Assembly: GCF_030695525.1 (NCBI RefSeq)
Contig: NZ_JAUYSS010000032.1
Coordinates: 124,001 to 188,000, forward strand
From: Daejeonella sp.
GTDB taxonomy: Bacteria; Bacteroidota; Bacteroidia; Sphingobacteriales; Sphingobacteriaceae
Direction: 5' to 3'
DNA length: 64,000 nt
A program made the position numbers and the translations under genes. The notes under the pieces are model-generated. The model worked only from the letters and a program-made list of their open reading frames with translations. It did not search any database and was not told the DNA's origin. This document shows, piece by piece, positions 1-64,000 of the stretch (its first letter is position 1; each line of letters starts with the position of its first letter).

Positions 1-612
1 CCGATTATTCATATGAATATCCGGTACTTTGAAATGACTGGTGAATCCGGAAAGGATTTGAGATGGTTTGGAGGTGGAATTGACCTTACGCCGCATTATG
101 TGATTGAAGATGACGCACGTTTTTTTCATTCTGCCTTAAAACAAACCTGCGACCGCTTTCAGTCTGAATTTTATACCAAATTTAAAAATTGGGCCGATGA
201 TTATTTCTTTATCAAACACCGGGGAGAGACAAGGGGTATAGGAGGCATTTTTTATGACCGCTTAAATCCTCAGACAACAGGCCTGGATTGGGATGATATT
301 TTTGAGTTTTCCTTGGCTGTAGGAAGAACTTTTTTATCAGTTTATCCCGAACTTATTCGAAGAAATAGAAACAAATCTTTTAACGATGAACAAAAAAAAT
401 GGCAAATGCAGCGCCGAAGCCGATATGTGGAGTTTAACCTGGTATATGACGCAGGAACTAAATTCGGACTGGAAACCAACGGTAGAATCGAGTCTATTCT
501 TATGAGCCTTCCGCCCCAGGCTAACTGGATTTATGATTTTAAAGCATCTATAGGTTCTGAGGAAGAAAAGACTCTGAAATTGTTAAAAAAAGAAATAAAT
601 TGGGTTTCCTGA
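1..612 (+). CDS. hemF: Coproporphyrinogen III oxidase, oxygen-dependent (5' end outside window)
   Basis: The enzyme oxidatively decarboxylates coproporphyrinogen III to protoporphyrinogen IX in cytosolic haem synthesis, using O2. The reading frame is open from base 1 (PIIHMNIRYFE...), so about the first third of a roughly 300-residue protein lies outside the window. The family signature RWFGGGIDLTPHYV is clear near the left edge, followed by FIKHRGETRGIGGIFYD and the C-terminal RYVEFNLVYDAGTKFGL block that surrounds the active site. Stop TGA at 610-612. The next gene starts 13 bases later and may be cotranscribed, though nothing links it to haem. The identification is secure; only the true start is missing. 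Confidence 0.96.
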   Translation, partial: PIIHMNIRYFEMTGESGKDLRWFGGGIDLTPHYVIEDDARFFHSALKQTCDRFQSEFYTKFKNWADDYFFIKHRGETRGIGGIFYDRLNPQTTGLDWDDIFEFSLAVGRTFLSVYPELIRRNRNKSFNDEQKKWQMQRRSRYVEFNLVYDAGTKFGLETNGRIESILMSLPPQANWIYDFKASIGSEEEKTLKLLKKEINWVS

Positions 613-625
613 TAAAATAAATCTC

Positions 626-1027
626 ATGAAGAAATTTTTCAATGTTTCGTTTGCACTCATGTGCTTAGTTTTAATACCCTCATGCAGTACTGGTCCTCTG
701 AAAGGAACCTGGCAGTATGATGGAGGGGTTTATGACGGCAGATCCCAAAAAGCCTCTACTGAGTTTCAAATGCAAAGAATCTATAACGCTGATACTTATG
801 AAGCATTTATGCTCGAAGGCAACAATCCTCCGGAATTATATAATTCAGGTATTTATGAGATAAAAGGTGATAGTTTATTCATTACCAGTAAGTTCAGTAG
901 CAGACCCTCCCAAAATACCGATGTGACTATCGCCTATAAATTTGCAATTGATATTGATAAACTCACTATCAATGGTGTTTTACCTAATGGAATGATTGTC
1001 GAGGAATATTGGAAAAGGATTAAATAG
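626..1027 (+). CDS. Small lipocalin-like lipoprotein, function unknown
   Basis: A 133-residue protein with a lipoprotein signal peptide: KK at the N-terminus, a hydrophobic stretch and a lipobox ending LIPSC with the lipidated Cys near residue 20. The mature part starts GPLKGTWQYDGGVYDG, and alternating short strands with the segment SGIYEIKGDSLFITS resemble the small lipocalin-like domains common in Bacteroidota. It is probably membrane-anchored on the periplasmic side. It sits between hemF and the carotenoid regulator. Lipocalins occur in some LitR/CarH light regulons, but it is separated from that operon by its own 93-base gap, so any link is a guess. Confidence 0.75.
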   Translation: MKKFFNVSFALMCLVLIPSCSTGPLKGTWQYDGGVYDGRSQKASTEFQMQRIYNADTYEAFMLEGNNPPELYNSGIYEIKGDSLFITSKFSSRPSQNTDVTIAYKFAIDIDKLTINGVLPNGMIVEEYWKRIK

Positions 1028-1064
1028 TTTCTCAAATCCTTATACCCTGCATTTTCACATATTA

Positions 1065-1092
1065 TTGTAAAATTGCTGTATTAATTATTTTG
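1065..1092 (+). promoter_or_regulatory. Possible promoter of the carotenoid operon
   Basis: TTG at 1065-1067 is followed 17 bases later by TTATTTTG (1085-1092), a one-mismatch match to the Bacteroidota -7 element TAnnTTTG. The last base of the element is the first base of the inverted repeat at 1092-1119, which would place that repeat over the transcription start. Weak on its own; its position relative to the operator candidate is the main support. Confidence 0.35.
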
Positions 1093-1119
1093 TTTAAATT
1101 TTTTATCATAAATTTAAAC
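1092..1119. promoter_or_regulatory. Perfect 10-bp inverted repeat, candidate operator of the MerR regulator
   Basis: GTTTAAATTT (1092-1101) and AAATTTAAAC (1110-1119) are exact reverse complements separated by 8 bases. The repeat ends one base before the ATG of the CarH-like regulator gene. Dyad operators covering their own promoter are usual for MerR-family autoregulators, so this is the obvious candidate site for light- or B12-dependent repression of the crt operon. The sequence is AT-only apart from the outer G/C, so chance cannot be excluded. Confidence 0.5.
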
Positions 1120-1120
1120 A

Positions 1121-2032
1121 ATGAATTTGTTTTCTATTTCACAACTGTCCCAATTTTCAGGAATCAAAGCCCATACAATCAGAATATGGGAGCAGAGATA
1201 TAATGCCTTAAAGCCTGAGCGTTCAGAAGGAAATACCCGGTATTATGACGATATACAGTTAAGACGTTTACTAAATATTGTTAGTCTCATGGAACAAGGG
1301 CATAAAGTTTCCCAATTATGTTCCATGAGTGATGAAACTTTATTCTCAATGATTCATGATTCCGGAAGAATCGATTCAGGTGAAACCGCAGAATACTATA
1401 TAAATCAGTTAATTGCTGCCGGGATGTCTTTTGATTCCGGCCATTTTGAACATATTCTTTCTTTAAGTTTTTCGGCCTATGGAATTAGAGACACTTATAA
1501 AACAGTAATATATCCCTTAATGAATCGGATAGGTTTACTTTGGGCGAGTGATATCCTGCCTACTACCAGTGAACATTTTATCAGCAATATATTTCATCAA
1601 AAATTATCGGCAGCTATCGATTCATTGCCTTTGCCTGATTCAACAAAGAAAACCTGGTTACTTTTCCTTCCTGAAAATGAATTTCATGAATTACCATTAT
1701 TATATGCTAATTTTTTAATCAGGCTTTCAGGCCATAAAGTGATTTATCTGGGAAGTAATGTCCCTGTAAAATCCTTGAAATCGCCTATTATAGATACCAG
1801 ACCAGATTATTTATTGATGTTCCTGATTCATTTTGATCTGCCTGAACAGATTCAAAAAGATATCGAAGGTATAAATGAGTACTTTACAGGTGATAAAATA
1901 TTTCTTGCTGGTAATCATAAATTGATAACCAGCATAAAATATCCTCAGAATGCAGAATACCTGTCTTCAGTGGTAGATATTGAAAGAATACTAGGATTGA
2001 ATGAAGTTTTAAGCAATAATTTAAGTAGATAA
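1121..2032 (+). CDS. MerR-family regulator with CarH/LitR-type cobalamin-binding module
   Basis: A 303-residue transcription factor that probably represses the carotenoid operon in the dark. Residues 1-70 form a MerR winged helix-turn-helix (FSISQLSQFSGIKAHTIRIWEQRY...NTRYYDD). Residues about 90-170 are the helical bundle, with the diagnostic W-x9-EH motif intact (W141, E151, H152). Residues about 178-295 form a B12-binding Rossmann-like domain; the ExHxxG lower-ligand motif appears as EFHELP (E187, H189), with the Gly replaced by Pro192. The residue after Trp, His132 in Thermus CarH, is Ala142. A light-sensing adenosylcobalamin receptor is therefore likely but atypical. Its stop overlaps the crtI ATG by one base (TAATG), which supports a shared transcript. 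Confidence 0.88.
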   Translation: MNLFSISQLSQFSGIKAHTIRIWEQRYNALKPERSEGNTRYYDDIQLRRLLNIVSLMEQGHKVSQLCSMSDETLFSMIHDSGRIDSGETAEYYINQLIAAGMSFDSGHFEHILSLSFSAYGIRDTYKTVIYPLMNRIGLLWASDILPTTSEHFISNIFHQKLSAAIDSLPLPDSTKKTWLLFLPENEFHELPLLYANFLIRLSGHKVIYLGSNVPVKSLKSPIIDTRPDYLLMFLIHFDLPEQIQKDIEGINEYFTGDKIFLAGNHKLITSIKYPQNAEYLSSVVDIERILGLNEVLSNNLSR

Positions 2033-3510
2033 TGTCAAAAATTATTGTCATCGGGTCAGGTTTTTCGGGTTTAAGTTCCGCTTCTTATCTATCTGCGGCA
2101 GGTCACGAGGTTCATATCTATGAAAAAAATGCCCAGCCTGGTGGTCGGGCAAGGCAATTAAAGGAAAATGGGTATGTTTTTGACATGGGTCCTAGCTGGT
2201 ATTGGATGCCTGACGTGTTTGAAAAATTTTTCTCTGATTTCGGTTATAAGGTTTCCGACTTTTATAGTTTAAAGCTTCTGAATCCATCTTTTGATATCGT
2301 ATTCCCTGACTCTGAGATCATGAGTGTGCCAGAAAAATATGCTGAGCTTTCGATCATGTTTGAATCTATTGAAAAAGGCAGTTCGCTGAAACTTGATAAG
2401 TTTATGCAAGAGGCCCAATTCAAATATAATACAGGCATGGGCAGTTTGGTATACAAACCCGGACTGTCATTGATGGAGTTTGCTGATCTTGATCTAATGA
2501 AAGGTACTTTCCGGCTTCAGGTTTTTAGCTCTTTTAGAAAACATGTCAGAAAGTTCTTCAGTGATCCCAGATTGATTGCCTTGATGGAGTTTCCGGTTCT
2601 TTTTCTAGGTGCAATGCCACAGGACACCCCTGCCTTATACAGTTTAATGAATTATGCAGGACTTAAACTCGGAACCTGGTACCCTGATGGAGGTTTTGGA
2701 AAAGTAATAGATGCTTTTTTGGAGGTTGCCAAACGAAATGGTTCAAATATTCATTTGGATTCACCAGTTGAAAAGATAATTGTTGAAAACAACAAGGCAA
2801 CAGGAATAATGGTGAACGGTAAGAGGATAAATTGTGATGCGATAATCGCATCCGCAGATTATCATCATGTGGAAAGTATTTTACTGGATCAAAAATACCG
2901 GAATTATGATGAAACTTATTGGAAAAAGAAGGTCTTTGCTCCTTCATGTCTTATTTTCTATATCGGATTGAATAAGAAGATTAATAAGCTCAGCCACCAC
3001 ACACTTTTTTTTGATGAAGATCTGGAGCAACATGCCATTGAGATTTATAAAGAACCTAAATGGCCTTCAAAACCACTTTTTTATGTTTGCTGCCCATCAA
3101 AGACAGATGACAATATTGCACCGGAAGACCATGAAAACTTATTTTTTCTAATGCCATTAGCTCCGGGTCTTACAGATACAGAGGAACTTCGGGAAAAATA
3201 TTTTAACCATATGATCACAAGATTTAATAAGCATATTCAGGAAGATATCAGCAAGGCCATTACTTATAAAAAATCTTATTGTGTCAGTGATTTCAAAACC
3301 GATTATCATGCATATAAAGGGAATGCCTATGGTCTTGCAAATACATTATTACAAACGGCCAATTTAAAGCCCAGTATCAGAAATAAGGTCGTAAAAAACC
3401 TGTTTTATACTGGCCAGCTTACAGTTCCTGGTCCAGGTGTGCCACCATCTATAATTTCCGGTAAAGTAGCTGCCGGACAGTTGATTAAACATTTAACAAG
3501 CTTGAGATGA
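2032..3510 (+). CDS. crtI: Phytoene desaturase (carotenoid)
   Basis: FAD-dependent desaturase that introduces double bases of conjugation into phytoene on the way to lycopene; membrane-associated. The 492 residues begin with the dinucleotide-binding fold VIGSGFSGLSSASYLSAAG and the EKNAQPGGRAR segment, and end with the family C-terminus GQLTVPGPGVPPSIISGKVA. Length matches bacterial CrtI (about 490-500). It overlaps the regulator by one base and crtB by four, so translation is likely coupled. CrtD or other CrtI-like desaturases are alternatives, but the position next to crtB and the absence of a second copy favour the first desaturation series. Confidence 0.95.
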   Translation: MSKIIVIGSGFSGLSSASYLSAAGHEVHIYEKNAQPGGRARQLKENGYVFDMGPSWYWMPDVFEKFFSDFGYKVSDFYSLKLLNPSFDIVFPDSEIMSVPEKYAELSIMFESIEKGSSLKLDKFMQEAQFKYNTGMGSLVYKPGLSLMEFADLDLMKGTFRLQVFSSFRKHVRKFFSDPRLIALMEFPVLFLGAMPQDTPALYSLMNYAGLKLGTWYPDGGFGKVIDAFLEVAKRNGSNIHLDSPVEKIIVENNKATGIMVNGKRINCDAIIASADYHHVESILLDQKYRNYDETYWKKKVFAPSCLIFYIGLNKKINKLSHHTLFFDEDLEQHAIEIYKEPKWPSKPLFYVCCPSKTDDNIAPEDHENLFFLMPLAPGLTDTEELREKYFNHMITRFNKHIQEDISKAITYKKSYCVSDFKTDYHAYKGNAYGLANTLLQTANLKPSIRNKVVKNLFYTGQLTVPGPGVPPSIISGKVAAGQLIKHLTSLR

Positions 3511-4343
3511 AAGAACTGTTCGATAATCTTTCCGTTAAAATCAGTAAAATGACTACCCGTGCATACAGCACAAGCTTTTCACTGGGTATATATTGTTTGA
3601 ATCACAGTTTGAGAGATGCTGTCTATTCAATATATGGATTTGTGCGTCTTGCTGATGAAATTGTTGACAGCTTTGAGGGTTTTAATAAAAAGGAGCTACT
3701 GTCAAAATTTAAAACAGAAACGTATGAAGCAATCGAAAACCGTATTTCGCTGAATCCGATCCTGAATTCCTTTCAGCATGCAGTTCATGAGAATAATATC
3801 GGGTTGGATTTGGTTGAAACCTTTTTAAGAAGCATGGAAATGGATCTGGAGAAGGTTGATTATACCGCTGAAAAGTATCAGCAGTATATATTAGGATCTG
3901 CTGAAGTGGTAGGGCTGATGTGCCTTCATGTGTTTACAGGGGGTAATCTGACTCTATTTAATAAGCTTAAACCTTATGCAATGAAGCTTGGTTCTGCCTT
4001 TCAAAAAGTGAATTTTCTACGGGACATGAAAGATGATTATTTGATTTTAGGGAGAACCTATTTTCCGGATGTAGATATTTCTGAGTTCACATCTGCTGCC
4101 AAGGAACAGATAGAGCAGGATATAGAAAATGATTTTCGGCTAGCATTACAAGGTATAAAATTACTTCCTAGTACTTCAAGAGGCGGAGTTTATCTTGCGT
4201 ATGTTTATTATAAAGCATTGTTTAATAAGATCAAGAAACTTCCGCCAAAAAAAGTTTTAACCGAAAGGGTAAGAATAAACAATGGAAAGAAACTTGGAAT
4301 TATGATAAACTGTATGGTTCAGAACAAATTAAACTGGGTGTGA
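3507..4343 (+). CDS. crtB: Phytoene synthase
   Basis: Condenses two geranylgeranyl diphosphates to phytoene, the committed step of C40 carotenoid synthesis. The 278-residue protein has both Asp-rich motifs that bind the Mg-diphosphates: DEIVD at residues 50-54 and DMKDD at 173-177, followed by LGRTYFP. The ATGA overlap with crtI and the GTGA overlap with the next gene indicate one polycistronic unit. Squalene/phytoene synthase family membership is certain, and the neighbouring crtI settles the product as phytoene. Confidence 0.95.
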   Translation: MKELFDNLSVKISKMTTRAYSTSFSLGIYCLNHSLRDAVYSIYGFVRLADEIVDSFEGFNKKELLSKFKTETYEAIENRISLNPILNSFQHAVHENNIGLDLVETFLRSMEMDLEKVDYTAEKYQQYILGSAEVVGLMCLHVFTGGNLTLFNKLKPYAMKLGSAFQKVNFLRDMKDDYLILGRTYFPDVDISEFTSAAKEQIEQDIENDFRLALQGIKLLPSTSRGGVYLAYVYYKALFNKIKKLPPKKVLTERVRINNGKKLGIMINCMVQNKLNWV

Positions 4344-4810
4344 AGTCTTTCCTGCTATGTTTTTTTCTGTTGCAGAGCTTAGTGAGCATGGCAAAAACTC
4401 CTGAGATTGAAGATGTGCGCCTGTTATTTCATAGGGCAGAATCTTCTCAAAAGGTCTGCGTTGAACTGATTGAACTCTTAGAGCCCTATAATGAAAACAA
4501 TAATGCATTGTTTTATGGATACAAAGCAGGTGCAACAATGCTGATGGCCAAACATTCGCTTAACCCGTTTAGTAAATTATCATATTTTAAGAAGGGTAAA
4601 CTGATGCTTGAAAATGCGATTCAATTCGACCAGAGGAATGTAGAGTTGAGGTTCTTAAGGTATACTATTCAAACCAATGTGCCTTCATTCCTGAACTATA
4701 GTCACAACAAGGAAAATGACAAGGTGTTTTTGCTTCAGTCACTAAATAAAGTGAATGATCAAATGCTTAAGAATATAATCAGCGCTTATCTTAAAAAAGC
4801 AAGCCAATAA
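4340..4810 (+). CDS. Unknown exported protein inside the carotenoid operon
   Basis: A 156-residue protein with a GTG start inside the crtB stop (GTGA overlap) and a stop that overlaps the idi start (TAATG), so it is locked into the operon. Residues 1-18 are a hydrophobic Sec signal peptide (FLLCFFLLQSLVSMAK), predicting a periplasmic location. The mature part is helical, with a TPR-like rhythm (ALFYGYKAGATMLMAKHS..., KKGKLMLENAIQFDQRNVELRFLRY). I recognise no enzyme motif. The location suggests a role in carotenoid handling or membrane delivery, but nothing in the sequence proves it. It does not resemble CrtY, CrtZ or CrtW. Confidence 0.8.
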   Translation: MKSFLLCFFLLQSLVSMAKTPEIEDVRLLFHRAESSQKVCVELIELLEPYNENNNALFYGYKAGATMLMAKHSLNPFSKLSYFKKGKLMLENAIQFDQRNVELRFLRYTIQTNVPSFLNYSHNKENDKVFLLQSLNKVNDQMLKNIISAYLKKASQ

Positions 4811-5361
4811 TGAAAGAGACTTTTGAAGGAGCAAATGAGTTAGTGATACTTGTTGATAAACAGGATAATGAGACAGGTGTTCAGGATAAGCTTTCGGTCC
4901 ATCAACTCGGACTTCTGCATAGGGCGTTTTCAGTGTTTGTTTTTAATTCTAAGCATGAACTTATCCTTCAGCAAAGAGCTGATGGTAAATATCATTCCCC
5001 GGGACTTTGGACAAATACCTGTTGTAGCCATCCCAAACCAGGGGAGATGACAATAGATGCATGTAATCGCAGATTAATGGAGGAAATGGGTATGACATGT
5101 AATCTGGAGTTTAATTTTAGTTTTATGTACAGGTGTAAGTTTCCCAATGGACTAACTGAGCATGAATTTGATCATGTTTATGTTGGTAAAACTGATGACT
5201 TACCTCTATTGAATAAAATGGAAGTTAAAAACTGGCGATACGTTAATCTCAGGGATCTCGAAAAAGAGATAGAATCACAGCCTGAAAAATTTACAGAATG
5301 GCTTAAGATTTGCTTCCCCAAGCTACTTGAGTCGATAAAATGTTATCCATTCAAATCATGA
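4810..5361 (+). CDS. idi: Isopentenyl-diphosphate delta-isomerase, type I
   Basis: Interconverts IPP and DMAPP, supplying the starter unit for carotenoid chains. The 183-residue Nudix-fold protein shows WTNTCCSHP, with the catalytic Cys at residue 72 and metal-binding His74, and the EEMGM segment with E91/E92. The ATG overlaps the preceding stop by one base. Its presence in the operon is typical of Bacteroidota and ties precursor supply to pigment demand. Identification is firm. Confidence 0.95.
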   Translation: MKETFEGANELVILVDKQDNETGVQDKLSVHQLGLLHRAFSVFVFNSKHELILQQRADGKYHSPGLWTNTCCSHPKPGEMTIDACNRRLMEEMGMTCNLEFNFSFMYRCKFPNGLTEHEFDHVYVGKTDDLPLLNKMEVKNWRYVNLRDLEKEIESQPEKFTEWLKICFPKLLESIKCYPFKS

Positions 5362-5819
5362 TATATTATTTTAAAACCGAACATCTTTTACCAGTAAAAA
5401 TTGATCAGGCTTGGGACTTTTTTTCATCCGCAAAAAATCTGGCTCTTATCACTCCACCTGAAATGGATTTTAAGATTTTGAGCAGCCTTGATACCAAAGA
5501 GATTTATGAGGGAATGTTAATTGATTATACTGTCAAGCCCGTATTTGGAATTCCTTTGAACTGGCAAACTGAGATTTTCAATGTCAATAAACCTTATAGT
5601 TTTTCAGACAGGCAATTGAAGGGACCTTATAAAATATGGGAGCATACTCATATATTTATCCAAAAAGAAAATGGAATTCTGATGAAAGATGAAATAAAAT
5701 ATCAAATTCCGCTTGGTATACTGGGACAGTTAGCCCATGCTATATTTGTCAGGAAAAGGGTAGAAGATATCTTTAGATTCCGTAAGAAAGCTCTCGAAAA
5801 AATTTTCGGTGTTTGTTAG
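5358..5819 (+). CDS. SRPBCC (START-like) family protein
   Basis: A 153-residue ligand-binding-fold protein. I chose the ATG at 5358 because it makes an ATGA overlap with the idi stop and starts MIYYFKTEHLLPV, the usual N-terminus; an in-frame ATG at 5340 would add six residues inside idi. The segment QAWDFFSSAKNLALITPPEMDF and the late IKYQIPLGILGQLAHAIFVRKRVEDIF helix are typical of the subgroup found next to TIGR01777 epimerases. The ligand is unknown. It probably acts in the cytosol or at the membrane and is cotranscribed with the crt genes. Confidence 0.85.
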   Translation: MIYYFKTEHLLPVKIDQAWDFFSSAKNLALITPPEMDFKILSSLDTKEIYEGMLIDYTVKPVFGIPLNWQTEIFNVNKPYSFSDRQLKGPYKIWEHTHIFIQKENGILMKDEIKYQIPLGILGQLAHAIFVRKRVEDIFRFRKKALEKIFGVC

Positions 5820-5857
5820 GGAAATTTTAGTTTCTTTAGTAAATAGATAAATACATT

Positions 5858-6784
5858 ATGAATCCTGAAACTATTTCCAATAAAAATATACTGATAACCG
5901 GTGCAAGTGGCCTCATAGGTACCCGACTTATTAAGAACCTACTGGAAAAAGGACATAAAGTTTCTATTCTTTCCAGGCAGTCTTCGGGTATCAAAGGTAT
6001 TACAGTATTTAACTGGGATGTAGAGCGGCAATTGATTGATCTGAATGCCTTCGATGGGATTGATACTATTATTCATCTTGCTGGAGCCGGGATTGCTGAT
6101 AAACGATGGACCAAACAACGTAAACAGGAAATTATTAATAGCAGAGTTAGGTCAACCCAATTATTATACCATACAATTGAGGCCATCAATGCTCCAATTA
6201 AAACTATCATATCTGCTTCAGCAGTAGGTTATTATGGAGATCGAAATGATGAAATACTTTATGAATGGAGTGAAGCTGGCTCAGGATTTTTAGCAGATTG
6301 TTGCAAGCAATGGGAAGCCGCTGTAGATGAAGGATTAAAATCAGGAATTAGGGTAGTTAAATTAAGGATCGGGATGGTACTTTCAAAACATGGCGGTGCA
6401 CTCTCAGAATTAGCCAGGCCAGTAAATTTTTTTATTGGTACTCCTTTGGGATCAGGAAAGCAATGGATGCCCTGGATTCATCTTACAGATCTGGTATCTA
6501 TTTTTGAAAAAGCAATTGAAAATCCTGATTTTACAGGAACTTTTAATGCCAGCACTCCATTTCCTGTCACTAATTATGAGTTTACAAAAATACTTGCAAA
6601 TAAACTTTTTCGACCGGTATGGCCTGTTAATGTTCCTGAATTCATCCTGAAAGCTATGCTTGGGGAAATGAGTTCAGTTATTTTAAACAGTAACAGAACT
6701 TCTCCTCAGAAACTGATGGACATGGGCTTTCATTTCCGTTATCAAGGGCTTGATGCCGCTTTATCTGAAATTTACTCCCATTAA
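5858..6784 (+). CDS. TIGR01777-family NAD-dependent epimerase
   Basis: A 308-residue extended SDR (SDR39U1-like) protein: N-terminal NAD(P) loop ITGASGLIGTRL, IIHLAGAGIADKRWT, and the SASAVGYYG substrate-side segment with the Tyr; the DUF1731 C-terminal domain ends at the stop. The physiological substrate of this family is unknown. It lies 38 bases after the SRPBCC gene and 24 before the photolyase. SRPBCC, epimerase and photolyase together look like a light-stress cassette attached to the pigment operon. Confidence 0.88.
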   Translation: MNPETISNKNILITGASGLIGTRLIKNLLEKGHKVSILSRQSSGIKGITVFNWDVERQLIDLNAFDGIDTIIHLAGAGIADKRWTKQRKQEIINSRVRSTQLLYHTIEAINAPIKTIISASAVGYYGDRNDEILYEWSEAGSGFLADCCKQWEAAVDEGLKSGIRVVKLRIGMVLSKHGGALSELARPVNFFIGTPLGSGKQWMPWIHLTDLVSIFEKAIENPDFTGTFNASTPFPVTNYEFTKILANKLFRPVWPVNVPEFILKAMLGEMSSVILNSNRTSPQKLMDMGFHFRYQGLDAALSEIYSH

Positions 6785-6808
6785 TCAAATGAAAATTACA
6801 TTAGATTA

Positions 6809-8122
6809 ATGAGGCAGGAATTAAGTATTTGTTGGTTAAGAAGGGATTTAAGATTAAACGATCATGCTGCTTTATATCATGCATTGATGAGCAATTATCC
6901 TGTTTTAGTGATTTTTATTTTTGATCCTGAAATTCTTGATAAACTCCCCGATATAAATGACAAAAGACTTTCTTTTATTCACCATCAGCTTAATAAGCTG
7001 AATGATGAACTCATTATAAATGGTTCATCTTTGTTGGTAAAACATGATCAGGTTATACCAGCATTTGAGAAATTAAGCAAACAATTTAATCTTAAGGAAG
7101 TTTATACCAACCATGATTATGAACCTTACGCAATAGATCGAGATAAAAAAGTTGCAGAATTTTTATCCGGAAATGGCATTTCATTTTTTACTTTCAAGGA
7201 TCAGGTAATATTTGAGAAGACAGATATCATGAAGTCTGACGGATCACCCTATACCGTTTTTACACCATATTCGAGGCGTTGGAGGGAAGCACTTTCGAAA
7301 CTGGAAATACCAGAGTACCCATCAGAAAGATATTTGTCAAAATGCATTCAGCTTGAGCCTTTAACTATCCCTGAGCTTGAGGATATTGGTTTTAAAACTT
7401 CGAAGGTTATTTTACCGGGAATCCACATAGAAGAGGAATTGATAAGGAATTATCATTTAACACGAAACCTGCCATCAGTAGTTGGTACCAGTCAGGTTAG
7501 TGTGCATTTGCGTTTTGGAACAATAAGTGTACGTCATCTTGTAAAACTGGGTATTCAATGGAATGAACATTGGTTAAATGAATTGATCTGGAGGGAATTT
7601 TTTATGATGATTTTGTTTCATTACCCTCATGTTGTAAACAACAGTTTCAAGAAAAAGTATGATCAGATTCAATGGATAAATAATGAAAAAGAATTTGAAT
7701 CCTGGTGCAGGGGAGAAACCGGTTATCCTTTTGTGGATGCTGGTATGCGGCAGTTAAATGAAACAGGACTCATGCATAACAGGGTTCGGATGATCGTTGC
7801 CAGTTTTCTTTGCAAGCATTTATTGATAGACTGGAGATGGGGAGAGGCCTATTTTGCGGGGAAACTCTTCGATTATGAACTTTCTTCCAATAATGGTAAC
7901 TGGCAATGGGCTTCAGGTAGTGGTTGTGATTCAGCACCATATTTCAGGATATTTAACCCAACAGCTCAAACCCTCAAATTTGATCCCAAACTAATTTATA
8001 TAAAAACCTGGATCAGAGATTTCAAAATGGATTACATGATGCCTATTGTTCAGCATGAATTTGCTAGAAAACGTGCTCTGGAAACCTATAAAAGGGCAGT
8101 AAATGAGACGTTTAATAATTAG
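6809..8122 (+). CDS. Deoxyribodipyrimidine photolyase / cryptochrome family
   Basis: A 437-residue flavoprotein that probably repairs cyclobutane pyrimidine dimers with blue light. It shows the N-terminal antenna domain (ICWLRRDLRLNDHAALYHAL) and the FAD domain with LIWREFFMMILFHYP, GYPFVDAGMRQLNETGLMHNR and NGNWQWASGSGCD, all typical of class I photolyase. Being last in the CarH-type operon fits a light-induced DNA repair function. I cannot exclude a cryptochrome-type signalling role, but the conserved active-site blocks favour repair. Confidence 0.92.
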   Translation: MRQELSICWLRRDLRLNDHAALYHALMSNYPVLVIFIFDPEILDKLPDINDKRLSFIHHQLNKLNDELIINGSSLLVKHDQVIPAFEKLSKQFNLKEVYTNHDYEPYAIDRDKKVAEFLSGNGISFFTFKDQVIFEKTDIMKSDGSPYTVFTPYSRRWREALSKLEIPEYPSERYLSKCIQLEPLTIPELEDIGFKTSKVILPGIHIEEELIRNYHLTRNLPSVVGTSQVSVHLRFGTISVRHLVKLGIQWNEHWLNELIWREFFMMILFHYPHVVNNSFKKKYDQIQWINNEKEFESWCRGETGYPFVDAGMRQLNETGLMHNRVRMIVASFLCKHLLIDWRWGEAYFAGKLFDYELSSNNGNWQWASGSGCDSAPYFRIFNPTAQTLKFDPKLIYIKTWIRDFKMDYMMPIVQHEFARKRALETYKRAVNETFNN

Positions 8123-8363
8123 TTTCATATCCATTTTGATGTAATATGACTTAAATAGTTTAATTTTTCATAGCCTCAGCATCTAAATTTTTACTCAACC
8201 TCAGGCGCTGCCAAATGTGCAGATATCAATGTAATATTTTTCGAAACTACCTCTTTAAACCGTGAAATTTATTAACTTCGCAAGGCTAAAAAGCGGTTTT
8301 ATTTTAACAGATAGTTATTACTGTTTTAATATTAAAATTAATTAATCAGAATTTAGGTAAAAC

Positions 8364-10919
8364 ATGGCTGAAGATACAGAAAACGATAATTTGGTACCCC
8401 AGAACGATAGAATAATACCAATTAATATAGAGGAGGAAATGAAGTCAGCATACATCGATTATTCGATGTCTGTTATTGTTTCCCGTGCCTTGCCGGATGT
8501 TCGTGATGGTCTTAAGCCAGTACATCGCCGTGTACTCTATGGAATGCTTGATCTTGGAGTAACTAGTACCAAGCCTCATAAGAAATCAGCTCGTATTGTA
8601 GGGGATGTTTTAGGTAAATATCATCCGCATGGTGATTCTTCAGTTTATTTTGCGATGGTTCGTATGGCTCAGGACTGGAGTTTGCGTTATCCAATGGTTG
8701 ACGGGCAAGGTAACTTTGGGTCCATTGATGGAGATTCACCTGCAGCAATGCGTTATACAGAGGCAAGATTAAAAAAGCTTGCAGAAGAAATGCTGGCTGA
8801 TATCAATAAGGAAACAGTTGATTTTCAGCTTAATTTTGATGATACACTGCAGGAACCTACTGTTCTTCCATCTCGTATTCCAAATTTACTGGTCAATGGT
8901 GCTTCAGGTATTGCAGTGGGAATGGCTACAAATATGCCACCACATAATTTAACTGAGGTAGTTAATGCCACCATAGCTTACATTGAAAATAAAGATGTTA
9001 CTATTGCTGATTTAATGCAGTATGTTAAAGCCCCTGATTTCCCAACCGGTGGTATTATCTATGGTTATTCCGGAGTTCAGGAAGCATTTGAAACAGGCAG
9101 AGGCAGAATTGTTATGCGTGCTAAAGCTGAAATTGAACTACATAAGGGCGATCGCGAACGTATAATAGTAAACGAAATTCCATATCAGGTTAACAAAGCA
9201 AATATGATCGAGCAAACTGCCGGTCTTGTTAATGATAAAAAAATAGAGGGGATTTCTGAAATCAGGGATGAGTCTGACAGAGATGGAATGCGCATCGTTT
9301 ATGAAATCAAACGTGATGCCAATGCCTCAGTTGTATTGAATAACCTCTTTAAATATACCGCGCTTCAAACATCTTTTAGTGTCAATAATATTGCCCTGGT
9401 GAATGGTCGTCCGATGATGTTAAATCTCAAAGATCTGATCAGGCATTTTGTTGATCATCGTCACGAGGTTGTAATACGCAGGACTAAATTTGACCTTGCC
9501 GAAGCCGAGAAAAGAGCTCATATCCTTGAAGGGTTATTAATTGCACTTGATCATCTGGATGAGGTTATTAAGTTAATCCGCGCTTCAAATAGTCCAGATG
9601 ACGCGCGCATTAGCTTAATGGATAGCTTCAGTCTATCGGATATTCAGGCAAGAGCTATTCTTGACATGACTCTCCGTCGTTTAACAGGTCTCGAACGGGA
9701 TAAGATCAAAGAAGAATATGCTGAGTTAATGAATACCATAGAGTATTTGAAATCAGTTTTGGCGGATGAAGGCTTACGTATGCAGATTATTACTGATGAA
9801 TTAACGGAGATACGTGATAAATTCGGGGATGAGCGACGTACTTCGATCACACATTCAGCAGAGGATATGCGGATGGAGGATTTTATCGTTGACGAAGAAG
9901 TTGTTATTACTATATCTCATGAAGGATATATTAAACGAACACCTTTAACTGAATACCGTAAACAGGGCAGAGGTGGAAAAGGATCAATGGGTTCCCAATC
10001 CAGAGATAAGGATTTTATTGAACATATTCTGATCGCCACAAATCATAACTACATGCTTTTCTTTACTGAAACAGGTAAATGTTTCTGGTTAAGGGTGTTT
10101 GAGATTCCTGAAGGAACCCGAACCAGTAAAGGTAGAGCCATACAGAATGTAATTAATATTCCAAAAGAAGAGAATATAAAAGCTTATATTAAAGTAGTTA
10201 ACCTGAAAGATCAGGATTACCTTGAAAATAACTTTATAATCATGTGCACTAAGAAGGGCACGATCAAAAAGACTTCCCTTGAAGCTTATTCACGCCCAAG
10301 AGCAAACGGAATCAATGCTATTAATATAAATGAGGGTGATCAACTGCTTGAAGCATGTTTAACAACCGGAACAAGTGAAATCGTGATGGCTTTGCGTTCT
10401 GGAAGGGCCATCAGATTTAATGAATCTACGGTTCGTCCAATGGGTCGTACTGCTACGGGAGTGCGGGGAATTACACTGGCCAATGTTAATGATGAAGTTG
10501 TTGGTATGATTAGTGTTAACAATCCGGAAGTAACTGTTTTAGTTGTTTCTGAAAAGGGATATGGCAAGCGTACTGATATCGATGATTATCGCGTAACCAA
10601 TAGGGGAGGAAAAGGTGTAAAAACAATCAATGTTACTGAAAAAACCGGTGAACTGGTTGCTATTAAAGATGTGACAGACATTGATGATCTGATGATCATT
10701 AATAAATCAGGAATTGTTATCAGAATAGGGGTGAGTGATTTGCGAGTAATGGGTCGTGCCACTCAAGGAGTTCGCCTGATCACATTTAAAGGGGATGATT
10801 CTATCGCATCCATTGCAAAAGTTGAACACGAAGATGAGGAAGCTGATGACACAGAAACTACAGAGAATGAAACTGACATTGATTTGAACCCAGAAGAACA
10901 GGGTCCGGAAACTGAATAA
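8364..10919 (+). CDS. gyrA: DNA gyrase subunit A
   Basis: Breakage-reunion subunit of gyrase, which introduces negative supercoils. The 851-residue protein carries the winged-helix core with catalytic Tyr131 (AAMRYTEAR), and a C-terminal beta-pinwheel with a GyrA-box-like QGRGGKG. The quinolone region reads [15 protein letters not shown], with Ser92 at the E. coli Ser83 position and Phe96 at the Asp87 position. The tail is strongly acidic ([15 protein letters not shown]). The 241-base upstream gap contains TAACTTCG at 8273-8280, a plausible variant -7 box. Two exported TPR genes follow at 6 and 4 bases. Confidence 0.97.
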
Positions 10920-10925
10920 TAAGGC

Positions 10926-12044
10926 ATGAATAAGGTATATATACTTCTTTTATTCAATTCTCTTCTGATTCTTTTTAGTGCTAATGCACAGACCCGGAAT
11001 CAGGCTCTTATTCTAAAAGAGGCAATGAATAGTTTTGCTCAATATTCTTCTACCAGGGATATAAAGAATCTTGAAAATGCCCGTAAGCAAATAGACAATT
11101 CTTATAAAACTAAATCCGATTCTGCAGCCTTCCGAAATAACCTTGTAAGAAGTTTAGTTTATGCTACGCTTGCCAGGGTAGACTCAAATTTAAAATATAC
11201 CTATAAGAAGGATCCTTTAGAGGAAACTCTGTTTTCAATGAAGAAGGTGTATGGCTCCAAATTTGCAGAAGACGTCAAAGATCAGATTTTATACATCGAA
11301 AATCAGATAAAACTAACCTATTTATACAGGGCAAATACCAGCTTCAAAAACCGGGACTATTCCCAGGCTTTGAAATATTTTACTATCCTCGATACAATTG
11401 ATCAGGACAATATTTCTGTTACACACAACCTTGCACTTCTTAGTCAGGAAACTGGTAACTATTTTAGATCTGTTGGATATTATGAGAAATTAATTGTTAA
11501 ACGACCCAAGCCGGAGTATTTTATGATGCTGGCGAATTTGTATGAGTCGTTAAATGATGAAAAAAATACGGTTAGGATATTAACCGAGGGAAGCAGACAA
11601 TATCCTGCAAATCGTGATCTTGTTTTTAAACTTTTGAATATTTTATTGATAAAAAATGATTATCAGGAAATAATTAAATTTACAAGTCAGGCACTTAAAT
11701 TAGATGAGAATAACATCAATTTGAACTATCTGGCAGGGTTTTCGCATGAAATGACTGGTGATGTGGCGAAAGCTGAAGAGCATTATAAAGTAATTTTAAC
11801 TATCAACCCGAATAATTATGAAGCGAATTTTGCGTTAGGATTGCTTTATCTTAATCAATATCTTAAAGATAAGGAGCAGAGTGGTATGATGTATATTTCA
11901 AAATATTATTTAAATAAAGCTAATGAAATTGATCCTAATGAATTAAAAACACTCACTTCATTATCAATATTATACAAGAATACAGGTGAAAAAACAGAAT
12001 TACAAAAAATTAACAATAGAATAAACCAACTCAAATTAAATTAA
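10926..12044 (+). CDS. Exported TPR-repeat protein
   Basis: A 372-residue protein with a Sec signal peptide (about residues 1-21, ending SANAQ). The remainder is alpha-helical, with several tetratricopeptide repeats, e.g. ISVTHNLALLSQETGNYFRSVGYYEKL and INLNYLAGFSHEMTGDVAKAEEHY. TPRs mediate protein contacts, here in the periplasm or on the membrane. It begins 6 bases after gyrA and is followed after 4 bases by a second TPR gene, so both probably depend partly on gyrA transcription. The specific partner is unknown. Confidence 0.85.
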   Translation: MNKVYILLLFNSLLILFSANAQTRNQALILKEAMNSFAQYSSTRDIKNLENARKQIDNSYKTKSDSAAFRNNLVRSLVYATLARVDSNLKYTYKKDPLEETLFSMKKVYGSKFAEDVKDQILYIENQIKLTYLYRANTSFKNRDYSQALKYFTILDTIDQDNISVTHNLALLSQETGNYFRSVGYYEKLIVKRPKPEYFMMLANLYESLNDEKNTVRILTEGSRQYPANRDLVFKLLNILLIKNDYQEIIKFTSQALKLDENNINLNYLAGFSHEMTGDVAKAEEHYKVILTINPNNYEANFALGLLYLNQYLKDKEQSGMMYISKYYLNKANEIDPNELKTLTSLSILYKNTGEKTELQKINNRINQLKLN

Positions 12045-12048
12045 AAAC

Positions 12049-13224
12049 ATGAAAATTAAATCTTTCATTTTGGCTGCTGTATTTTCAGGCTCCTCCCTTA
12101 TGGTTTTTGCACAGAAAGGGGAAGTATCTAGTGCCAGAACTAATTATGAAAAGTTTTTGGGATTAAAAGATGCCAACTCAATGTTGCTGGCAATCCCGAA
12201 TCTTAAGAATGCAAAAACATCCATTGATAAGGCAGTTGTGCATGCTAAAACGCTTGAAGATCCTGCTGCATGGACCTACAAATCACTTATCTATGGCGAA
12301 CTTGCTTTATTAGATACAGTGCCGGAGACATCAAAACCACTAATGGAAGAGGCTAAGGTCGCACATAAAAAAGCAAAGGAACTAGACAAAGCTGGTGATA
12401 ATAAGGCTAATCTTGAAAATGCAAATTCTACAATTTTTAGTCAGTATGAACTAAATCAAGGTGTCAAGGCCTATCAAACAAGTAATTTTGCTGATGCTTA
12501 CACTGCGTTCAATAATGCTTTGAACTACCGCCCCGGCGATACTACCATTACATATTATGCAGGATTATCGGCTATTAATTCCAAAAATTACAAGGCAGGA
12601 ATTCAAAGTTATGAGTCATTGATTAAGACCAATTTTTCGGCTAATAATCAAATATATCTTGATTTATCCCGTCTATATACGATGGAGGGTGATACTGCAA
12701 GAGCAATTGCAGTGGCATCCGAAGGTGCAACAAAGTATAATGACACCCAGTTGGCAACACAGGAGATTGAACTAAGTCTAATGTCAGGTAAACAGAAGGA
12801 AGTTATAACTAAAATTACTGAGCAGTCACAAAAAAATCCTGGAAATAAATTATATCCATATTATTTAGGTATTGCTTACAGTACTATTGGAGAATCATCT
12901 AAAGCAGAGGAGGCTTATTTAGAGGCATTGAAGATTGATCCCAACTTTGCTGATGCAAATACTAATATTGGAGGTATTGTTTTAAATAAAGGTATAACTT
13001 TTTATACCCAAGCAAACCAGTTACCTCAAAATCAGCAAAAGGAATACGAGGCAATGATTAAGCTCGGTGATGCAGAGCTTGAAAAGGCACTTCCTTTTTT
13101 AACTAAATCCATTGAATTAGATCCTAAATCCCGTATAGCCCTTGAAAACCTGAAGACCTATTATATAATTAAGAAGAATCAGGATAAGGTTAATGAAATC
13201 ACAGCTATCCTAGACAGCCTTTAA
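12049..13224 (+). CDS. Exported TPR-repeat protein, paralogue of the preceding gene
   Basis: A 391-residue protein, signal peptide about residues 1-21 (FILAAVFSGSSLMVFAQ), then repeated helical units including KLYPYYLGIAYSTIGESSKAEEAYLEAL, a textbook TPR. It shares architecture with the gene before it, implying a duplicated pair. The transcript ends at the strong hairpin 13246-13277. Predicted location is periplasmic. Function unknown. Confidence 0.85.
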   Translation: MKIKSFILAAVFSGSSLMVFAQKGEVSSARTNYEKFLGLKDANSMLLAIPNLKNAKTSIDKAVVHAKTLEDPAAWTYKSLIYGELALLDTVPETSKPLMEEAKVAHKKAKELDKAGDNKANLENANSTIFSQYELNQGVKAYQTSNFADAYTAFNNALNYRPGDTTITYYAGLSAINSKNYKAGIQSYESLIKTNFSANNQIYLDLSRLYTMEGDTARAIAVASEGATKYNDTQLATQEIELSLMSGKQKEVITKITEQSQKNPGNKLYPYYLGIAYSTIGESSKAEEAYLEALKIDPNFADANTNIGGIVLNKGITFYTQANQLPQNQQKEYEAMIKLGDAELEKALPFLTKSIELDPKSRIALENLKTYYIIKKNQDKVNEITAILDSL

Positions 13225-13245
13225 AATCATTAATTGATAAGATCT

Positions 13246-13278
13246 AGCCTAAACAGGGAACTGTTTAGGCTTTTTTTG
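13246..13278 (+). terminator. Rho-independent terminator after the gyrA-TPR operon
   Basis: AGCCTAAACAG (13246-13256) pairs perfectly with CTGTTTAGGCT (13261-13271) around a GGAA tetraloop, followed directly by a run of seven T. An 11-bp stem with a U-tract is a clear intrinsic terminator for the plus strand. Confidence 0.93.
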
Positions 13279-13429
13279 TTTTAATCATATTGAATTCTAA
13301 TAGTGATGTAGTGAAAATCTATTTAACATAATATTAATTATAAGACAAGTAATTATATTATGAAAACCAGGTATTAAATTAGATGCTTCATGAATTGATT
13401 ATAATGAGGAACTAAAAAAAATAATTTAA

Positions 13430-13456
13430 TTGTTTCAATCTATTTGAGTACCTTTG
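13430..13456 (+). promoter_or_regulatory. Promoter of the cold-shock gene
   Basis: TACCTTTG (13449-13456) is an exact match to the Bacteroidota -7 element TAnnTTTG, with TTG (13430-13432) 16 bases upstream. Transcription would begin near 13463, leaving a leader of about 17 bases before the ATG at 13480. It also argues against any start upstream of 13480. Confidence 0.6.
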
Positions 13457-13479
13457 ATATTATATTAATAAATAACACA

Positions 13480-13680
13480 ATGCAAAAAGAAGGTACAGTA
13501 AAGTTTTTTAATGAAACTAAAGGATTCGGGTTTATCGTACCCGCAGAATCAGGTGATGAGGATGTATTCGTTCATTCATCTGGTCTAATTGATCAAATTC
13601 GTGAAAACGATAAAGTTCAATACGAAGTTGAGCGTGGCAAAAAAGGCCTTAACGCTGTTAATGTGAAAGTTGTTTACTAA
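13480..13680 (+). CDS. Cold-shock domain protein
   Basis: A 66-residue single cold-shock domain, an RNA/ssDNA chaperone. It begins MQKEGTVKFFNETKGFGFI, with RNP1 (KGFGFI) and RNP2 (VFVHSS) both intact. I start at ATG 13480 because this gives the usual CspA N-terminus and because a -7 promoter box occupies 13449-13456, inside the longer alternative frame from 13444. It is monocistronic, bounded by its own promoter and the hairpin at 13703-13734. Confidence 0.95.
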   Translation: MQKEGTVKFFNETKGFGFIVPAESGDEDVFVHSSGLIDQIRENDKVQYEVERGKKGLNAVNVKVVY

Positions 13681-13702
13681 ATCAACATAAACCATTTTAA
13701 CA

Positions 13703-13740
13703 AAGAAAAGCATGTCGTGAGATATGCTTTTCTTGTTTTC
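13703..13740 (+). terminator. Rho-independent terminator after the cold-shock gene
   Basis: AAGAAAAGCAT (13703-13713) pairs with ATGCTTTTCTT (13724-13734) around a 10-base loop, followed by GTTTTC. It lies 22 bases after the stop codon. The stem has A-rich and T-rich flanks on opposite sides, so it may also stop the convergent phoH transcript. Confidence 0.8.
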
Positions 13741-13759
13741 AGGCTATTCTTAAAAACAG

Positions 13760-15103
13760 CTATAATAATTCATTAGCAAGATTAGCCAATTCACTGCGTT
13801 CGCCCTTCTGAAGAGTAATATGCGCATATAAGGGGTGATTCTTAGCCTTATCTATCAGATAGGACAAACCATTACTTTCAGCATCCAGGTATGGTGTATC
13901 GATTTGATATATATCACCGGTAAAAACAATTTTTGTATCTTCTCCGGCTCTTGAAATAATAGTCTTAATCTCATGTGGAGTAAGATTCTGAGCTTCATCC
14001 ACAATAAAGAAAATTTTTGTGAGTGTTCTTCCTCTTATATAGGCTAGTGGAGCAATTGAAATTTTTTCATTTGAAACCAGTTCATCTATTTTGTCCTGAG
14101 CCTTTTCATCAACCAGCTGATCCTTAATAAATTTTAAATTGTCCCATATTGGAGCCATATATGGGTCTATCTTTGACTTAATATCCCCAGGAAGAAATCC
14201 AATGTCTTTATTGCTTAGAGGAACTATTGGTCTTGTAACAAATATCTGACGGTAATTTTTTCTCCGTTCCAGTGCGCTTGCCAATGCAAGTAAGGTTTTT
14301 CCTGTACCGGCATTTCCCTGAATTGTCACTAGTTTAATCTCTGGGTTTAATAAAGCATGAATGGCAAATGCCTGTTCAGGATTTCTGGGTTCAATATTAT
14401 AGACAGATTGATGCGGTATATATTCCAGTTCCTTTTTTCTTGGATTATAGTAAGCTGCAGCAGTTTTATTCCTGCCATTTAGTATGAAAAAATGATTCTC
14501 GTGATTTGTCTTTATCCCAGAAATTGAAACGGGAATACTTTTTTTTCTTATTATTTCGTCTATCAGCTTATTGGACACTTTCTCTTCTACAGTTTTACCG
14601 GTATATAATTCCTCAACATTTTTGATCTTACCCGTTTGATAATCTTCAGAATACAGATTGAGTGCTTTTGCTTTTAAACGGAGGCAAATGTCTTTTGACA
14701 CGAGCACTATTTTTTTTTGCGGGAATTGTTCCTGTAAACTAAGGGCAGAATTGAGGATACGATGGTCAAATTTACCTTCTCCGAAAATCTTTTCAGCATT
14801 AACTTGCATTGGAATATCGTCCATTACAACCTTATAGCTTCCCCTGCCCTTTCCTTTTAATGGTGACCATTGATTGATTAACTTATTTCTGGAAAGTTCA
14901 TCCATTAGCCTGATAAAGCTTCTTGCTTCATAATTTCTGGTGTCATTGCCACTTTTTAGATTATCAAGCTCCTCTAAAACCTGTATCGGAATGGCTACAT
15001 CATGTTCCTGGAAATTCTGGAATGCATTATGATCATATAGAATAACTGAGGTATCCAGAACAAAGATCTTTTTGTCAGAAACTGTATTATTATCTTTCGC
15101 CAT
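13760..15103 (-). CDS. PhoH family ATPase with N-terminal PIN domain
   Basis: A 447-residue fusion. Residues about 10-150 are a PIN nuclease domain (KIFVLDTSVILYDHNAF, with the conserved acidic residues) and residues about 240-447 a PhoH P-loop ATPase: Walker A GNAGTGKTLLALA and Walker B FFIVDEAQN. Such PhoH2-type proteins act as RNA-processing helicase/nucleases; the exact substrate here is unknown. A TATTTTTG box ends only four bases before the ATG (see 15108-15115). Two copies of a structured RNA lie directly upstream on the same strand. A second, PIN-less PhoH is encoded at 50357-51319. Confidence 0.93.
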   Translation of the reverse strand: MAKDNNTVSDKKIFVLDTSVILYDHNAFQNFQEHDVAIPIQVLEELDNLKSGNDTRNYEARSFIRLMDELSRNKLINQWSPLKGKGRGSYKVVMDDIPMQVNAEKIFGEGKFDHRILNSALSLQEQFPQKKIVLVSKDICLRLKAKALNLYSEDYQTGKIKNVEELYTGKTVEEKVSNKLIDEIIRKKSIPVSISGIKTNHENHFFILNGRNKTAAAYYNPRKKELEYIPHQSVYNIEPRNPEQAFAIHALLNPEIKLVTIQGNAGTGKTLLALASALERRKNYRQIFVTRPIVPLSNKDIGFLPGDIKSKIDPYMAPIWDNLKFIKDQLVDEKAQDKIDELVSNEKISIAPLAYIRGRTLTKIFFIVDEAQNLTPHEIKTIISRAGEDTKIVFTGDIYQIDTPYLDAESNGLSYLIDKAKNHPLYAHITLQKGERSELANLANELL

Positions 15104-15107
15104 TGAT

Positions 15108-15115
15108 CAAAAATA
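15108..15115 (-). promoter_or_regulatory. -7 type promoter box immediately before phoH
   Basis: Read on the minus strand the sequence is TATTTTTG, an exact TAnnTTTG, followed by four bases and the phoH ATG. If functional, transcription would start at or next to the ATG, giving a leaderless mRNA. No good TTG element is found 17-23 bases upstream, so confidence is modest. Confidence 0.4.
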
Positions 15116-15154
15116 AAGAAATTTGCCCGAATCTGAATGGAGAACCCAAATTAT

Positions 15155-15496
15155 GTAAAAACGAAAACGGAGACCTTCTTCTTGCGATTCGGATCTCCGT
15201 TTTCACTTTTTTCGCAACCGTAATTGCTCAAAAGTATTAAGTTTTCATTACTATGATCAGTACGTCTCTTCAGTCTTTTCAAACTTTCAGCATCCGAAAC
15301 TTATTACTTTATCATCACATCCGTTCCGTAGAACGTCTGCAAAATAGGTAATGCCTGTCTTTTCGATCTTGTCCTCCAGCCATGATCTCACGATTTCCGG
15401 TCTGAATTGAAAATTAAATTATCCAAAATCTGATGAAGCCCGGGGGCTTCGGATTTTAAGGATATTGTTTCAGGCTATCAAAGTACTTCCGACTTA
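15155..15496 (-). ncRNA. Structured RNA, copy A (tandem pair upstream of phoH)
   Basis: About 340 nt on the minus strand, from a predicted start near 15496 to a terminal hairpin with stem 15166-15173/15194-15201 (AACGGAGA with TCTCCGTT), followed on the minus strand by TTTTCGTTTTT. It is clearly related to copy B at 15878-16218: shared blocks include AGCCTGAAA near the 5' end, AAAGACAGG in the middle, TTTTGAGC, and CGAATCGCAAGA in the terminal loop. Stems differ by compensatory changes: GCAA/TTGC here versus GCGA/TCGC in B, and GAAGCCC/GGGCTTC here versus AGTCC/GGACT in B. No ORF of note is present. It does not show the conserved blocks of RNase P RNA or tmRNA. Function unknown. Confidence 0.75.
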
Positions 15497-15502
15497 ACAA
15501 TA

Positions 15503-15532
15503 CTAATATACGAACAAAACCCCGTTTGTCAA
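15503..15532 (-). promoter_or_regulatory. Promoter of structured RNA copy A
   Basis: On the minus strand, TTG (15532-15530) is followed after 19 bases by TATATTAG (15510-15503), a one-mismatch match to TAnnTTTG. The same element pair occurs at the same place in copy B, and the 33 bases from here to the conserved RNA body align without gaps between the copies. Confidence 0.65.
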
Positions 15533-15877
15533 GTGAAACCGTTACAAAATTCCTCACACTTTATTAACTTTTTGAGGTACTTTTTCAACATAAAATATTT
15601 TGTAATCAACTTTATTTCAGGTTGTTAAAATAAAAATATTGACTTATTGACATTTAATATTTTTAATTTTATTAACAACAGAATTAGAAAAGGAATAACA
15701 ACGAGCTGGTTTCTTCCCTGAAAATTGAATTCAAGTTTAAAATAAGGAAAAAACTTTGGAAATAAATTTGCTGGAAAAATAGAGATTACCAATTGGGCTG
15801 ACTACAGATTAAGGTTTTTTGATCCGATCTACATAACTATTGAACCTGATCCCTGATCCGATACTTTTGCTTTGTTT
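15533..15877. other. AT-rich spacer between the two RNA copies
   Basis: About 345 bases with long A/T runs and several TTATTAACAA-like words. I find no credible ORF, tRNA or strong hairpin in it. The two RNA copies have little similarity outside their own limits. Confidence 0.5.
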
Positions 15878-16218
15878 ACAAAAGAAAACGGGAACCTTCC
15901 TCTTGCGATTCGGGCTCCCGTTTCAACTTTTTTTGCGACCTTAATCGCTCAAAAGCATAAGCTTTCAGAATTTAACCAGTTCGTTGTCCTTTGCCTTTTC
16001 AGACTCGGGTACCCGTAACTTCTTACTCATATTTGCAGGCAATCCGTGAATTGTATGCGAATTAAGTAATACCTGTCTTTTGGAACTCAGTCTTTAAACA
16101 CTCTATCTTTCGATATTGTGTTGTACAGACTTTGTTTATTCTATCCTGAATCTTTAGAAGTCCGAGGACTAATAGATTTTAAGGATTTTTTTCAGGCTGT
16201 CAAAATACTTCGTTCTTA
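15878..16218 (-). ncRNA. Structured RNA, copy B (tandem pair upstream of phoH)
   Basis: Paralogue of copy A, with nearly the same predicted length (about 341 nt) and the same order of motifs. The terminal stem is AACGGGAG/TTCCCGTT when read on the minus strand, with one G-U pair; on the plus strand the same position would be an A-C mismatch, which supports minus-strand transcription. The minus-strand T-rich tail is TTTTCTTTTG. The 5' hairpin (16142-16184) keeps the outer ATCCT/AGGAT pairing while the inner stem has fully changed relative to copy A. The single-stranded blocks are more conserved than the stems, as expected of functional RNA. Confidence 0.75.
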
Positions 16219-16224
16219 TTAACA

Positions 16225-16256
16225 CTAATGTAGCAACCAGTGTAAAACTATGCAAA
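16225..16256 (-). promoter_or_regulatory. Promoter of structured RNA copy B
   Basis: On the minus strand, TTTG (16256-16253), 20 bases, then TACATTAG (16232-16225). This matches the Bacteroidota TTTG-N19-21-TAnnTTTG layout with one mismatch in the -7 element, and is parallel to the copy A promoter. Confidence 0.65.
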
Positions 16257-16438
16257 TAATTATGATGTTATTTATTAACAAAGTTTTAACATAAATTCAA
16301 CTGTTATTAACAGTAACTGCTTCTCATTTTCTATTGCTATTGGATGTATTTCTAATTTAATTATAGATTGATTGAGTAATCAACATTTTTAGCCAGGTTA
16401 ATATTCCACATTTGTTTGTTTTATTGAGTATATAATCC

Positions 16439-16612
16439 ATGACAAATATTCTGATTTCAGATTCCGGACAGCAAAACATTAAAAATCATCCATGGAAAAT
16501 CAGATCATTACTCGTTCTTATTAAAGTTCTATTTAGCCTATATGCCAATCTTAAATCGTTCAGAATAGGTATTTTTGTTAAACACTCAGAATTTATCTGG
16601 GCTTTACTGTAA
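16439..16612 (+). CDS. Possible small ORF coupled to the FUSC gene
   Basis: A 57-codon frame from ATG 16439 whose stop overlaps the FUSC start as TAATG. The peptide is basic with a hydrophobic middle (SLLVLIKVLFSLYANL) and could be membrane-active or a leader. The support is only the stop/start overlap and lack of another explanation for this stretch; codon use is unremarkable. It may equally be chance. Confidence 0.28.
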   Translation: MTNILISDSGQQNIKNHPWKIRSLLVLIKVLFSLYANLKSFRIGIFVKHSEFIWALL

Positions 16613-18741
16613 TGAAACAATCCCGGGAGATTAAAACATTTATTTTCAGCCAGTACTTTTCAGAAGGATTACGTATAACGTTTGGTGTACTTCTCCCCTC
16701 TTTGGTTTTTTTTCAATTGGATCAACCTTCTTTAGGGTTAACAATTTCATTGGGAGCATTTTGTGTTAGCATTGCAGATAATCAAGGCCCAATTACACAT
16801 AAGCGAAATGGAATGCTTTTTTGTAGTATTTTAATTTTTCTTACAACATTATTAACCGGTTCTATAAATAAGTACCCTTTCCTCATTGGTTTGGAAATAC
16901 TTATTTTATGTTTCTTTTATTCCATGTTTTCTCTTTATGGGAACCGTGCATCTTCAATTGGAATGGCTGCATTACTTGTAATGATTCTGTCAATAGACCA
17001 TGATGTAACAGCTTCACAGGGAGCTTTAGGGCATGCCCTGTATATTTTATCTGGTGGTATATGGTATATGTTACTTAGTCTCTCCCTTGCACAGTTCAGG
17101 CCATACAGACTTGCCCAACAGGCCATGGGTGAATGTATCCGGGAGGTCGCAGAATATGTAAGGCTAAAGGCTGATTTTTATGATAATGAAACAGATTTTG
17201 ACGAAAACTATAAAAAATTGATATCTCAGCAGGTAATCGTACATGAGCAACAGGACTCTGTCAGGGAATTATTGTTCAAAACCAGGCTGTTGGTAAAAGA
17301 GTCAACTTTAATGGGGAGACTGCTTATTCTTGTATTTGTTGACATTATAGATTTGTTTGAACAAACTATGGCAACTCATTATGATTACCAAACCCTTCAT
17401 AAAACTTATGGAAAATCGAAATCGCTGAAGGAATTCAGATCCATCATAATTAAACTTTCAGAGGAGCTTGAAAATTTAAGTTATTATATTATTAGTAATG
17501 AAATGCCACAGCGGCTAACAAACTTCAAATCTGAGCTTGAAAGGTTAAAAATCTGTATCGATAAAGTTGAAGAAACCGGGACTAATGCTTTTGTGCTTAA
17601 AAAGATTCTGATCAACATTCGAAATATGGTCAGTCGCGTAGATAAAATTTATACCATTTTTAGTCAAAAGCATTTATCAGGACAGGAAATAAAAAACGAG
17701 GTCGATTTGAGTAAGTTTGTTTCACATCAAAATTTTGATTTCAAGATTCTGAAAGAGAACCTCAGTCCGAAATCATCCATCTTTCGGCATTCAGTCCGTG
17801 TAGCACTTATGTGTCTCTTCGGTTACCTGGTTTCTAAGCTGTTCCCTGTGGGTTACCATAGTTATTGGATCCTGCTAACAATTCTTGTTCTTCTTAAACC
17901 GGCTTACAGTCTGACTAAACAAAGAAACATCGAACGACTGATTGGTACTATTATCGGAGGAATTGCCGGTGCACTTATTCTCTATTCTATAAAGGATCAA
18001 ACTGCTTTATTTGTATTCCTGCTTATATTTATGGTCGCTGCTTATAGTTTTCAAAGACTTAATTATGTTGTAAGTGTTCTTTTCATGACACCTTACATTC
18101 TGATTCTATTTAGTTTTATGGGCGAGAATAATATCAATTTAGCTCAGGAAAGAATCATTGATACTTTTATTGGATCCTTTATAGCATTGTCTGCCAGCTA
18201 CCTTGTACTTCCTAACTGGGAGTCTCATAATTTTAAGTACTTTATGGGGGAAATCCTGATTGCGAATTATCAATACCTTCAAAAGGTTGCCAGTCTTCTT
18301 TCAGGAAATGAGATAGATATAACTGCCTATAAATTGGCGCGAAAGAATGTTTATGTAAGTTCAGCCAATCTGGGCAGTGCTTTTCAGAGAATGCTCTCAG
18401 AACCGAAAAGTAAACAGCAAAACAGTAAGGAACTTCATAAATTTGTTGTCCTGAATCACATGTTGTCTTCCTACACAGCTACGTTAATGACTACCCTGCT
18501 GCAGAAGAGCTCTTTAGAAGTAAATGATTATCATATTAAACTGATTAAAAGATCTTTATATACTTTATCTGAAGTAATAAAAAGTATGAAAGATGTGGAA
18601 TTAGAAGATATTGAAATCAATGGATCCGACTCAAAATATCTGTATAAAAAATCTAATGAATCAGATTTGTTATCAGAGCAGCTTGAACTGGTGAATAAAT
18701 TGATTATTGATCTCCAAAAGATTGGTCAAAATCAGGTATAG
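16612..18741 (+). CDS. FUSC / YccS-type inner-membrane protein
   Basis: A 709-residue integral membrane protein. Residues about 20-165 hold a cluster of transmembrane helices, about 170-390 a long soluble helical region, and about 395-520 a second cluster beginning HSVRVALMCLFGYLVSKLFPVGYHSYWILLTILVLLKP, the signature of FUSC-like domains; the rest is cytosolic. The family includes the p-hydroxybenzoate efflux component AaeB and YccS/YhfK; the substrate here is unknown. It converges on bioB. Confidence 0.88.
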   Translation: MKQSREIKTFIFSQYFSEGLRITFGVLLPSLVFFQLDQPSLGLTISLGAFCVSIADNQGPITHKRNGMLFCSILIFLTTLLTGSINKYPFLIGLEILILCFFYSMFSLYGNRASSIGMAALLVMILSIDHDVTASQGALGHALYILSGGIWYMLLSLSLAQFRPYRLAQQAMGECIREVAEYVRLKADFYDNETDFDENYKKLISQQVIVHEQQDSVRELLFKTRLLVKESTLMGRLLILVFVDIIDLFEQTMATHYDYQTLHKTYGKSKSLKEFRSIIIKLSEELENLSYYIISNEMPQRLTNFKSELERLKICIDKVEETGTNAFVLKKILINIRNMVSRVDKIYTIFSQKHLSGQEIKNEVDLSKFVSHQNFDFKILKENLSPKSSIFRHSVRVALMCLFGYLVSKLFPVGYHSYWILLTILVLLKPAYSLTKQRNIERLIGTIIGGIAGALILYSIKDQTALFVFLLIFMVAAYSFQRLNYVVSVLFMTPYILILFSFMGENNINLAQERIIDTFIGSFIALSASYLVLPNWESHNFKYFMGEILIANYQYLQKVASLLSGNEIDITAYKLARKNVYVSSANLGSAFQRMLSEPKSKQQNSKELHKFVVLNHMLSSYTATLMTTLLQKSSLEVNDYHIKLIKRSLYTLSEVIKSMKDVELEDIEINGSDSKYLYKKSNESDLLSEQLELVNKLIIDLQKIGQNQV

Positions 18742-18773
18742 AAAATAGAAAAAATGGGTAAACCCCTCTTGAA

Positions 18774-19763
18774 TTATATTTCAGTCTGTTTCTCTTTTCG
18801 ACCATATTTGAATGCTTCACGGGGTTTCAGGCCTAGTATTTCAAACATTTTCATGTCTTCACTAAATGCCGGATTTGGTGTGGTCAGTAATTTATCGCCG
18901 GCAAAAATTGAATTTGCACCGGCCATAAAACATAAAGCCTGATCAGTTAAGCTCATTTCCGTTCTACCTGCAGACAAACGTACTACAGTTTTGGGCATAA
19001 TAATACGTGCAGTAGCTATCATTCGAACCATCTCCCAAATTGAAACCCTGGGTTGATCAGCCAATGGTGTTCCCTTAACAGGAACAAGTGCATTAACTGG
19101 TACAGACTCGGGATGTTTTGACATATTTGATAAGGTTTTTAGCATTGCAATACGGTCGTTGACTGTTTCGCCAAGGCCTATTATTCCACCACTGCAAACG
19201 GTGAGCTTAGCTTTTCTCGCATGATCAATTGTTTTTAAGCGATCTTCGTAAGTTCTTGTAGTGATAATACGCTTATAATCGTCTTCCGATGTGTCCAGAT
19301 TATGGTTATAGGCATAAAGACCGGCATCTGCCAAACGCTGTGCCTGAGATTCAGAAAGCATTCCCAAAGTACAACAAACTTCCATTTCCAGAGCATTAAC
19401 TGAGCTAACCATTTCAATCACACGATCAAAATCCCTGTTATCCCTTACTTCCCGCCATGCAGCACCCATACATAAACGGGATGCACCTGCATCTTTAGCT
19501 TTTTTTGCTGCTTCGGTTACTTGTTCAACTGACATAAGCGCCTGAACTTCAAGATCAGTCTGATACCTTGCAGCCTGCGGACAATATGCACAATCCTCCG
19601 GACAGCCACCCGTCTTTATAGATAATAGACTACTAATCTGAACTTCTGAATAATCTTTGTTTTCTCTGTGAACAGTTGCGGCATTGTAAATTAAATCGAG
19701 TAGCGGGCTGTGATATATCTCTGCTATTTCTTCTTTTGTCCAGTTATTTCTAATCTCGGTCAT
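18774..19763 (-). CDS. bioB: Biotin synthase
   Basis: Radical-SAM enzyme inserting sulfur into dethiobiotin. The 329-residue frame starts MTEIRNNWTKEEI, matching the E. coli N-terminus in length; a longer frame from TTG 19793 would begin inside a -7 promoter box and is rejected. The 4Fe-4S motif CPEDCAYC uses C54, C58 and C61. Other family blocks seen: RLCMGAAWREVRD, NHNLDTSEDDY, GGIIGLGE and RLSAGRTEMS. No other biotin gene is nearby, so the pathway is scattered. It converges on the FUSC gene with only about 30 bases between stops. Confidence 0.97.
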   Translation of the reverse strand: MTEIRNNWTKEEIAEIYHSPLLDLIYNAATVHRENKDYSEVQISSLLSIKTGGCPEDCAYCPQAARYQTDLEVQALMSVEQVTEAAKKAKDAGASRLCMGAAWREVRDNRDFDRVIEMVSSVNALEMEVCCTLGMLSESQAQRLADAGLYAYNHNLDTSEDDYKRIITTRTYEDRLKTIDHARKAKLTVCSGGIIGLGETVNDRIAMLKTLSNMSKHPESVPVNALVPVKGTPLADQPRVSIWEMVRMIATARIIMPKTVVRLSAGRTEMSLTDQALCFMAGANSIFAGDKLLTTPNPAFSEDMKMFEILGLKPREAFKYGRKEKQTEI

Positions 19764-19790
19764 ATTGATTGGGCATGTGTTTGGGCAAAA

Positions 19791-19798
19791 CAAATTTA
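19791..19798 (-). promoter_or_regulatory. -7 type promoter box of bioB
   Basis: On the minus strand TAAATTTG, an exact TAnnTTTG, 27 bases before the chosen ATG. No clear TTG element at the expected distance. No BirA-like dyad was noticed nearby. Confidence 0.45.
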
Positions 19799-19836
19799 GA
19801 ATAAAATTAGCAGCCTGAAAATGTAAATTATAGAAA

Positions 19837-21186
19837 TCAGAGTAAAAGGTTACTCGCTAAACCTAATAAAATCAGGAAGCCAAAAACATCGGTAAATGTT
19901 GTAATAATGATTGAAGATGCCACGGCTGGGTCTATCCCCACTCTTTTGAGAATTAGAGGAATTGCTGATCCTGAAATTCCTGCTATTACGAGGTTTCCGG
20001 TCATTGCAATAAAGATTACAAGACCTAACATCGTATTATGGTCATAAAGCAATGCAAAAAGAAATATTATACTGCCAATCACCGCTCCATTGATCAATCC
20101 GACAGTAAATTCCTTTAATACTGTTCTGTAAGCCTGATTATCAGTAAGGTCATTCAGTGAAATACGTCTTACTGTTACTGCAAGTGCCTGAGTAGCAGCA
20201 TTTCCACCCATTCCTGCAATAATAATCATATAGCCTGCCAGTAAACCCAAGCCTGCAATTACACTTTCATAATAGCGTATGATAGAGGCTGCAAGAAAGG
20301 CTGTACCAAGATTTATTACAAGCCATGGTAAACGACTTTTTACCGCTTCTTTCCAGTTACCTGCAAGCTCTTCATCCTCGGATACACCGGATATTTTCAA
20401 TATATCTTCCGTATTTTCTTCTTCCATAACATCAATCACATCATCAAAAGTTATTCGTCCAAGCAGATGCATCTGATCATCAACGACAGGAATGCTGGTT
20501 AAGTTATATTGAGAAATTAATTTGGCTACCTCTTCCTGATCTGTATCTGCCTTAACATAAACAAAATCAGAAATAATTAATTGACTGATATTGACATTAT
20601 TTCTGGCTTTTATTATATCCTTTAATGAAACAATACCCTTTAAAATATTGTGTTTATCAATTACATTGATAGTATAGAACTCTTCCATCTCTTCCGACTG
20701 GCGAATAATTTCTTCAATGGCTTCTTTTTTTTGCAAATCTTCATGGATCTTAATAACCTGAGTATTCATCAGGCCCCCGGCAGTATCTTCCTCGTATTTT
20801 AGCAGGGAGCGGATGTTTGAGGCATCCTCTTCATCAAGTCCCAGAAGTATTTCCTGCTGCTGATCTTCCGGTAATTGGCTGATAATATCGGTAGCATCAT
20901 CATAATCAAGCTCTTCAACAATTTCTGAACGCCGGTCAGGGTGCAGGTTTTCAAGCAATCTTTCAGGATGAAATTCTGCATCCATTTCAGAAATAACTTC
21001 AGATGCAAGTTCTGCAGGCAAAATACTAATTATACGCTCTCTTGATTCCTGGGGTAAACTTTCAAAAAGTATAGCTATTTCTGAAGTATGGTATTCAGAT
21101 ATGAGTTCTTTCAACACCAAGTCATCCTGTTCAAGTGCCCGCTTGATCTTAATAAGGTCTGTTTTATCTAATTCGAAAGACTGCAT
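19837..21186 (-). CDS. mgtE: Magnesium transporter MgtE
   Basis: A 449-residue Mg2+ channel/transporter. It has the cytosolic N-domain of helical repeats (FESLPQESRERIISILP, LPEDQQQEILLGLD), a CBS pair at about residues 130-255 that senses Mg2+, and a C-terminal transmembrane domain with GMGGNAATQALAVTVR and PLILKRVGIDPAVASS, which line the pore. It lies 103 bases after corA on the same strand. No M-box riboswitch is visible. Confidence 0.95.
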   Translation of the reverse strand: MQSFELDKTDLIKIKRALEQDDLVLKELISEYHTSEIAILFESLPQESRERIISILPAELASEVISEMDAEFHPERLLENLHPDRRSEIVEELDYDDATDIISQLPEDQQQEILLGLDEEDASNIRSLLKYEEDTAGGLMNTQVIKIHEDLQKKEAIEEIIRQSEEMEEFYTINVIDKHNILKGIVSLKDIIKARNNVNISQLIISDFVYVKADTDQEEVAKLISQYNLTSIPVVDDQMHLLGRITFDDVIDVMEEENTEDILKISGVSEDEELAGNWKEAVKSRLPWLVINLGTAFLAASIIRYYESVIAGLGLLAGYMIIIAGMGGNAATQALAVTVRRISLNDLTDNQAYRTVLKEFTVGLINGAVIGSIIFLFALLYDHNTMLGLVIFIAMTGNLVIAGISGSAIPLILKRVGIDPAVASSIIITTFTDVFGFLILLGLASNLLL

Positions 21187-21289
21187 ATTATAAAAGTAGG
21201 TAATAGAGATGAGAAATGACCAGATTTTGTATTATAAGGATTGGATAATATTGAATGTGAGCAATTTTAAAATTCAGCCATGAAAAAAA

Positions 21290-22414
21290 TCAGCTTTTAT
21301 TGAGCCAGCCTTTTCTCCAGAAGAATATCATTTGAATGATTGCAATAAGCAGCATTCCCAAAATGGTATAGATATAACCATGTTCCATGTAAAGTTCAGG
21401 CATATTATTGTGAAGTAATTCACCAGTTTCGGGATCTTGTTTCGCAAAATTCATCCCGTAAATTCCGGCAATAAAAGTAAGTGGAATGAATATGGAAGAA
21501 ATGATAGTCAAAACTTTCATAATCTCATTCATTCTATGGCTTATCAGAGATAAATTCATGTCTATGAGACTGGTTGTCAATTCTTTATAGGTTTCAACAA
21601 GGTCGATTATCTGCATGCAATGATCATAAGTGTCTCTAAGAAAGGTTTTGGTTGTCTTAGTGATCAGCCTGGATTCACTTCTGATAAGATCATTAATTTT
21701 ATCCCGTTCAGGCCAGGCTGCCCTGCGAATCATAATCATTTCCCTCTTTATATTTTGAGTTTGAAACATGAGCGCTTTATCTGCTTTACGGTATAATAAC
21801 TGTTCAATCGTTTCCAGCTCATCACCTAATTTATAAATGAGTGTGAAATAATTATCTACTATTATATCAAGTAAGGCATACAATAAATAGGAGGTTTCCC
21901 CTGTCCGGATATTACCTTTTCCTCCTTCAAGACGGTGAATTACCGGGTCAAAAGTTAAACTATAGCTCTCCTGAAAGCTGATGAGTATATGAGGTAATAA
22001 AATAAATGATACTTGTTCATTTTCAATTTCCAGGTCCTTATTTACATACATATTTCTACTTACGGTAAAAATGAAATCACTATATTCATCAAGCTTAGGT
22101 CTTTGCCTGCAGTCAGTAATATCCTCCATTACCAGCTGATTAATACTGAATTTTGTTTTCAGATATTCCAGTAGTTTGAGATCTCCAATACCGCGAATAT
22201 CAATCCAGTAATTAAAGTCTTTTTTCGATTCAATCTCAATTTCAATTTCCTTATAAGATTTAATATTCACGCTATGAAATTCTTCTTCTTTAAAGGAATA
22301 AACAGTGATTTTTGGTTCTAATGCACCTTCGTAGAGTTGAACAGAACCCGGACTGGTTCCTGAAACAGGAACATATTTTTTTGACTTTAAACTTATTCTT
22401 CGAATTCTGGCCAT
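21290..22414 (-). CDS. corA: Magnesium/cobalt transporter CorA
   Basis: A 374-residue pentameric divalent-cation channel. A large cytosolic domain is followed by two C-terminal transmembrane helices with the invariant pore motif YGMNF between them; the loop reads EHGY rather than the classical MPEL, which appears earlier as NMPELYMEHGY. The start lies 2 bases after the wbqC-like stop, so the two are cotranscribed. Two different Mg2+ transport systems side by side (with mgtE) suggests shared demand or regulation. Confidence 0.95.
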   Translation of the reverse strand: MARIRRISLKSKKYVPVSGTSPGSVQLYEGALEPKITVYSFKEEEFHSVNIKSYKEIEIEIESKKDFNYWIDIRGIGDLKLLEYLKTKFSINQLVMEDITDCRQRPKLDEYSDFIFTVSRNMYVNKDLEIENEQVSFILLPHILISFQESYSLTFDPVIHRLEGGKGNIRTGETSYLLYALLDIIVDNYFTLIYKLGDELETIEQLLYRKADKALMFQTQNIKREMIMIRRAAWPERDKINDLIRSESRLITKTTKTFLRDTYDHCMQIIDLVETYKELTTSLIDMNLSLISHRMNEIMKVLTIISSIFIPLTFIAGIYGMNFAKQDPETGELLHNNMPELYMEHGYIYTILGMLLIAIIQMIFFWRKGWLNKS

Positions 22415-22416
22415 AA

Positions 22417-23025
22417 TTAAAGGTATTTAATACTTTGTGGTCCCTGATTAAATATGAGGTCAACTATGCTTAAATTAGGTAAAAACCCATTTCTTTCCTC
22501 AAAAACCTGAAAATATGGTTTGAAATTGATTTCAGAATCATGCTTTGGATGTATACTTTCCCGAAAATCTTCGAGTTCCGGATAAGTTGTTTGGAAGCTA
22601 TTGGTATAAGTGTAAGTGATATTAATTTTTAGGAACCGAAATATCAGATGCAACAATTCCTCATTGTAATCATATAGAAAATCCCATTTTTTTTCATAAA
22701 ATGTGATTAGTTCATCTTCGTAGTACTCAAAATAGGCTGAGCTTCTGTAAGAAGTTTGTAAACTCAACCAATGCAGTCTTTGCCATTTGAAGTCGTAACT
22801 AATTTTGACATTCTTAACAAGAGTATGATTCTTGGAACCTCTAATGACAGGCACAATCAAATCTAAGGTTCCATTTGGGGAATGTATGGTTGCTCTGTTT
22901 CGATAACTTTGTTTTCGAAAATTTTCTGCATTTTCTATTATGAGATTATCTTTATGTTTAAGTATTTTATTAAAATACTCAATATTGGGAAGATAAAATA
23001 AAGGGAATACTGCACCTTTTTCCAT
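22417..23025 (-). CDS. WbqC-like family protein
   Basis: A 202-residue protein beginning VFPLFYLPNIEYFNKIL and containing YRNRATIHSPNGTLDLIVPV and KWQRLHWLSLQTSYRSSAYFEYY, the hallmarks of the WbqC family (named from an O-antigen cluster; biochemical role unsettled). It heads a wbqC-corA-(mgtE) minus-strand group. Divergent from it is a lipid A-type acyltransferase and a glycosyltransferase, a faint link to surface polysaccharide. Confidence 0.87.
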   Translation of the reverse strand: MEKGAVFPLFYLPNIEYFNKILKHKDNLIIENAENFRKQSYRNRATIHSPNGTLDLIVPVIRGSKNHTLVKNVKISYDFKWQRLHWLSLQTSYRSSAYFEYYEDELITFYEKKWDFLYDYNEELLHLIFRFLKINITYTYTNSFQTTYPELEDFRESIHPKHDSEINFKPYFQVFEERNGFLPNLSIVDLIFNQGPQSIKYL

Positions 23026-23143
23026 CGTATAAGTTAAGTTTGTAGAACTTTGCCGAAATTAGTAATTAAACGGCCCTGCTCCAAGAATGTAATTATAAGC
23101 CGGGTAATGAATATTCTATTCCAATCCATTATTTAACACATTA

Positions 23144-24028
23144 ATGAATAAAGTTACATTCCGTGTTATTTCTTGTCTGTTATATCTCATTTCCCTGCTT
23201 CCATTCCCTGTCTTATATTTTCTTTCAGATACCCTATACATCATATTATACTATATTATTAAATACAGAAGAAAAGTTGTTGCCGACAATCTTTCAAACT
23301 CCTTTCCTGAAAAATCAAAATCTGAGCTGGAACAGATAGAAAAGCGATTTTATCGCTATCTGGCTGATTTAATTCTGGAATCAGTTAAGACCATATCAAT
23401 CAGTGCCAAAGAGATAAAAAAAAGGTTTGTTTTCAAAAATCTTGAAATTATGAAAACATACATTCGAAATGGCAAATCTCTTATTGCTGTTTCAGGACAT
23501 TATGGTAATTGGGAATGGGGAACGGTAGCGATCGGTCTTCAATTGAAGGATAAAGCACTCATAGTTTACAAGCCATTGTCAGATAAGCGATTTGAAGTAC
23601 TAATAACTTCCATGCGTTCCCGTTTTGGATCCATGATGGTGCCGATGAAACAAACTTTAAGGAAAGTTAATGAGCATAAAAATGATCCGAATGTGTTGGT
23701 ACTCGTGGGAGATCAAACCCCCACCCGTGAAGAATCCAGATACTTTACCAGCTTTTTGAATCAGCAGACAGCTGTATTTCTGGGTGTTGAAAAAATAGCC
23801 CTGAAACTAAAAACCCCGATTGTTTATTTTAGCATAAATAGAATAAAACGAGGCTATTACGAATGTGTAATTAAACCTTTAATAGAAAACCCTGAACTCA
23901 CAAAAGAATACGAAATTACTGAGGCTCATACCAAAGAACTTGAAAATAATATCTGTTTTCAACCAGAATATTGGTTATGGTCACATAAAAGATGGAAATT
24001 TAGTCCGGAAAATTTAAATAATGACTAA
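23144..24028 (+). CDS. Lysophospholipid / lipid A acyltransferase (LpxL family)
   Basis: A 294-residue acyltransferase with an N-terminal membrane anchor (ISCLLYLISLLPFPVLYFLS) and the catalytic HX4E motif in SGHYGNWEWG (H119, E124), followed by QTPTREES. The family transfers secondary acyl chains to lipid A or makes ornithine and related lipids; the donor and acceptor cannot be read from sequence. It overlaps the glycosyltransferase gene by 8 bases, so the two form an operon, probably for envelope glycolipid. Confidence 0.9.
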   Translation: MNKVTFRVISCLLYLISLLPFPVLYFLSDTLYIILYYIIKYRRKVVADNLSNSFPEKSKSELEQIEKRFYRYLADLILESVKTISISAKEIKKRFVFKNLEIMKTYIRNGKSLIAVSGHYGNWEWGTVAIGLQLKDKALIVYKPLSDKRFEVLITSMRSRFGSMMVPMKQTLRKVNEHKNDPNVLVLVGDQTPTREESRYFTSFLNQQTAVFLGVEKIALKLKTPIVYFSINRIKRGYYECVIKPLIENPELTKEYEITEAHTKELENNICFQPEYWLWSHKRWKFSPENLNND

Positions 24029-25049
24029 GGTTCCAAAAGTAGCAGCGGTAATACTGAACTGGAATGGAAGAAGCTATCTTGAAAGCTTTCTTCCATCTGT
24101 TATAGGCAGTACCTATCCAAACCTGGAAATTGTGGTTGGAGACAATGCTTCAACAGATAATTCTATTGAATTCCTGCAAATAAATTATCCGACTGTAAGA
24201 ATAATTCAAAATGACAAGAATTATGGTTTTGCAGCTGGTTATAACAGGATATTCGAACAGATTGATGCCGAGTATTATATTCTACTTAATTCGGATGTTG
24301 AAGTCTCCCCTGACTGGATAGAACCAATGATTCATATGATGGAATCAGAAATGTACATTGCAGCCGCACAGCCAAAAATTCTTTCCTATTCAAAAAAAGA
24401 CCATTTTGAATATGCAGGGGCTGCTGGTGGCTACATTGATGCTTTGGGTTATCCTTTTTGCAGGGGCAGAATTTTTGATACAGTTGAAGAAGACCTTGGA
24501 CAGTATGATGATCAATCTGAAATTTTCTGGGCCTCTGGTGCTGCCTTATTTATTAAAAGAAAATACTGGATAGAAGTTGGAGGCCTGGATCCGGATTTCT
24601 TCGCCCATATGGAAGAAATTGATCTTTGCTGGCGACTCAAGAATAAAGGTTACATGATCGTATTTTGTCCGCAATCAAAAGTGTATCATGTTGGAGGTGG
24701 TACATTGAATGCAGAAAGCCCTTTTAAGACCTATTTGAATTTTAGAAACAATCTCGTTTTACTTCAAAAGAATCTACCCTTCAGCAAGGCAATTCTAGTC
24801 ATCTTTATTCGTTTTTGGCTGGATCTAATATCATTAATTAAATATCTTGTTGATGGTAAACCCGGAAATGCTCTGGCAATTAGCAAGGCTCATTTCTATT
24901 TTCTTGGTCATCTTATCAGGAATATAAAAAAGGCCCGTGAGATAAATGTTTCAAGATTTAATGCAACCGGACTTTATAAGGAAAGCATCGTTTGGCAGTA
25001 TTTTATCCGAAAGAAAAAAACATTCAGCAGTTTAAAGAAAACTATCTAG
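24021..25049 (+). CDS. Glycosyltransferase family 2
   Basis: A 342-residue GT-A fold enzyme starting VPKVAAVILNWNGRSYLESFLPSV, with VVGDNASTDNS and a DxD-like NSDVEVSPDWIEPM for the metal-nucleotide sugar, and FWASGAALFIKRKYW...FFAHMEEIDLCWRLKNKG near the acceptor side. The sequence is close to rhamnosyltransferase-type family 2 proteins. The C-terminus overlaps the convergent aroQ by 18 bases. Cotranscribed with the acyltransferase. Confidence 0.92.
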   Translation: MTKVPKVAAVILNWNGRSYLESFLPSVIGSTYPNLEIVVGDNASTDNSIEFLQINYPTVRIIQNDKNYGFAAGYNRIFEQIDAEYYILLNSDVEVSPDWIEPMIHMMESEMYIAAAQPKILSYSKKDHFEYAGAAGGYIDALGYPFCRGRIFDTVEEDLGQYDDQSEIFWASGAALFIKRKYWIEVGGLDPDFFAHMEEIDLCWRLKNKGYMIVFCPQSKVYHVGGGTLNAESPFKTYLNFRNNLVLLQKNLPFSKAILVIFIRFWLDLISLIKYLVDGKPGNALAISKAHFYFLGHLIRNIKKAREINVSRFNATGLYKESIVWQYFIRKKKTFSSLKKTI

Positions 25050-25445
25050 TGCCATTTTGTAGCCGGCCAGACCAAAACCGGTTAAAACACCTTTACAGTT
25101 TTTTCCTGTCAGAGATATGTGCCGGTATTCTTCACGCGAATAAATATTGGATATATGTACCTCAACTACAGGAGTTTTGATCGCGGCAATTGCATCTGAA
25201 ATGGCCACAGAGGTGTGTGTATAACCTCCACCATTCAAAATAATACCATCATAACTAAATCCAACTTCATGTAATTTGTTAATGATTTCGCCTTCAACAT
25301 TACTCTGAAAATAATCAATCTGAACAGAACTGTATTTAGATTTTAATTCTTCAAAATAAGTATCAAAGCTACTATCACCATAGATAGATTTCTCACGTAC
25401 ACCCAGTAAATTTAAGTTTGGTCCGTTAATTATCTGTATTTTCAT
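25032..25445 (-). CDS. aroQ: 3-dehydroquinate dehydratase, type II
   Basis: A 137-residue dodecameric enzyme of the shikimate pathway (third step). It shows the N-terminal INGPNLNLLGVRE with the catalytic Tyr on the following loop (KSIYGDSSF), QSNVEGEIINKLHE, LNGGGYTHTSVAISDAI and VEVHISNIYSREEYRH. Its 3' end overlaps the glycosyltransferase convergently and its 5' end is divergent from xerD. Other aro genes are absent from the window. Confidence 0.97.
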   Translation of the reverse strand: MKIQIINGPNLNLLGVREKSIYGDSSFDTYFEELKSKYSSVQIDYFQSNVEGEIINKLHEVGFSYDGIILNGGGYTHTSVAISDAIAAIKTPVVEVHISNIYSREEYRHISLTGKNCKGVLTGFGLAGYKMALDSFL

Positions 25446-25518
25446 CGATTATTTGTGATTTATGATTTCAAAATTATGAATACCAAATGGCGTTTCATTA
25501 TCAAACATAAAAAATAAA

Positions 25519-26418
25519 TTGGACTGGCAAACAGGACTTATTGGCTTTAAATCGTATTTAAGATTAGAGCGTTCATTATCGGCAAATACAATTGAGGCAT
25601 ATTTGCATGATGTGGGTATGCTGATACAGTTTCTTAAAGGCAAATCTCTTAAAAAAGAGCTATCCGAAGTTTCAGCTAATGATTTGAAGGATTTCCTGAT
25701 TTGGATAAATGAACTTGGGATGCTCCCTCCGACTCAGGCCAGGGTTTTATCTGGCTTAAAAGCCTTTTTTAAATATCTGGTTTTAGATAATCAGATTAAA
25801 AATGATCCTTCAGCACTAATTGAGAGTCCTAAAACGAGCAGAAAACTACCCGACACACTCAGTATATTAGAAATCAATAAATTGATAGATGCCATTGATC
25901 TTTCAAAAGCTGAAGGAATGCGAAATAAGGCTATGCTGGAAATTTTATATGGCTGCGGTTTAAGGGTATCTGAACTTACAAGCCTTAAAATTTCGAATCT
26001 TTTTTTAGATATCGACTTTATTAAGATTCTGGGAAAGGGGGATAAAGAGCGATTGGTTCCGATCGGATCAGAGGCTATAAAATTTATCAGAATATTTATT
26101 GAGGAAGTGCGGGTTCATATAGCTGTGAAACCAGGGAAAGAGGATTTTGTGTTTTTAAACATGCGTGGAAATCCGATTTCAAGAGTTATGGTATTTCTGA
26201 TCATTAAGGATTTGGCAAAAAAAGCTGGCATCAATAAAAGTATTAGTCCGCATACCTTCAGACACTCTTTTGCAACGCATTTGATTGAAGGCGGTGCCGA
26301 CCTTAGAGCCGTTCAGGAAATGCTTGGACATGAAAGTATTACCACGACCGAAATTTACACTCATTTAGACCGGGATTATTTGCGGGATACCATTATTCAG
26401 TATCATCCACGAAGCTGA
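25519..26418 (+). CDS. xerD: Tyrosine recombinase XerD-like
   Basis: A 299-residue site-specific recombinase that resolves chromosome dimers at dif. The catalytic set is complete: R149, K173, H245, R248, H271 and Tyr280 (HESITTTEIYTH). The N-terminal SAM-like domain starts MDWQTGLIGFKSYLRLERSLS. No in-frame ATG exists between the last upstream stop and this sequence, so TTG at 25519 is taken as the start. The gene stands alone, not next to an integrated element, which fits a housekeeping XerC/D. Confidence 0.93.
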   Translation: MDWQTGLIGFKSYLRLERSLSANTIEAYLHDVGMLIQFLKGKSLKKELSEVSANDLKDFLIWINELGMLPPTQARVLSGLKAFFKYLVLDNQIKNDPSALIESPKTSRKLPDTLSILEINKLIDAIDLSKAEGMRNKAMLEILYGCGLRVSELTSLKISNLFLDIDFIKILGKGDKERLVPIGSEAIKFIRIFIEEVRVHIAVKPGKEDFVFLNMRGNPISRVMVFLIIKDLAKKAGINKSISPHTFRHSFATHLIEGGADLRAVQEMLGHESITTTEIYTHLDRDYLRDTIIQYHPRS

Positions 26419-26420
26419 TC

Positions 26421-27473
26421 TTATTGTTCTTCCTTAAAATAAACCTTGTAATAATTCATCGATTTATCATCATCAAAGCCTTTTTCAATCAGTTCCTTAT
26501 TTCCATGTATATAGATATGAAAGTTCCTGTCAAGTTTTAAAACACTCTTGAATACCTTCGATTGTTTTTTAACTGCAGCTCCCGAAATATCAAAGGGCTG
26601 ATCAATGCCGGCATCAAATTCCTCGTTGTACTCCCTGCTGAATTTTTTAAATGATTCAATCGCTTTGGGATTTTCGATCACTTCTTCCGAAAATTCATCT
26701 ATATCATAACTATCTTTCTCCTTGAAATATTTCATTGAACGGTTCAACAGGTCAATCTTATCAGCTTTTGAAATATCAAAATCATCGTCTATTTTACTGG
26801 TAATGAAGTTTTTATAAACTCCCAATGTTGTATTGGTCTTGTTGAAACTATCATTTCTGATCTTTAATTGTAAGAACTCATCTTTCCAGTAAGCAGCATC
26901 AGTTCTGTTGGTCTGATCAATCACCATCACCCGGTATCCTTCCTCCTTTTCAGTATTGAAAATGAGACAGCCTTTATCCAGTTTCTGGATATTGATGGCG
27001 TCTTCCTCATAGCTAAGTGCAAAACCACCTTTTTCGGGACTAACTTTCAAATAACTTTCCTTGCTCTCGGATTTAAAAATGCCAATGGCATCAAGCAATT
27101 CACCTTCCTGTTGTAAATCTTTAAACAAGGCTATATAAAGCTCCCCTGCCTTAATTTTGGGATGATTTGAGCTTTCATACAGGTATTTAGATATGTTCCC
27201 ACTCATTTCATGAAAGCTGCCTTCATCAGAAAATATCATGGAACTAAAATGGAACAATTCATTAAGATTAAGATCGTCGCTTGAATGTGTAAGTCTGTAA
27301 ACCTCATTTGCTTTTTCAAATGGAGACAAAAAATACTTTAACAGTAGGTTCTTTAAAACTTCATCTGTGATATCTAGTGGCTGCTCTGATAAAATGTAAA
27401 ACTCATTTTGAACCTTATTTCCAAGCCTGTGAACGGAAAGAAGATCTAATGAAGCTTCAAAATATGAAATCAT
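26421..27473 (-). CDS. Nucleoid-associated protein, NdpA/YejK family
   Basis: A 350-residue protein with the family layout: N-terminal LLSVHRLGNKVQNEFYILSEQPLDI, middle ELYIALFKDLQQEGELLDAIGIFKSESKESYL, and a C-terminal basic helical region. E. coli YejK binds the nucleoid and topoisomerase IV. Its 3' end is 2 bases from the end of xerD. A perfect AT palindrome lies just upstream of the start (27481-27500). Confidence 0.88.
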   Translation of the reverse strand: MISYFEASLDLLSVHRLGNKVQNEFYILSEQPLDITDEVLKNLLLKYFLSPFEKANEVYRLTHSSDDLNLNELFHFSSMIFSDEGSFHEMSGNISKYLYESSNHPKIKAGELYIALFKDLQQEGELLDAIGIFKSESKESYLKVSPEKGGFALSYEEDAINIQKLDKGCLIFNTEKEEGYRVMVIDQTNRTDAAYWKDEFLQLKIRNDSFNKTNTTLGVYKNFITSKIDDDFDISKADKIDLLNRSMKYFKEKDSYDIDEFSEEVIENPKAIESFKKFSREYNEEFDAGIDQPFDISGAAVKKQSKVFKSVLKLDRNFHIYIHGNKELIEKGFDDDKSMNYYKVYFKEEQ

Positions 27474-27480
27474 AATATGT

Positions 27481-27500
27481 TTATAATAAGATTATTATAA
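27481..27500. repeat. 9-bp perfect inverted repeat before the nucleoid-associated protein gene
   Basis: TTATAATAA, two bases, then TTATTATAA, located 7 bases upstream of the ATG on the minus strand. Composed only of A/T in the arms, so it may be chance or part of a promoter; it could also serve as an operator. Confidence 0.35.
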
Positions 27501-27520
27501 TAATTAGTATAAATTTATAG

Positions 27521-28390
27521 TTAATATATTTGGCTACGGATCATTCTGTCTTTTCCGCTAAGATCCTGTCTTAATTCAATATTTTTAAACCCCATTTGTT
27601 TTAATAATTGTACTGTCTCCTCTGCCAGGTTCTCGTTTATCTCCAGGTATAAAAACCCATTTGCATCTGAATGTTTTATTGCGAATTCAGCGATCGCTTT
27701 GTAGAAAATAAGCGGATCATTATCAGGGACGAATAATGCGAGATGTGGTTCATGCTGAAGTACATTAGGCAGCATTTGTTGTTTTTCTGAATCTTTAACA
27801 TATGGTGGATTGCTTACAATAATTCCGAATTTCTCATCTGTTAGCTGTTCGTTTAAAAGATTCAATATATCATCCTGAATAAAATTTACCATGGTTTGAT
27901 TTAAAACTGCATTTTGTTTAGAAACACCCAATGCTTCAGGAGAAATATCCAGGGCATAAATCTGAGCTTCAGGTAGATTTTTTTTCAGGGATATTGGAAT
28001 GCAGCCACTTCCTGTTCCGATATCAATGATTTTTAGCCCCTCTATCGATGCTTTGGAGTTACGAACGTCTGAGAGTATCCATTCAACCAGTTCTTCTGTC
28101 TCAGGTCTTGGAATGAGCACTGAGGGATTAACTTTAAAGGTCAATCCATAAAACTCTGTTTCACCAATAACGTATTGCAGCGGTCTTCCGGTTTTTAATT
28201 CTTGCAGGATTTTTAATAATGATTCATATTTATCAGGAGGGATTTCTGTATCCTTTAAATTCAGGTACTCTGTCCGCCCAATTTTGCAAACATGGCTGAT
28301 ACTTAACCAGGCCATACTACCGGCTTCCTGCCTGCTGCAAACAGATATTAAGCTATCAATAAAAATCTTTTCGGCTGCTCTGAAAGTCAT
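27521..28390 (-). CDS. prmC: Release factor glutamine N5-methyltransferase
   Basis: A 289-residue SAM-dependent methyltransferase that modifies the GGQ glutamine of RF1/RF2. SAM-binding IDIGTGSGCIPISL, the NPPY substrate motif in IIVSNPPYVKD, and the N-terminal segment GRPLQYVIGETEFYGLTFKVNPSVLIPRPETEELVEW identify PrmC. Divergent from ribD, with a 116-base gap. Confidence 0.96.
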   Translation of the reverse strand: MTFRAAEKIFIDSLISVCSRQEAGSMAWLSISHVCKIGRTEYLNLKDTEIPPDKYESLLKILQELKTGRPLQYVIGETEFYGLTFKVNPSVLIPRPETEELVEWILSDVRNSKASIEGLKIIDIGTGSGCIPISLKKNLPEAQIYALDISPEALGVSKQNAVLNQTMVNFIQDDILNLLNEQLTDEKFGIIVSNPPYVKDSEKQQMLPNVLQHEPHLALFVPDNDPLIFYKAIAEFAIKHSDANGFLYLEINENLAEETVQLLKQMGFKNIELRQDLSGKDRMIRSQIY

Positions 28391-28468
28391 TCCGCAAAGT
28401 AAGCCAATTCAGCTGAAAAATAAACAGAATGCAGGTAATCTGAGCGATTGAATATAAATAAATGAGCC

Positions 28469-28502
28469 TTGAATGATTTTACGCAATTCATACTTATTTT
28501 TG
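28469..28502 (+). promoter_or_regulatory. Promoter of ribD, leaderless configuration
   Basis: TTG (28469-28471), 23 bases, then TATTTTTG (28495-28502), an exact TAnnTTTG. The ribD ATG follows after four bases, so the predicted transcript starts at or beside the start codon. Confidence 0.5.
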
Positions 28503-28506
28503 CAGC

Positions 28507-29556
28507 ATGCACTCCCATCAAAACTATCTCCAGCGTTGTATTGATCTCGCCCGCCTTGGAGCCGGTTCTGTTAGTCCGAACCCAATGGTAGGATCTGTAA
28601 TAGTTTGTGATGATAAAATTATCGGGGAAGGATATCATAAAGTTTTTGGTCAGGCACATGCCGAGGTAAATGCAATTAATCAGGTTTTTGAAAGCCATAC
28701 CAATGCAAAGGAACTTTTAAAGCGATCAACCATTTACATTAGTCTCGAGCCTTGCTCCCATTTTGGCAAGACTCCGCCATGTGCAGATCTCATAATTTCC
28801 AACGAAATTCCAAGAGCAGTAATAGGTTGCCGTGATCCTTTTGAGCAGATAAATGGGAATGGAGTCGAAAAATTAAAGAATGCCGGAATTGATGTTGTGG
28901 AAGGGATCATGACTGAACAATGCATTGATCTCAACAAACGATTTTTTACCCGTATTCAGAAGCAAAGGCCATATATTATTTTAAAATGGGCGCAAACAGC
29001 GGATGGATTTTTTGCGCCTGCCGACAGGTCTCAGAAATGGATAAGTTCACAAAGTGCAAGACAATTAGTCCATCAATGGAGGACTGAAGAAGACGCGGTA
29101 TTAGTTGGTAAGAATACAGTTTTAGCAGATAATCCCCGATTAAACAGCCGGGAATGGCCGGGAAGGAATCCAATTCGTATTGTAATTGACAGGCGACTGG
29201 AACTGCCAAAAGATCTCAATGTTTTTGATCAGAGTCAGGATACCATCATCTTTAATGAGCAAAAAACTGATCTGGTCGACAGAATAAAATACCTGGAACT
29301 GGAAGATTTTGATAATTTACTACCTCAATTAATTGCCTATCAGCTTTACCTGATGGATGTTCAATCTTTGATTGTTGAAGGCGGTGCAGAAACACTAAAC
29401 CTGTTCATAAAAGCTGGATTATGGGATGAAGCACGTGTATTTCATGGCCCACAAAACTGGAATTCAGGTATTCCAGCACCCATATTATTCGGTCAGCAAG
29501 GTGAATCACAAACGATAGGACCTGATATGCTAAACATTTGGTTTAATAAGGAATAA
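28507..29556 (+). CDS. ribD: Bifunctional riboflavin deaminase/reductase RibD
   Basis: A 349-residue enzyme for the second and third steps of riboflavin synthesis. The zinc deaminase domain has HAEVNAI (H51, E53) and PCSHFGKTPPC (C83, C92). The NADPH reductase domain follows (PYIILKWAQTADGFFAP, RTEEDAVLVGKNTVLADNP and LIVEGGAETLN). Length and order match E. coli RibD. No FMN riboswitch is present in the 116-base upstream gap. The next gene starts one base after the stop. Confidence 0.96.
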   Translation: MHSHQNYLQRCIDLARLGAGSVSPNPMVGSVIVCDDKIIGEGYHKVFGQAHAEVNAINQVFESHTNAKELLKRSTIYISLEPCSHFGKTPPCADLIISNEIPRAVIGCRDPFEQINGNGVEKLKNAGIDVVEGIMTEQCIDLNKRFFTRIQKQRPYIILKWAQTADGFFAPADRSQKWISSQSARQLVHQWRTEEDAVLVGKNTVLADNPRLNSREWPGRNPIRIVIDRRLELPKDLNVFDQSQDTIIFNEQKTDLVDRIKYLELEDFDNLLPQLIAYQLYLMDVQSLIVEGGAETLNLFIKAGLWDEARVFHGPQNWNSGIPAPILFGQQGESQTIGPDMLNIWFNKE

Positions 29557-29557
29557 T

Positions 29558-30406
29558 ATGATTTTTATTTTCCTGAGTGTTTGTTGCAGCGTATTGGTAT
29601 CGGTCTTACTGAAACTGGCAAAGCGTTATGAAATAGATATCCGACAAGCTATTGCATGGAATTATTCTATAGCCGGTTTACTAACCTGGCTCATTTTTAA
29701 GCCGGAGATTCCGCGGTTTACTGAAACGATATATCCAGTTTACATTGCTCTGGGCCTGTTATTGCCCACAATATTTATAGTTCTGGCCTTATCTGTAAGG
29801 TATACAGGGATTGTTAAAACCGATATCGCTCAGCGTTTATCTCTTTTTATTCCTGTGCTGGCAGCATTTCTGGTCTTTGGAGAACTTTTTTCATTGATGA
29901 AAATTGCAGGAATCGTAATTGCTTTTATTGCGATAATTTTTTCTCTTCCCTGGCAAAAACAAACTGAAACTTCACATTCCTACTGGCTATACCCCCTGAT
30001 TGTTTTCATTGGTATGGGAATTATCGATATACTATTCAAACAAATTGCCAAAACTGAAAATATCCCATTCACTTCTTCGCTTCTGGTAGTATTTATTCTG
30101 GCATTTATTCTTTCCATTCTGTACCTATTATATGAGATTCTGGTTAAGGGATTGAAATTGACCATAATCAATTTAATTTGTGGCTGGATTCTCGGAATTG
30201 CCAATTTTGGAAATATCGTATTTTACCTGAAGGCTCATCAGACCTTATCGGAAAAGCCTTCTGTGGTATTTTCTTCAATGAATATCGGTGTGATTCTGCT
30301 TGGGTCAGCAGTAGGTGTTCTGATTTTCAAAGAAAAACTAAGTCGCTTAAACTATGCCGGAATAGTTTTGGCACTTATTTCAATTTTAATCCTTAGCCTG
30401 GCATAA
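29558..30406 (+). CDS. EamA / drug-metabolite family membrane transporter
   Basis: A 282-residue protein of about ten transmembrane helices in two EamA-like halves; each half ends with a hydrophobic helix after a short cytosolic loop (LSLFIPVLAAFLVFGELFSLMKIAGIVIAFIAI in the first, VIFKEKLSRLNYAGIVLALISILIL in the second). It overlaps or abuts ribD and the yigZ-like gene, so it may export or import a metabolite, but the substrate cannot be told. Confidence 0.85.
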   Translation: MIFIFLSVCCSVLVSVLLKLAKRYEIDIRQAIAWNYSIAGLLTWLIFKPEIPRFTETIYPVYIALGLLLPTIFIVLALSVRYTGIVKTDIAQRLSLFIPVLAAFLVFGELFSLMKIAGIVIAFIAIIFSLPWQKQTETSHSYWLYPLIVFIGMGIIDILFKQIAKTENIPFTSSLLVVFILAFILSILYLLYEILVKGLKLTIINLICGWILGIANFGNIVFYLKAHQTLSEKPSVVFSSMNIGVILLGSAVGVLIFKEKLSRLNYAGIVLALISILILSLA

Positions 30407-30408
30407 TA

Positions 30409-31008
30409 ATGCTTTTTGACGATACTTATAAAACCATTCAGGAGCTATCAGAAGGAATATACCGTGATAAGGGTAGTAAATTTATATCCTATCTCTACCC
30501 TGTTAGTTCTGAAAATGATATAAAAGATCTTATAAATGCTTTAAAATCTGAGCACCCCAAAGCCAGGCACCATTGCTGGGCTTTGCGTTTGAGTCCCGAC
30601 AAAACTGTATTTCGTTTGAATGACGATGGCGAACCATCAGGAACAGCCGGAAGACCAATTCTTAATACTTTGTTATCCAATGAATTAACTAATATTCTGG
30701 CAGTGGTAGTCAGATATTTTGGTGGAACATTATTAGGGGTTCCCGGCTTGATCAATGCCTATAAATCAGCGACAATAGAGGCAGTTAATAATGCCAAAAT
30801 TATCGAGAAAACTGTGAATTCAGTATTCAGAATTGAATTTAGTCATCCTCAAATGAATGAAGTGATGAAAATTGTAAAAGAAGAGGAACTTACAATAAAT
30901 AATCAGAATTTTGATCTGAGCTGTTCATTTTTGCTGGAGATCAGACAATCAAAAGTCAATAAAGTGCTAGGGAAGCTCGAAAAAGTTGATGGCTTGAAGT
31001 GGAAATAG
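30409..31008 (+). CDS. YigZ/IMPACT family protein
   Basis: A 199-residue protein with the N-terminal IMPACT domain (GSKFISYLYPV, HPKARHHCWALRL, DDGEPSGTAGRPIL, VVRYFGGTLLGVPGL) and a shorter C-terminal DUF1949-like domain. The bacterial function is poorly defined; eukaryotic relatives bind GCN1. It starts 2 bases after the transporter stop. It is third in a ribD-eamA-yigZ run. Confidence 0.92.
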   Translation: MLFDDTYKTIQELSEGIYRDKGSKFISYLYPVSSENDIKDLINALKSEHPKARHHCWALRLSPDKTVFRLNDDGEPSGTAGRPILNTLLSNELTNILAVVVRYFGGTLLGVPGLINAYKSATIEAVNNAKIIEKTVNSVFRIEFSHPQMNEVMKIVKEEELTINNQNFDLSCSFLLEIRQSKVNKVLGKLEKVDGLKWK

Positions 31009-31110
31009 TGTATGGATGAACCTACACTTGAAAACGAATTAAAACGTTCAATTACTGGTGATCCTCAATAAGCTATTATTTATGGCTTATAAATCATAAA
31101 ACATAATGCT

Positions 31111-31977
31111 ATGAATAACAAAATTTCAGAGGCTGATTTGATAATAAATCCTGATGGAAGTATTTACCATTTGAATTTATTGCCTGAAGATATTGCTGAT
31201 ACTGTAATTACCGTTGGTGATCCGGATCGGGTAGCTGAAGTTAGTAAACATTTTGATCGTATTGAATTAAAGAAAGGAAAACGTGAATTTATCACACATA
31301 CCGGTTACCTGGGCTCCCGCAGAATTAGCGTTCTTTCTACAGGAATCGGTACAGATAATATTGACATTGTGTTCAATGAGCTTGACGCCCTTGTCAACAT
31401 TGACTTTAACTCCAGACAGGTAAAGCCAGTTCTCAAAAGTTTGAATATTATTCGGGTAGGAACCTCAGGTGCGGTCCAGGAAGATATTCCGCTTGGAAGT
31501 ATCATGGTTTCGGAGTATGGTTTAGGATTAGATTCCCTGATGCATTACTATATGCACCAGCTTTCAGGCGATGAGCATATGATTCTGGATGCTATAAAAT
31601 CACATTTCCATCATTTTAAAGGTATTTCGCCATACATCACGGCTGCAGACCCTGGCTTAATTGAAACTATAGGTAAAGGCCTGAGTCGCGGAATAACTGT
31701 AACCGCTCCCGGATTTTATGCACCACAGGGCAGACAGGTCCGGGCTAAAGCTTCTTTTCCAGGATTAATTGATGATATCAGATCATTTTCTTCTGGAAAA
31801 CACAGAATTACGAACCTTGAGATGGAGACAGCTGGTATTTATGCTTTATCAAGGGTACTGGGACATAAAGCCTTATCTGTAAATGCAATACTGGCAAGCA
31901 GGTTCAAGTTAGAATTTTCCTCAAATCCTGCGAAAATCATAAATCAAGCTATTGAGCTTGTTTTGAGCAGGTTATAA
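31111..31977 (+). CDS. Nucleoside phosphorylase, uridine-phosphorylase type
   Basis: A 288-residue member of the PNP/UDP superfamily. Phosphate-binding VGDPDRVAEVSKHFD, GIGTDNIDIVFNEL, RVGTSGAVQEDIPLGS and the purine/pyrimidine-site NLEMETAGIYALSRVLGHKALSVNAILA are clear. It reversibly cleaves a nucleoside to base and ribose-1-phosphate, most likely uridine. It converges with mqnA, with 6 bases of overlap. A role in the futalosine pathway is possible only by position; the pathway hydrolase MqnB is a different, shorter protein. Confidence 0.9.
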   Translation: MNNKISEADLIINPDGSIYHLNLLPEDIADTVITVGDPDRVAEVSKHFDRIELKKGKREFITHTGYLGSRRISVLSTGIGTDNIDIVFNELDALVNIDFNSRQVKPVLKSLNIIRVGTSGAVQEDIPLGSIMVSEYGLGLDSLMHYYMHQLSGDEHMILDAIKSHFHHFKGISPYITAADPGLIETIGKGLSRGITVTAPGFYAPQGRQVRAKASFPGLIDDIRSFSSGKHRITNLEMETAGIYALSRVLGHKALSVNAILASRFKLEFSSNPAKIINQAIELVLSRL

Positions 31978-32691
31978 TGTCCTGATCAATTCGAGGAATT
32001 TCGCTAAGGCTACGAGTTTATCTTCATCGAGGTTAAAATCAATCTTCCTCATAAGATAATCTTCAAGATCAAGATTCTCAACCTTTTCCAAATCTGCAAT
32101 AACCTCCTTTCGGTGATCGAGACCATATTTCAAGGCAGTATTAAAGGCATTTTTAAAATCTTCAGGAATAGGTTTATTGGAAGCCCAAACAGCGAAAACA
32201 AAGGGTAATCCAGTGAATTTAAACCATTCAGCAGCAAGATCATACTGATATGGATAATGATCCCTGTTTGAGAAAGTCCGGTCGCCTATCTGAACAAATG
32301 CATCAGCCTGGTCGGTAACAAGCAATTCAGGAGAAATTTTCCAATGATATTTCAGTAATACTTTTGACAGATTGTTGGAGGTACGGGATTGGGCATCTAG
32401 CTGTAAACTGCTTATTTCCTGAATAGGTTTGTTGCTGAAAATAAAGACAGAATCGACGTTTCCATTGGCTCCTATACAGTAATTAGAAATGATCTGATAA
32501 TCCTTAATATGTAGTAAAGCCGCAACAGGAACTAAACCTATATCTACTTGATTTTCAATTAGTTTATTAGCACAAACTGAAGGGATATCTAAGCTTAAAT
32601 CAATTTGATCCAATATGCCTGAATGCATAATTCCGTAGACAAATGGTTTTGAGTTTGTATAGCTAACAGCAGAAACTTTTATTTTAGTCAA
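31972..32691 (-). CDS. mqnA: Chorismate dehydratase MqnA
   Basis: A 239-residue periplasmic-binding-protein-fold enzyme that dehydrates chorismate to 3-enolpyruvylbenzoate, the first step of the futalosine menaquinone pathway. Family sequence: KVSAVSYTNSKPFVYGI at the N-terminus, DIGLVPVAAL, and GLPFVFAVWASNK. It forms a three-gene operon with the phosphatase and mqnE, at 2 bases spacing and a 4-base overlap. Confidence 0.92.
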   Translation of the reverse strand: MTKIKVSAVSYTNSKPFVYGIMHSGILDQIDLSLDIPSVCANKLIENQVDIGLVPVAALLHIKDYQIISNYCIGANGNVDSVFIFSNKPIQEISSLQLDAQSRTSNNLSKVLLKYHWKISPELLVTDQADAFVQIGDRTFSNRDHYPYQYDLAAEWFKFTGLPFVFAVWASNKPIPEDFKNAFNTALKYGLDHRKEVIADLEKVENLDLEDYLMRKIDFNLDEDKLVALAKFLELIRTL

Positions 32692-32693
32692 AA

Positions 32694-33314
32694 CTAAGAT
32701 AGTTTGTTTAAATGGTTTGTCTTATTAAATTCAAGGATATGAAATTCCTTTCCATCATATCCCAATTTATAAAGCGTGGTGTTGGAGTGCGGAAATTCAT
32801 CCATTTCGGCAAGGGGACGATTCGTTAGAAGGCAAAGAAATAAACGCATTGCACGACCATGCATGCAAATCAGAATGTTCTGATCACTATTCTCTTCGAT
32901 CAGGTGCTCAAGGACTATTAATTGTCTTTCCTTAACCTCCATTGGACTTTCACCTTTTTCAAATTTATGAAAAAGTTCACCTGCCCGCCATTGAGTTAAC
33001 AAGGTATGCAAATGCGATGTTAATTCTTCAGTACTCTCCTGTCCCTCGTGAATACCCCATCCCAGCTCGTCGAGACCCGTATATTGCACCCATGGTATGT
33101 TAGAATCTATAAATTTTTGTACTGTTTGGTGAGTTCTTTTTAAGCTGGATGTATAAATCTTATCAAAGGGAATGTGCTTATAGGCCTGATAGAAGGCTTC
33201 AGCCTGCTCCTGTCCTTTTTCATTCAAACTGGTGTCCATCCCTCTGCCCTGAACTATTCCCAGCTTGTTCAGGTCTGTTTCACCGTGACGGATAATGTAT
33301 ATTGTTTTCTTCAA
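32694..33314 (-). CDS. Histidine phosphatase family protein
   Basis: A 206-residue phosphatase with the phosphohistidine signature YIIRHGETDLNKLGIVQGRG, the second active-site Arg region TSSLKRTHQT, and the late HGRAMRLFLCLL His. It overlaps mqnE by 4 bases and is 2 bases from mqnA, so it sits inside the futalosine operon. No phosphatase step is known in that pathway, so the substrate is unclear. It could remove a by-product or be a passenger. Confidence 0.9.
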   Translation of the reverse strand: MKKTIYIIRHGETDLNKLGIVQGRGMDTSLNEKGQEQAEAFYQAYKHIPFDKIYTSSLKRTHQTVQKFIDSNIPWVQYTGLDELGWGIHEGQESTEELTSHLHTLLTQWRAGELFHKFEKGESPMEVKERQLIVLEHLIEENSDQNILICMHGRAMRLFLCLLTNRPLAEMDEFPHSNTTLYKLGYDGKEFHILEFNKTNHLNKLS

Positions 33315-34504
33315 TTCAGAACGGGTAACTTATAAAATTTCGGCTTTTCATCTTCCGGGAACTGATGATCTTTATAGTCAGTAATCATATTATAAAGGGT
33401 ATCGCGCTCAATCGGGTGTCTGCCAACCTGTTTAATCAGTTCAACCAATTCCTGAGTGCTCATGGCAGGATTTTGCTCTTCAGCACCTGCCATAGAATAA
33501 ATCTTTGTAGTATCATCCAGCGTGCCATCAATATCATCTACACCAAAATTTAAGGATAACTGAGCAGTACTACGACTGATCATTGCCCAATAGGCTTTTA
33601 TATGATCAAAATTGTCAAGATAAATGCGCGAGACTGCATAATTTCTAAGATCTTCAATAACTGAAACCTCAGGAACATGAGACATTTGGTTATCCTGATT
33701 TCGGAATTTTAAAGGGATAAAAGTTTGAAAACCACCGGACCTGTCCTGTAACGAGCGTAAGTGTTCTAAATGGTCTACCCGATGCTTAAACTCTTCAATA
33801 TGTCCGTAAAGCATGGTTGCATTGGAGCGCATTCCTAATTTATGCCATTCCTCATGAATTTGCAGCCATTGTTCACCTGTACATTTATCCTTAGCAATCT
33901 GTTCTCTGATCTCAGGATGGAATATTTCGGCACCACCACCAGGGATAGAATCCAGACCGGCTTCTTTCATTAATTTCATTCCGGATGCATAATCAATCTT
34001 CGCTTTCTTAAAGATATAATGGTATTCAACCGGAGTTAAAGCTTTGACATGAAGCTCAGGACGATGCTTATGTATTGCTGTAAAGAGCTCCGAATAAAAT
34101 TTAAGATCGTATTGAGGCAACACTCCACCAACCAGATGAACTTCTGTCACCGGTTCAGAATCATATTTCCTGACAATTTCCATCATTTCTTCCATTGTAT
34201 ATTCCCAACCTTGTGATCTTTCCTTAATCAGAACAGAATAGGAACAGAATTTACAGTCGTAAATACAGAGATTTGTAGGCTCTATATGGAAATTGCGGTT
34301 AAAATATGTTTTATCGCCATGACGCTTTTCGCGGATATAATTGGCGAGAACACCCAAATAACCCAACTCACCTTTTTCATAAAGCAGAATACCTTCTTCA
34401 AAGGAAATTCGTTTATTTAGCTTAACTTTTTCTGCGATTGTTCTCAATTCAGCAGAAAGGTTCTTGTCCAGTAAAAGCAGATTCAGGTTTAATTCGGTGT
34501 TCAT
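33311..34504 (-). CDS. mqnE: Aminofutalosine synthase MqnE
   Basis: A 397-residue radical-SAM enzyme that joins the adenosyl group to the chorismate-derived enolpyruvyl compound to give aminofutalosine. Cluster motif CIYDCKFC (C80, C84, C87), then HLVGGVLPQYDLKFY, GGGAEIFHPEIR and MLYGHIEEFKHRVDHLEHLR. Its close homologue MqnC has a slightly different length and N-terminus; the operon partner mqnA supports MqnE. First gene of the operon. Confidence 0.92.
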   Translation of the reverse strand: MNTELNLNLLLLDKNLSAELRTIAEKVKLNKRISFEEGILLYEKGELGYLGVLANYIREKRHGDKTYFNRNFHIEPTNLCIYDCKFCSYSVLIKERSQGWEYTMEEMMEIVRKYDSEPVTEVHLVGGVLPQYDLKFYSELFTAIHKHRPELHVKALTPVEYHYIFKKAKIDYASGMKLMKEAGLDSIPGGGAEIFHPEIREQIAKDKCTGEQWLQIHEEWHKLGMRSNATMLYGHIEEFKHRVDHLEHLRSLQDRSGGFQTFIPLKFRNQDNQMSHVPEVSVIEDLRNYAVSRIYLDNFDHIKAYWAMISRSTAQLSLNFGVDDIDGTLDDTTKIYSMAGAEEQNPAMSTQELVELIKQVGRHPIERDTLYNMITDYKDHQFPEDEKPKFYKLPVLN

Positions 34505-34690
34505 TATTTTCTTTGTACAAAAATACGGAAATGTATAGATTCATTATCATTTAGAGGTAAAAGCATTAAAAATATATCCATATTATTCCTTCAAGGCAAT
34601 AAAATACACGCTTTTGTAATTAAATGTGAAAAATTGAGTCCAATTTTTATTCTTTAATTAACTTGAGCAAAATTTGACGAGACATTCAGA

Positions 34691-34719
34691 TCTTAATCCC
34701 ACAATGCGGGACGCTAAGA
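34691..34719 (+). promoter_or_regulatory. Hairpin in the leader of the trans-sulfuration gene
   Basis: TCTTA (34691-34695) pairs with TAAGA (34715-34719), and inside it TCCC (34697-34700) pairs with GGGA (34708-34711), ending 16 bases before the ATG. It does not match the SAM-I aptamer found further downstream. Function unknown; a regulatory role is only suggested by the neighbouring sulfur genes. Confidence 0.3.
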
Positions 34720-34735
34720 ATCAAAACATAAAATA

Positions 34736-35851
34736 ATGAAGATAGAGACCATAGCTATCCATGCAGGCAATAAAATAGATGGAAACACAGGGGCTGCTAT
34801 TCAGCCCATTACTTTATCGTCAACTTTTGAACGGGGCGACGATGGCGGATATCCCGGAGGATTCATTTATTCAAGAATAGATAATCCCAACAGAAAATCA
34901 CTCGAAAATGTAGTCGCTAAACTTGAGGGTGCTGAAGATGCTGCCGCCTTTTCATCCGGAAATGCCGCAGGTGCTGCAGTTTTTCAGGCATTAGGTGCAG
35001 GTGCACATATCATTGCTCCTGCTGATATGTACCATGGACTGCGGAATCAATTATTACAGGTTTTTGAAGGAATTATTGAAGTTAGTTTTATTGATCTGGC
35101 CAATATTAATGCGATAAATAATGCTATTAAACAAAATACCCGTCTGATTTGGGTAGAAAGCCCTTCAAATCCGCTATTAAAGATCAGTGATCTGAAAGCG
35201 ATCAGTGAACTGGCTAAAGCCAGGGGTATTCTTGTAGCATGTGATAATACTTTCAGTACTCCGGTATTCCAAAAACCACTGGATTTAGGCTGTGATTTGG
35301 TTATGCATTCATCCACTAAATATTTTGGAGGTCATAGTGATGTAATCGGAGGAGTTTTGGCTTGCAAAAAAAATGATGAACTATGGAAGAAAATTAAGAA
35401 TGTGCAGGTATTATCCGGGGCTGTCCCCTCGCCTTTTGATTGCTATTTAACAGTCAGGGGAATTAAAACGCTTCCTTATCGCATGCGCGGACATGCACAC
35501 AATGCAGCAAAGGTTGCTGCGTTTTTAGATTCCCATAATCAGGTTGAAAAAGTCTTCTATCCGGGTTTAAAAGAACATCCTGGTCATGAAATTGCGAAAA
35601 GCCAAATGAGTGATTATGGTGGAATGGTATCATTTCTGGTAAAAGGTGGTGCCGATGAAGCCAGGAAATTTGTCAACTCGGTAAAAATCTTTACACAAGC
35701 AACTAGTCTGGGAGGTGTTGAGAGTCTGATTGAGCACCGTGCATCCATTGAAGGTCCGGGTACAAAAACTCCTCAAAATCTGATTCGTATTTCTGTTGGT
35801 TTGGAGAATTCTGAGGATCTGATTCAGGATCTGGATCAGGCATTGGGATAA
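34736..35851 (+). CDS. Trans-sulfuration PLP enzyme (cystathionine gamma-synthase/lyase type)
   Basis: A 371-residue Cys/Met-metabolism PLP enzyme: AIQPITLSSTFER, GFIYSRIDNPNR, AAFSSGNAAGAAVFQ, the PLP-lysine segment HSSTKYFGGHSDVIGG and the C-terminal SLGGVESLIEHRA. It belongs to the synthase/lyase branch rather than the longer sulfhydrylase. Whether it makes cystathionine from O-acetylhomoserine or cleaves it cannot be settled by eye. It precedes, on the same strand, the SAM-riboswitch controlled met genes, separated by 500 bases with an independent promoter. Confidence 0.9.
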   Translation: MKIETIAIHAGNKIDGNTGAAIQPITLSSTFERGDDGGYPGGFIYSRIDNPNRKSLENVVAKLEGAEDAAAFSSGNAAGAAVFQALGAGAHIIAPADMYHGLRNQLLQVFEGIIEVSFIDLANINAINNAIKQNTRLIWVESPSNPLLKISDLKAISELAKARGILVACDNTFSTPVFQKPLDLGCDLVMHSSTKYFGGHSDVIGGVLACKKNDELWKKIKNVQVLSGAVPSPFDCYLTVRGIKTLPYRMRGHAHNAAKVAAFLDSHNQVEKVFYPGLKEHPGHEIAKSQMSDYGGMVSFLVKGGADEARKFVNSVKIFTQATSLGGVESLIEHRASIEGPGTKTPQNLIRISVGLENSEDLIQDLDQALG

Positions 35852-35906
35852 ACAATAAAAATAATACATTGAAAATCAATACATTACAAAAACAATAAAA
35901 ATTTAA

Positions 35907-35939
35907 TTTGGTTTAAACATATTCATACTACTATATTTG
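35907..35939 (+). promoter_or_regulatory. Promoter of the SAM-riboswitch met operon
   Basis: TTTG (35907-35910), 21 bases, then TATATTTG (35932-35939): a perfect match in both elements to the Bacteroidota consensus TTTG-N19-21-TAnnTTTG. Transcription should begin near 35945, about 45 bases before the riboswitch aptamer. Confidence 0.8.
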
Positions 35940-35990
35940 AAACAATATTTGGTAGCAATACCAATCTGTCTTCAATAAATTTACTTTATT

Positions 35991-36100
35991 GATTTATACA
36001 GAAGTGGCGAGAGATCAGGCTCTTTGACCCACTGACAACCCCCCGATCGGTTTCGGGGAAGGTGCCAATTCCTGTCCCGAAAGGGAAAAATAAATTTATA
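35991..36100 (+). promoter_or_regulatory. SAM-I (S-box) riboswitch
   Basis: Consensus blocks of the S-box aptamer are present in order: GTGGCGAGAGATCAGGCTC, GACCCACTGACAACC, a P3 hairpin (CCCCGA/TCGGGG), the core AAGGTGCCAATTCC, a P4 hairpin closed by a GAAA loop (TCCCGAAAGGGA), and P1 formed by TTTAT near 35993 and ATAAA near 36090. It senses S-adenosylmethionine and lowers expression of the downstream methionine genes when SAM is high. A short ORF with a Cys/Met-rich end begins 7 bases after P1. Confidence 0.93.
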
Positions 36101-36106
36101 TTGAAA

Positions 36107-36235
36107 ATGAAAAAAGACCAATCTGCAGTTCCTGTATTTCCGAAACCGGAACTTAAAATCCCATCTCAAGTTACTTTTTATTCTGCATCATCAAGGTATT
36201 GTTGTATGTGTATGAATTTAAATCTTTGTTGTTAA
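36107..36235 (+). CDS. Cys/Met-rich leader peptide ORF (candidate attenuator)
   Basis: An ATG at 36107 opens a 42-codon frame ending TAA at 36233-36235. The N-terminal part is MKKDQSAVPVFPKPELK; the last 13 residues are RYCCMCMNLNLCC, i.e. five Cys and two Met, the final two codons before the stop both being TGT. It lies between a SAM-I riboswitch and metY. A tail of the pathway's end-product amino acids is the hallmark of attenuation leader peptides, as with His or Trp leaders and the Cys leaders of actinobacterial sulfur operons. The hairpin at 36231-36254 overlaps the stop codon. No other function is apparent. Confidence 0.7.
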   Translation: MKKDQSAVPVFPKPELKIPSQVTFYSASSRYCCMCMNLNLCC

Positions 36236-36269
36236 ATCCTTTTCAAAGGTTAACTGCCTTATATTAAGG
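36231..36269 (+). promoter_or_regulatory. Attenuator-like segment pairs after the Cys/Met leader
   Basis: Four short segments can pair in alternative ways: 1 CCTTT (36238-36242), 2 AAAGG (36245-36249), 3 CCTTA (36257-36261) and 4 TAAGG (36265-36269). Pairs 1-2 (extended by GTTAA/TTAAC, 36231-36235/36250-36254) and 3-4 exclude pair 2-3. The 1-2 stem begins inside the last Cys codon and takes in the stop codon. Stems are only 4-5 bp and no strong U-tract follows 3-4, so transcription termination is uncertain. Confidence 0.4.
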
Positions 36270-36339
36270 TAAAACAACAATTTTAGATATTTTTAAATCT
36301 CTTTTATAATATTTTAATTTAGTTAATAATTAAACCTAA

Positions 36340-37656
<1,317 letters not shown>

Positions 37657-37682
37657 TAATAAGGTTATAAATTGATAAAAAA

Positions 37683-37717
37683 GACCTCCCCGATCTCTTA
37701 TAAAGATTGGAGAGGTC
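37683..37717 (+). promoter_or_regulatory. Intercistronic hairpin before metX
   Basis: GACCTCCCCGATCT (37683-37696) pairs with AGATTGGAGAGGTC (37704-37717) over 14 positions with one mismatch and one G-U, loop of 7. It ends 8 bases before the metX ATG and buries GGAGAGG, the only Shine-Dalgarno-like run nearby. On the minus strand it is followed by a T-run, so it could stop antisense transcription. A role in metX translation or mRNA processing is plausible. Confidence 0.6.
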
Positions 37718-37725
37718 AAAATAAT

Positions 37726-38787
37726 ATGAATAAAGAAGTTATTTATAAACACAAAAAGCCATTTCTGCTTGAAAGTGGCCAAAAGTTAAAGGATCTTGAG
37801 ATCGCTTATCACACTTTTGGTGCTTTAAATGCTAAAAAGGATAATGTGATTTGGGTTTGTCATGCTCTGACAGCAAATTCGGACGTTTTCGACTGGTGGA
37901 AAGGACTTTTTGGTGATAATTGTCTGTTTAATCCAAAGGAGCACTATATTGTTTGTGCAAATGTAATTGGCTCACATTACGGCAGCACTAGCCCTCTGAG
38001 CATTAACAGTGCAACCGGACTGCCCTATTTTCTTTCCTTCCCTGATTTTACAGTTCGTGATCTTGCAGCAGCACATAAGCTTTTGGCTGATCATCTTGGC
38101 CTGCCGAAAATTGGATTATTAATTGGGGGTTCATTGGGCGGACAGCAGGCAATGGAATGGGCTATTTTGGAGCCACAAAGAATTAAAAAACTGGTTTTAA
38201 TCGCTACAAATGCCCAGCATTCAGCCTGGGGAATTGCCTTTAATGAAAGTCAGCGGCTGGCAATTACTGCAGACCGTACTTTTTATGCACAATCTCCGGA
38301 TGGTGGTAAAACGGGACTTAAAGTAGCGCGCAGTTTTGCTTTACTGTCGTACCGGACTTATGGGACCTATGCCACGACTCAAATGGAAGTAAATCCTGAT
38401 AAGCTAAGTGATTTTAAGGCATCATCCTATCAGAACTATCAGGGCGAGAAACTGGTGAACCGTTTTAATGCCTACAGCTACTGGTATCTGACCAAGGCTA
38501 TGGACAGTCATCATGTGGGTCGTAAAAGAAAATCGGTCGAAGATGCACTAAAGTTAATTCAGGCAAAAACATTGGTTATTGGCATTAAGAACGATGTTCT
38601 TTTCCCAATAGAAGAACAACAGTTTCTGGCAAACCAAATCCCGAATGCCCGTTTTTCAGAGCTAAATTCATTCTATGGTCATGACGGATTTTTAGTAGAA
38701 ACCGAAATTTTAACACAGGAAATAGGGAATTTTTTCAGGGCTGCTGACACTGATAATAGTGTAATAAATATGCATAAAATAGCATAA
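37726..38787 (+). CDS. metX: Homoserine O-acetyltransferase
   Basis: A 353-residue alpha/beta hydrolase-fold acyltransferase that makes O-acetylhomoserine, the substrate of MetY. The nucleophile elbow GGSLGGQQAMEW, the NVIGSHYGSTSP block and the C-terminal YGHDGFLVE with the catalytic His are seen. I chose ATG 37726 (MNKEVIYKHKKPF): the frame is open upstream to 37672, but that stretch is the hairpin 37683-37717 and translates to nonsense. Operon order metY-metX-hom. Confidence 0.95.
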   Translation: MNKEVIYKHKKPFLLESGQKLKDLEIAYHTFGALNAKKDNVIWVCHALTANSDVFDWWKGLFGDNCLFNPKEHYIVCANVIGSHYGSTSPLSINSATGLPYFLSFPDFTVRDLAAAHKLLADHLGLPKIGLLIGGSLGGQQAMEWAILEPQRIKKLVLIATNAQHSAWGIAFNESQRLAITADRTFYAQSPDGGKTGLKVARSFALLSYRTYGTYATTQMEVNPDKLSDFKASSYQNYQGEKLVNRFNAYSYWYLTKAMDSHHVGRKRKSVEDALKLIQAKTLVIGIKNDVLFPIEEQQFLANQIPNARFSELNSFYGHDGFLVETEILTQEIGNFFRAADTDNSVINMHKIA

Positions 38788-38794
38788 TAAAAAT

Positions 38795-40027
38795 ATGAGT
38801 AAAAGACTGACCATTGGATTATTTGGCTTTGGCGTAGTTGGCCAGGGTTTACATGATATTATAAGTACAAAGGATCTCAATATTGAGATCAAAACAATTG
38901 CGATCAAAAATCCTGAGAAGGAACGTATTCTACCGGATCACCTATTTACTACTAATCAGGATGATATTCTGAATGATTCGGACATTAATACTGTCATAGA
39001 ATTAATAAATGATGCAGATGCAGCTTATGAAATTGTTAGCAGGGCTTTAAAAAGCGGGAAAAATGTAGTTTCCGCGAATAAGAAGATGATCGCGGAACAT
39101 CTCGAAGAGTTGGTCCATATTCAAGAAAAGTACAATGTATCGCTCTTATATGAAGGAGCAGTATGCGGAAGTATTCCAATCATTCGAAATCTGGAAGAGT
39201 ACTATGACAATGAATTACTTCATTCCATCAGCGGTATTTTTAACGGATCTTCGAATTTTATTCTTTCAAAAATTGCCAATGAAGGCCTGGAATATTCAGA
39301 GGCCTTAAAACAGGCTCAGGAACTGGGTTTTGCTGAAAAGGATCCTATTCTTGATGTAGGTGGTTATGATGCCAAGTACAAGCTTGTTATTGCAGCAGCC
39401 CATGCCTATGGAGTTTTTGTAAAGCCTGAGGAAGTATTAAATATCGGTATTCAGAATTTTTCAGCCGCAGATCTCCATTTTGCTCAGGAACATCAGTTAA
39501 AGATTAAACTTGTTCCAACAGCAAAGAAACTTGACGATAAGGAGCTTGCCTTATATGTTATACCTAAGCTTGTTCCTAAAAGTGATTTCCTTTATAATGT
39601 TGAGAATGAATACAATGCGGTATCTGTAAAGGCTGCATTCGCAGACCAGCAATTATTTTATGGAAAAGGTGCCGGAGGCCATCCAACCGGGTCTGCCGTT
39701 TTATCAGATGTTGCTGCTTTACGTTATGATTATCGCTATGAGTACAAAAAATACCATCATGATAAGAAATTAAGGCTCCAAAATGATCATATCATTCCAG
39801 TGTACATACGGTACAATAATGAAAATTTGATCAAGGATATTCATTTTGAGTTTATAGCAGAACAGCACAAAAGTATTGAACTTAATTATGTGTTAGGTGG
39901 TGTAAAAATCAGTGAATTAATTGCTAAAAAACAAGATATACTGAATGATAGTGCATTTTTAGCTCAGGCTGGTGCATTAACTGAAAAATTTGAGGAATTA
40001 AAAAGGATAAAGCTTGAAAAAGCTTAA
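38795..40027 (+). CDS. hom: Homoserine dehydrogenase
   Basis: A 410-residue enzyme reducing aspartate semialdehyde to homoserine, the branch point to Met and Thr. NAD-binding GLFGFGVVGQGL, the ANKKMIAEH, GAVCGSIPIIRNLEEYYDN and NGSSNFILSKI segments, and the catalytic-lysine region DPILDVGGYDAKYKL fit the family. A short C-terminal ACT-like region may be present. It lies 7 bases after metX, so homoserine supply is under the same SAM/leader control. Terminator at 40047-40084. Confidence 0.94.
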   Translation: MSKRLTIGLFGFGVVGQGLHDIISTKDLNIEIKTIAIKNPEKERILPDHLFTTNQDDILNDSDINTVIELINDADAAYEIVSRALKSGKNVVSANKKMIAEHLEELVHIQEKYNVSLLYEGAVCGSIPIIRNLEEYYDNELLHSISGIFNGSSNFILSKIANEGLEYSEALKQAQELGFAEKDPILDVGGYDAKYKLVIAAAHAYGVFVKPEEVLNIGIQNFSAADLHFAQEHQLKIKLVPTAKKLDDKELALYVIPKLVPKSDFLYNVENEYNAVSVKAAFADQQLFYGKGAGGHPTGSAVLSDVAALRYDYRYEYKKYHHDKKLRLQNDHIIPVYIRYNNENLIKDIHFEFIAEQHKSIELNYVLGGVKISELIAKKQDILNDSAFLAQAGALTEKFEELKRIKLEKA

Positions 40028-40046
40028 TCGATTTGGATTCAATACT

Positions 40047-40085
40047 AAAAAAAAGGTCCTTCACAATGTGAAGGACCTTTTTTTA
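40047..40085. terminator. Bidirectional intrinsic terminator between hom and the SGNH hydrolase
   Basis: GGTCCTTCA (40055-40063) pairs with TGAAGGACC (40069-40077) around CAATG, with an A-run on the left and T-run on the right, so it is a functional terminator for both convergent genes. The T-run on the right runs into the stop region of the minus-strand gene. Confidence 0.93.
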
Positions 40086-40754
40086 TTTCTTAAGATATGG
40101 TTTTATAGCCTTTTGCCAGATCAGATACCCATTCTTATTCATATGAAGCTGATCTTTCAGAAAAATATCCGGCATTGGACTTCCATCGGCCAATATCATT
40201 TTGGAGTAAACATCTATATATCCGGACCTTCTATGCTTTTTTTGAAATTTTCTGATCATTTCATTCGCCCGACGCATTTCAGGAAGATATTTTAATCTTG
40301 ACACACTAGGCTTCATCGAGATATAGATGATCTCGGTTTTAGGAAGCGCCGATCTGATCATTCCATGCAAGCGGGTAAAACGATTAAAAATAGTATCTGC
40401 AGTTGTATTTATTCCTGAGGGGAAGTCGTTTTCACCACAATAGATCAATACTTGGGCTGGTTTGTAGGGATAAATAATGTTTGGTGCATAACGAATCACA
40501 TCAGGGAGACTGGATCCACCAAATCCACGATTTATAATTTTGTGCTTAGGAAAATATTCCTGTACATCTTTCCAGTTTGTAAAAGAGGAGCTGCCAACCA
40601 AAAGTATGGCATCTTTTGGAGGAAAATTTAAGCTATCCTGCACTAAGAAAGCGTCAATTTGTGCCTTGAATGGTAATTTTTGCTGGGAAAATGCTGGAGT
40701 TCCATTCGTTAGCAATAGAACAAAGGCCAGTATATAAACTATCTGCTTTTTCAT
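40083..40754 (-). CDS. Exported SGNH/GDSL-type hydrolase
   Basis: A 223-residue protein with a Sec signal peptide (residues 1 to about 22, ILAFVLLLTNGTPAFSQ), then the esterase fold: block I AILLVGSSSFTNW with the nucleophilic Ser, block II NRGFGGSSLPDV, block III VLIYCGENDFPSG, block V DQLHMNKNGYLIW with the catalytic His. It probably deacylates a sugar or peptidoglycan/lipid in the periplasm; the substrate is unknown. Alone, on the minus strand. Confidence 0.88.
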   Translation of the reverse strand: MKKQIVYILAFVLLLTNGTPAFSQQKLPFKAQIDAFLVQDSLNFPPKDAILLVGSSSFTNWKDVQEYFPKHKIINRGFGGSSLPDVIRYAPNIIYPYKPAQVLIYCGENDFPSGINTTADTIFNRFTRLHGMIRSALPKTEIIYISMKPSVSRLKYLPEMRRANEMIRKFQKKHRRSGYIDVYSKMILADGSPMPDIFLKDQLHMNKNGYLIWQKAIKPYLKK

Positions 40755-40790
40755 GCCGCAATATATATTCTTATGAACTAAATCAAATAC

Positions 40791-42119
40791 TTATAATTCA
40801 CGATTAACATCCCATGCTTCAAGATAATCAGCGACTCTGCGAACGAATGAACCTCCGAGGGAGCCATCTACAACACGGTGATCGTATGACAGAGAAAGAA
40901 ACATCATATGCCTGATCGCAATTACATCACCAAATTCAGTTTCTATTACCGCAGGTTTCTTTTTAATAGCTCCAACTGCCAATACTGCAACCTGAGGTTG
41001 ATTGATAATTGGTGTGCCCATAATATTACCAAAACTTCCCAAATTGGTCAGAGTGAATGTCCCGCCTTGAGTTTCATCAGGCTTTAATTTTGAAAGTCGG
41101 GACCTGCTCGCCAGATCATTCACTGCCTTGGTAATACCATATAGATTTAACTGATCTGCATTCTTTATCACCGGTACAATCAGATTGCCATTGGGAAGTG
41201 CAGCAGCCATTCCAATATTAATATCACGTTTTTTGATGATCTGTGTTCCACTGACAGAAATATTGATCATGGGAAGATCTTTTATTGCTTTGGCAAGAAC
41301 TTCAATAAAGATTGGCGTAAAAGTAATCTTCTCTCCTTCACGTTTCTCAAATGAACTTTTTATGCGATCACGCCATTGTACTAGATTAGTAACATCGGCT
41401 TCAACAAAGGAAGTTACATGGGCTGAGGTCTGTTTACTCATTACCATATGATCAGCAATCAGCTTACGCATACGGTCCATTTCTATAATCTCATCCCCGG
41501 CTGAAACAACTGAAGAAGTTTTTTTCTCCTGAACCGGTTCAGGTGCAGTCGGAAGTAAAGGTACTTCCATTTCTTTTGATTCAGTTTGTCCAGTTTTGCC
41601 CGAATTTATAAAATCGATGATATCTTTCTTGGTAACACGGCCTTCAGAACCTGTTCCTTTTATTTTATCCAGGTCGGCAATACTAATACCCTCTTCTGCG
41701 GCCATGCTTTTTACCAGTGGAGAATAAAATCGGCTTGAATTACTGAAATCAACTGGTTTTATACTTTCTTCAGGATTCTGAGCCTCTAAATCCGGAATTC
41801 CATCCCTTTGAACATGCTCTTCAATTTCCATTGGTAAATCAGGAGTAAATTCCTGTTCTGATGGAGCATTTTCTGGCTGCCCTGTTTCGATGGTAGCGAT
41901 TACCGCACCTACCTGAACTACATCATCTTCCTTAAAAAAAACTTTGAGCAGTTTGCCTGATACCGGTGATGGAACTTCTGAATCTACCTTATCCGTTGCA
42001 ATTTCCAATACAGATTCATCAATATCTATCTGGTCGCCGGGCTGTTTAACCCATTTAATGATGGTAGCTTCAGCAACACTCTCACCCATTTTTGGAAGTA
42101 CTAATTCGAATAAAGCCAT
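40791..42119 (-). CDS. 2-oxoacid dehydrogenase E2 (dihydrolipoyl acyltransferase)
   Basis: A 442-residue E2 component. Lipoyl domain at residues 1-80 with the modified lysine in ATDKVDSEV (Lys44), a flexible linker, a peripheral subunit-binding domain about 130-165 (SPLVKSMAAEEGISIADLDKIKGTGSEGRVTK), and the catalytic domain ending LSLSYDHRVVDGSLGG. The family includes branched-chain and 2-oxoglutarate complexes; the start MALFELVLPKMGESV is most like branched-chain (BkdB) types, but this is not certain. E1 and E3 are not adjacent. Confidence 0.88.
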   Translation of the reverse strand: MALFELVLPKMGESVAEATIIKWVKQPGDQIDIDESVLEIATDKVDSEVPSPVSGKLLKVFFKEDDVVQVGAVIATIETGQPENAPSEQEFTPDLPMEIEEHVQRDGIPDLEAQNPEESIKPVDFSNSSRFYSPLVKSMAAEEGISIADLDKIKGTGSEGRVTKKDIIDFINSGKTGQTESKEMEVPLLPTAPEPVQEKKTSSVVSAGDEIIEMDRMRKLIADHMVMSKQTSAHVTSFVEADVTNLVQWRDRIKSSFEKREGEKITFTPIFIEVLAKAIKDLPMINISVSGTQIIKKRDINIGMAAALPNGNLIVPVIKNADQLNLYGITKAVNDLASRSRLSKLKPDETQGGTFTLTNLGSFGNIMGTPIINQPQVAVLAVGAIKKKPAVIETEFGDVIAIRHMMFLSLSYDHRVVDGSLGGSFVRRVADYLEAWDVNREL

Positions 42120-42168
42120 ATTAGCGTATTTTGGAGAATTGGTTATTAAAATGCAAAATTAAACTTTT

Positions 42169-43419
42169 TCAACAAACCTGTTCCTGGTTCATTAATTTAT
42201 ATAGCATTATAAGGGCTGTAGTTGCTGATCGTTCAATATTCTGGATTCTTTTATTGCCAAAATTGTACTTTCTTGATATAGTCTTTGATCTACCAGTAAT
42301 GGCGATCCAAATTGTTCCCACAGGTTTTTCTTCAGTTCCTCCATCCGGGCCGGCAATACCACTGACTGCAATTGAATAATCAGAATGAAAGGCTGAATGT
42401 GCCCCCTTGGCCATTTCTTTTACAGTTTCCTCGCTTACGGCACCATAATTCCTAAGAGTCTCTTCCAAAACCCCCAACATGCTAATTTTTAGTTCATTGG
42501 AATAGGTAACAGCAGCACCTAGAAATACTTTACTGCTGCCTGGGTGTTGTGTTAATTGATGGGAAATGTAACCACCGGTACAGCTTTCTGCAACTGATAA
42601 GGTCAGCTTTCTGGACTCCATATAATCCATAACTACTTTTTCTATCGGGGTATCCTTTTCTGCCATTACAAATTCAGATACCAAATCAGTAATTCTTTTT
42701 ACATAAACGCTGATTTCATTTTTTAAAAGTTCTTCATTCTGTCCATTACCACTTAAACGAATACGAACAGTTCCCAGCTTGGGCAGATAAGCCAGCTTTA
42801 TATGTGCCGGAAGTGAGTCTTCAACAGATGCAATCTTTTCTGCAAGGATTGATTCACCTATTCCAGCCGTCAGAATGGTATGATGTACAATTACGGGCAA
42901 TTTGAATGTCTTTTTGATTTTTGGAATGACTAGTTCTTCCATCATATACATCATTTCAAAAGGAACCCCGGGCATTGAAACAAATATCCTATCCTCATGC
43001 TCGATCCACATACCGGGAGCTGTCCCGTTTAAATTGAGTAAGGTAATGCAGTTTTCCAGGACTTCTGCCTGCTTAATATTGCTTTCAAGTAAAGGGGCTT
43101 TATATTTTGAGAAGATTCGCCTTACGTTTTCTAATGCATCCTGATCCAATCGAAATCCGGTATTAAAATATTCAGCAAGGGTTTTCTTAGTGATATCATC
43201 TTTGGTAGGTCCCAGACCCCCGGTGATCAGAATAAGGTCTGCCCTGCCTTTTGATTCATTTAATGCCTCGAGAATATGCTGACGGTCGTCTGAGACTGAT
43301 GAGATCTGTTTAACCTTTATTCCTGCCAGATTAAGTTTTTGTGCCATCCAGGCAGAGTTTGTATCCACTATCTGCCCGATCAGAATCTCATCACCAATAG
43401 TTATAATTTCTGCTCTCAT
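42169..43419 (-). CDS. cinA: CinA family protein (nicotinamide mononucleotide deamidase)
   Basis: A 416-residue protein: residues about 1-170 MoCF/CinA N-terminal (AEIITIGDEILIGQIVDTNSAWMA, LITGGLGPTKDDITK) and about 255-416 the NMN-deamidase domain (LTLSVAESCTGGYISHQLTQHPGSS, YSIAVSGIAGPDGGTEEKPVGTI). I start at ATG 43419 rather than 43440 because it gives the usual MRAEIITIG end and lies one base after the lptD stop. It shares the minus-strand unit with lptD. Confidence 0.94.
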   Translation of the reverse strand: MRAEIITIGDEILIGQIVDTNSAWMAQKLNLAGIKVKQISSVSDDRQHILEALNESKGRADLILITGGLGPTKDDITKKTLAEYFNTGFRLDQDALENVRRIFSKYKAPLLESNIKQAEVLENCITLLNLNGTAPGMWIEHEDRIFVSMPGVPFEMMYMMEELVIPKIKKTFKLPVIVHHTILTAGIGESILAEKIASVEDSLPAHIKLAYLPKLGTVRIRLSGNGQNEELLKNEISVYVKRITDLVSEFVMAEKDTPIEKVVMDYMESRKLTLSVAESCTGGYISHQLTQHPGSSKVFLGAAVTYSNELKISMLGVLEETLRNYGAVSEETVKEMAKGAHSAFHSDYSIAVSGIAGPDGGTEEKPVGTIWIAITGRSKTISRKYNFGNKRIQNIERSATTALIMLYKLMNQEQVC

Positions 43420-43420
43420 A

Positions 43421-46039
43421 TTAAAAGTTGTTCCAGGCATCTCTGCGTTTGCTGAGCTTAAGATCCTGGAGGATTGAAGCTTTAACTCTCAAATCAACGC
43501 TGTAAAATTTAAAATTTCCAATTGGAGACCATCTGAATGAAAGATCCCAGCAATGGAGGTCACGATAGATAGAAAATTGGGTTAAACTAAGTTTATTTGA
43601 CTGAAAATCGTAACCGGACGTGTACTGAACCTTCCATTTCGGAGTAACATTAAAATCTCCGAATACGTTAAGTGTATTTGATATGCTTGATTGGAGTCCA
43701 TTAACTGAATAATTAAAACTATAGGCTGCACTGACATTCCATGGGATATTAAAATCAACAAATGCATTTGGATCCCTGCTAATGGCATTTAACTCTTCCT
43801 GCTGTTGTGAAGAGAGGTTTTGCTTTGACTTATCGATCTGATTTAAATTTTGATTTCTGTTTTTGGCAGCATTTGAGTTAAAGCTAAAATCAGTTGATAA
43901 TCCAAAATTGGTTAATCTGGAGAGTTTTCCAGATTTTAGTGCGAAGTCATCGATTCTGTTACCATCCTTATCAATTGCATAAGGATCAAGGGTTCCATAG
44001 AAATTAATCCCTATTTTTTCTTTGAAAAAGGCTGTTCTGCCTGAAAAGCCGATAGTAGAAAGTTTGAAGATTTCAGCAGCAAAGTTATAATTTCCCGAAA
44101 AAGTTAGACTTTGCAGGATCGGGATATTAACGGAATTCTTGGAAGAGTCTGCGGTAGACTTAACCTTTGCCTCAATATTATTATCAAAACTAAAGCCAAT
44201 TCCGGCTACCTTGCCAGCTGATGGTGAACCAAAAACAGCATTATCATAAATTGAATACCTCGTTTTTATTAAAGATGTATCTCCCTGCAGATTGCGAAAA
44301 TAGCCATAGCGGTCAGCGCCGAAATCGGGACGGTAGTTAAAATTGACTGAAGGGGTCATTATATGCCTTAATGCAATTAAATTCCCCTTTTTAAAATTGA
44401 ATTTGCCGTATAGCTTAGTTGCTAATCCTGTATTTACATTATAATCATAAACTCTGCTGAATCCTTGAATGGTATCGGTAAGTGGTGTAAAGCCTGAGGC
44501 AACCGGAGCAAGCCTTTTTCGGATGGTTTGCAAATACCATTTTTCACTGTATTGCATCCCGGAATTGAATTGAAAGTATTTCAGGATATTCAGGGATAAA
44601 TTGATCGGGATATCATGCTGTATGCCATTTCTAAAATCTCTTAATGATTCTTTTTTAAAGAGATCATATTCTTTTGTATTGATTGAATTGCTTCCCTGCA
44701 TACTGTATCCAACACTCAACCTTTGATACCATTTTTGTTCTCCTGCCCTGTCCTTTGAATCAAATGGATTCAGGGTTGTCATATTTAAACTAAAGCGGGG
44801 AAGATCCAGGAATACTGTCTGTTGTTCGATATCCTGTGAATGTGAAAGACTGGATGAAAAGTTAAACAGACCATTTCCGAAAACCTTACCATAACTGATA
44901 CTTGATGAAAGGGTATTTCTTGCTATTTCGGTAGGGTTATAGGTACCAGCCGCACCGGTATTTTGAAAATATGATCCTGTTCCTGCATTCACTGATGCAC
45001 TGAATGTTGTACCCGGATTTGCCAGCGGACTTTGCGAATGACTCCACGTTAAGTTAAAATCTTTATTGGGTGTTTTATAGGATGGTGTACCTTCAATACC
45101 ATTTTTTGTTGAAGCAAACCTGAAATTTAATCCCCCGTCGTATTTGTAATTTTTTCGGTATCGTGCTGCTGTTCCTAATTCATAAGATCCCTTTGAATAA
45201 AGCGTGCCTCTTGTTGAAAGGTCCCAATAATCGCTTAAACCGAGATAATACCCTAAATCACGCATAAAAAAGCCCCTGGTATCTTCTCCAAATGTTGGAA
45301 AAAGAAGCCCCCCTGACCTTTTATTGGGTTTTGGAAAAAAACCAAACGGTACACCCAATGGTAATGGTACATCCTCTATTACAAGATATGCCGGACCTGT
45401 GATAATCTGTTTATCTGTAGCAATTCCCCTGCTTATGTGAATTCCGAAATGAGGGTGTGGTAAATTACAGGTACTGTAAATTCCTCTTTTGAAGAATCCT
45501 TCATCATATTGATTCTTCTTAAATTGCTGTGCCTGAAGAAAGCCGCCTTCAACATCAGTAAAAACGCCGTAAGACTTCCCCTTTTTGGTTTTATAATTAA
45601 AAAACAGTGAATCTGTACTTAATGGTGGTTCTGCACCTTGCATAACCAATGGTTTTCCGATGTATCTTTTATTTACAGGGTTGACCCTGCCTTTAGCAAA
45701 AATGCTGTTGTTTTTCTGATCAAGGCGGATATAGTCGGCTTCAATTTCAAAATCTTCATACTTTACATGGGCTTTTCCATACAAAAAGACTATATTGTTG
45801 ATCATATCGAAGTTTGTTGAATCTACAGCCCCATAGATTACCTTAGATGTTAATGATCCTGAACTATTTATTTTTTTTGTTACAGTATCTATTTTTGAGC
45901 TTGATGAAGGCAATGTTGTATCTGGGGAAGCGTTATCAGATCGCAGAACAGATTGCTGAGCATAAACCGACCCATTCATGGAAACAGCAAATAGTATAGC
46001 TGCAAAAAAATAGATAAAAATGGATCTAATAAATTTCAA
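43421..46039 (-). CDS. lptD: LPS-assembly protein LptD-like
   Basis: An 872-residue outer-membrane protein that inserts lipopolysaccharide into the outer leaflet. Signal peptide about 1-26 (FIRSIFIYFFAAILFAVSMNGSVYAQ), an OstA/LptA-like N-terminal domain (DMINNIVFLYGKAHVKYEDFEIEADYIRLD) and a large beta-barrel. The frame has no upstream ATG (a TAG lies five codons before), so TTG 46039 is the start. This matches the Bacteroidota form, divergent from enterobacterial LptD. Divergent from the amidase gene. Confidence 0.9.
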   Translation of the reverse strand: MKFIRSIFIYFFAAILFAVSMNGSVYAQQSVLRSDNASPDTTLPSSSSKIDTVTKKINSSGSLTSKVIYGAVDSTNFDMINNIVFLYGKAHVKYEDFEIEADYIRLDQKNNSIFAKGRVNPVNKRYIGKPLVMQGAEPPLSTDSLFFNYKTKKGKSYGVFTDVEGGFLQAQQFKKNQYDEGFFKRGIYSTCNLPHPHFGIHISRGIATDKQIITGPAYLVIEDVPLPLGVPFGFFPKPNKRSGGLLFPTFGEDTRGFFMRDLGYYLGLSDYWDLSTRGTLYSKGSYELGTAARYRKNYKYDGGLNFRFASTKNGIEGTPSYKTPNKDFNLTWSHSQSPLANPGTTFSASVNAGTGSYFQNTGAAGTYNPTEIARNTLSSSISYGKVFGNGLFNFSSSLSHSQDIEQQTVFLDLPRFSLNMTTLNPFDSKDRAGEQKWYQRLSVGYSMQGSNSINTKEYDLFKKESLRDFRNGIQHDIPINLSLNILKYFQFNSGMQYSEKWYLQTIRKRLAPVASGFTPLTDTIQGFSRVYDYNVNTGLATKLYGKFNFKKGNLIALRHIMTPSVNFNYRPDFGADRYGYFRNLQGDTSLIKTRYSIYDNAVFGSPSAGKVAGIGFSFDNNIEAKVKSTADSSKNSVNIPILQSLTFSGNYNFAAEIFKLSTIGFSGRTAFFKEKIGINFYGTLDPYAIDKDGNRIDDFALKSGKLSRLTNFGLSTDFSFNSNAAKNRNQNLNQIDKSKQNLSSQQQEELNAISRDPNAFVDFNIPWNVSAAYSFNYSVNGLQSSISNTLNVFGDFNVTPKWKVQYTSGYDFQSNKLSLTQFSIYRDLHCWDLSFRWSPIGNFKFYSVDLRVKASILQDLKLSKRRDAWNNF

Positions 46040-46055
46040 ATTCGATGATGAATAC

Positions 46056-46063
46056 TATTTTTG
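46056..46063 (+). promoter_or_regulatory. -7 type promoter box of the amidase
   Basis: TATTTTTG, an exact TAnnTTTG, 17 bases before the ATG at 46081. It lies inside the upstream in-frame extension, which supports choosing 46081. No obvious TTG at the right spacing. Confidence 0.45.
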
Positions 46064-46080
46064 CAATGATAGATAATAAT

Positions 46081-46962
46081 ATGCGTCCAAAATTAATCAA
46101 AAATATAGCATTGATAAGATACATTTACGTAATACTGGCTGTCCTTATTGCCTCAGGTCAATTTTCTTTTGCTAATTCTCTCAGTGATACACCCTATCGT
46201 ATTAAAACCATTGTTCTTGATGCAGGGCATGGTGGTCATGATGGTGCAACTAAGGGGGTATTTTCGAGGGAAAAAGATATTGCACTCCAAGTAACACTTC
46301 GTTTGGGAAAAGCAATTGAGGAAAATTTAAAAGACGTTAAAGTAATATATACGCGTACATCTGATGTTTTTGTTCCGCTTTATGAACGAATTGGTATAGC
46401 TAATCGAAATAAAGCAGATTTGTTCATTTCCATTCACTGTAATTCAATGCCAATAAAAAAAGTAATCAGTGGTTACCGGAAGGACAGTCGTGGTCGCCGA
46501 ATTCCTATTTATAAGACAGTGCAAAGTACATCTACAAAGGGGGTAGAAACTTTTGTTTCAGGTTTTGGACGCCTGGATGAACAGGATGTTGTTATGCGTG
46601 AAAATGAATCCATCCTGCTCGAGAAAGATTATAAGGACAATTATGAGGGTTATGATCCAAAAGATCCTGAAAGTATAATTCTATTATCTTTGATGAAAAA
46701 TGCCTTCAGGGAACAAAGTATAAAGTTGGCATCTTTTATGCAGGATGAATATATTCTTAGTGGTAGAATTGACAGAGGCGTTAAAGAACAAAGTCTGGCA
46801 GTTTTAGCCAAAGCGGGAATGCCGGCAGTTCTGACAGAAATTGGTTTTGTTTCAAATCCTGAAGAAGAGGAATATATGAATTCTGAATCAGGACAAAATG
46901 AAATCGTTGGAAATTTATTGAAAGCGATTCAGACCTATAAAAAACAAGCTGAGCTTGAATGA
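46081..46962 (+). CDS. N-acetylmuramoyl-L-alanine amidase, AmiA/B/C type
   Basis: A 293-residue zinc amidase that cleaves the peptide from peptidoglycan during cell separation. The N-terminal signal is about residues 1-30. Zinc ligands: His in VLDAGHGGHDGATKG, Glu in FSREKDIALQ, His in SIHCNSM, with the catalytic Glu in TEIGFVSNPEEE. I take ATG 46081 because the longer start at 46045 would overlap the promoter box at 46056-46063. The 60-residue insertion between the second and third motifs is longer than in E. coli but usual in Bacteroidota. Confidence 0.93.
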   Translation: MRPKLIKNIALIRYIYVILAVLIASGQFSFANSLSDTPYRIKTIVLDAGHGGHDGATKGVFSREKDIALQVTLRLGKAIEENLKDVKVIYTRTSDVFVPLYERIGIANRNKADLFISIHCNSMPIKKVISGYRKDSRGRRIPIYKTVQSTSTKGVETFVSGFGRLDEQDVVMRENESILLEKDYKDNYEGYDPKDPESIILLSLMKNAFREQSIKLASFMQDEYILSGRIDRGVKEQSLAVLAKAGMPAVLTEIGFVSNPEEEEYMNSESGQNEIVGNLLKAIQTYKKQAELE

Positions 46963-47050
46963 TTAATTGCAAAATAGGTATATTCAAATGATTGTCACAG
47001 AATATTATAATCCTGGTAAAAATGAATCCAGATAAAACAATAAAATATTA

Positions 47051-47995
47051 ATGAAAATTACAAACGAAACCAAAGTAGGTGTATTGGCTGCAGTTGCCAT
47101 AACAGTATTAATTGTAGGTTATAGCTTTCTTAAAGGCAACGATGTATTTTCACGAGAGAATGAATTTTATGCCATTTATACAAGGGTTGACGGTTTGACT
47201 GTTTCAAAGCCGGTATTGGTAAATGGATACCAGATTGGACGGGTCTCTAATTTAACCTTACAGCCTGATGGACAAATACTTGTTCAGTTTAAAGTTGACC
47301 CTGAATATGCGATTCCCAAAAATACCATAGCCAAGTTAGAAAGTACTGATCTTCTTGGGGGTAAAGCAATTGTTTTTGAACTAGGGACTGGTAGTGATTT
47401 TGCTGCAGATGGGGATACTCTAAACGCCAATGTTAAAAGGGATTTGATGGATCAGGTTGAGCCTGTTCAAAAGAAAGCTGAACAAATCATTGCCAGAATG
47501 GATTCGGTCTTAACTTCTGTAAATAATACCCTGAATCCGGAATTTCAACGGAATTTCGACCGGAGCTTTGCAAGTATTGCAAGTACTCTGGAGACATTGG
47601 AGAAAACCACACGGACAGTTGATGGCCTTGTCAGCAATCAAAGTTCGAAAATATCGGGCATTATGACCAATCTTGAATCCATTTCGGCTAATTTTAAGAA
47701 TAACAATTCAAAAATTACTGCTATTGTTAGCAATTTCGAAAAGGTATCTGATGAAGTAGCAAAAGCAAATTTTGCACAAACCATTACTGAAGCCAATAAA
47801 GCAGTGGCTGATCTTCAGACCGTAATAAATAAGGTAAATTCAGGAAACGGTACATTGGGACAACTGATCAATGATGAGCGGATGTACAATAACCTTACTA
47901 ACGCTGCTGCAAACCTGGATAATCTAATGATCGACCTTAAAGCAAACCCAAAACGTTATGTGAGCTTTTCAGTTTTTGGCGGGAAGAAAGATTAA
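47051..47995 (+). CDS. MCE/MlaD-type lipid-transport protein
   Basis: A 314-residue single-pass protein. N-terminal anchor VGVLAAVAITVLIVGYSFL, then one MCE domain about residues 38-115 (YTRVDGLTVSKPVLVNGYQIGRVSNL, VDPEYAIPKNTIAKLESTDLLGGKAIVFELG), then a long helical tail. MlaD binds lipid substrate for a MlaFED-type ABC transporter; the partner ATPase and permease are not in this window. Transcribed after the amidase with an 88-base gap. Convergent with rnz. Confidence 0.92.
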   Translation: MKITNETKVGVLAAVAITVLIVGYSFLKGNDVFSRENEFYAIYTRVDGLTVSKPVLVNGYQIGRVSNLTLQPDGQILVQFKVDPEYAIPKNTIAKLESTDLLGGKAIVFELGTGSDFAADGDTLNANVKRDLMDQVEPVQKKAEQIIARMDSVLTSVNNTLNPEFQRNFDRSFASIASTLETLEKTTRTVDGLVSNQSSKISGIMTNLESISANFKNNNSKITAIVSNFEKVSDEVAKANFAQTITEANKAVADLQTVINKVNSGNGTLGQLINDERMYNNLTNAAANLDNLMIDLKANPKRYVSFSVFGGKKD

Positions 47996-47996
47996 T

Positions 47997-48908
47997 CTAG
48001 ATTTGGAAAGTTTGCCCTTCAACTGCGAGTGAAGTTTCAGGAAATATGCTTTTTGCTTCCTCCAGTAAAGGTTCAAGCTCCCGATACCGGGCCGAAAAAT
48101 GACCTACCAGCAGTTTTTTTACATTTGCTTTCATGGCAATTTCCCCAGCCTGCAAAGCTGTAGTATGAAAGGTTTCCTCCGCCCTTTCGAGCATATCATT
48201 CATAAAAGTTGCTTCATGATATAACAAATCCACATTCGAGATATATTCTAAATATTTCCAGCTACAAATTGTATCAGAGCAATAGGCATATATTTTAGGC
48301 TGATCAGCTTCTGTAGTTAATTCTTCTGAAAGATGTATATTACCTTTATTATCCGTAAAACTCTGGCCTTTTTTAATAAGAGGTATCATTTCTGAAGGAA
48401 TTGACAAATCATCAATCTTTGATTTGATCATTTTTCTCAATCTTTGTTTTTCAGCAAATAAAAACCCGGTACAAGGTATACGATGATCCAGAGGAAAGCT
48501 GTCGACCACTACATCATAACTCTCAAATATTCGGTTTCGTTTATCATCGGTAGTAGGCCTGAAATTTATCTGGTACCTGAGTGATGTCTGGGAGTGTTTA
48601 AATTGAAGATCTATTATTTCCTTTAATTCGGCTGGCCCAAAAATATCCATAGGCTTGGTACGTCCGTTTAAATGAAGGGAGGACAACAGGCCAACAAGTC
48701 CAAGGTAATGATCACCGTGTAAATGGCTGATAAAAATCTGGTCTATACGGTTAGCCTTAAGACCAAAGTTTAATAACTGATTTTGTGTGGCTTCTCCGCA
48801 ATCGATGAGAATATACTTCTCATTCACATTTAATAATTGGGCTGAAGGATTCCGGGTGAAAATCGGGGTTGAAGAACTGCTGCCCAAAATAGTTACTTCA
48901 AATTTCAT
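47997..48908 (-). CDS. rnz: Ribonuclease Z
   Basis: A 303-residue metallo-beta-lactamase-fold nuclease that trims tRNA 3' ends. The Zn motif SHLHGDHYLG gives H62, H64, D66 and H67; the long insertion (residues about 140-190) and the late GHFSARYRE segment match bacterial RNase Z, as does the length near 305. It is followed at the 3' end by mlaD (one base), with the STAS gene upstream at 21 bases. Confidence 0.95.
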   Translation of the reverse strand: MKFEVTILGSSSSTPIFTRNPSAQLLNVNEKYILIDCGEATQNQLLNFGLKANRIDQIFISHLHGDHYLGLVGLLSSLHLNGRTKPMDIFGPAELKEIIDLQFKHSQTSLRYQINFRPTTDDKRNRIFESYDVVVDSFPLDHRIPCTGFLFAEKQRLRKMIKSKIDDLSIPSEMIPLIKKGQSFTDNKGNIHLSEELTTEADQPKIYAYCSDTICSWKYLEYISNVDLLYHEATFMNDMLERAEETFHTTALQAGEIAMKANVKKLLVGHFSARYRELEPLLEEAKSIFPETSLAVEGQTFQI

Positions 48909-48929
48909 GAGCAGTTATTGACTATATTT

Positions 48930-49301
48930 TTAGTTCCTTTTCAATTCTTTTTCAATCTCCTCCATAAAAATAAGATCAATACCTTCATCGACAGATCCAA
49001 CGATATTCAGAATATTCTCAAGCTGTGAAATAGCTATTAATCTTGAAATATTTTCATTGATTCCTGTCAGAATAAAAATACCATCCGAGTTTTTACATAT
49101 TCTATGTCCTACCAATAAGCTACTCAAACCGGAAGAATCAGAATATTTAACATTAGAAAGGTCCAGAATGATATTTCGCTGACCTTCTGTATTACTAAGG
49201 ATTAGCTCAGATTTAAGCTGAGGTGAGATTAAACTGTTTAATTTATTCTCATTCAACTTGATCAAAACGTATTTTTCGTGTTTATCGACAGTGAATTTCA
49301 T
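48930..49301 (-). CDS. STAS-domain protein (anti-sigma antagonist-like)
   Basis: A 123-residue single STAS domain with the conserved phospho-acceptor region LDLSNVKYSDSSGLSSLL. Such proteins bind anti-sigma/serine-kinase partners and are switched by phosphorylation. No partner kinase is adjacent. It lies 43 bases after purC's start side and 21 bases before rnz, possibly in one transcript. Confidence 0.88.
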   Translation of the reverse strand: MKFTVDKHEKYVLIKLNENKLNSLISPQLKSELILSNTEGQRNIILDLSNVKYSDSSGLSSLLVGHRICKNSDGIFILTGINENISRLIAISQLENILNIVGSVDEGIDLIFMEEIEKELKRN

Positions 49302-49344
49302 AGTTTTAAAGTTAACTAAACAATAGTTAAATACAATATAATAA

Positions 49345-50292
49345 TTAACTCAACCTTTTAAGAGCCTCAATTATGTTTTTCTCAACTCTTTTAAGCGCAT
49401 TTGAATCGGAATGCTTAATGAATTTATCGCCAGTAATTTGTTCGTATAGTTCGATATATCTATCAGAGATTGACTTAACAAATTCAGGTGTCATTTCAGG
49501 GATCAATTGATCTTCCTTGCCTTGAAATCCATTGTCAATCAACCATTTACGCACAAACTCCTTTGATAATTGTTTTTGTGGTTCATTCTTATTCTGACGT
49601 TCTTCGTAACCTTCCTTATAAAAATAACGTGAAGAATCGGGGGTATGGATTTCATCAATAAGGTGAATTTTACCATCCGCCTTACCAAATTCATACTTGG
49701 TATCAACTAGTATTAATCCCTGATCTGAAGCCATCTCAGTTCCTCTCTGGAACAATGCACGGGTATATTTTTCAAGTTGAAGATAGTCATCTTCTGATAC
49801 AATATTTCGGCTAATGATCTCCTCTCTCGAAATATCTTCATCATGTCCTATTGATGCTTTTGTAGTAGGTGTAATAATAGGTACTGGTAATTTATCATTC
49901 TCTTTAAGTCCTCCAGGTAGTGAAACCCCGCATACAGAATGTTTCCCCGTCTGATATTCACGCCATGCATGCCCGGCAAGATAGCCTCTTATCACCATTT
50001 CCACTTTAAAGGGATCGCATATTTTACCTATGGTTACATTGGGATCAGGAATATCAAGTACCCAGTTAGGTACTATATCCTGAGTAGCAGCCAGGAATTT
50101 AGCTGCAATTTGATTCAGAACCTGACCTTTAAACGGAATAGCTTCAGGAAGTACTACATCGAATGCCGAGATTCTATCGGTAACAACCATTACCAAAAAA
50201 TTATCTTCAATGGTATAAACATCACGGACCTTACCTTTATAAAACTTGCTTTGACCCGGCAAATTAAAGTGTGTTTCTTGAATAGCACTCAT
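49345..50292 (-). CDS. purC: SAICAR synthetase
   Basis: A 315-residue ATP-dependent ligase adding aspartate to CAIR in purine synthesis. Seen: [96 protein letters not shown] and the C-terminal [15 protein letters not shown]. Length fits the long eukaryote-like form common in Bacteroidota. Starts 64 bases after the phoH gene's 3' end. Confidence 0.96.
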
Positions 50293-50356
50293 CTAAATGA
50301 CTTATTTATTTTAGGATGTAAAAATCAGAAAAATAAACCTAATCCCCGAAATTTAA

Positions 50357-51319
50357 TTACTGGATATCCCCGTAGGCTCTAAGAATATTTTTTACGAGTT
50401 TATGCCTGACTACATCATCCCCGTTAAGATAGATAATTTCTATGCCCTTTATATCTCCAAGAATTCTCAAAGCAGTATTAAGACCTGATTGTTGCTTTCT
50501 GGGTAAATCAATCTGAGTGACATCACCTGTGACTATAAATTTGGCGGTCGGCCCCATACGGGTCAGGAACATTTTTAATTGAAGATCAGTCGCATTTTGT
50601 GCTTCATCCAGAATGACAAAACAATTATCCAGTGTTCGGCCCCGCATAAATGCCAGTGGAGCGATCTCGATAGTCCTGTTTTCTAGAAAGACCTTAAGTT
50701 TATCAGCAGGAATCATATCGTCGAGAGCATCATAAAGCGGGCGCAGGTAAGGATCTATCTTTTCCTTAAGGTCGCCGGGAAGAAAACCCAGGTTCTCCCC
50801 TGCTTCAACTGCAGGTCTTGTTAATATAATTCGCTTTATTTCTTTGTTTTTCAAGGCTCTAACAGCCAATGCTACTGCTGTATAGGTTTTTCCTGTTCCT
50901 GCTGGTCCAATTGCGAATATGATATCATTTTTACTGATACTGTCAACCATTTTGCGCTGATTGGCAGTTCTTGCTTTAACAACTATACCGTTTGGGCCAA
51001 AAACAATCGCTTCTGCACCGGCACCACTTTTGGAACCTGTACTTTCAGAATCCTGAACAATTTGAATACTTGTACCCAGAAGCTGTTCAAGATTACTGAT
51101 GGTCAGAGTCTGGAATTTATCAATATGATTAATTATTTCCTGAAATTTTTGTGAAAACAGATCCAATTCCTTAACGTCACCCAGTACTTTTACATCGTTA
51201 CCCCTTGCTACAATCTTGATTTTTGGAAAATGCTTCTTGATTATTTCGAAATACTCATTATTTGCCCCCCATATAACAACAGGGTCAACATTATCGATGT
51301 TAAGGTTCAGTTCGTTCAA
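50357..51319 (-). CDS. PhoH family protein, single-domain form
   Basis: A 320-residue P-loop protein without a PIN domain: an N-terminal KH-like region (about 1-110), then Walker A AIGPAGTGKTYTAVALAV, RPAVEAGENLGFLPGDLKEKIDPYLRPLYDAL, AFMRGRTLDNCFVILDEAQN. It corresponds to classic PhoH/YbeZ, which works with YbeY in rRNA and ribosome quality control. The other PhoH in the window carries the PIN fusion. Divergent from the SAM-hydrolase operon. Confidence 0.93.
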   Translation of the reverse strand: MNELNLNIDNVDPVVIWGANNEYFEIIKKHFPKIKIVARGNDVKVLGDVKELDLFSQKFQEIINHIDKFQTLTISNLEQLLGTSIQIVQDSESTGSKSGAGAEAIVFGPNGIVVKARTANQRKMVDSISKNDIIFAIGPAGTGKTYTAVALAVRALKNKEIKRIILTRPAVEAGENLGFLPGDLKEKIDPYLRPLYDALDDMIPADKLKVFLENRTIEIAPLAFMRGRTLDNCFVILDEAQNATDLQLKMFLTRMGPTAKFIVTGDVTQIDLPRKQQSGLNTALRILGDIKGIEIIYLNGDDVVRHKLVKNILRAYGDIQ

Positions 51320-51423
51320 GTTGCGCTTATTTTTAGTACAGAGGGTAATTATTTGAGATTAAAATTCAATATTTGTACCGTTATTATCTATCGCAAGAAT
51401 AACAATAAATATTCACATTTTAA

Positions 51424-52203
51424 ATGGCAATAATTACTTTAACTACTGATTTAGGTTATAAAGATTTTTATCAGGCTGCCCTTAAAGGAAGTATACTTAG
51501 CCAGTTTGCAACAGCCAATATTGTGGATATTAGTCATGACATTTCAGCCTTCAATATTCCTCAGGCAGCTTTCATATTAAAAAATTCTTTTCATTATTTT
51601 CCAAAGGGAACAGTACACCTGATTGGGATAGATTCTGTATTTAACGAAAAGACAAAGTACCTGGCTCTAAAGTACCGTGATCATTATTTCATAGGTTCAG
51701 ACAATGGTATATTCTCATTGTTGTTTGATGAAGATCCTTCAGAAATTGTGGAGCTCAATATTTTGCAGGATCTAAAATACCTTCATTTCCCACTTTCAGA
51801 TATATTTCCAAAAGCAGCCAGCCATCTGGCAAAAGGAGGTAAATTACAGGATATTGGAATCCCGGTGTCAGGTATAGAAGAAAAGATGACCCTGCAGCCT
51901 GTAATCGAGAGGGATATTATCCGCGGAAGTGTGATCTATATAGACTCGTTTCAGAACATTATAACCAATATCACCAAAGAAATATTTACCAGGGTTCAGC
52001 AAAATCGTGGTTTTACGCTTTATTTTAAAAGAAATGAGTCAATCTCGCAATTAAGCTGGCACTACAATGAAGTTCCTGAAGGTGAAAAACTTTGTCTGTT
52101 CGGGATAAGTAACCATCTTGAAATAGCGATCAATAAGGGAAACGCCAGCGGATTGCTGGGACTGAATCTGAATGATATCGTCAGAATTGAATTCAAATCA
52201 TGA
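51424..52203 (+). CDS. SAM hydrolase (S-adenosylmethionine hydroxide adenosyltransferase family)
   Basis: A 259-residue protein of the DUF62 family, which splits SAM into methionine and adenosine. Seen: ITLTTDLGYKDFYQAALKG (catalytic Asp), VDISHDISAFNIPQAAFIL, GSDNGIFSLLFDEDP, VIYIDSFQNIITNI and the C-terminal NASGLLGLNLND. Fluorinase relatives need a specific loop that is not obvious here. ATGA overlap with the monooxygenase gene. It is the first of three tightly coupled genes. Confidence 0.92.
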   Translation: MAIITLTTDLGYKDFYQAALKGSILSQFATANIVDISHDISAFNIPQAAFILKNSFHYFPKGTVHLIGIDSVFNEKTKYLALKYRDHYFIGSDNGIFSLLFDEDPSEIVELNILQDLKYLHFPLSDIFPKAASHLAKGGKLQDIGIPVSGIEEKMTLQPVIERDIIRGSVIYIDSFQNIITNITKEIFTRVQQNRGFTLYFKRNESISQLSWHYNEVPEGEKLCLFGISNHLEIAINKGNASGLLGLNLNDIVRIEFKS

Positions 52204-52499
52204 TTACAAGAATAGTTAAACTGACCTTTAAGCCTGAGAGTGTGCAAGGTTTTAAAGAGATTTTTTATGCTTCCCAAAAGCAAATCCTAGCTTTTGAAGG
52301 ATGTATTCGTGTCGATCTGATGAATGACATCAATAATGAATGTACATTTTTTACGTTGAGTTACTGGACTAGTGAGGAGGATTTAGATAACTACAGATAT
52401 TCCTATCTTTTTATCAATACCTGGTCAAAAGTAAAGCCCCTGTTTTCTGAAAAAGCAGAAGCCTGGAGTTTGTCTCTCAATCAAAACAAATCAATATGA
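52200..52499 (+). CDS. Antibiotic-biosynthesis-monooxygenase (ABM) domain protein
   Basis: A 99-residue ferredoxin-like ABM fold: ITRIVKLTFKPESVQGFKEIFYASQKQILAFEGCIRVDLMND, a short domain found in quinone monooxygenases and haem-degrading proteins. Substrate unknown. It overlaps its neighbours by 4 bases on each side (ATGA), so it is translated with the SAM hydrolase and the next gene. Confidence 0.87.
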   Translation: MITRIVKLTFKPESVQGFKEIFYASQKQILAFEGCIRVDLMNDINNECTFFTLSYWTSEEDLDNYRYSYLFINTWSKVKPLFSEKAEAWSLSLNQNKSI

Positions 52500-53035
52500 A
52501 GCAAATTGGGGCAATCATTGTTCTTTTAATCATTTCAATAAGTCAGGTTAACGCACAGAATGACAGCTTAGCCTATGAAACACAACGTAAGAAAATTAAC
52601 CAGCTGCTCGATGAACGAAGCAATAGATTTGGACAATACGAAGGTAGCCTGGGAAAGCGAAGCGGAATATTTGGTTTAAAAACAAAAAAAGATATGCAAT
52701 TTTCCAATGATATTCTTCGCCAAATAGTATTGACAGACAATGATATATTTTCTGAACTTAAGATACTTCTTGATTATAAGGACCTTGAAAAAGAGCAGGT
52801 TGAGACAAGAGCCGAAACAGTTGAAGGACGCATCGATAGATTTCAGTTAACGATTACCCGACTGCAGCAGGAAAATGAAAAATTAAGGACTCAGTCAGAG
52901 AAAAACATTGCCGATTATGACAGGCTAACAAATTATTTGATTCTACTCATTATCTCTCTTATTGCATCAATATGGTATATATATAAACTGAAAAAATTAC
53001 CCAAGATTGATATGTCGTCAACAAAGAGTGCTTAA
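52496..53035 (+). CDS. Membrane-anchored coiled-coil protein, unknown
   Basis: A 179-residue protein with a signal peptide (residues about 1-21, AIIVLLIISISQVNAQ), a long charged helical/coiled-coil segment (about 85-140, VEGRIDRFQLTITRLQQENEKLRTQ) and one C-terminal transmembrane helix (NYLILLIISLIASIWYIYKL) followed by a basic tail. Predicted topology: periplasmic coil, C-terminus cytosolic. Overlaps the ABM gene by 4 bases. No recognisable domain. Confidence 0.75.
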   Translation: MKQIGAIIVLLIISISQVNAQNDSLAYETQRKKINQLLDERSNRFGQYEGSLGKRSGIFGLKTKKDMQFSNDILRQIVLTDNDIFSELKILLDYKDLEKEQVETRAETVEGRIDRFQLTITRLQQENEKLRTQSEKNIADYDRLTNYLILLIISLIASIWYIYKLKKLPKIDMSSTKSA

Positions 53036-53042
53036 ATAAAGT

Positions 53043-53050
53043 TACTTTTG
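53043..53050 (+). promoter_or_regulatory. -7 type promoter box of the ABC exporter
   Basis: TACTTTTG, exact TAnnTTTG, 37 bases before the ATG at 53088. No TTG at the usual distance. Low to moderate confidence. Confidence 0.4.
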
Positions 53051-53087
53051 GAATTCCGGTGAAAGGTGAAATTACTATTACGAAAAG

Positions 53088-54965
53088 ATGGCACGTGCTC
53101 GATTAAACAGCGGAAACGCTCAGGCTGAAGAACTCCCCAAGGCAAAAATTAATAAAGAAAGTATTAAACAGGTAATGAGATTATTAAGTTATCTCAAACC
53201 CTATCGTACGAAATTTTTTCTGGGTTTAGCATGCCTGATACTTTCAAGTGCCAGTTCATTTTTGTTTCCACTTTTAATGGGAAGATTGATTGGGACTGGT
53301 GCCCAGGCAGAACAAGGTGGAAAGATAGTTCCAAATGAGATTCTGGATATTTTCCCCTCTGATATTAACACCGTGGCCCTTACTCTATTGGCGGTATTAT
53401 TTATTCAGGCTATCTTTTCATATTTCAGGATCAATTGGTTTGTTGAAGTAGCAGAAAAAGGTCTTGCTGATATTCGCCGGGATACCTATCATAAACTCAT
53501 CACGCTACCCATGAATTTTTTCTCCCAAAGGCGTGTGGGAGAGTTAAACAGTCGCCTGTCTGCTGATCTTTCCCAGATACAGGATGCTATAACAACCACT
53601 TTAGCTGAGATGATCAGACAAATCATCATTTTTATTGGCGGAATTACATTCCTGATTCTGGTTTCAGGCAAATTGACTCTTATGCTTTTGGCGGTACTTC
53701 CTATTCTGGTAGTTATTGCAGTTACCTTTGGGAAGTTTATTAGAAAAATTTCCAGGCAGGCACAGGATAAACTGGCTGAATCAAATACTATTGTTGAAGA
53801 AACCCTTCAGGGCATTTCTAATGTTAAGGCTTTTGTAAACGAGTCTTTTGAGGTTGGAAGATATAATAAGAGTGTTCGGGAAGTTGTAAAGATCGCCATG
53901 CGCGGGGCAAAATTCCGTGGTATTTTTGCTTCGTTTATAGTTTTTTGTCTGTTTGGAACAATTGTTTCTGTGGTATGGTATGGTTCACATCTGGTTCAAA
54001 CCGGTGAAATCAGTATCGCAAGTATGTTCACGTTTATCTTGCTTTCCACATTTGTTGGAGCAGCTATGGGCAGCTTCCCTGAATTGTATGCTACGATGCA
54101 AAAGGCCTTTGGGGCAAGTGAGCGTGTTTTGGAAATACTTGCTGAAGAGAATGAACCTATTTCAATGAATGATGAAAACAATGCTATTCATCAAAGAATA
54201 TCCGGAAATCTTGATTTTCAGAATGTTGTGTTTTCCTATCCGTCGAGAAAAGAGATTACCGTATTAAATGGCGTATCTTTTGAAGCCAGAAAAGGCGAAA
54301 AAGTAGCAATCATTGGACCAAGCGGTGCAGGAAAATCTACTATTGCAGGGTTAATCCTGCGCTTTTATGAAACTCAATCGGGCTCATTACTGTTTGATGG
54401 TATTCCATCGACTGAATTTTCACTGACTGATATTCGAAATCAGGTAGCTATTGTGCCTCAGGATGTCTTATTATTTGGAGGTACAATACGTGAAAATATT
54501 GCTTATGGAAGATTAAATGCCAATGAAGAAGATATTCTTATGGCAGCAAGTCGGGCAAATGCCCATGAGTTTATCAGCGGCTTTCCTGAAGGATATGATA
54601 CGCTGGTTGGTGAACGGGGAGTGAAACTTTCCGGAGGACAACGTCAGAGAATTGCGATAGCCCGGGCGCTTTTGAAAGATCCTGCTTTACTGATCCTGGA
54701 TGAAGCTACTTCATCACTGGATTCAGAATCAGAACGGCTGGTGCAGGAAGCATTGGAGGAGTTAATGAAGAACCGTACTTCCATAATAATTGCACATCGG
54801 CTTTCAACTATACGTGAAGCTGATAAGATTATTGTACTGGAAAAAGGCAAAGTTGTGGAAAGCGGAAATCATGCTGAGTTGATGAAAAATGAAGGTGGAT
54901 TATACCGTTATCTGAGTCAGTTACAACTCGAAATTCAGGAACCAGAAGAAAAAAATATCATTTAA
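53088..54965 (+). CDS. ABC transporter, fused permease and ATPase
   Basis: A 625-residue half-transporter of the MsbA/MDR type. Six transmembrane helices occupy about residues 30-350, with the intracellular-loop signature TLPMNFFSQRRVGELNSRLSADLSQIQDA. The ATPase domain has Walker A IGPSGAGKSTIAGL, Q-loop, signature LSGGQRQRIAIARALL, Walker B LILDEATSSLDSES and H-loop IIIAHRLSTIREAD. It would act as a homodimeric exporter, of lipid or drug. The neighbours give no substrate. Confidence 0.94.
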   Translation: MARARLNSGNAQAEELPKAKINKESIKQVMRLLSYLKPYRTKFFLGLACLILSSASSFLFPLLMGRLIGTGAQAEQGGKIVPNEILDIFPSDINTVALTLLAVLFIQAIFSYFRINWFVEVAEKGLADIRRDTYHKLITLPMNFFSQRRVGELNSRLSADLSQIQDAITTTLAEMIRQIIIFIGGITFLILVSGKLTLMLLAVLPILVVIAVTFGKFIRKISRQAQDKLAESNTIVEETLQGISNVKAFVNESFEVGRYNKSVREVVKIAMRGAKFRGIFASFIVFCLFGTIVSVVWYGSHLVQTGEISIASMFTFILLSTFVGAAMGSFPELYATMQKAFGASERVLEILAEENEPISMNDENNAIHQRISGNLDFQNVVFSYPSRKEITVLNGVSFEARKGEKVAIIGPSGAGKSTIAGLILRFYETQSGSLLFDGIPSTEFSLTDIRNQVAIVPQDVLLFGGTIRENIAYGRLNANEEDILMAASRANAHEFISGFPEGYDTLVGERGVKLSGGQRQRIAIARALLKDPALLILDEATSSLDSESERLVQEALEELMKNRTSIIIAHRLSTIREADKIIVLEKGKVVESGNHAELMKNEGGLYRYLSQLQLEIQEPEEKNII

Positions 54966-55004
54966 GCTGCTGAATTTTATAAAGTACCAGCGTTTTAGAC
55001 ATTT

Positions 55005-56396
55005 ATGAAATTAACTATTTGGGGTGCTGCCCGACAGGTAACCGGAAGTATGCACCTTCTTCAAACCGATAACTATAATATTCTGGTAGATTGCGGATTA
55101 GATTATGAACGGGATACCTGGATTGAAGAGAATGAAGCTTTCCCGTTTTCCCCGGCAGATATTGACCTGGTCATCCTCACTCATGCACATATTGATCATT
55201 CCGGGAATCTTCCAACCCTGGTACGTTTTGGATTTGAGGGACAGATATTATGTACTCCGGCTACTGCTGACCTTACAGAACTGCTATTATTGGATTCGGT
55301 CAATATTTTCCTCAGTAAGCAGCGAAAAAAGCGCAGAGGTAAACGTGGATTTTCAGATGGCCCAAAACCATTGTATCTTCAGAAGCATGTAATGGAAACC
55401 GTTGATCGCTTTGTGACTATCGGATTTAATAAATCCTTTAAAATTAATGGACAAGTCAGCCTCACTTTCATTCCGGTCGGCCACCTTTTAGGGGCTGCTG
55501 CCGCAGTGTTAAGTATTGAAGAGCACGGGATTACAAAAAAAATTGGCTTTAGTGGTGATATCGGCAGGAAAAATTATCCGGTTTTACAGGATCCGGAACC
55601 ACTCCCGGATGTGGATTATCTTATCTGTGAATCTACATATGGCGGGCGTAATCATAAATCCAGCCAAAGTGTCGATGAACTTTTAACTGAGACAGTTAAT
55701 GAAGCCTGTATCAAATCACCGGGCAGGTTGATTATACCTGCTTTCAGCATTGGCAGAACCCAGGCTTTGGTATATTCCCTCAACAGGATATTTAGTAAGG
55801 GGCTTCTTCCTAGAATAAAGGTATTTGTAGACAGTCCACTAGCCGGTTATGCCACTGACGTATTCAGAAAACATCATGCATTACTTAATGAGGAGGCTCA
55901 GGACTTTTATAATAAACTCGGCGATGAGTTTGAATTTGAAAACCTTGAATATATTCAGGATATGAATGCCAGCAAGGCAATATCAAACTATTATGAACCC
56001 TGTATTATTATTTCTTCTGCAGGTATGCTTGAAGGAGGCCGTATTCAGGATCATTTATATTATAATATTTCTAATTACTACTGTACCATTCTCTTTATTG
56101 GATATTGTGCAAAAGGTACATTAGGTCATCGACTTCTTCGTGGTGACCCGGTTATTAATTTAAGGCACCGCGAATTGTCGGTATTTGCAACGATAAAACA
56201 AACGGATATTTTCAGTGGACATGGAGACCAAAGTGATCTGGTCAATTTCGTAAAACAGCAAAATCCAAAGCAAATAAAAAAGGTATTTCTCGTTCATGGA
56301 GAAATCAACTCAATGGAAGCTTTGCAAGTTGCCTTATGTGAAGAAAATTATGCAGTAGAGATCGCTGAAAAAGGTAAAACCTATCAGCTTGATTAA
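55005..56396 (+). CDS. Beta-CASP metallo-nuclease (RNA specificity MBL protein)
   Basis: A 463-residue protein with the metallo-beta-lactamase motif THAHIDHSG (H60, H62, D64, H65), followed by the beta-CASP insert (about 250-370) and the C-terminal RNA-metabolising domain (FSGHGDQSDLVNFVKQQNPKQIKKVFLVHGE). The family includes RNase J- and CPSF-like nucleases; Bacteroidota proteins of this length are usually called exonucleases of the CPSF/Ysh1 group. Convergent with the DUF1015 gene, 4 bases apart. Confidence 0.93.
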   Translation: MKLTIWGAARQVTGSMHLLQTDNYNILVDCGLDYERDTWIEENEAFPFSPADIDLVILTHAHIDHSGNLPTLVRFGFEGQILCTPATADLTELLLLDSVNIFLSKQRKKRRGKRGFSDGPKPLYLQKHVMETVDRFVTIGFNKSFKINGQVSLTFIPVGHLLGAAAAVLSIEEHGITKKIGFSGDIGRKNYPVLQDPEPLPDVDYLICESTYGGRNHKSSQSVDELLTETVNEACIKSPGRLIIPAFSIGRTQALVYSLNRIFSKGLLPRIKVFVDSPLAGYATDVFRKHHALLNEEAQDFYNKLGDEFEFENLEYIQDMNASKAISNYYEPCIIISSAGMLEGGRIQDHLYYNISNYYCTILFIGYCAKGTLGHRLLRGDPVINLRHRELSVFATIKQTDIFSGHGDQSDLVNFVKQQNPKQIKKVFLVHGEINSMEALQVALCEENYAVEIAEKGKTYQLD

Positions 56397-56400
56397 GAAC

Positions 56401-57636
56401 CTAGTTGATATGATGTATCAATAGTCCTACATCAAATTTAGGTTCAAACCAGGTTGATTTAGGCGGCATTACCTCTCCTTCCTCTGCAACCCGAATCAGC
56501 TGATCAATGCTTGTTGGATACAATATAAAAGCAAGTGCAAATGTATTCTGATCAACTTTACTAATCAAATCATTAATTGGTAATGGCCCAGCCATAAAAT
56601 CAATGGAAGGATCTGTACGTGGATCTGAGATATTTAGTATCCTTAAAAATATGTACTCCTGAAGTATGCTGACATCAAGTTCTTCAACCGGGCTTTCACT
56701 TCTTAAAAATTCAGGTTTCAATCGGATCAGATACCACTTTTTTGCCAGGTATACTCCGAACTCATGTCTGTTTTCAGGAACAACCACTTTTTCAGAAGCT
56801 GTGATATTGAAATACAATTCCAGTTTCTTAAGGAAATCGGGTACAGAAAGACCCTTTAAATCTTTTATCAAGCGGTTAAATCCATAGATTCTTAATTGAT
56901 CTGTACTCATATAGACCGATGTAAAGAAATTATAATCTTCCTCTCCCCTATGCTTTAAATTTAATTTGCGACGCTGTATACCATATAATGAGGCTGCAGC
57001 AGCTCTATGATGTCCATCAGCAATATATGTCGCGGGAAGGTCTGCAAATGCAAATACAATCGAATCAATAACATCTTTCTGATTAATAATCCACAGGTTA
57101 TGTTCAGAATTTCCTTTTGAATAACTTATATCCGGTTTACTCTGGACAGTATCAGCTAAAATACGCTCAATCTGTGGAACTGCCCTGTAGGTAATTAAGA
57201 CCGGATTTGCATCTATTCCGGTTTGTTGCAAATAGTTGATAAGCGCTTGTTCCCTGTCGGCCCTGGTTAGTTCATGTTTTTTAACTTCATTATTCAGATA
57301 ATCATCTATTGAGGTAGTAGTCCAGATACCGGTTTGAGAATAGCCTTCATGATTGATCTGATAGATATAAATTGAGGGTTCCGGATCTTTTACAAGAATA
57401 CCATTATCAATAAAATCTTCAAAATTCTCGTTAATTTTTTTATAGGCTAATTCATTTTTAGAACCCAATAAAAAATGGTTATCCAGCTTTGGAACAAGCA
57501 TATTCACATAGGAATATGGATTTTTCTGCCGGATAAGCTTAGCATCACTAAGGCTTAAATTCTCCATATTGAGTACAACCTTCCCGGCAAAGTTTTTACC
57601 AGGATGTATTCCCCTGAAAGGTTTGATTTTTGGCAT
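56401..57636 (-). CDS. DUF1015 family protein
   Basis: A 411-residue protein with the signature YIADGHHRAAAASLYG and N-terminal IKPFRGIHPGKNFAGKVV. The family is widespread in anaerobes and Bacteroidota, often beside serA and serC, as here (serA 41 bases upstream, then serC). Its function is not established; recent proposals connect it with phosphoserine or serine metabolism. Third gene of a serC-serA-DUF1015 run. Confidence 0.92.
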   Translation of the reverse strand: MPKIKPFRGIHPGKNFAGKVVLNMENLSLSDAKLIRQKNPYSYVNMLVPKLDNHFLLGSKNELAYKKINENFEDFIDNGILVKDPEPSIYIYQINHEGYSQTGIWTTTSIDDYLNNEVKKHELTRADREQALINYLQQTGIDANPVLITYRAVPQIERILADTVQSKPDISYSKGNSEHNLWIINQKDVIDSIVFAFADLPATYIADGHHRAAAASLYGIQRRKLNLKHRGEEDYNFFTSVYMSTDQLRIYGFNRLIKDLKGLSVPDFLKKLELYFNITASEKVVVPENRHEFGVYLAKKWYLIRLKPEFLRSESPVEELDVSILQEYIFLRILNISDPRTDPSIDFMAGPLPINDLISKVDQNTFALAFILYPTSIDQLIRVAEEGEVMPPKSTWFEPKFDVGLLIHHIN

Positions 57637-57677
57637 TTAATTTATATTAACAGCTGTATCAAACCTGTAAAATAGAC

Positions 57678-58634
57678 TTATTTGACTGATTTAAAAAAGT
57701 CAATAATAAGGTTGGCCAGTTCGGTTCCAATCCGCTCCTGGGCCTCGTTGGTAGAAGCCCCGATATGTGGCGTTAAAGACACTTTTGGATGGGTCAAAAG
57801 ATCCTGACGAGGACTTGGTTCGTTGTCAAATACATCTAAACCGGCAAATGCCAATTTTCCTGAATTTAAGGCCTGTATCAGGGCATCTTCATCAATTGTT
57901 CCGCCACGTGAACAATTGACTACACCTACCCCATTTTTCATTGATTCAAACTCTTTCTGGCCTAAAATAGGTTTTTCAGAGAATGGCACATGTAGGCTGA
58001 TAAAGTCTGATTCTTTAATTAATTGCTCTACCGATACAACCTTTATTGGACAATTTACACGAATATCAGTTCCAATAATTACTTCTAATTCATTAGGAAT
58101 TTCAAAAAGATCATAGGCAAGAACTTCCATTCCCAGGCCTAGTGCAACTTTGGCAGTTTCACGTCCAATCCGGCCGAATCCTATGATTCCAATTTTTTTA
58201 CCTCTAAGTTCTATGCCTTTAGCATAGGCTTTTTTTAGATCGTTGAATTTAGTATTTCCTTCAACTGGCATTTTACGGTTTGAATCCTGAAGAAAACGGA
58301 TACCAGTAAATAAATGTGCAAAAACAAGCTCAGCAACTGAAAGGGAAGATGCTGCAGGGGTATTTACAACAGCAAGTCCTTTACTTCTTGCATAATCAAC
58401 ATCAATATTGTCCATACCAACTCCACCCCGGCCAATCAGTTTAATATTAGGACAAGCATCAATCAACTCCTTTCTAACTTTTGTAGCACTTCGAACAGTG
58501 ATGCCATCATAATTTTTTAGGCCTTCAGAAAGCTGATCCTGTGGAATATGAGTGGTATCTACCTGAAATCCCGCTTTCTCTAATAATTCTTTACCTATTG
58601 GGTCAATGCCATCGTTGGCGAGTATACGAAACAT
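57678..58634 (-). CDS. serA: D-3-phosphoglycerate dehydrogenase, short form
   Basis: A 318-residue D-2-hydroxyacid dehydrogenase for the first step of serine synthesis. NAD motif GKKIGIIGFGRIGRETAKVA, active-site Arg in NCSRGGTIDEDAL, Glu in DNEPSP and His in LTPHIGASTNEAQ. It lacks the C-terminal ACT domain that gives serine feedback in E. coli, so it is probably not serine-inhibited by that route. The neighbouring serC supports phosphoglycerate as substrate over other hydroxyacids. Confidence 0.93.
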   Translation of the reverse strand: MFRILANDGIDPIGKELLEKAGFQVDTTHIPQDQLSEGLKNYDGITVRSATKVRKELIDACPNIKLIGRGGVGMDNIDVDYARSKGLAVVNTPAASSLSVAELVFAHLFTGIRFLQDSNRKMPVEGNTKFNDLKKAYAKGIELRGKKIGIIGFGRIGRETAKVALGLGMEVLAYDLFEIPNELEVIIGTDIRVNCPIKVVSVEQLIKESDFISLHVPFSEKPILGQKEFESMKNGVGVVNCSRGGTIDEDALIQALNSGKLAFAGLDVFDNEPSPRQDLLTHPKVSLTPHIGASTNEAQERIGTELANLIIDFFKSVK

Positions 58635-58712
58635 AAAATTTAAATTTTAATTTGCAAATGTTTATTAATGAAAAATGAAAGTAAACTGCCCATCAGGATA
58701 CAAATTATTGCG

Positions 58713-59780
58713 TTATCGATGTTTTTCAGCAAAATCCTGCATAGCATCAATTAATACATGAACGCTGGTTATCGGCAAACCATTATAAATCGATGCACGG
58801 AAACCACCAACACTTCTATGCCCTTTAATGCCAATGATGTCGCGATCTTCTGCAAACTTCAGGAAAGGCTTTTCAAGTTCAGGGTTTTCCATTACGAAGC
58901 AGATATTCATTCTTGAACGGTCTTCCACTCTGCAAGTTCCTTTAAATAATGGATTACGGTCAATTTCTTTATAAAGTGCTTCTGATTTAGAAATATTTTC
59001 CTTTTCAATTTCAGCAACTCCTCCTTTAGATTTTAACCATCTAAGATTTAACATCGAAACATATATCGCAAACACCGGTGGGGTATTGTACATTGATTCG
59101 CCATCAATCTGGACTTTGTAATCAAGCATCGATGGAATTTTACGGTCAACCTTGCCCAAAATATCATTCTTAACAATTGCTACTGTAACACCTGCAGGAC
59201 CCATATTTTTCTGTGCACCGGCATAGATCAAATCGAACTCTGACACATTGATCACCCGGCTTAATATATCGGAAGACATATCACAAACCACAGGAACATT
59301 TGTTTTTGGAACTTCAAATAATTCAGTACCATAAATGGTGTTATTTGAGGTGAAATGGAAATAGGCCGAATCCTTTGGAATTACGATGTCTTTAGGTATG
59401 TAAGTATAATTCTGGTCTTTTGATGATGCCACAACATTTACATTTCCGAAAATCTTTGCTTCCTTCAATGCTTTTGAAGCCCATACTCCTGTATCAAGGT
59501 AGGCAGCTGTCTGACCCTCACCAAGTAAGTTCATCGGAACCATTGAAAATTGTAAACTGGCCCCACCCTGTAATAATATAACAGAATAACCTTCTGGTAC
59601 ATTTAAAAGTTCCTTAATTAAACGGACGGTTTCTTCTACAACAGCCTCAAACTCCGGGGTACGGTGTGATATCTCTAAAATTGATAAACCGGTACCATTA
59701 AATTCCAGAACTGCCTGTGAGGCTTGTTTAAAAACTTCCTGAGGCAGGATGCAAGGACCTGCACCAAAATTGTATATCAT
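58713..59780 (-). CDS. serC: Phosphoserine aminotransferase
   Basis: A 355-residue PLP enzyme converting 3-phosphohydroxypyruvate to phosphoserine, also usable in pyridoxal phosphate synthesis. Start [17 protein letters not shown] is the family N-terminus; an upstream in-frame TTG at 59813 lies in the promoter box and is rejected. The PLP-lysine segment [17 protein letters not shown] and the C-terminal [16 protein letters not shown] are clear. Upstream element at 59800-59807. First gene of the serine operon; serB is not present here. Confidence 0.96.
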
Positions 59781-59799
59781 AATTTTTAAATTTATTGCC

Positions 59800-59807
59800 C
59801 AAAAATA
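59800..59807 (-). promoter_or_regulatory. -7 type promoter box of serC
   Basis: On the minus strand TATTTTTG, exact TAnnTTTG, 19 bases upstream of the serC ATG at 59780. It overlaps the rejected longer start. No clear -33 element. Confidence 0.45.
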
Positions 59808-59866
59808 AGACAATAATTTGAGACACGGGAGGATTTTAAACCCTTATTGACATTGAAATTTATACT

Positions 59867-62362
59867 TTATCTGCTTTTGAGTTTAGCAATAACCCTGAAA
59901 TTGAGTTTTCTGAATGTCAGATAATTTGGCACAGCATATTGATTGGCATTTTTGTCGTTTAACCAAAGATAGGAGGCTGTGTTTTTAAAATTTAAAAGAT
60001 TGAATAGTTCAGCATGAAGGCTGAGGGATTGAAAATACTTTTTTACAAAGACTGAAGCTTTCCTGCTCAAAGGATCAGCCAGATCTTTTGAAAAACCGAT
60101 GTCCACCCGCTTATAATCGGGAATTTTAAATAAGTCTGTAAATCTATCTGGTCCAGGAGGGCCTGTAGGAAGTGAAGAAGAATAAATCAAATTAAGGTGT
60201 ACTTTGTAAGTTGGATTCTGCATTAGTCTGTCCTGAAACATCATTCCAATATTAAATAACTGGTCTGAAGGACGTTTTAAATAGCCCGGGTAGATGGTCA
60301 TCTGATTCCCGGTATTGTCGGTGGTCTGATAAGAGTCATTCTTAATGTCCTCTTTAGTCTGCATAATTGAAAATCTGAAAGTTGATAAAAGGTCACCTGC
60401 AAAATTCCCGCTCAGACTTAAGTCAGCACCAGTTGCATAACCTTTAGCGTTGCTTTCAGAAAGGTAACGGATATTGAGATCCTCAATCTTATAAGGTGTA
60501 ATCCGGCTTAACATTTTATAATATAGTTCAGTGCTGAACTTTAATCTTGTACCCAAACCATTAAATTCATAATCAGTCCCTGTGATGATATGATATGAGC
60601 GTTGGGCACGGGCATCAGGGTTAAGGCTGCCATCGTATCTTTTTATCTCCCTGTAAAATGGCGACTGTGCGTATGCCCCAATTGAAAACCTGATATGAAA
60701 ATTATCGGTATACCCTGGTGAATAAATTAAGGAAACACGCGGACTGATCAGATTTTCATTTGAATAAGAATTGTAATTAGCCCTGATACCTGCTGCCATA
60801 GTCAGGTTAGACCTAAAATTGAATGTATTTTGAATAAATCCGCTTATCCTGCCAATCTCCTGAATATGCTGATGGTTAATTATTTCCGAAAAATTCCAGT
60901 TGCCGGAAGTTCTTAATGAATAACCAGTTGTATCTACTCCGTTAAATTCCTCAATTTTATCCTTTATTCTATCAGCCTGAAACCGGATTCCCATTTCAAT
61001 GAATGATTTCCTTACCTGTTTGTACATTCTGAATTCGGTATTCAGGATCATTGTATTCAAAAAGTTATCTCTGTAAGTGTGATTCGAGCCCAATCCCAGA
61101 AATGAACCGGTATTTCCAGGGTCTAATCCTCCATTTTTTTCATTGAATGCGTACCAGCCAAGGAGATCTACCTTTTCTTGTTCGTTGATACTTGAAAATG
61201 AACTAATCCATTTAAAATTTAAAGAATTTGATGCATTATAGGCCAGAGTTATTGCAGCCATAAGAGATTTATACTCACTGTTTTCCTTTCCGTCGTAATT
61301 TACATTCAGCCTTAAGACTTCATCGGATGTTCCGAACTCAGTTAAACGACGGTTAGGGCTGATGTTCAGATCTCCCTTATTATAATTTCCAAAAACCGAT
61401 AAATTTAATTTTGAACCTAAGTCATGCCTGAACAAAAACTGATAATCAGAAAAACCTGAAATGTAATCCCCATCAAGGTTTTGTGTTCCAAGCAGACTCT
61501 GGTTTTTTTTATTTCTAACTCCTGCAAGGATATAACTATTCTTGAATGGAACTTTTAGGGCTGCTGAACTGGAAAGAAATCCAATTTGAGCATCAAGCGA
61601 TAATGAATCAGGTTTACTATACCTCACATCAAGAATTGAGGCCATTTTATCCCCATATCTGGCTTCAAAACCACCAGCCGAAAATCTTGTACTGCTTGCA
61701 AGATTGGGATTGATAAACCCCAGTCCCTCCTGCTGACCGGTATAAATTTGCATAGGCCGGTAAATTTCTATATCATTTAAATAGATTAGATTTTCATCGA
61801 AATTTCCTCCCCTTACTGAATACTGAGAACTTAATTCATTATTTCCTGAAACTCCGGGCATACTTTTTATAAAATTCTCAAAACTACCAGAAGTTTGTGG
61901 ATAAACATTGAAGGCTGCAGCATCAATGGTTTTCAAATTGCTTGTATTAAACCTTTCAGTTATGTAAACTTCATCAAGTGCTTGTATGTCAGATATTAGT
62001 ATAATATTTTGAATATTTTCAGTGTCGGCAATTAATCCCAGAACTAATTGCTGATTTTTGTAGCCCAGACGACTGAATAAAAGCCTTGTGCTGAGAGGAA
62101 CATTTTCCAGCTTATACTCGCCTTCCCTATTAGATTGTGTGATTAATCGGGTATTTAGAACCTGCACAGTAACACCACTTAATAATTCTCCCTTTTCAGA
62201 CGTGATCAAACCTTTAATACTGCCATATTCCTGAGCCCAAAGTGAATCAGAAATTAAGAATAGAATAAGAATCGGAAATATTGAAATTGAAAGAGAAGAT
62301 TTCCCCCTCCTATTCGGCTTGATAGTGAAGAATTTAGCTGATGATAGATTTTCCTGCTTCAC
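59867..62362 (-). CDS. TonB-dependent receptor with carboxypeptidase-like N-terminal domain
   Basis: An 831-residue outer-membrane receptor. Signal peptide about 22-43 (SISIFPILILFLISDSLWAQ), CarboxypepD_reg-like domain 45-125 (GSIKGLITSEKGELLSGVTVQVL), plug about 145-245 (MPGVSGNNELSSQYSVRGGNFDENLIYLNDIEIYRP), then a 22-strand barrel ending RKLNFRVIAKLKSR. No SusD partner is adjacent, so it is not a classical Sus pair. Its ligand is unknown. It starts 13 bases after the rpe stop and could be cotranscribed. Confidence 0.92.
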   Translation of the reverse strand: MKQENLSSAKFFTIKPNRRGKSSLSISIFPILILFLISDSLWAQEYGSIKGLITSEKGELLSGVTVQVLNTRLITQSNREGEYKLENVPLSTRLLFSRLGYKNQQLVLGLIADTENIQNIILISDIQALDEVYITERFNTSNLKTIDAAAFNVYPQTSGSFENFIKSMPGVSGNNELSSQYSVRGGNFDENLIYLNDIEIYRPMQIYTGQQEGLGFINPNLASSTRFSAGGFEARYGDKMASILDVRYSKPDSLSLDAQIGFLSSSAALKVPFKNSYILAGVRNKKNQSLLGTQNLDGDYISGFSDYQFLFRHDLGSKLNLSVFGNYNKGDLNISPNRRLTEFGTSDEVLRLNVNYDGKENSEYKSLMAAITLAYNASNSLNFKWISSFSSINEQEKVDLLGWYAFNEKNGGLDPGNTGSFLGLGSNHTYRDNFLNTMILNTEFRMYKQVRKSFIEMGIRFQADRIKDKIEEFNGVDTTGYSLRTSGNWNFSEIINHQHIQEIGRISGFIQNTFNFRSNLTMAAGIRANYNSYSNENLISPRVSLIYSPGYTDNFHIRFSIGAYAQSPFYREIKRYDGSLNPDARAQRSYHIITGTDYEFNGLGTRLKFSTELYYKMLSRITPYKIEDLNIRYLSESNAKGYATGADLSLSGNFAGDLLSTFRFSIMQTKEDIKNDSYQTTDNTGNQMTIYPGYLKRPSDQLFNIGMMFQDRLMQNPTYKVHLNLIYSSSLPTGPPGPDRFTDLFKIPDYKRVDIGFSKDLADPLSRKASVFVKKYFQSLSLHAELFNLLNFKNTASYLWLNDKNANQYAVPNYLTFRKLNFRVIAKLKSR

Positions 62363-62375
62363 ATTAACATGATAG

Positions 62376-63047
62376 TCATGAACCTATTAATTCTGGATTA
62401 AGATTTTTAAGAGCGGAGATCTCTGAAATTGGATCCGTAGCAGAAAATACAGCATTACCTGCAACCAGCACATCGGCTCCCGCATGAATTAATTTCAGGG
62501 CATTCTGATTAGATACACCACCATCTATTTCAATTAATAAGGTATCATTTCTGCCTGAAGCCATCGAGCGGAGAGTACGTATTTTTTTATAAGTATTTTC
62601 AATGAACTTTTGTCCGCCAAAACCGGGATTGACCGACATCAGACAAATCAGGTCAATATCCTCTAGAATATCCTCAAGTAATGTTACCGGTGTATGTGGA
62701 TTTACTGCAACTCCAGCCCTGCAGCCAAGATCTTTTATTGCATGAAGGGTTCTATGCAGATGTGTACAGGCTTCGATATGAACAGTAATATTTTCTGCAC
62801 CCGCTTTTTTAAAATCCAGCAGATAACGATCCGGATCAACAATCATCAGATGTACATCCAGGGGTTTACTGGCATGCTTTTGAATAGCTTTCAATACCGG
62901 AAATCCGAATGAAATATTTGGAACAAATACACCATCCATTATATCAATATGAAACCAATCAGCCTGACTGCGGTTAATCATTTCTATATCAGTTTGCAGG
63001 TTTGCAAAATCAGCAGATAAAACGGAAGGGGCTATAAGGTGTTTCAT
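62376..63047 (-). CDS. rpe: Ribulose-phosphate 3-epimerase
   Basis: A 223-residue TIM-barrel epimerase of the pentose phosphate pathway: APSVLSADFANLQTDI, DWFHIDIMDGVFVPNISFG (metal-binding His and Asp), CRAGVAVNPHTPV, LMSVNPGFGGQKFIE, IEIDGGVSNQNA. Standard length. A TAATTTTG box stands four bases before the ATG (63052-63059). Confidence 0.97.
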   Translation of the reverse strand: MKHLIAPSVLSADFANLQTDIEMINRSQADWFHIDIMDGVFVPNISFGFPVLKAIQKHASKPLDVHLMIVDPDRYLLDFKKAGAENITVHIEACTHLHRTLHAIKDLGCRAGVAVNPHTPVTLLEDILEDIDLICLMSVNPGFGGQKFIENTYKKIRTLRSMASGRNDTLLIEIDGGVSNQNALKLIHAGADVLVAGNAVFSATDPISEISALKNLNPELIGS

Positions 63048-63051
63048 ATTA

Positions 63052-63059
63052 CAAAATTA
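63052..63059 (-). promoter_or_regulatory. -7 type promoter box of rpe, leaderless spacing
   Basis: On the minus strand TAATTTTG, exact TAnnTTTG, followed by four bases and the rpe ATG: the same spacing seen before phoH and ribD. No convincing TTG at 17-23 bases upstream. Confidence 0.4.
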
Positions 63060-63101
63060 CAAATTGTATTACAATATTCAGTTTTAATGGCAGCTATATG
63101 A

Positions 63102-63593
63102 TTATTGTTTGGAGCCTTCTTCCTCAATGATTTTCTTAATTCTTTCAAGTTCTATCAGGTCAAGTTGATCCTTAGGTCTATTAGCTGCTTTTTTTGTTAT
63201 AATCAGTGCATTTAAATGCAGAAATGGTATTTCGACCCCATAGATGGTCGCAATAGATGCAGATATTAGCAATGAGTCAAAGTTTGAATTATCCAGGCCC
63301 TTAACTGAAGTCATTATATCAAGCCTAAGCCCATTATCAAGGTGAAAGTATGTCCATCCAGGAATGAACTGCATATCCGGTAATGTTTTAAAGTCCCCCA
63401 TTCCATACTCACGGAACACATCCTTTAATATAACTTTATTCTGTTGTGTATCTTTAATCCACAGGTTAATATCTTCTGTAGTTCGCTGATAGCCATGGAG
63501 GTTCGTAGCAACACCCCCTATCATGATATATTGTAGATTTAGCTGATTAGCAATTTTCCAAAAACGAAGCAATTCTTCGTCGAACACATCCAT
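63102..63593 (-). CDS. Nucleotidyltransferase-fold protein, possible toxin/antitoxin partner
   Basis: A 163-residue MNT/AbiEii-like nucleotidyltransferase: YIMIGGVATNLHGYQRTTEDINLWIKD gives G26-G27 and the metal pair as D41-x-N43, with a third acid D91 in GLRLDIM. The second acidic position is Asn, unlike the usual DxD. The family transfers nucleotides to protein or RNA, and many members pair with small helical partners. The 60-residue gene 6 bases upstream is the likely partner. Confidence 0.8.
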   Translation of the reverse strand: MDVFDEELLRFWKIANQLNLQYIMIGGVATNLHGYQRTTEDINLWIKDTQQNKVILKDVFREYGMGDFKTLPDMQFIPGWTYFHLDNGLRLDIMTSVKGLDNSNFDSLLISASIATIYGVEIPFLHLNALIITKKAANRPKDQLDLIELERIKKIIEEEGSKQ

Positions 63594-63599
63594 AATAAA

Positions 63600-63782
63600 T
63601 TAATGGGAAGGTTTATGCTTTATCTGAGCTTGTCTGAACATGATATTCATTTTCATAAGTTTGGTCATAGTATGAAATCGCTCTGTATAGGATCGTTTCA
63701 AAGCTGTTTTTAGTAAATCCAGTTCAGCTTTTTCATAATCAGGTGAAGGTTCCTCCATGATATGTTTTTCTTGCTTTTTCAT
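63600..63782 (-). CDS. Small helical protein paired with the nucleotidyltransferase
   Basis: A 60-residue protein starting MKKQEKHIMEEPSPDYEKAE and rich in charged residues (ALKRSYTERFHTMTKLMKMNI). I use ATG 63782; the frame is open to 63845 but that portion is the pnp terminator hairpin. It ends 6 bases before the nucleotidyltransferase ATG. Size and placement suggest an antitoxin or toxin-like partner. No domain recognised. Confidence 0.7.
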   Translation of the reverse strand: MKKQEKHIMEEPSPDYEKAELDLLKTALKRSYTERFHTMTKLMKMNIMFRQAQIKHKPSH

Positions 63783-63822
63783 AATCTGATAAATGCAATT
63801 TAATAAATCAGGCTTAAAATAC

Positions 63823-63856
63823 AAAACCTGTCTATGCCGAAGCAAGACAGGTTTTT
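63823..63856 (-). terminator. Intrinsic terminator after pnp
   Basis: AAAACCTGTCT (63823-63833) pairs with AGACAGGTTTT (63845-63855), 11-base loop, T-run on both strands. It stands about 20 bases after the pnp stop on the minus strand and separates pnp from the following pair. Confidence 0.9.
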
Positions 63857-63876
63857 AAAGAATTAAATTCTATAAA

Positions 63877-64000
63877 TTATTCAGCTGCAGGTTTTGAATC
63901 CTCAGGACGCGGAGGTCTTGGCAATAAAGTTTTACGTGAAAGTTTTAATTTACCCTGCTTATCTACTTCAAGAAGCTTAACCTGAACGATATCACCCACA
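63877..64000 (-). CDS. pnp: Polyribonucleotide nucleotidyltransferase, C-terminal end (partial)
   Basis: Only the last 40 residues are in the window: VGDIVQVKLLEVDKQGKLKLSRKTLLP then a Pro/Arg-rich tail PRPPRPEDSKPAAE. The first part is the end of an S1 RNA-binding domain as found at the C-terminus of PNPase, a 3'-5' exoribonuclease. Other S1 proteins are possible, but the KLSRK pattern and tail are typical of PNPase. Upstream part lies to the right of the window. Confidence 0.8.
   Translation of the reverse strand, partial: VGDIVQVKLLEVDKQGKLKLSRKTLLPRPPRPEDSKPAAE

What the first reader, a model, noticed from the sequence alone, without database searches (positions are those of the whole stretch)
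36107..36235. Unannotated Cys/Met-rich leader peptide directly downstream of a SAM-I riboswitch
A 42-codon ORF starts 7 bases after the riboswitch P1 helix and ends RYCCMCMNLNLCC, five Cys and two Met within 13 residues, with tandem Cys codons right before the stop. It precedes metY-metX-hom. Cys is rare in proteins, so this clustering in a short leader of a sulfur operon is unlikely by chance. It would make the operon respond to SAM through RNA and to charged Cys-tRNA (and perhaps Met-tRNA) through ribosome stalling. Cys-responsive leader peptides are known from actinobacterial sulfur genes; I do not know of this combination with a SAM riboswitch in Bacteroidota.
Basis: partly seen in the sequence, partly recalled or inferred. 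Interest (0 to 1): 0.88.

Follow-up and report, generated by a model that had tools for sequence, protein, structure and literature searches.

The report
SAM riboswitch feeding a cysteine leader
Right after an RNA sensor for the methionine product SAM, this bacterium encodes a short throw-away peptide ending in cysteines and methionines; the same arrangement recurs before the same gene in many related bacteria, so it is probably a second sensor for sulfur amino acids stacked on the first.

Summary
The ORF 36107-36235 (MKKDQSAVPVFPKPELKIPSQVTFYSASSRYCCMCMNLNLCC*) starts 10 nt past an Rfam SAM-I aptamer (35991-36096, 65 bits) and precedes metY-metX-hom. In its genus 17 of 17 SAM-I aptamers before metY/metX have such an ORF; 0 of 18 before metH do. 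Of 100 non-redundant metY/metX leaders, 69 have an ATG ORF at position +4 to +16 with at least 3 Cys in its last 16 residues; shuffles give 0.91. Met is enriched in the tail too. The N-terminal part drifts; frame and tail are kept. Most likely SAM gates initiation on the leader, Cys/Met-tRNA charging gates elongation, and the output is attenuation over a structured, C-rich spacer, perhaps by Rho. Translation, stalling, SAM gating and Rho are inferred, not shown. Against a neat story: Sphingobacterium tails mostly end RMR, Algoriphagus-like leaders lack the cluster, and the lack of a terminator is shared by metH switches of the same genus, so it does not single out metY. Nine searches of an open-access library found no paper describing this.

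The parts
35907..35939 (+). putative Bacteroidota-type promoter, TTTGG ... TATATTTG
   Evidence: pattern scan; the consensus TTG/TAnnTTTG is recalled; 6 + strand and 3 - strand matches of TTG-N17-23-TAnnTTTG in 64 kb. Sigma-70-type scan of 35850-36400 uninformative (6 found, 3.2 expected)
35991..36096 (+). SAM-I (S-box) riboswitch aptamer
   Evidence: RF00162, 65.1 bits, E 7e-13
36107..36235 (+). leader ORF, 42 codons plus TAA; start codon at position +11 after the aptamer's last base
   Evidence: conserved
36194..36232 (+). Cys/Met codon cluster RYCCMCMNLNLCC, the proposed stalling region
   Evidence: Cys 30.0% and Met 9.0% in tails against 0.9% and 0.5% in heads of 87 ORFs
36226..36280 (+). 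possible stem: last Cys codons and stop UUGUUGUU (36226-36233) complementary to AACAACAA (36273-36280), around AAGG/CCUU
   Evidence: read from sequence; the same words are present in G104 and G109 (L038, L037); not tested by covariation in this genus
36236..36351 (+). post-leader spacer (14 C, 7 G in 116 nt) with small hairpins (CCTTTTCAAAGG 36238-36249; CCTTATATTAAGG 36257-36269), no terminator found
   Evidence: no terminator-like site in 35850-36400 nor by my own heuristic from aptamer to metY
36352..37656 (+). metY, O-acetylhomoserine sulfhydrylase / cysteine synthase family
   Evidence: TIGR01326 over cut-off
37672..38787 (+). metX-like homoserine O-acetyltransferase (start TTG 37672 or ATG 37726)
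   Evidence: TIGR01392 340.6 bits, below its cut-off of 500
38795..40027 (+). hom, homoserine dehydrogenase
   Evidence: NF004976 over cut-off

Best explanation
It is a composite attenuator: a SAM-I aptamer followed at once by a translated leader ORF. Step 1 (inferred from position only): SAM-bound P1 ends a few nt before the leader start codon (position +4 to +16) and blocks initiation, so SAM excess silences the leader. Step 2 (inferred from codon content): when SAM is low the leader is translated, and uncharged Cys-tRNA (and probably Met-tRNA) stalls the ribosome on the C-terminal Cys/Met codons next to the stop. Step 3 (inferred, weakest): ribosome position decides whether RNA polymerase passes the untranslated spacer (median 138 nt, C-rich, hairpin-bearing, mostly without terminator) into metY, most simply by Rho-dependent termination and RNA refolding. 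Shown here: the conserved ORF, its frame, tail and start position, and its association with metY/metX switches. Not shown: translation, stalling, ligand effects, direction of the response.
For: Genus: 17 of 17 metY/metX aptamers have the ORF starting at +5 to +11, 0 of 18 metH aptamers. Named loci: of 73 metY loci with SAM-I, 69 have an ATG ORF at +4 to +16 and 52 have at least 3 Cys in the last 16. Fresh class-wide sample with a criterion noted beforehand: metY 9 of 18, metX 1 of 5, metB 0 of 13, metH 0 of 90, other 1 of 15. Shuffles 0.91 against 69 of 100; longest (TGY)n run in frame with the leader ATG in 55 of the 56 leaders that have both. Pedobacter-like genus: 30 of 30 fetched loci (SAM-I recognised there by a core motif, not by Rfam); frame 0 open in 30 of 30, frames 1 and 2 in 0 and 5 of 30. 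Post-leader C>G in 64 of 69 leaders; 46 of 50 against 41 of 71 gaps before other genes of the same loci, p 3e-5. Covarying hairpin after the leader in the Pedobacter-like genus.
Against: Leader heads show little amino-acid constraint (pN/pS 0.80 on the 22 of 30 equal-length leaders; the other frames 1.15 and 0.77), so coding is argued from frame and tail. 31 of 100 leaders miss the criterion: Sphingobacterium-type leaders, Algoriphagus-like ones without a cluster, and 13 without an ORF in the set window, some of these being paralogs under 60% identity. The terminator contrast is confounded by lineage: class-wide, terminator-like sites follow 13 of 13 metB and 53 of 90 metH but 1 of 18 metY aptamers, yet in families that have a metY switch it is metB 4 of 4, metH 5 of 17, metY/metX 1 of 16, and in the window's genus metH 0 of 18, metY/metX 1 of 17. 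Arg before Met is CGA in 28 of 30 cases and Cys codons in the Pedobacter-like genus hardly vary at third positions, an RNA-level constraint the model does not explain. Cys-tail ORFs are at background upstream of PF01507 (cysH/cysD) loci in the family (1 of 30), so it is not a general Cys regulon. C>G is only suggestive of Rho.
Confidence: 0.63

Rival explanations
1. Same leader peptide, but the ribosome acts only through mutually exclusive RNA hairpins that hide or expose the metY start or an unusual terminator; Rho is not involved.
For: Post-leader regions fold better than shuffles (mean z -1.29, se 0.20) and tails pair with them slightly better than shuffles (mean z -0.60, se 0.16; n 69). 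Conserved hairpins after the leader in the Pedobacter-like genus: 27 cells changed on both sides against 7.8 shuffled, 0 of 500; but pairs with such a change 8 against 4.7 (7 of 500) and further pair types 20 against 17.2 (45 of 500). The structure was drawn by me on the same alignment.
Against: No conserved pairing that reaches the metY start was found; the spacer is long (median 138 nt) and C-rich; structures differ between genera.
Confidence: 0.25
2. Riboswitch and leader are two independent modules: the aptamer regulates in its own way (as it must for metH in the same genus, which has neither leader ORF nor terminator), and the leader only adds Cys/Met sensing; SAM does not gate leader initiation.
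For: metH switches of the window's genus have neither the ORF (0 of 18) nor a terminator-like site (0 of 18), so another SAM-I output exists there. L162 and L230 have SAM-I, then a terminator-like hairpin, then a Cys leader.
Against: In metY leaders the start codon sits at +8 to +11 in 54 of 69, a tight spacing that independence would not need.
Confidence: 0.25
3. The ORF makes a functional Cys-rich microprotein (metal, sulfide or redox binding) that happens to be cotranscribed with metY.
For: High Cys content and a short ORF in many lineages.
Against: Head not conserved and spacing of Cys not conserved, longest runs of 1 to 9 Cys; tied to SAM-I before metY/metX, absent before metH in the same genus; no Pfam or NCBIfam match for this ORF.
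Confidence: 0.06
4. The UGY repeats matter only as RNA (pairing or protein binding) and the open frame is incidental.
For: Third-position near-invariance in the Pedobacter-like genus and lower synonymous change there (pS 0.144 in codons 35-40 against 0.307 in the head); CGA-AUG bias, 28 of 30; Cys codons lie in a hairpin there.
Against: Runs in frame with the ATG in 55 of 56; stop directly after the last Cys in 38 of 69; TGT and TGC mixed, 245 and 149 (all); frame kept over lengths of 25-45 codons in 30 of 30.
Confidence: 0.06

Closest known systems
Cys leader peptides of actinobacterial cys operons and Bifidobacterium cbs (Seliverstov et al. 2005, PMC1262725; passages read)
   Same: short ORF with a run of Cys codons near the stop, upstream of sulfur genes, no conserved intrinsic terminator; those authors also proposed Rho
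   Different: no riboswitch upstream in the passages read; different phylum; here Met is enriched too and the downstream gene is metY
uORFC-8-2 motif upstream of cysS in Rhodobacterales (PMC8632094; passages read)
   Same: uORF with tandem Cys codons, proposed tRNA-Cys sensing
   Different: ends in a terminator stem with a U run; no riboswitch described with it in the passages read
ppe2 B12 riboswitch-controlled translated leader of M. tuberculosis (PMC11260477; abstract and section list only)
   Same: a riboswitch before a translated uORF whose translation affects the downstream gene
   Different: B12 ligand; no Cys or Met codon run mentioned in the abstract; a section heading names termination-reinitiation, while the gap here has a median of 138 nt
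mgtA leader with Mg-responsive RNA and proline codons in MgtL (recalled; search listing only)
   Same: RNA sensor and leader-peptide codons in one 5' leader
   Different: different ligands and amino acid; Enterobacteria
Terminator-type SAM-I (S-box) switches (recalled), as after 13 of 13 metB and 53 of 90 metH aptamers in the class sample
   Same: same aptamer family
   Different: aptamer followed by a terminator-like hairpin, no leader ORF right after it

Membership tests
SAM-I riboswitch (RF00162) | aptamer covariance-model match above gathering score | tested here: met
   65.1 bits against 44.4
SAM-I riboswitch (RF00162) | binds SAM and changes expression | not testable with these tools
   needs probing or a reporter
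Classical ribosome-mediated transcription attenuator | short leader ORF with clustered codons for the pathway's amino acid, near its end | tested here: met
Classical ribosome-mediated transcription attenuator | intrinsic terminator with U-tract downstream of the leader | tested here: not met
   window: none; terminator-like site anywhere before the gene in 2 of 18, 7 of 70 and 3 of 17 genus leaders
Classical ribosome-mediated transcription attenuator | mutually exclusive hairpins 1:2 / 2:3 controlled by the ribosome | tested here: inconclusive
   weak excess of tail-spacer pairing; covarying hairpins in the Pedobacter-like genus but no proven alternative fold
Actinobacterial-type Cys leader peptide | run of Cys codons close to the stop upstream of sulfur genes, no conserved terminator | tested here: met
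Actinobacterial-type Cys leader peptide | expression responds to cysteine through the leader | not testable with these tools
   experiment needed
Riboswitch-controlled translated leader (ppe2 type) | leader start codon placed so that the riboswitch could gate initiation | tested here: met
   54 of the 69 scored leaders start at +8 to +11 (range +4 to +16 set by the criterion); gating itself not tested
Riboswitch-controlled translated leader (ppe2 type) | downstream expression depends on leader translation | not testable with these tools
   experiment needed

The most novel reading that the evidence does not exclude
A widespread three-input RNA device in Bacteroidota: the SAM-I aptamer's expression platform is itself a translated sensor, so SAM controls initiation and charged Cys-tRNA plus Met-tRNA control elongation of one leader, a SAM-low AND sulfur-amino-acid-low gate on metY that uses Rho instead of a terminator. 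The recurring CGA-AUG-YGN word in RMR-tailed lineages would be a further, undescribed pausing signal.
Probability: 0.36. Interest if true: 0.85.

Novelty: new variant of a known kind. Interest (0 to 1): 0.73.

Why it matters
SAM-I is a textbook riboswitch, yet here its output stage may be a translated leader that can read a second and third signal. That would join riboswitch and ribosome-mediated attenuation in one simple, testable element, found in named Pedobacter, Mucilaginibacter, Hymenobacter and Pontibacter strains. It also points to a large group of short ORFs for which NCBIfam and Pfam gave no significant match (for this ORF, NCBIfam only, for 13 leaders); whether public records annotate them was not looked up.

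Tried and rejected
Chance: rejected by shuffles and by the fresh class-wide sample. 'The leader replaces the terminator': I first read this from the class-wide contrast, then weakened it on checking, because metH switches of the same genus (0 of 18) and of families that have a metY switch (5 of 17) mostly lack a terminator-like site too; the odds for the best explanation and the novel case were lowered for this. General Cys regulon in Sphingobacteriaceae: not supported, 1 of 30 PF01507 loci, and none of 12 TGYTGYTGYTAA sites in the own genome ends an ATG ORF longer than 8 codons. dN/dS as proof of coding: uninformative. Pairing of Cys codons with GCAAC of the aptamer: considered by eye, not tested. 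A plain fold of 35991-36180 did not return the aptamer; mean unpaired probability near the leader start was 0.71-0.78, no test of gating. Exact TAYTGYTGYATGTGYATG in the family: 4 of 399 genomes; two of these (G126, G170) were not read further. The 7 of 80 metY loci without SAM-I: no Cys-run ORF seen, but 3 of these hold 119 nt or less of upstream DNA. NCBIfam on 13 leaders: one weak match, E 0.023.

Rows dropped before counts: in the class sample the own genome and G021 (4 aptamers, already seen) and 3 sub-threshold matches, 141 being examined, 4 of 74 aptamers of the named set with more than 700 nt to metY; one upstream aptamer of L079 and near-duplicates (110 to 100), the genus set then being 14 of 17, 30 of 42 close metY matches were fetched, 3 of 45 genomes having none, 22 of 30 for pN/pS. 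The class metY/metX set includes paralogs; metY at 60% identity or more gives 9 of 15. Two class members outside the strict window have clear Cys tails: L255 (+3, CCCCCC) and L168 (CCCR).

Full report
What is there. The window carries a SAM-I aptamer at 35991-36096 and, after 10 nt, an ORF of 42 codons, 36107-36235, ending RYCCMCMNLNLCC. It precedes metY, a metX-like gene and hom. A Bacteroidota-like promoter, TTTGG...TATATTTG, lies at 35907-35939 (the consensus is recalled). MetY belongs to TIGR01326, annotated as O-acetylhomoserine aminocarboxypropyltransferase / cysteine synthase, so cysteine as a signal is metabolically reasonable (inference). Positions below count from the base after the Rfam 3' end; the window's ATG is at +11.

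Conservation in the genus. A search of 20 genomes gave 36 SAM-I aptamers. All 17 before metY (16) or metX (1) are followed by a short ORF starting at +5 to +11 with a C-terminal Cys/Met cluster (CCMCM..CC, CCCIC, CCCCR, CMCMPCWYCC, FCMRWTCRY and so on). None of the 18 before metH is; one sub-threshold aptamer near a contig end was unassigned.

Conservation in named species. A scan with the MetY protein gave 80 loci, the best of a longer list, among them Pedobacter, Mucilaginibacter, Sphingobacterium, Hymenobacter, Pontibacter, Rufibacter, Chryseolinea and Saprospirales. 73 of the 80 have SAM-I. 69 of these 73 have an ATG ORF of 18-75 codons at +4 to +16, and 52 have at least three Cys in the last 16 residues. 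Tails include CICMCCCC (Mucilaginibacter oryzae), RMCCCCACCC (Hymenobacter qilianensis), CICCCCCCCCC (a Microscillaceae MAG) and CCCCCCC (a Cytophagales MAG).

Independent test. The criterion was written down first. Then 158 class-wide genomes were searched and 141 aptamers examined: metY 9 of 18, metX 1 of 5, metB 0 of 13, metH 0 of 90, others 1 of 15. Looking for any Cys-tail ORF between aptamer and gene gives 11 of 18, 1 of 5, 0 of 13, 0 of 90 and 4 of 15. In a Pedobacter-like genus 30 of 30 fetched metY loci have the leader, mostly CMCCC (aptamer recognised by a core motif).

Statistics. In 100 non-redundant leaders, 87 have the ORF and 69 the Cys tail, against a shuffle mean of 0.91 and maximum of 5. 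The longest TGY run is in frame with the leader ATG in 55 of the 56 leaders with both. Cys is 30.0% of tails and 0.9% of heads; Met 9.0% and 0.5%. The stop follows the last Cys directly in 38 of 69 (all). Frame 0 is open in 30 of 30 Pedobacter-like leaders, frames 1 and 2 in 0 and 5. pN/pS in the head is only 0.80 (22 leaders), so the peptide sequence is not what is kept; frame and tail are.

Platform. 54 of 69 leaders start at +8 to +11, close enough for P1 to block initiation; this is inferred. Class-wide, a terminator-like hairpin lies within 130 nt of 13 of 13 metB, 53 of 90 metH, 7 of 15 other and 0 of 5 metX aptamers, but of 1 of 18 metY aptamers, and of 4 of 70 in the named set (own heuristic). 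This contrast is confounded by lineage. In families with a metY switch it is metB 4 of 4, metH 5 of 17, metY/metX 1 of 16. In the window's genus it is metH 0 of 18 and metY/metX 1 of 17. So metY switches mostly lack a terminator, but in these lineages metH switches mostly do too, with no leader ORF; what those use is unknown. The window has no terminator-like site.

After the leader. The distance from leader stop to the gene has a median of 138 nt, quartiles 117 and 199. The region folds better than shuffles (mean z -1.29) and pairs slightly better with the tail (mean z -0.60; n 69). In the Pedobacter-like genus hairpins overlap the Cys codons and follow the stop; 27 cells change on both sides against 7.8 in shuffles (0 of 500), 20 of them in the last hairpin; the sterner measures give 7 and 45 of 500. 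None of these hairpins has a U-tract. The region is C-rich and G-poor: C>G in 64 of 69 (31 of 86 metH leaders), and 46 of 50 against 41 of 71 before other genes of the same loci. That fits a Rho site but does not prove one.

What does not fit. Named Sphingobacterium leaders end RMR or MRMRMH...C; the exception is a MAG labelled S. thalpophilum (L039), whose metY is 97% identical to the window's and which has a Cys tail. Algoriphagus leaders have no cluster. When Arg precedes Met in a tail its codon is CGA in 28 of 30 cases, against 8 of 42 in ORFs of at least 200 codons from 22 loci, 19 of them the same (Fisher p 2e-10). Cys codons of the Pedobacter-like genus hardly vary at third positions. 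An RNA-level or codon-speed constraint is thus superimposed.

Beyond metY. Cys leaders also follow a SAM-I plus terminator-like hairpin before a TonB-receptor-like gene (L162) and before cysH/cysD-like genes (L230), and occur in L217 and L234 (gene names by eye). They are at background upstream of PF01507 loci in Sphingobacteriaceae (1 of 30).

Literature. Nine searches of the open-access library listed no paper that describes a Cys leader behind a SAM-I switch. Seen: PMC1262725, PMC8632094, PMC9723704 and PMC7366714 (passages), PMC11260477 (abstract and section list); the rest as listings. PMC9723704 reports clues for leader-peptide attenuation at amino-acid operons of Flavobacterium psychrophilum, without naming this one in the passages shown. 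Subscription journals are mostly not held, so absence is weak evidence.

Verdict. A real, conserved leader peptide tied to the SAM-I switch of metY; a new combination of two known kinds of regulation. The mechanism is likely in outline and unproven in each step.

Noticed in passing
leader tails in L045, L051, L058, L060, L061, L063, L066-L068, L071, L072, L075, L076, L080, L101, L106, L108, L110, L117, L144, L192, L238: Arg immediately before Met is encoded by CGA in 28 of 30 cases (CGA-AUG-YGN in most), far above the 8 of 42 in long ORFs of largely the same loci.
   Followed up: partly
L067, L068, L071, L080, L084, L144 (Sphingobacterium-type), L076, L077, L082: Leaders at the same place end RMR or SMRMRMH...C with few Cys: a variant tail, perhaps sensing Met or pausing on CGA.
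   Followed up: partly
L001, L011-L014, L016-L025, L029, L335, L336: SAM-I switches before metH in the window's genus have neither a leader ORF nor a terminator-like site; their output stage is unknown.
   Followed up: partly
L162, first 240 nt after the aptamer: SAM-I, then a terminator-like hairpin, then a leader ORF ending RMCMELCCSS, then a TonB-receptor-like gene.
   Followed up: no
L230, first 300 nt after the aptamer: SAM-I, terminator-like hairpin, then a leader ORF ending AAACCCCQKFAACCCKC before cysH- and cysD-like genes.
   Followed up: no
L302-L331, after the leader stop: Pedobacter-like leaders carry a conserved CUUCC...GGAAGGUCCCG...CGGGAUACG double hairpin without a U-tract; function unknown.
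   Followed up: partly
window 34736-35851: A cystathionine gamma-synthase/lyase-like gene (metB-like) lies just upstream on the same strand; the window's only Rfam match at gathering score is the SAM-I after it.
   Followed up: no
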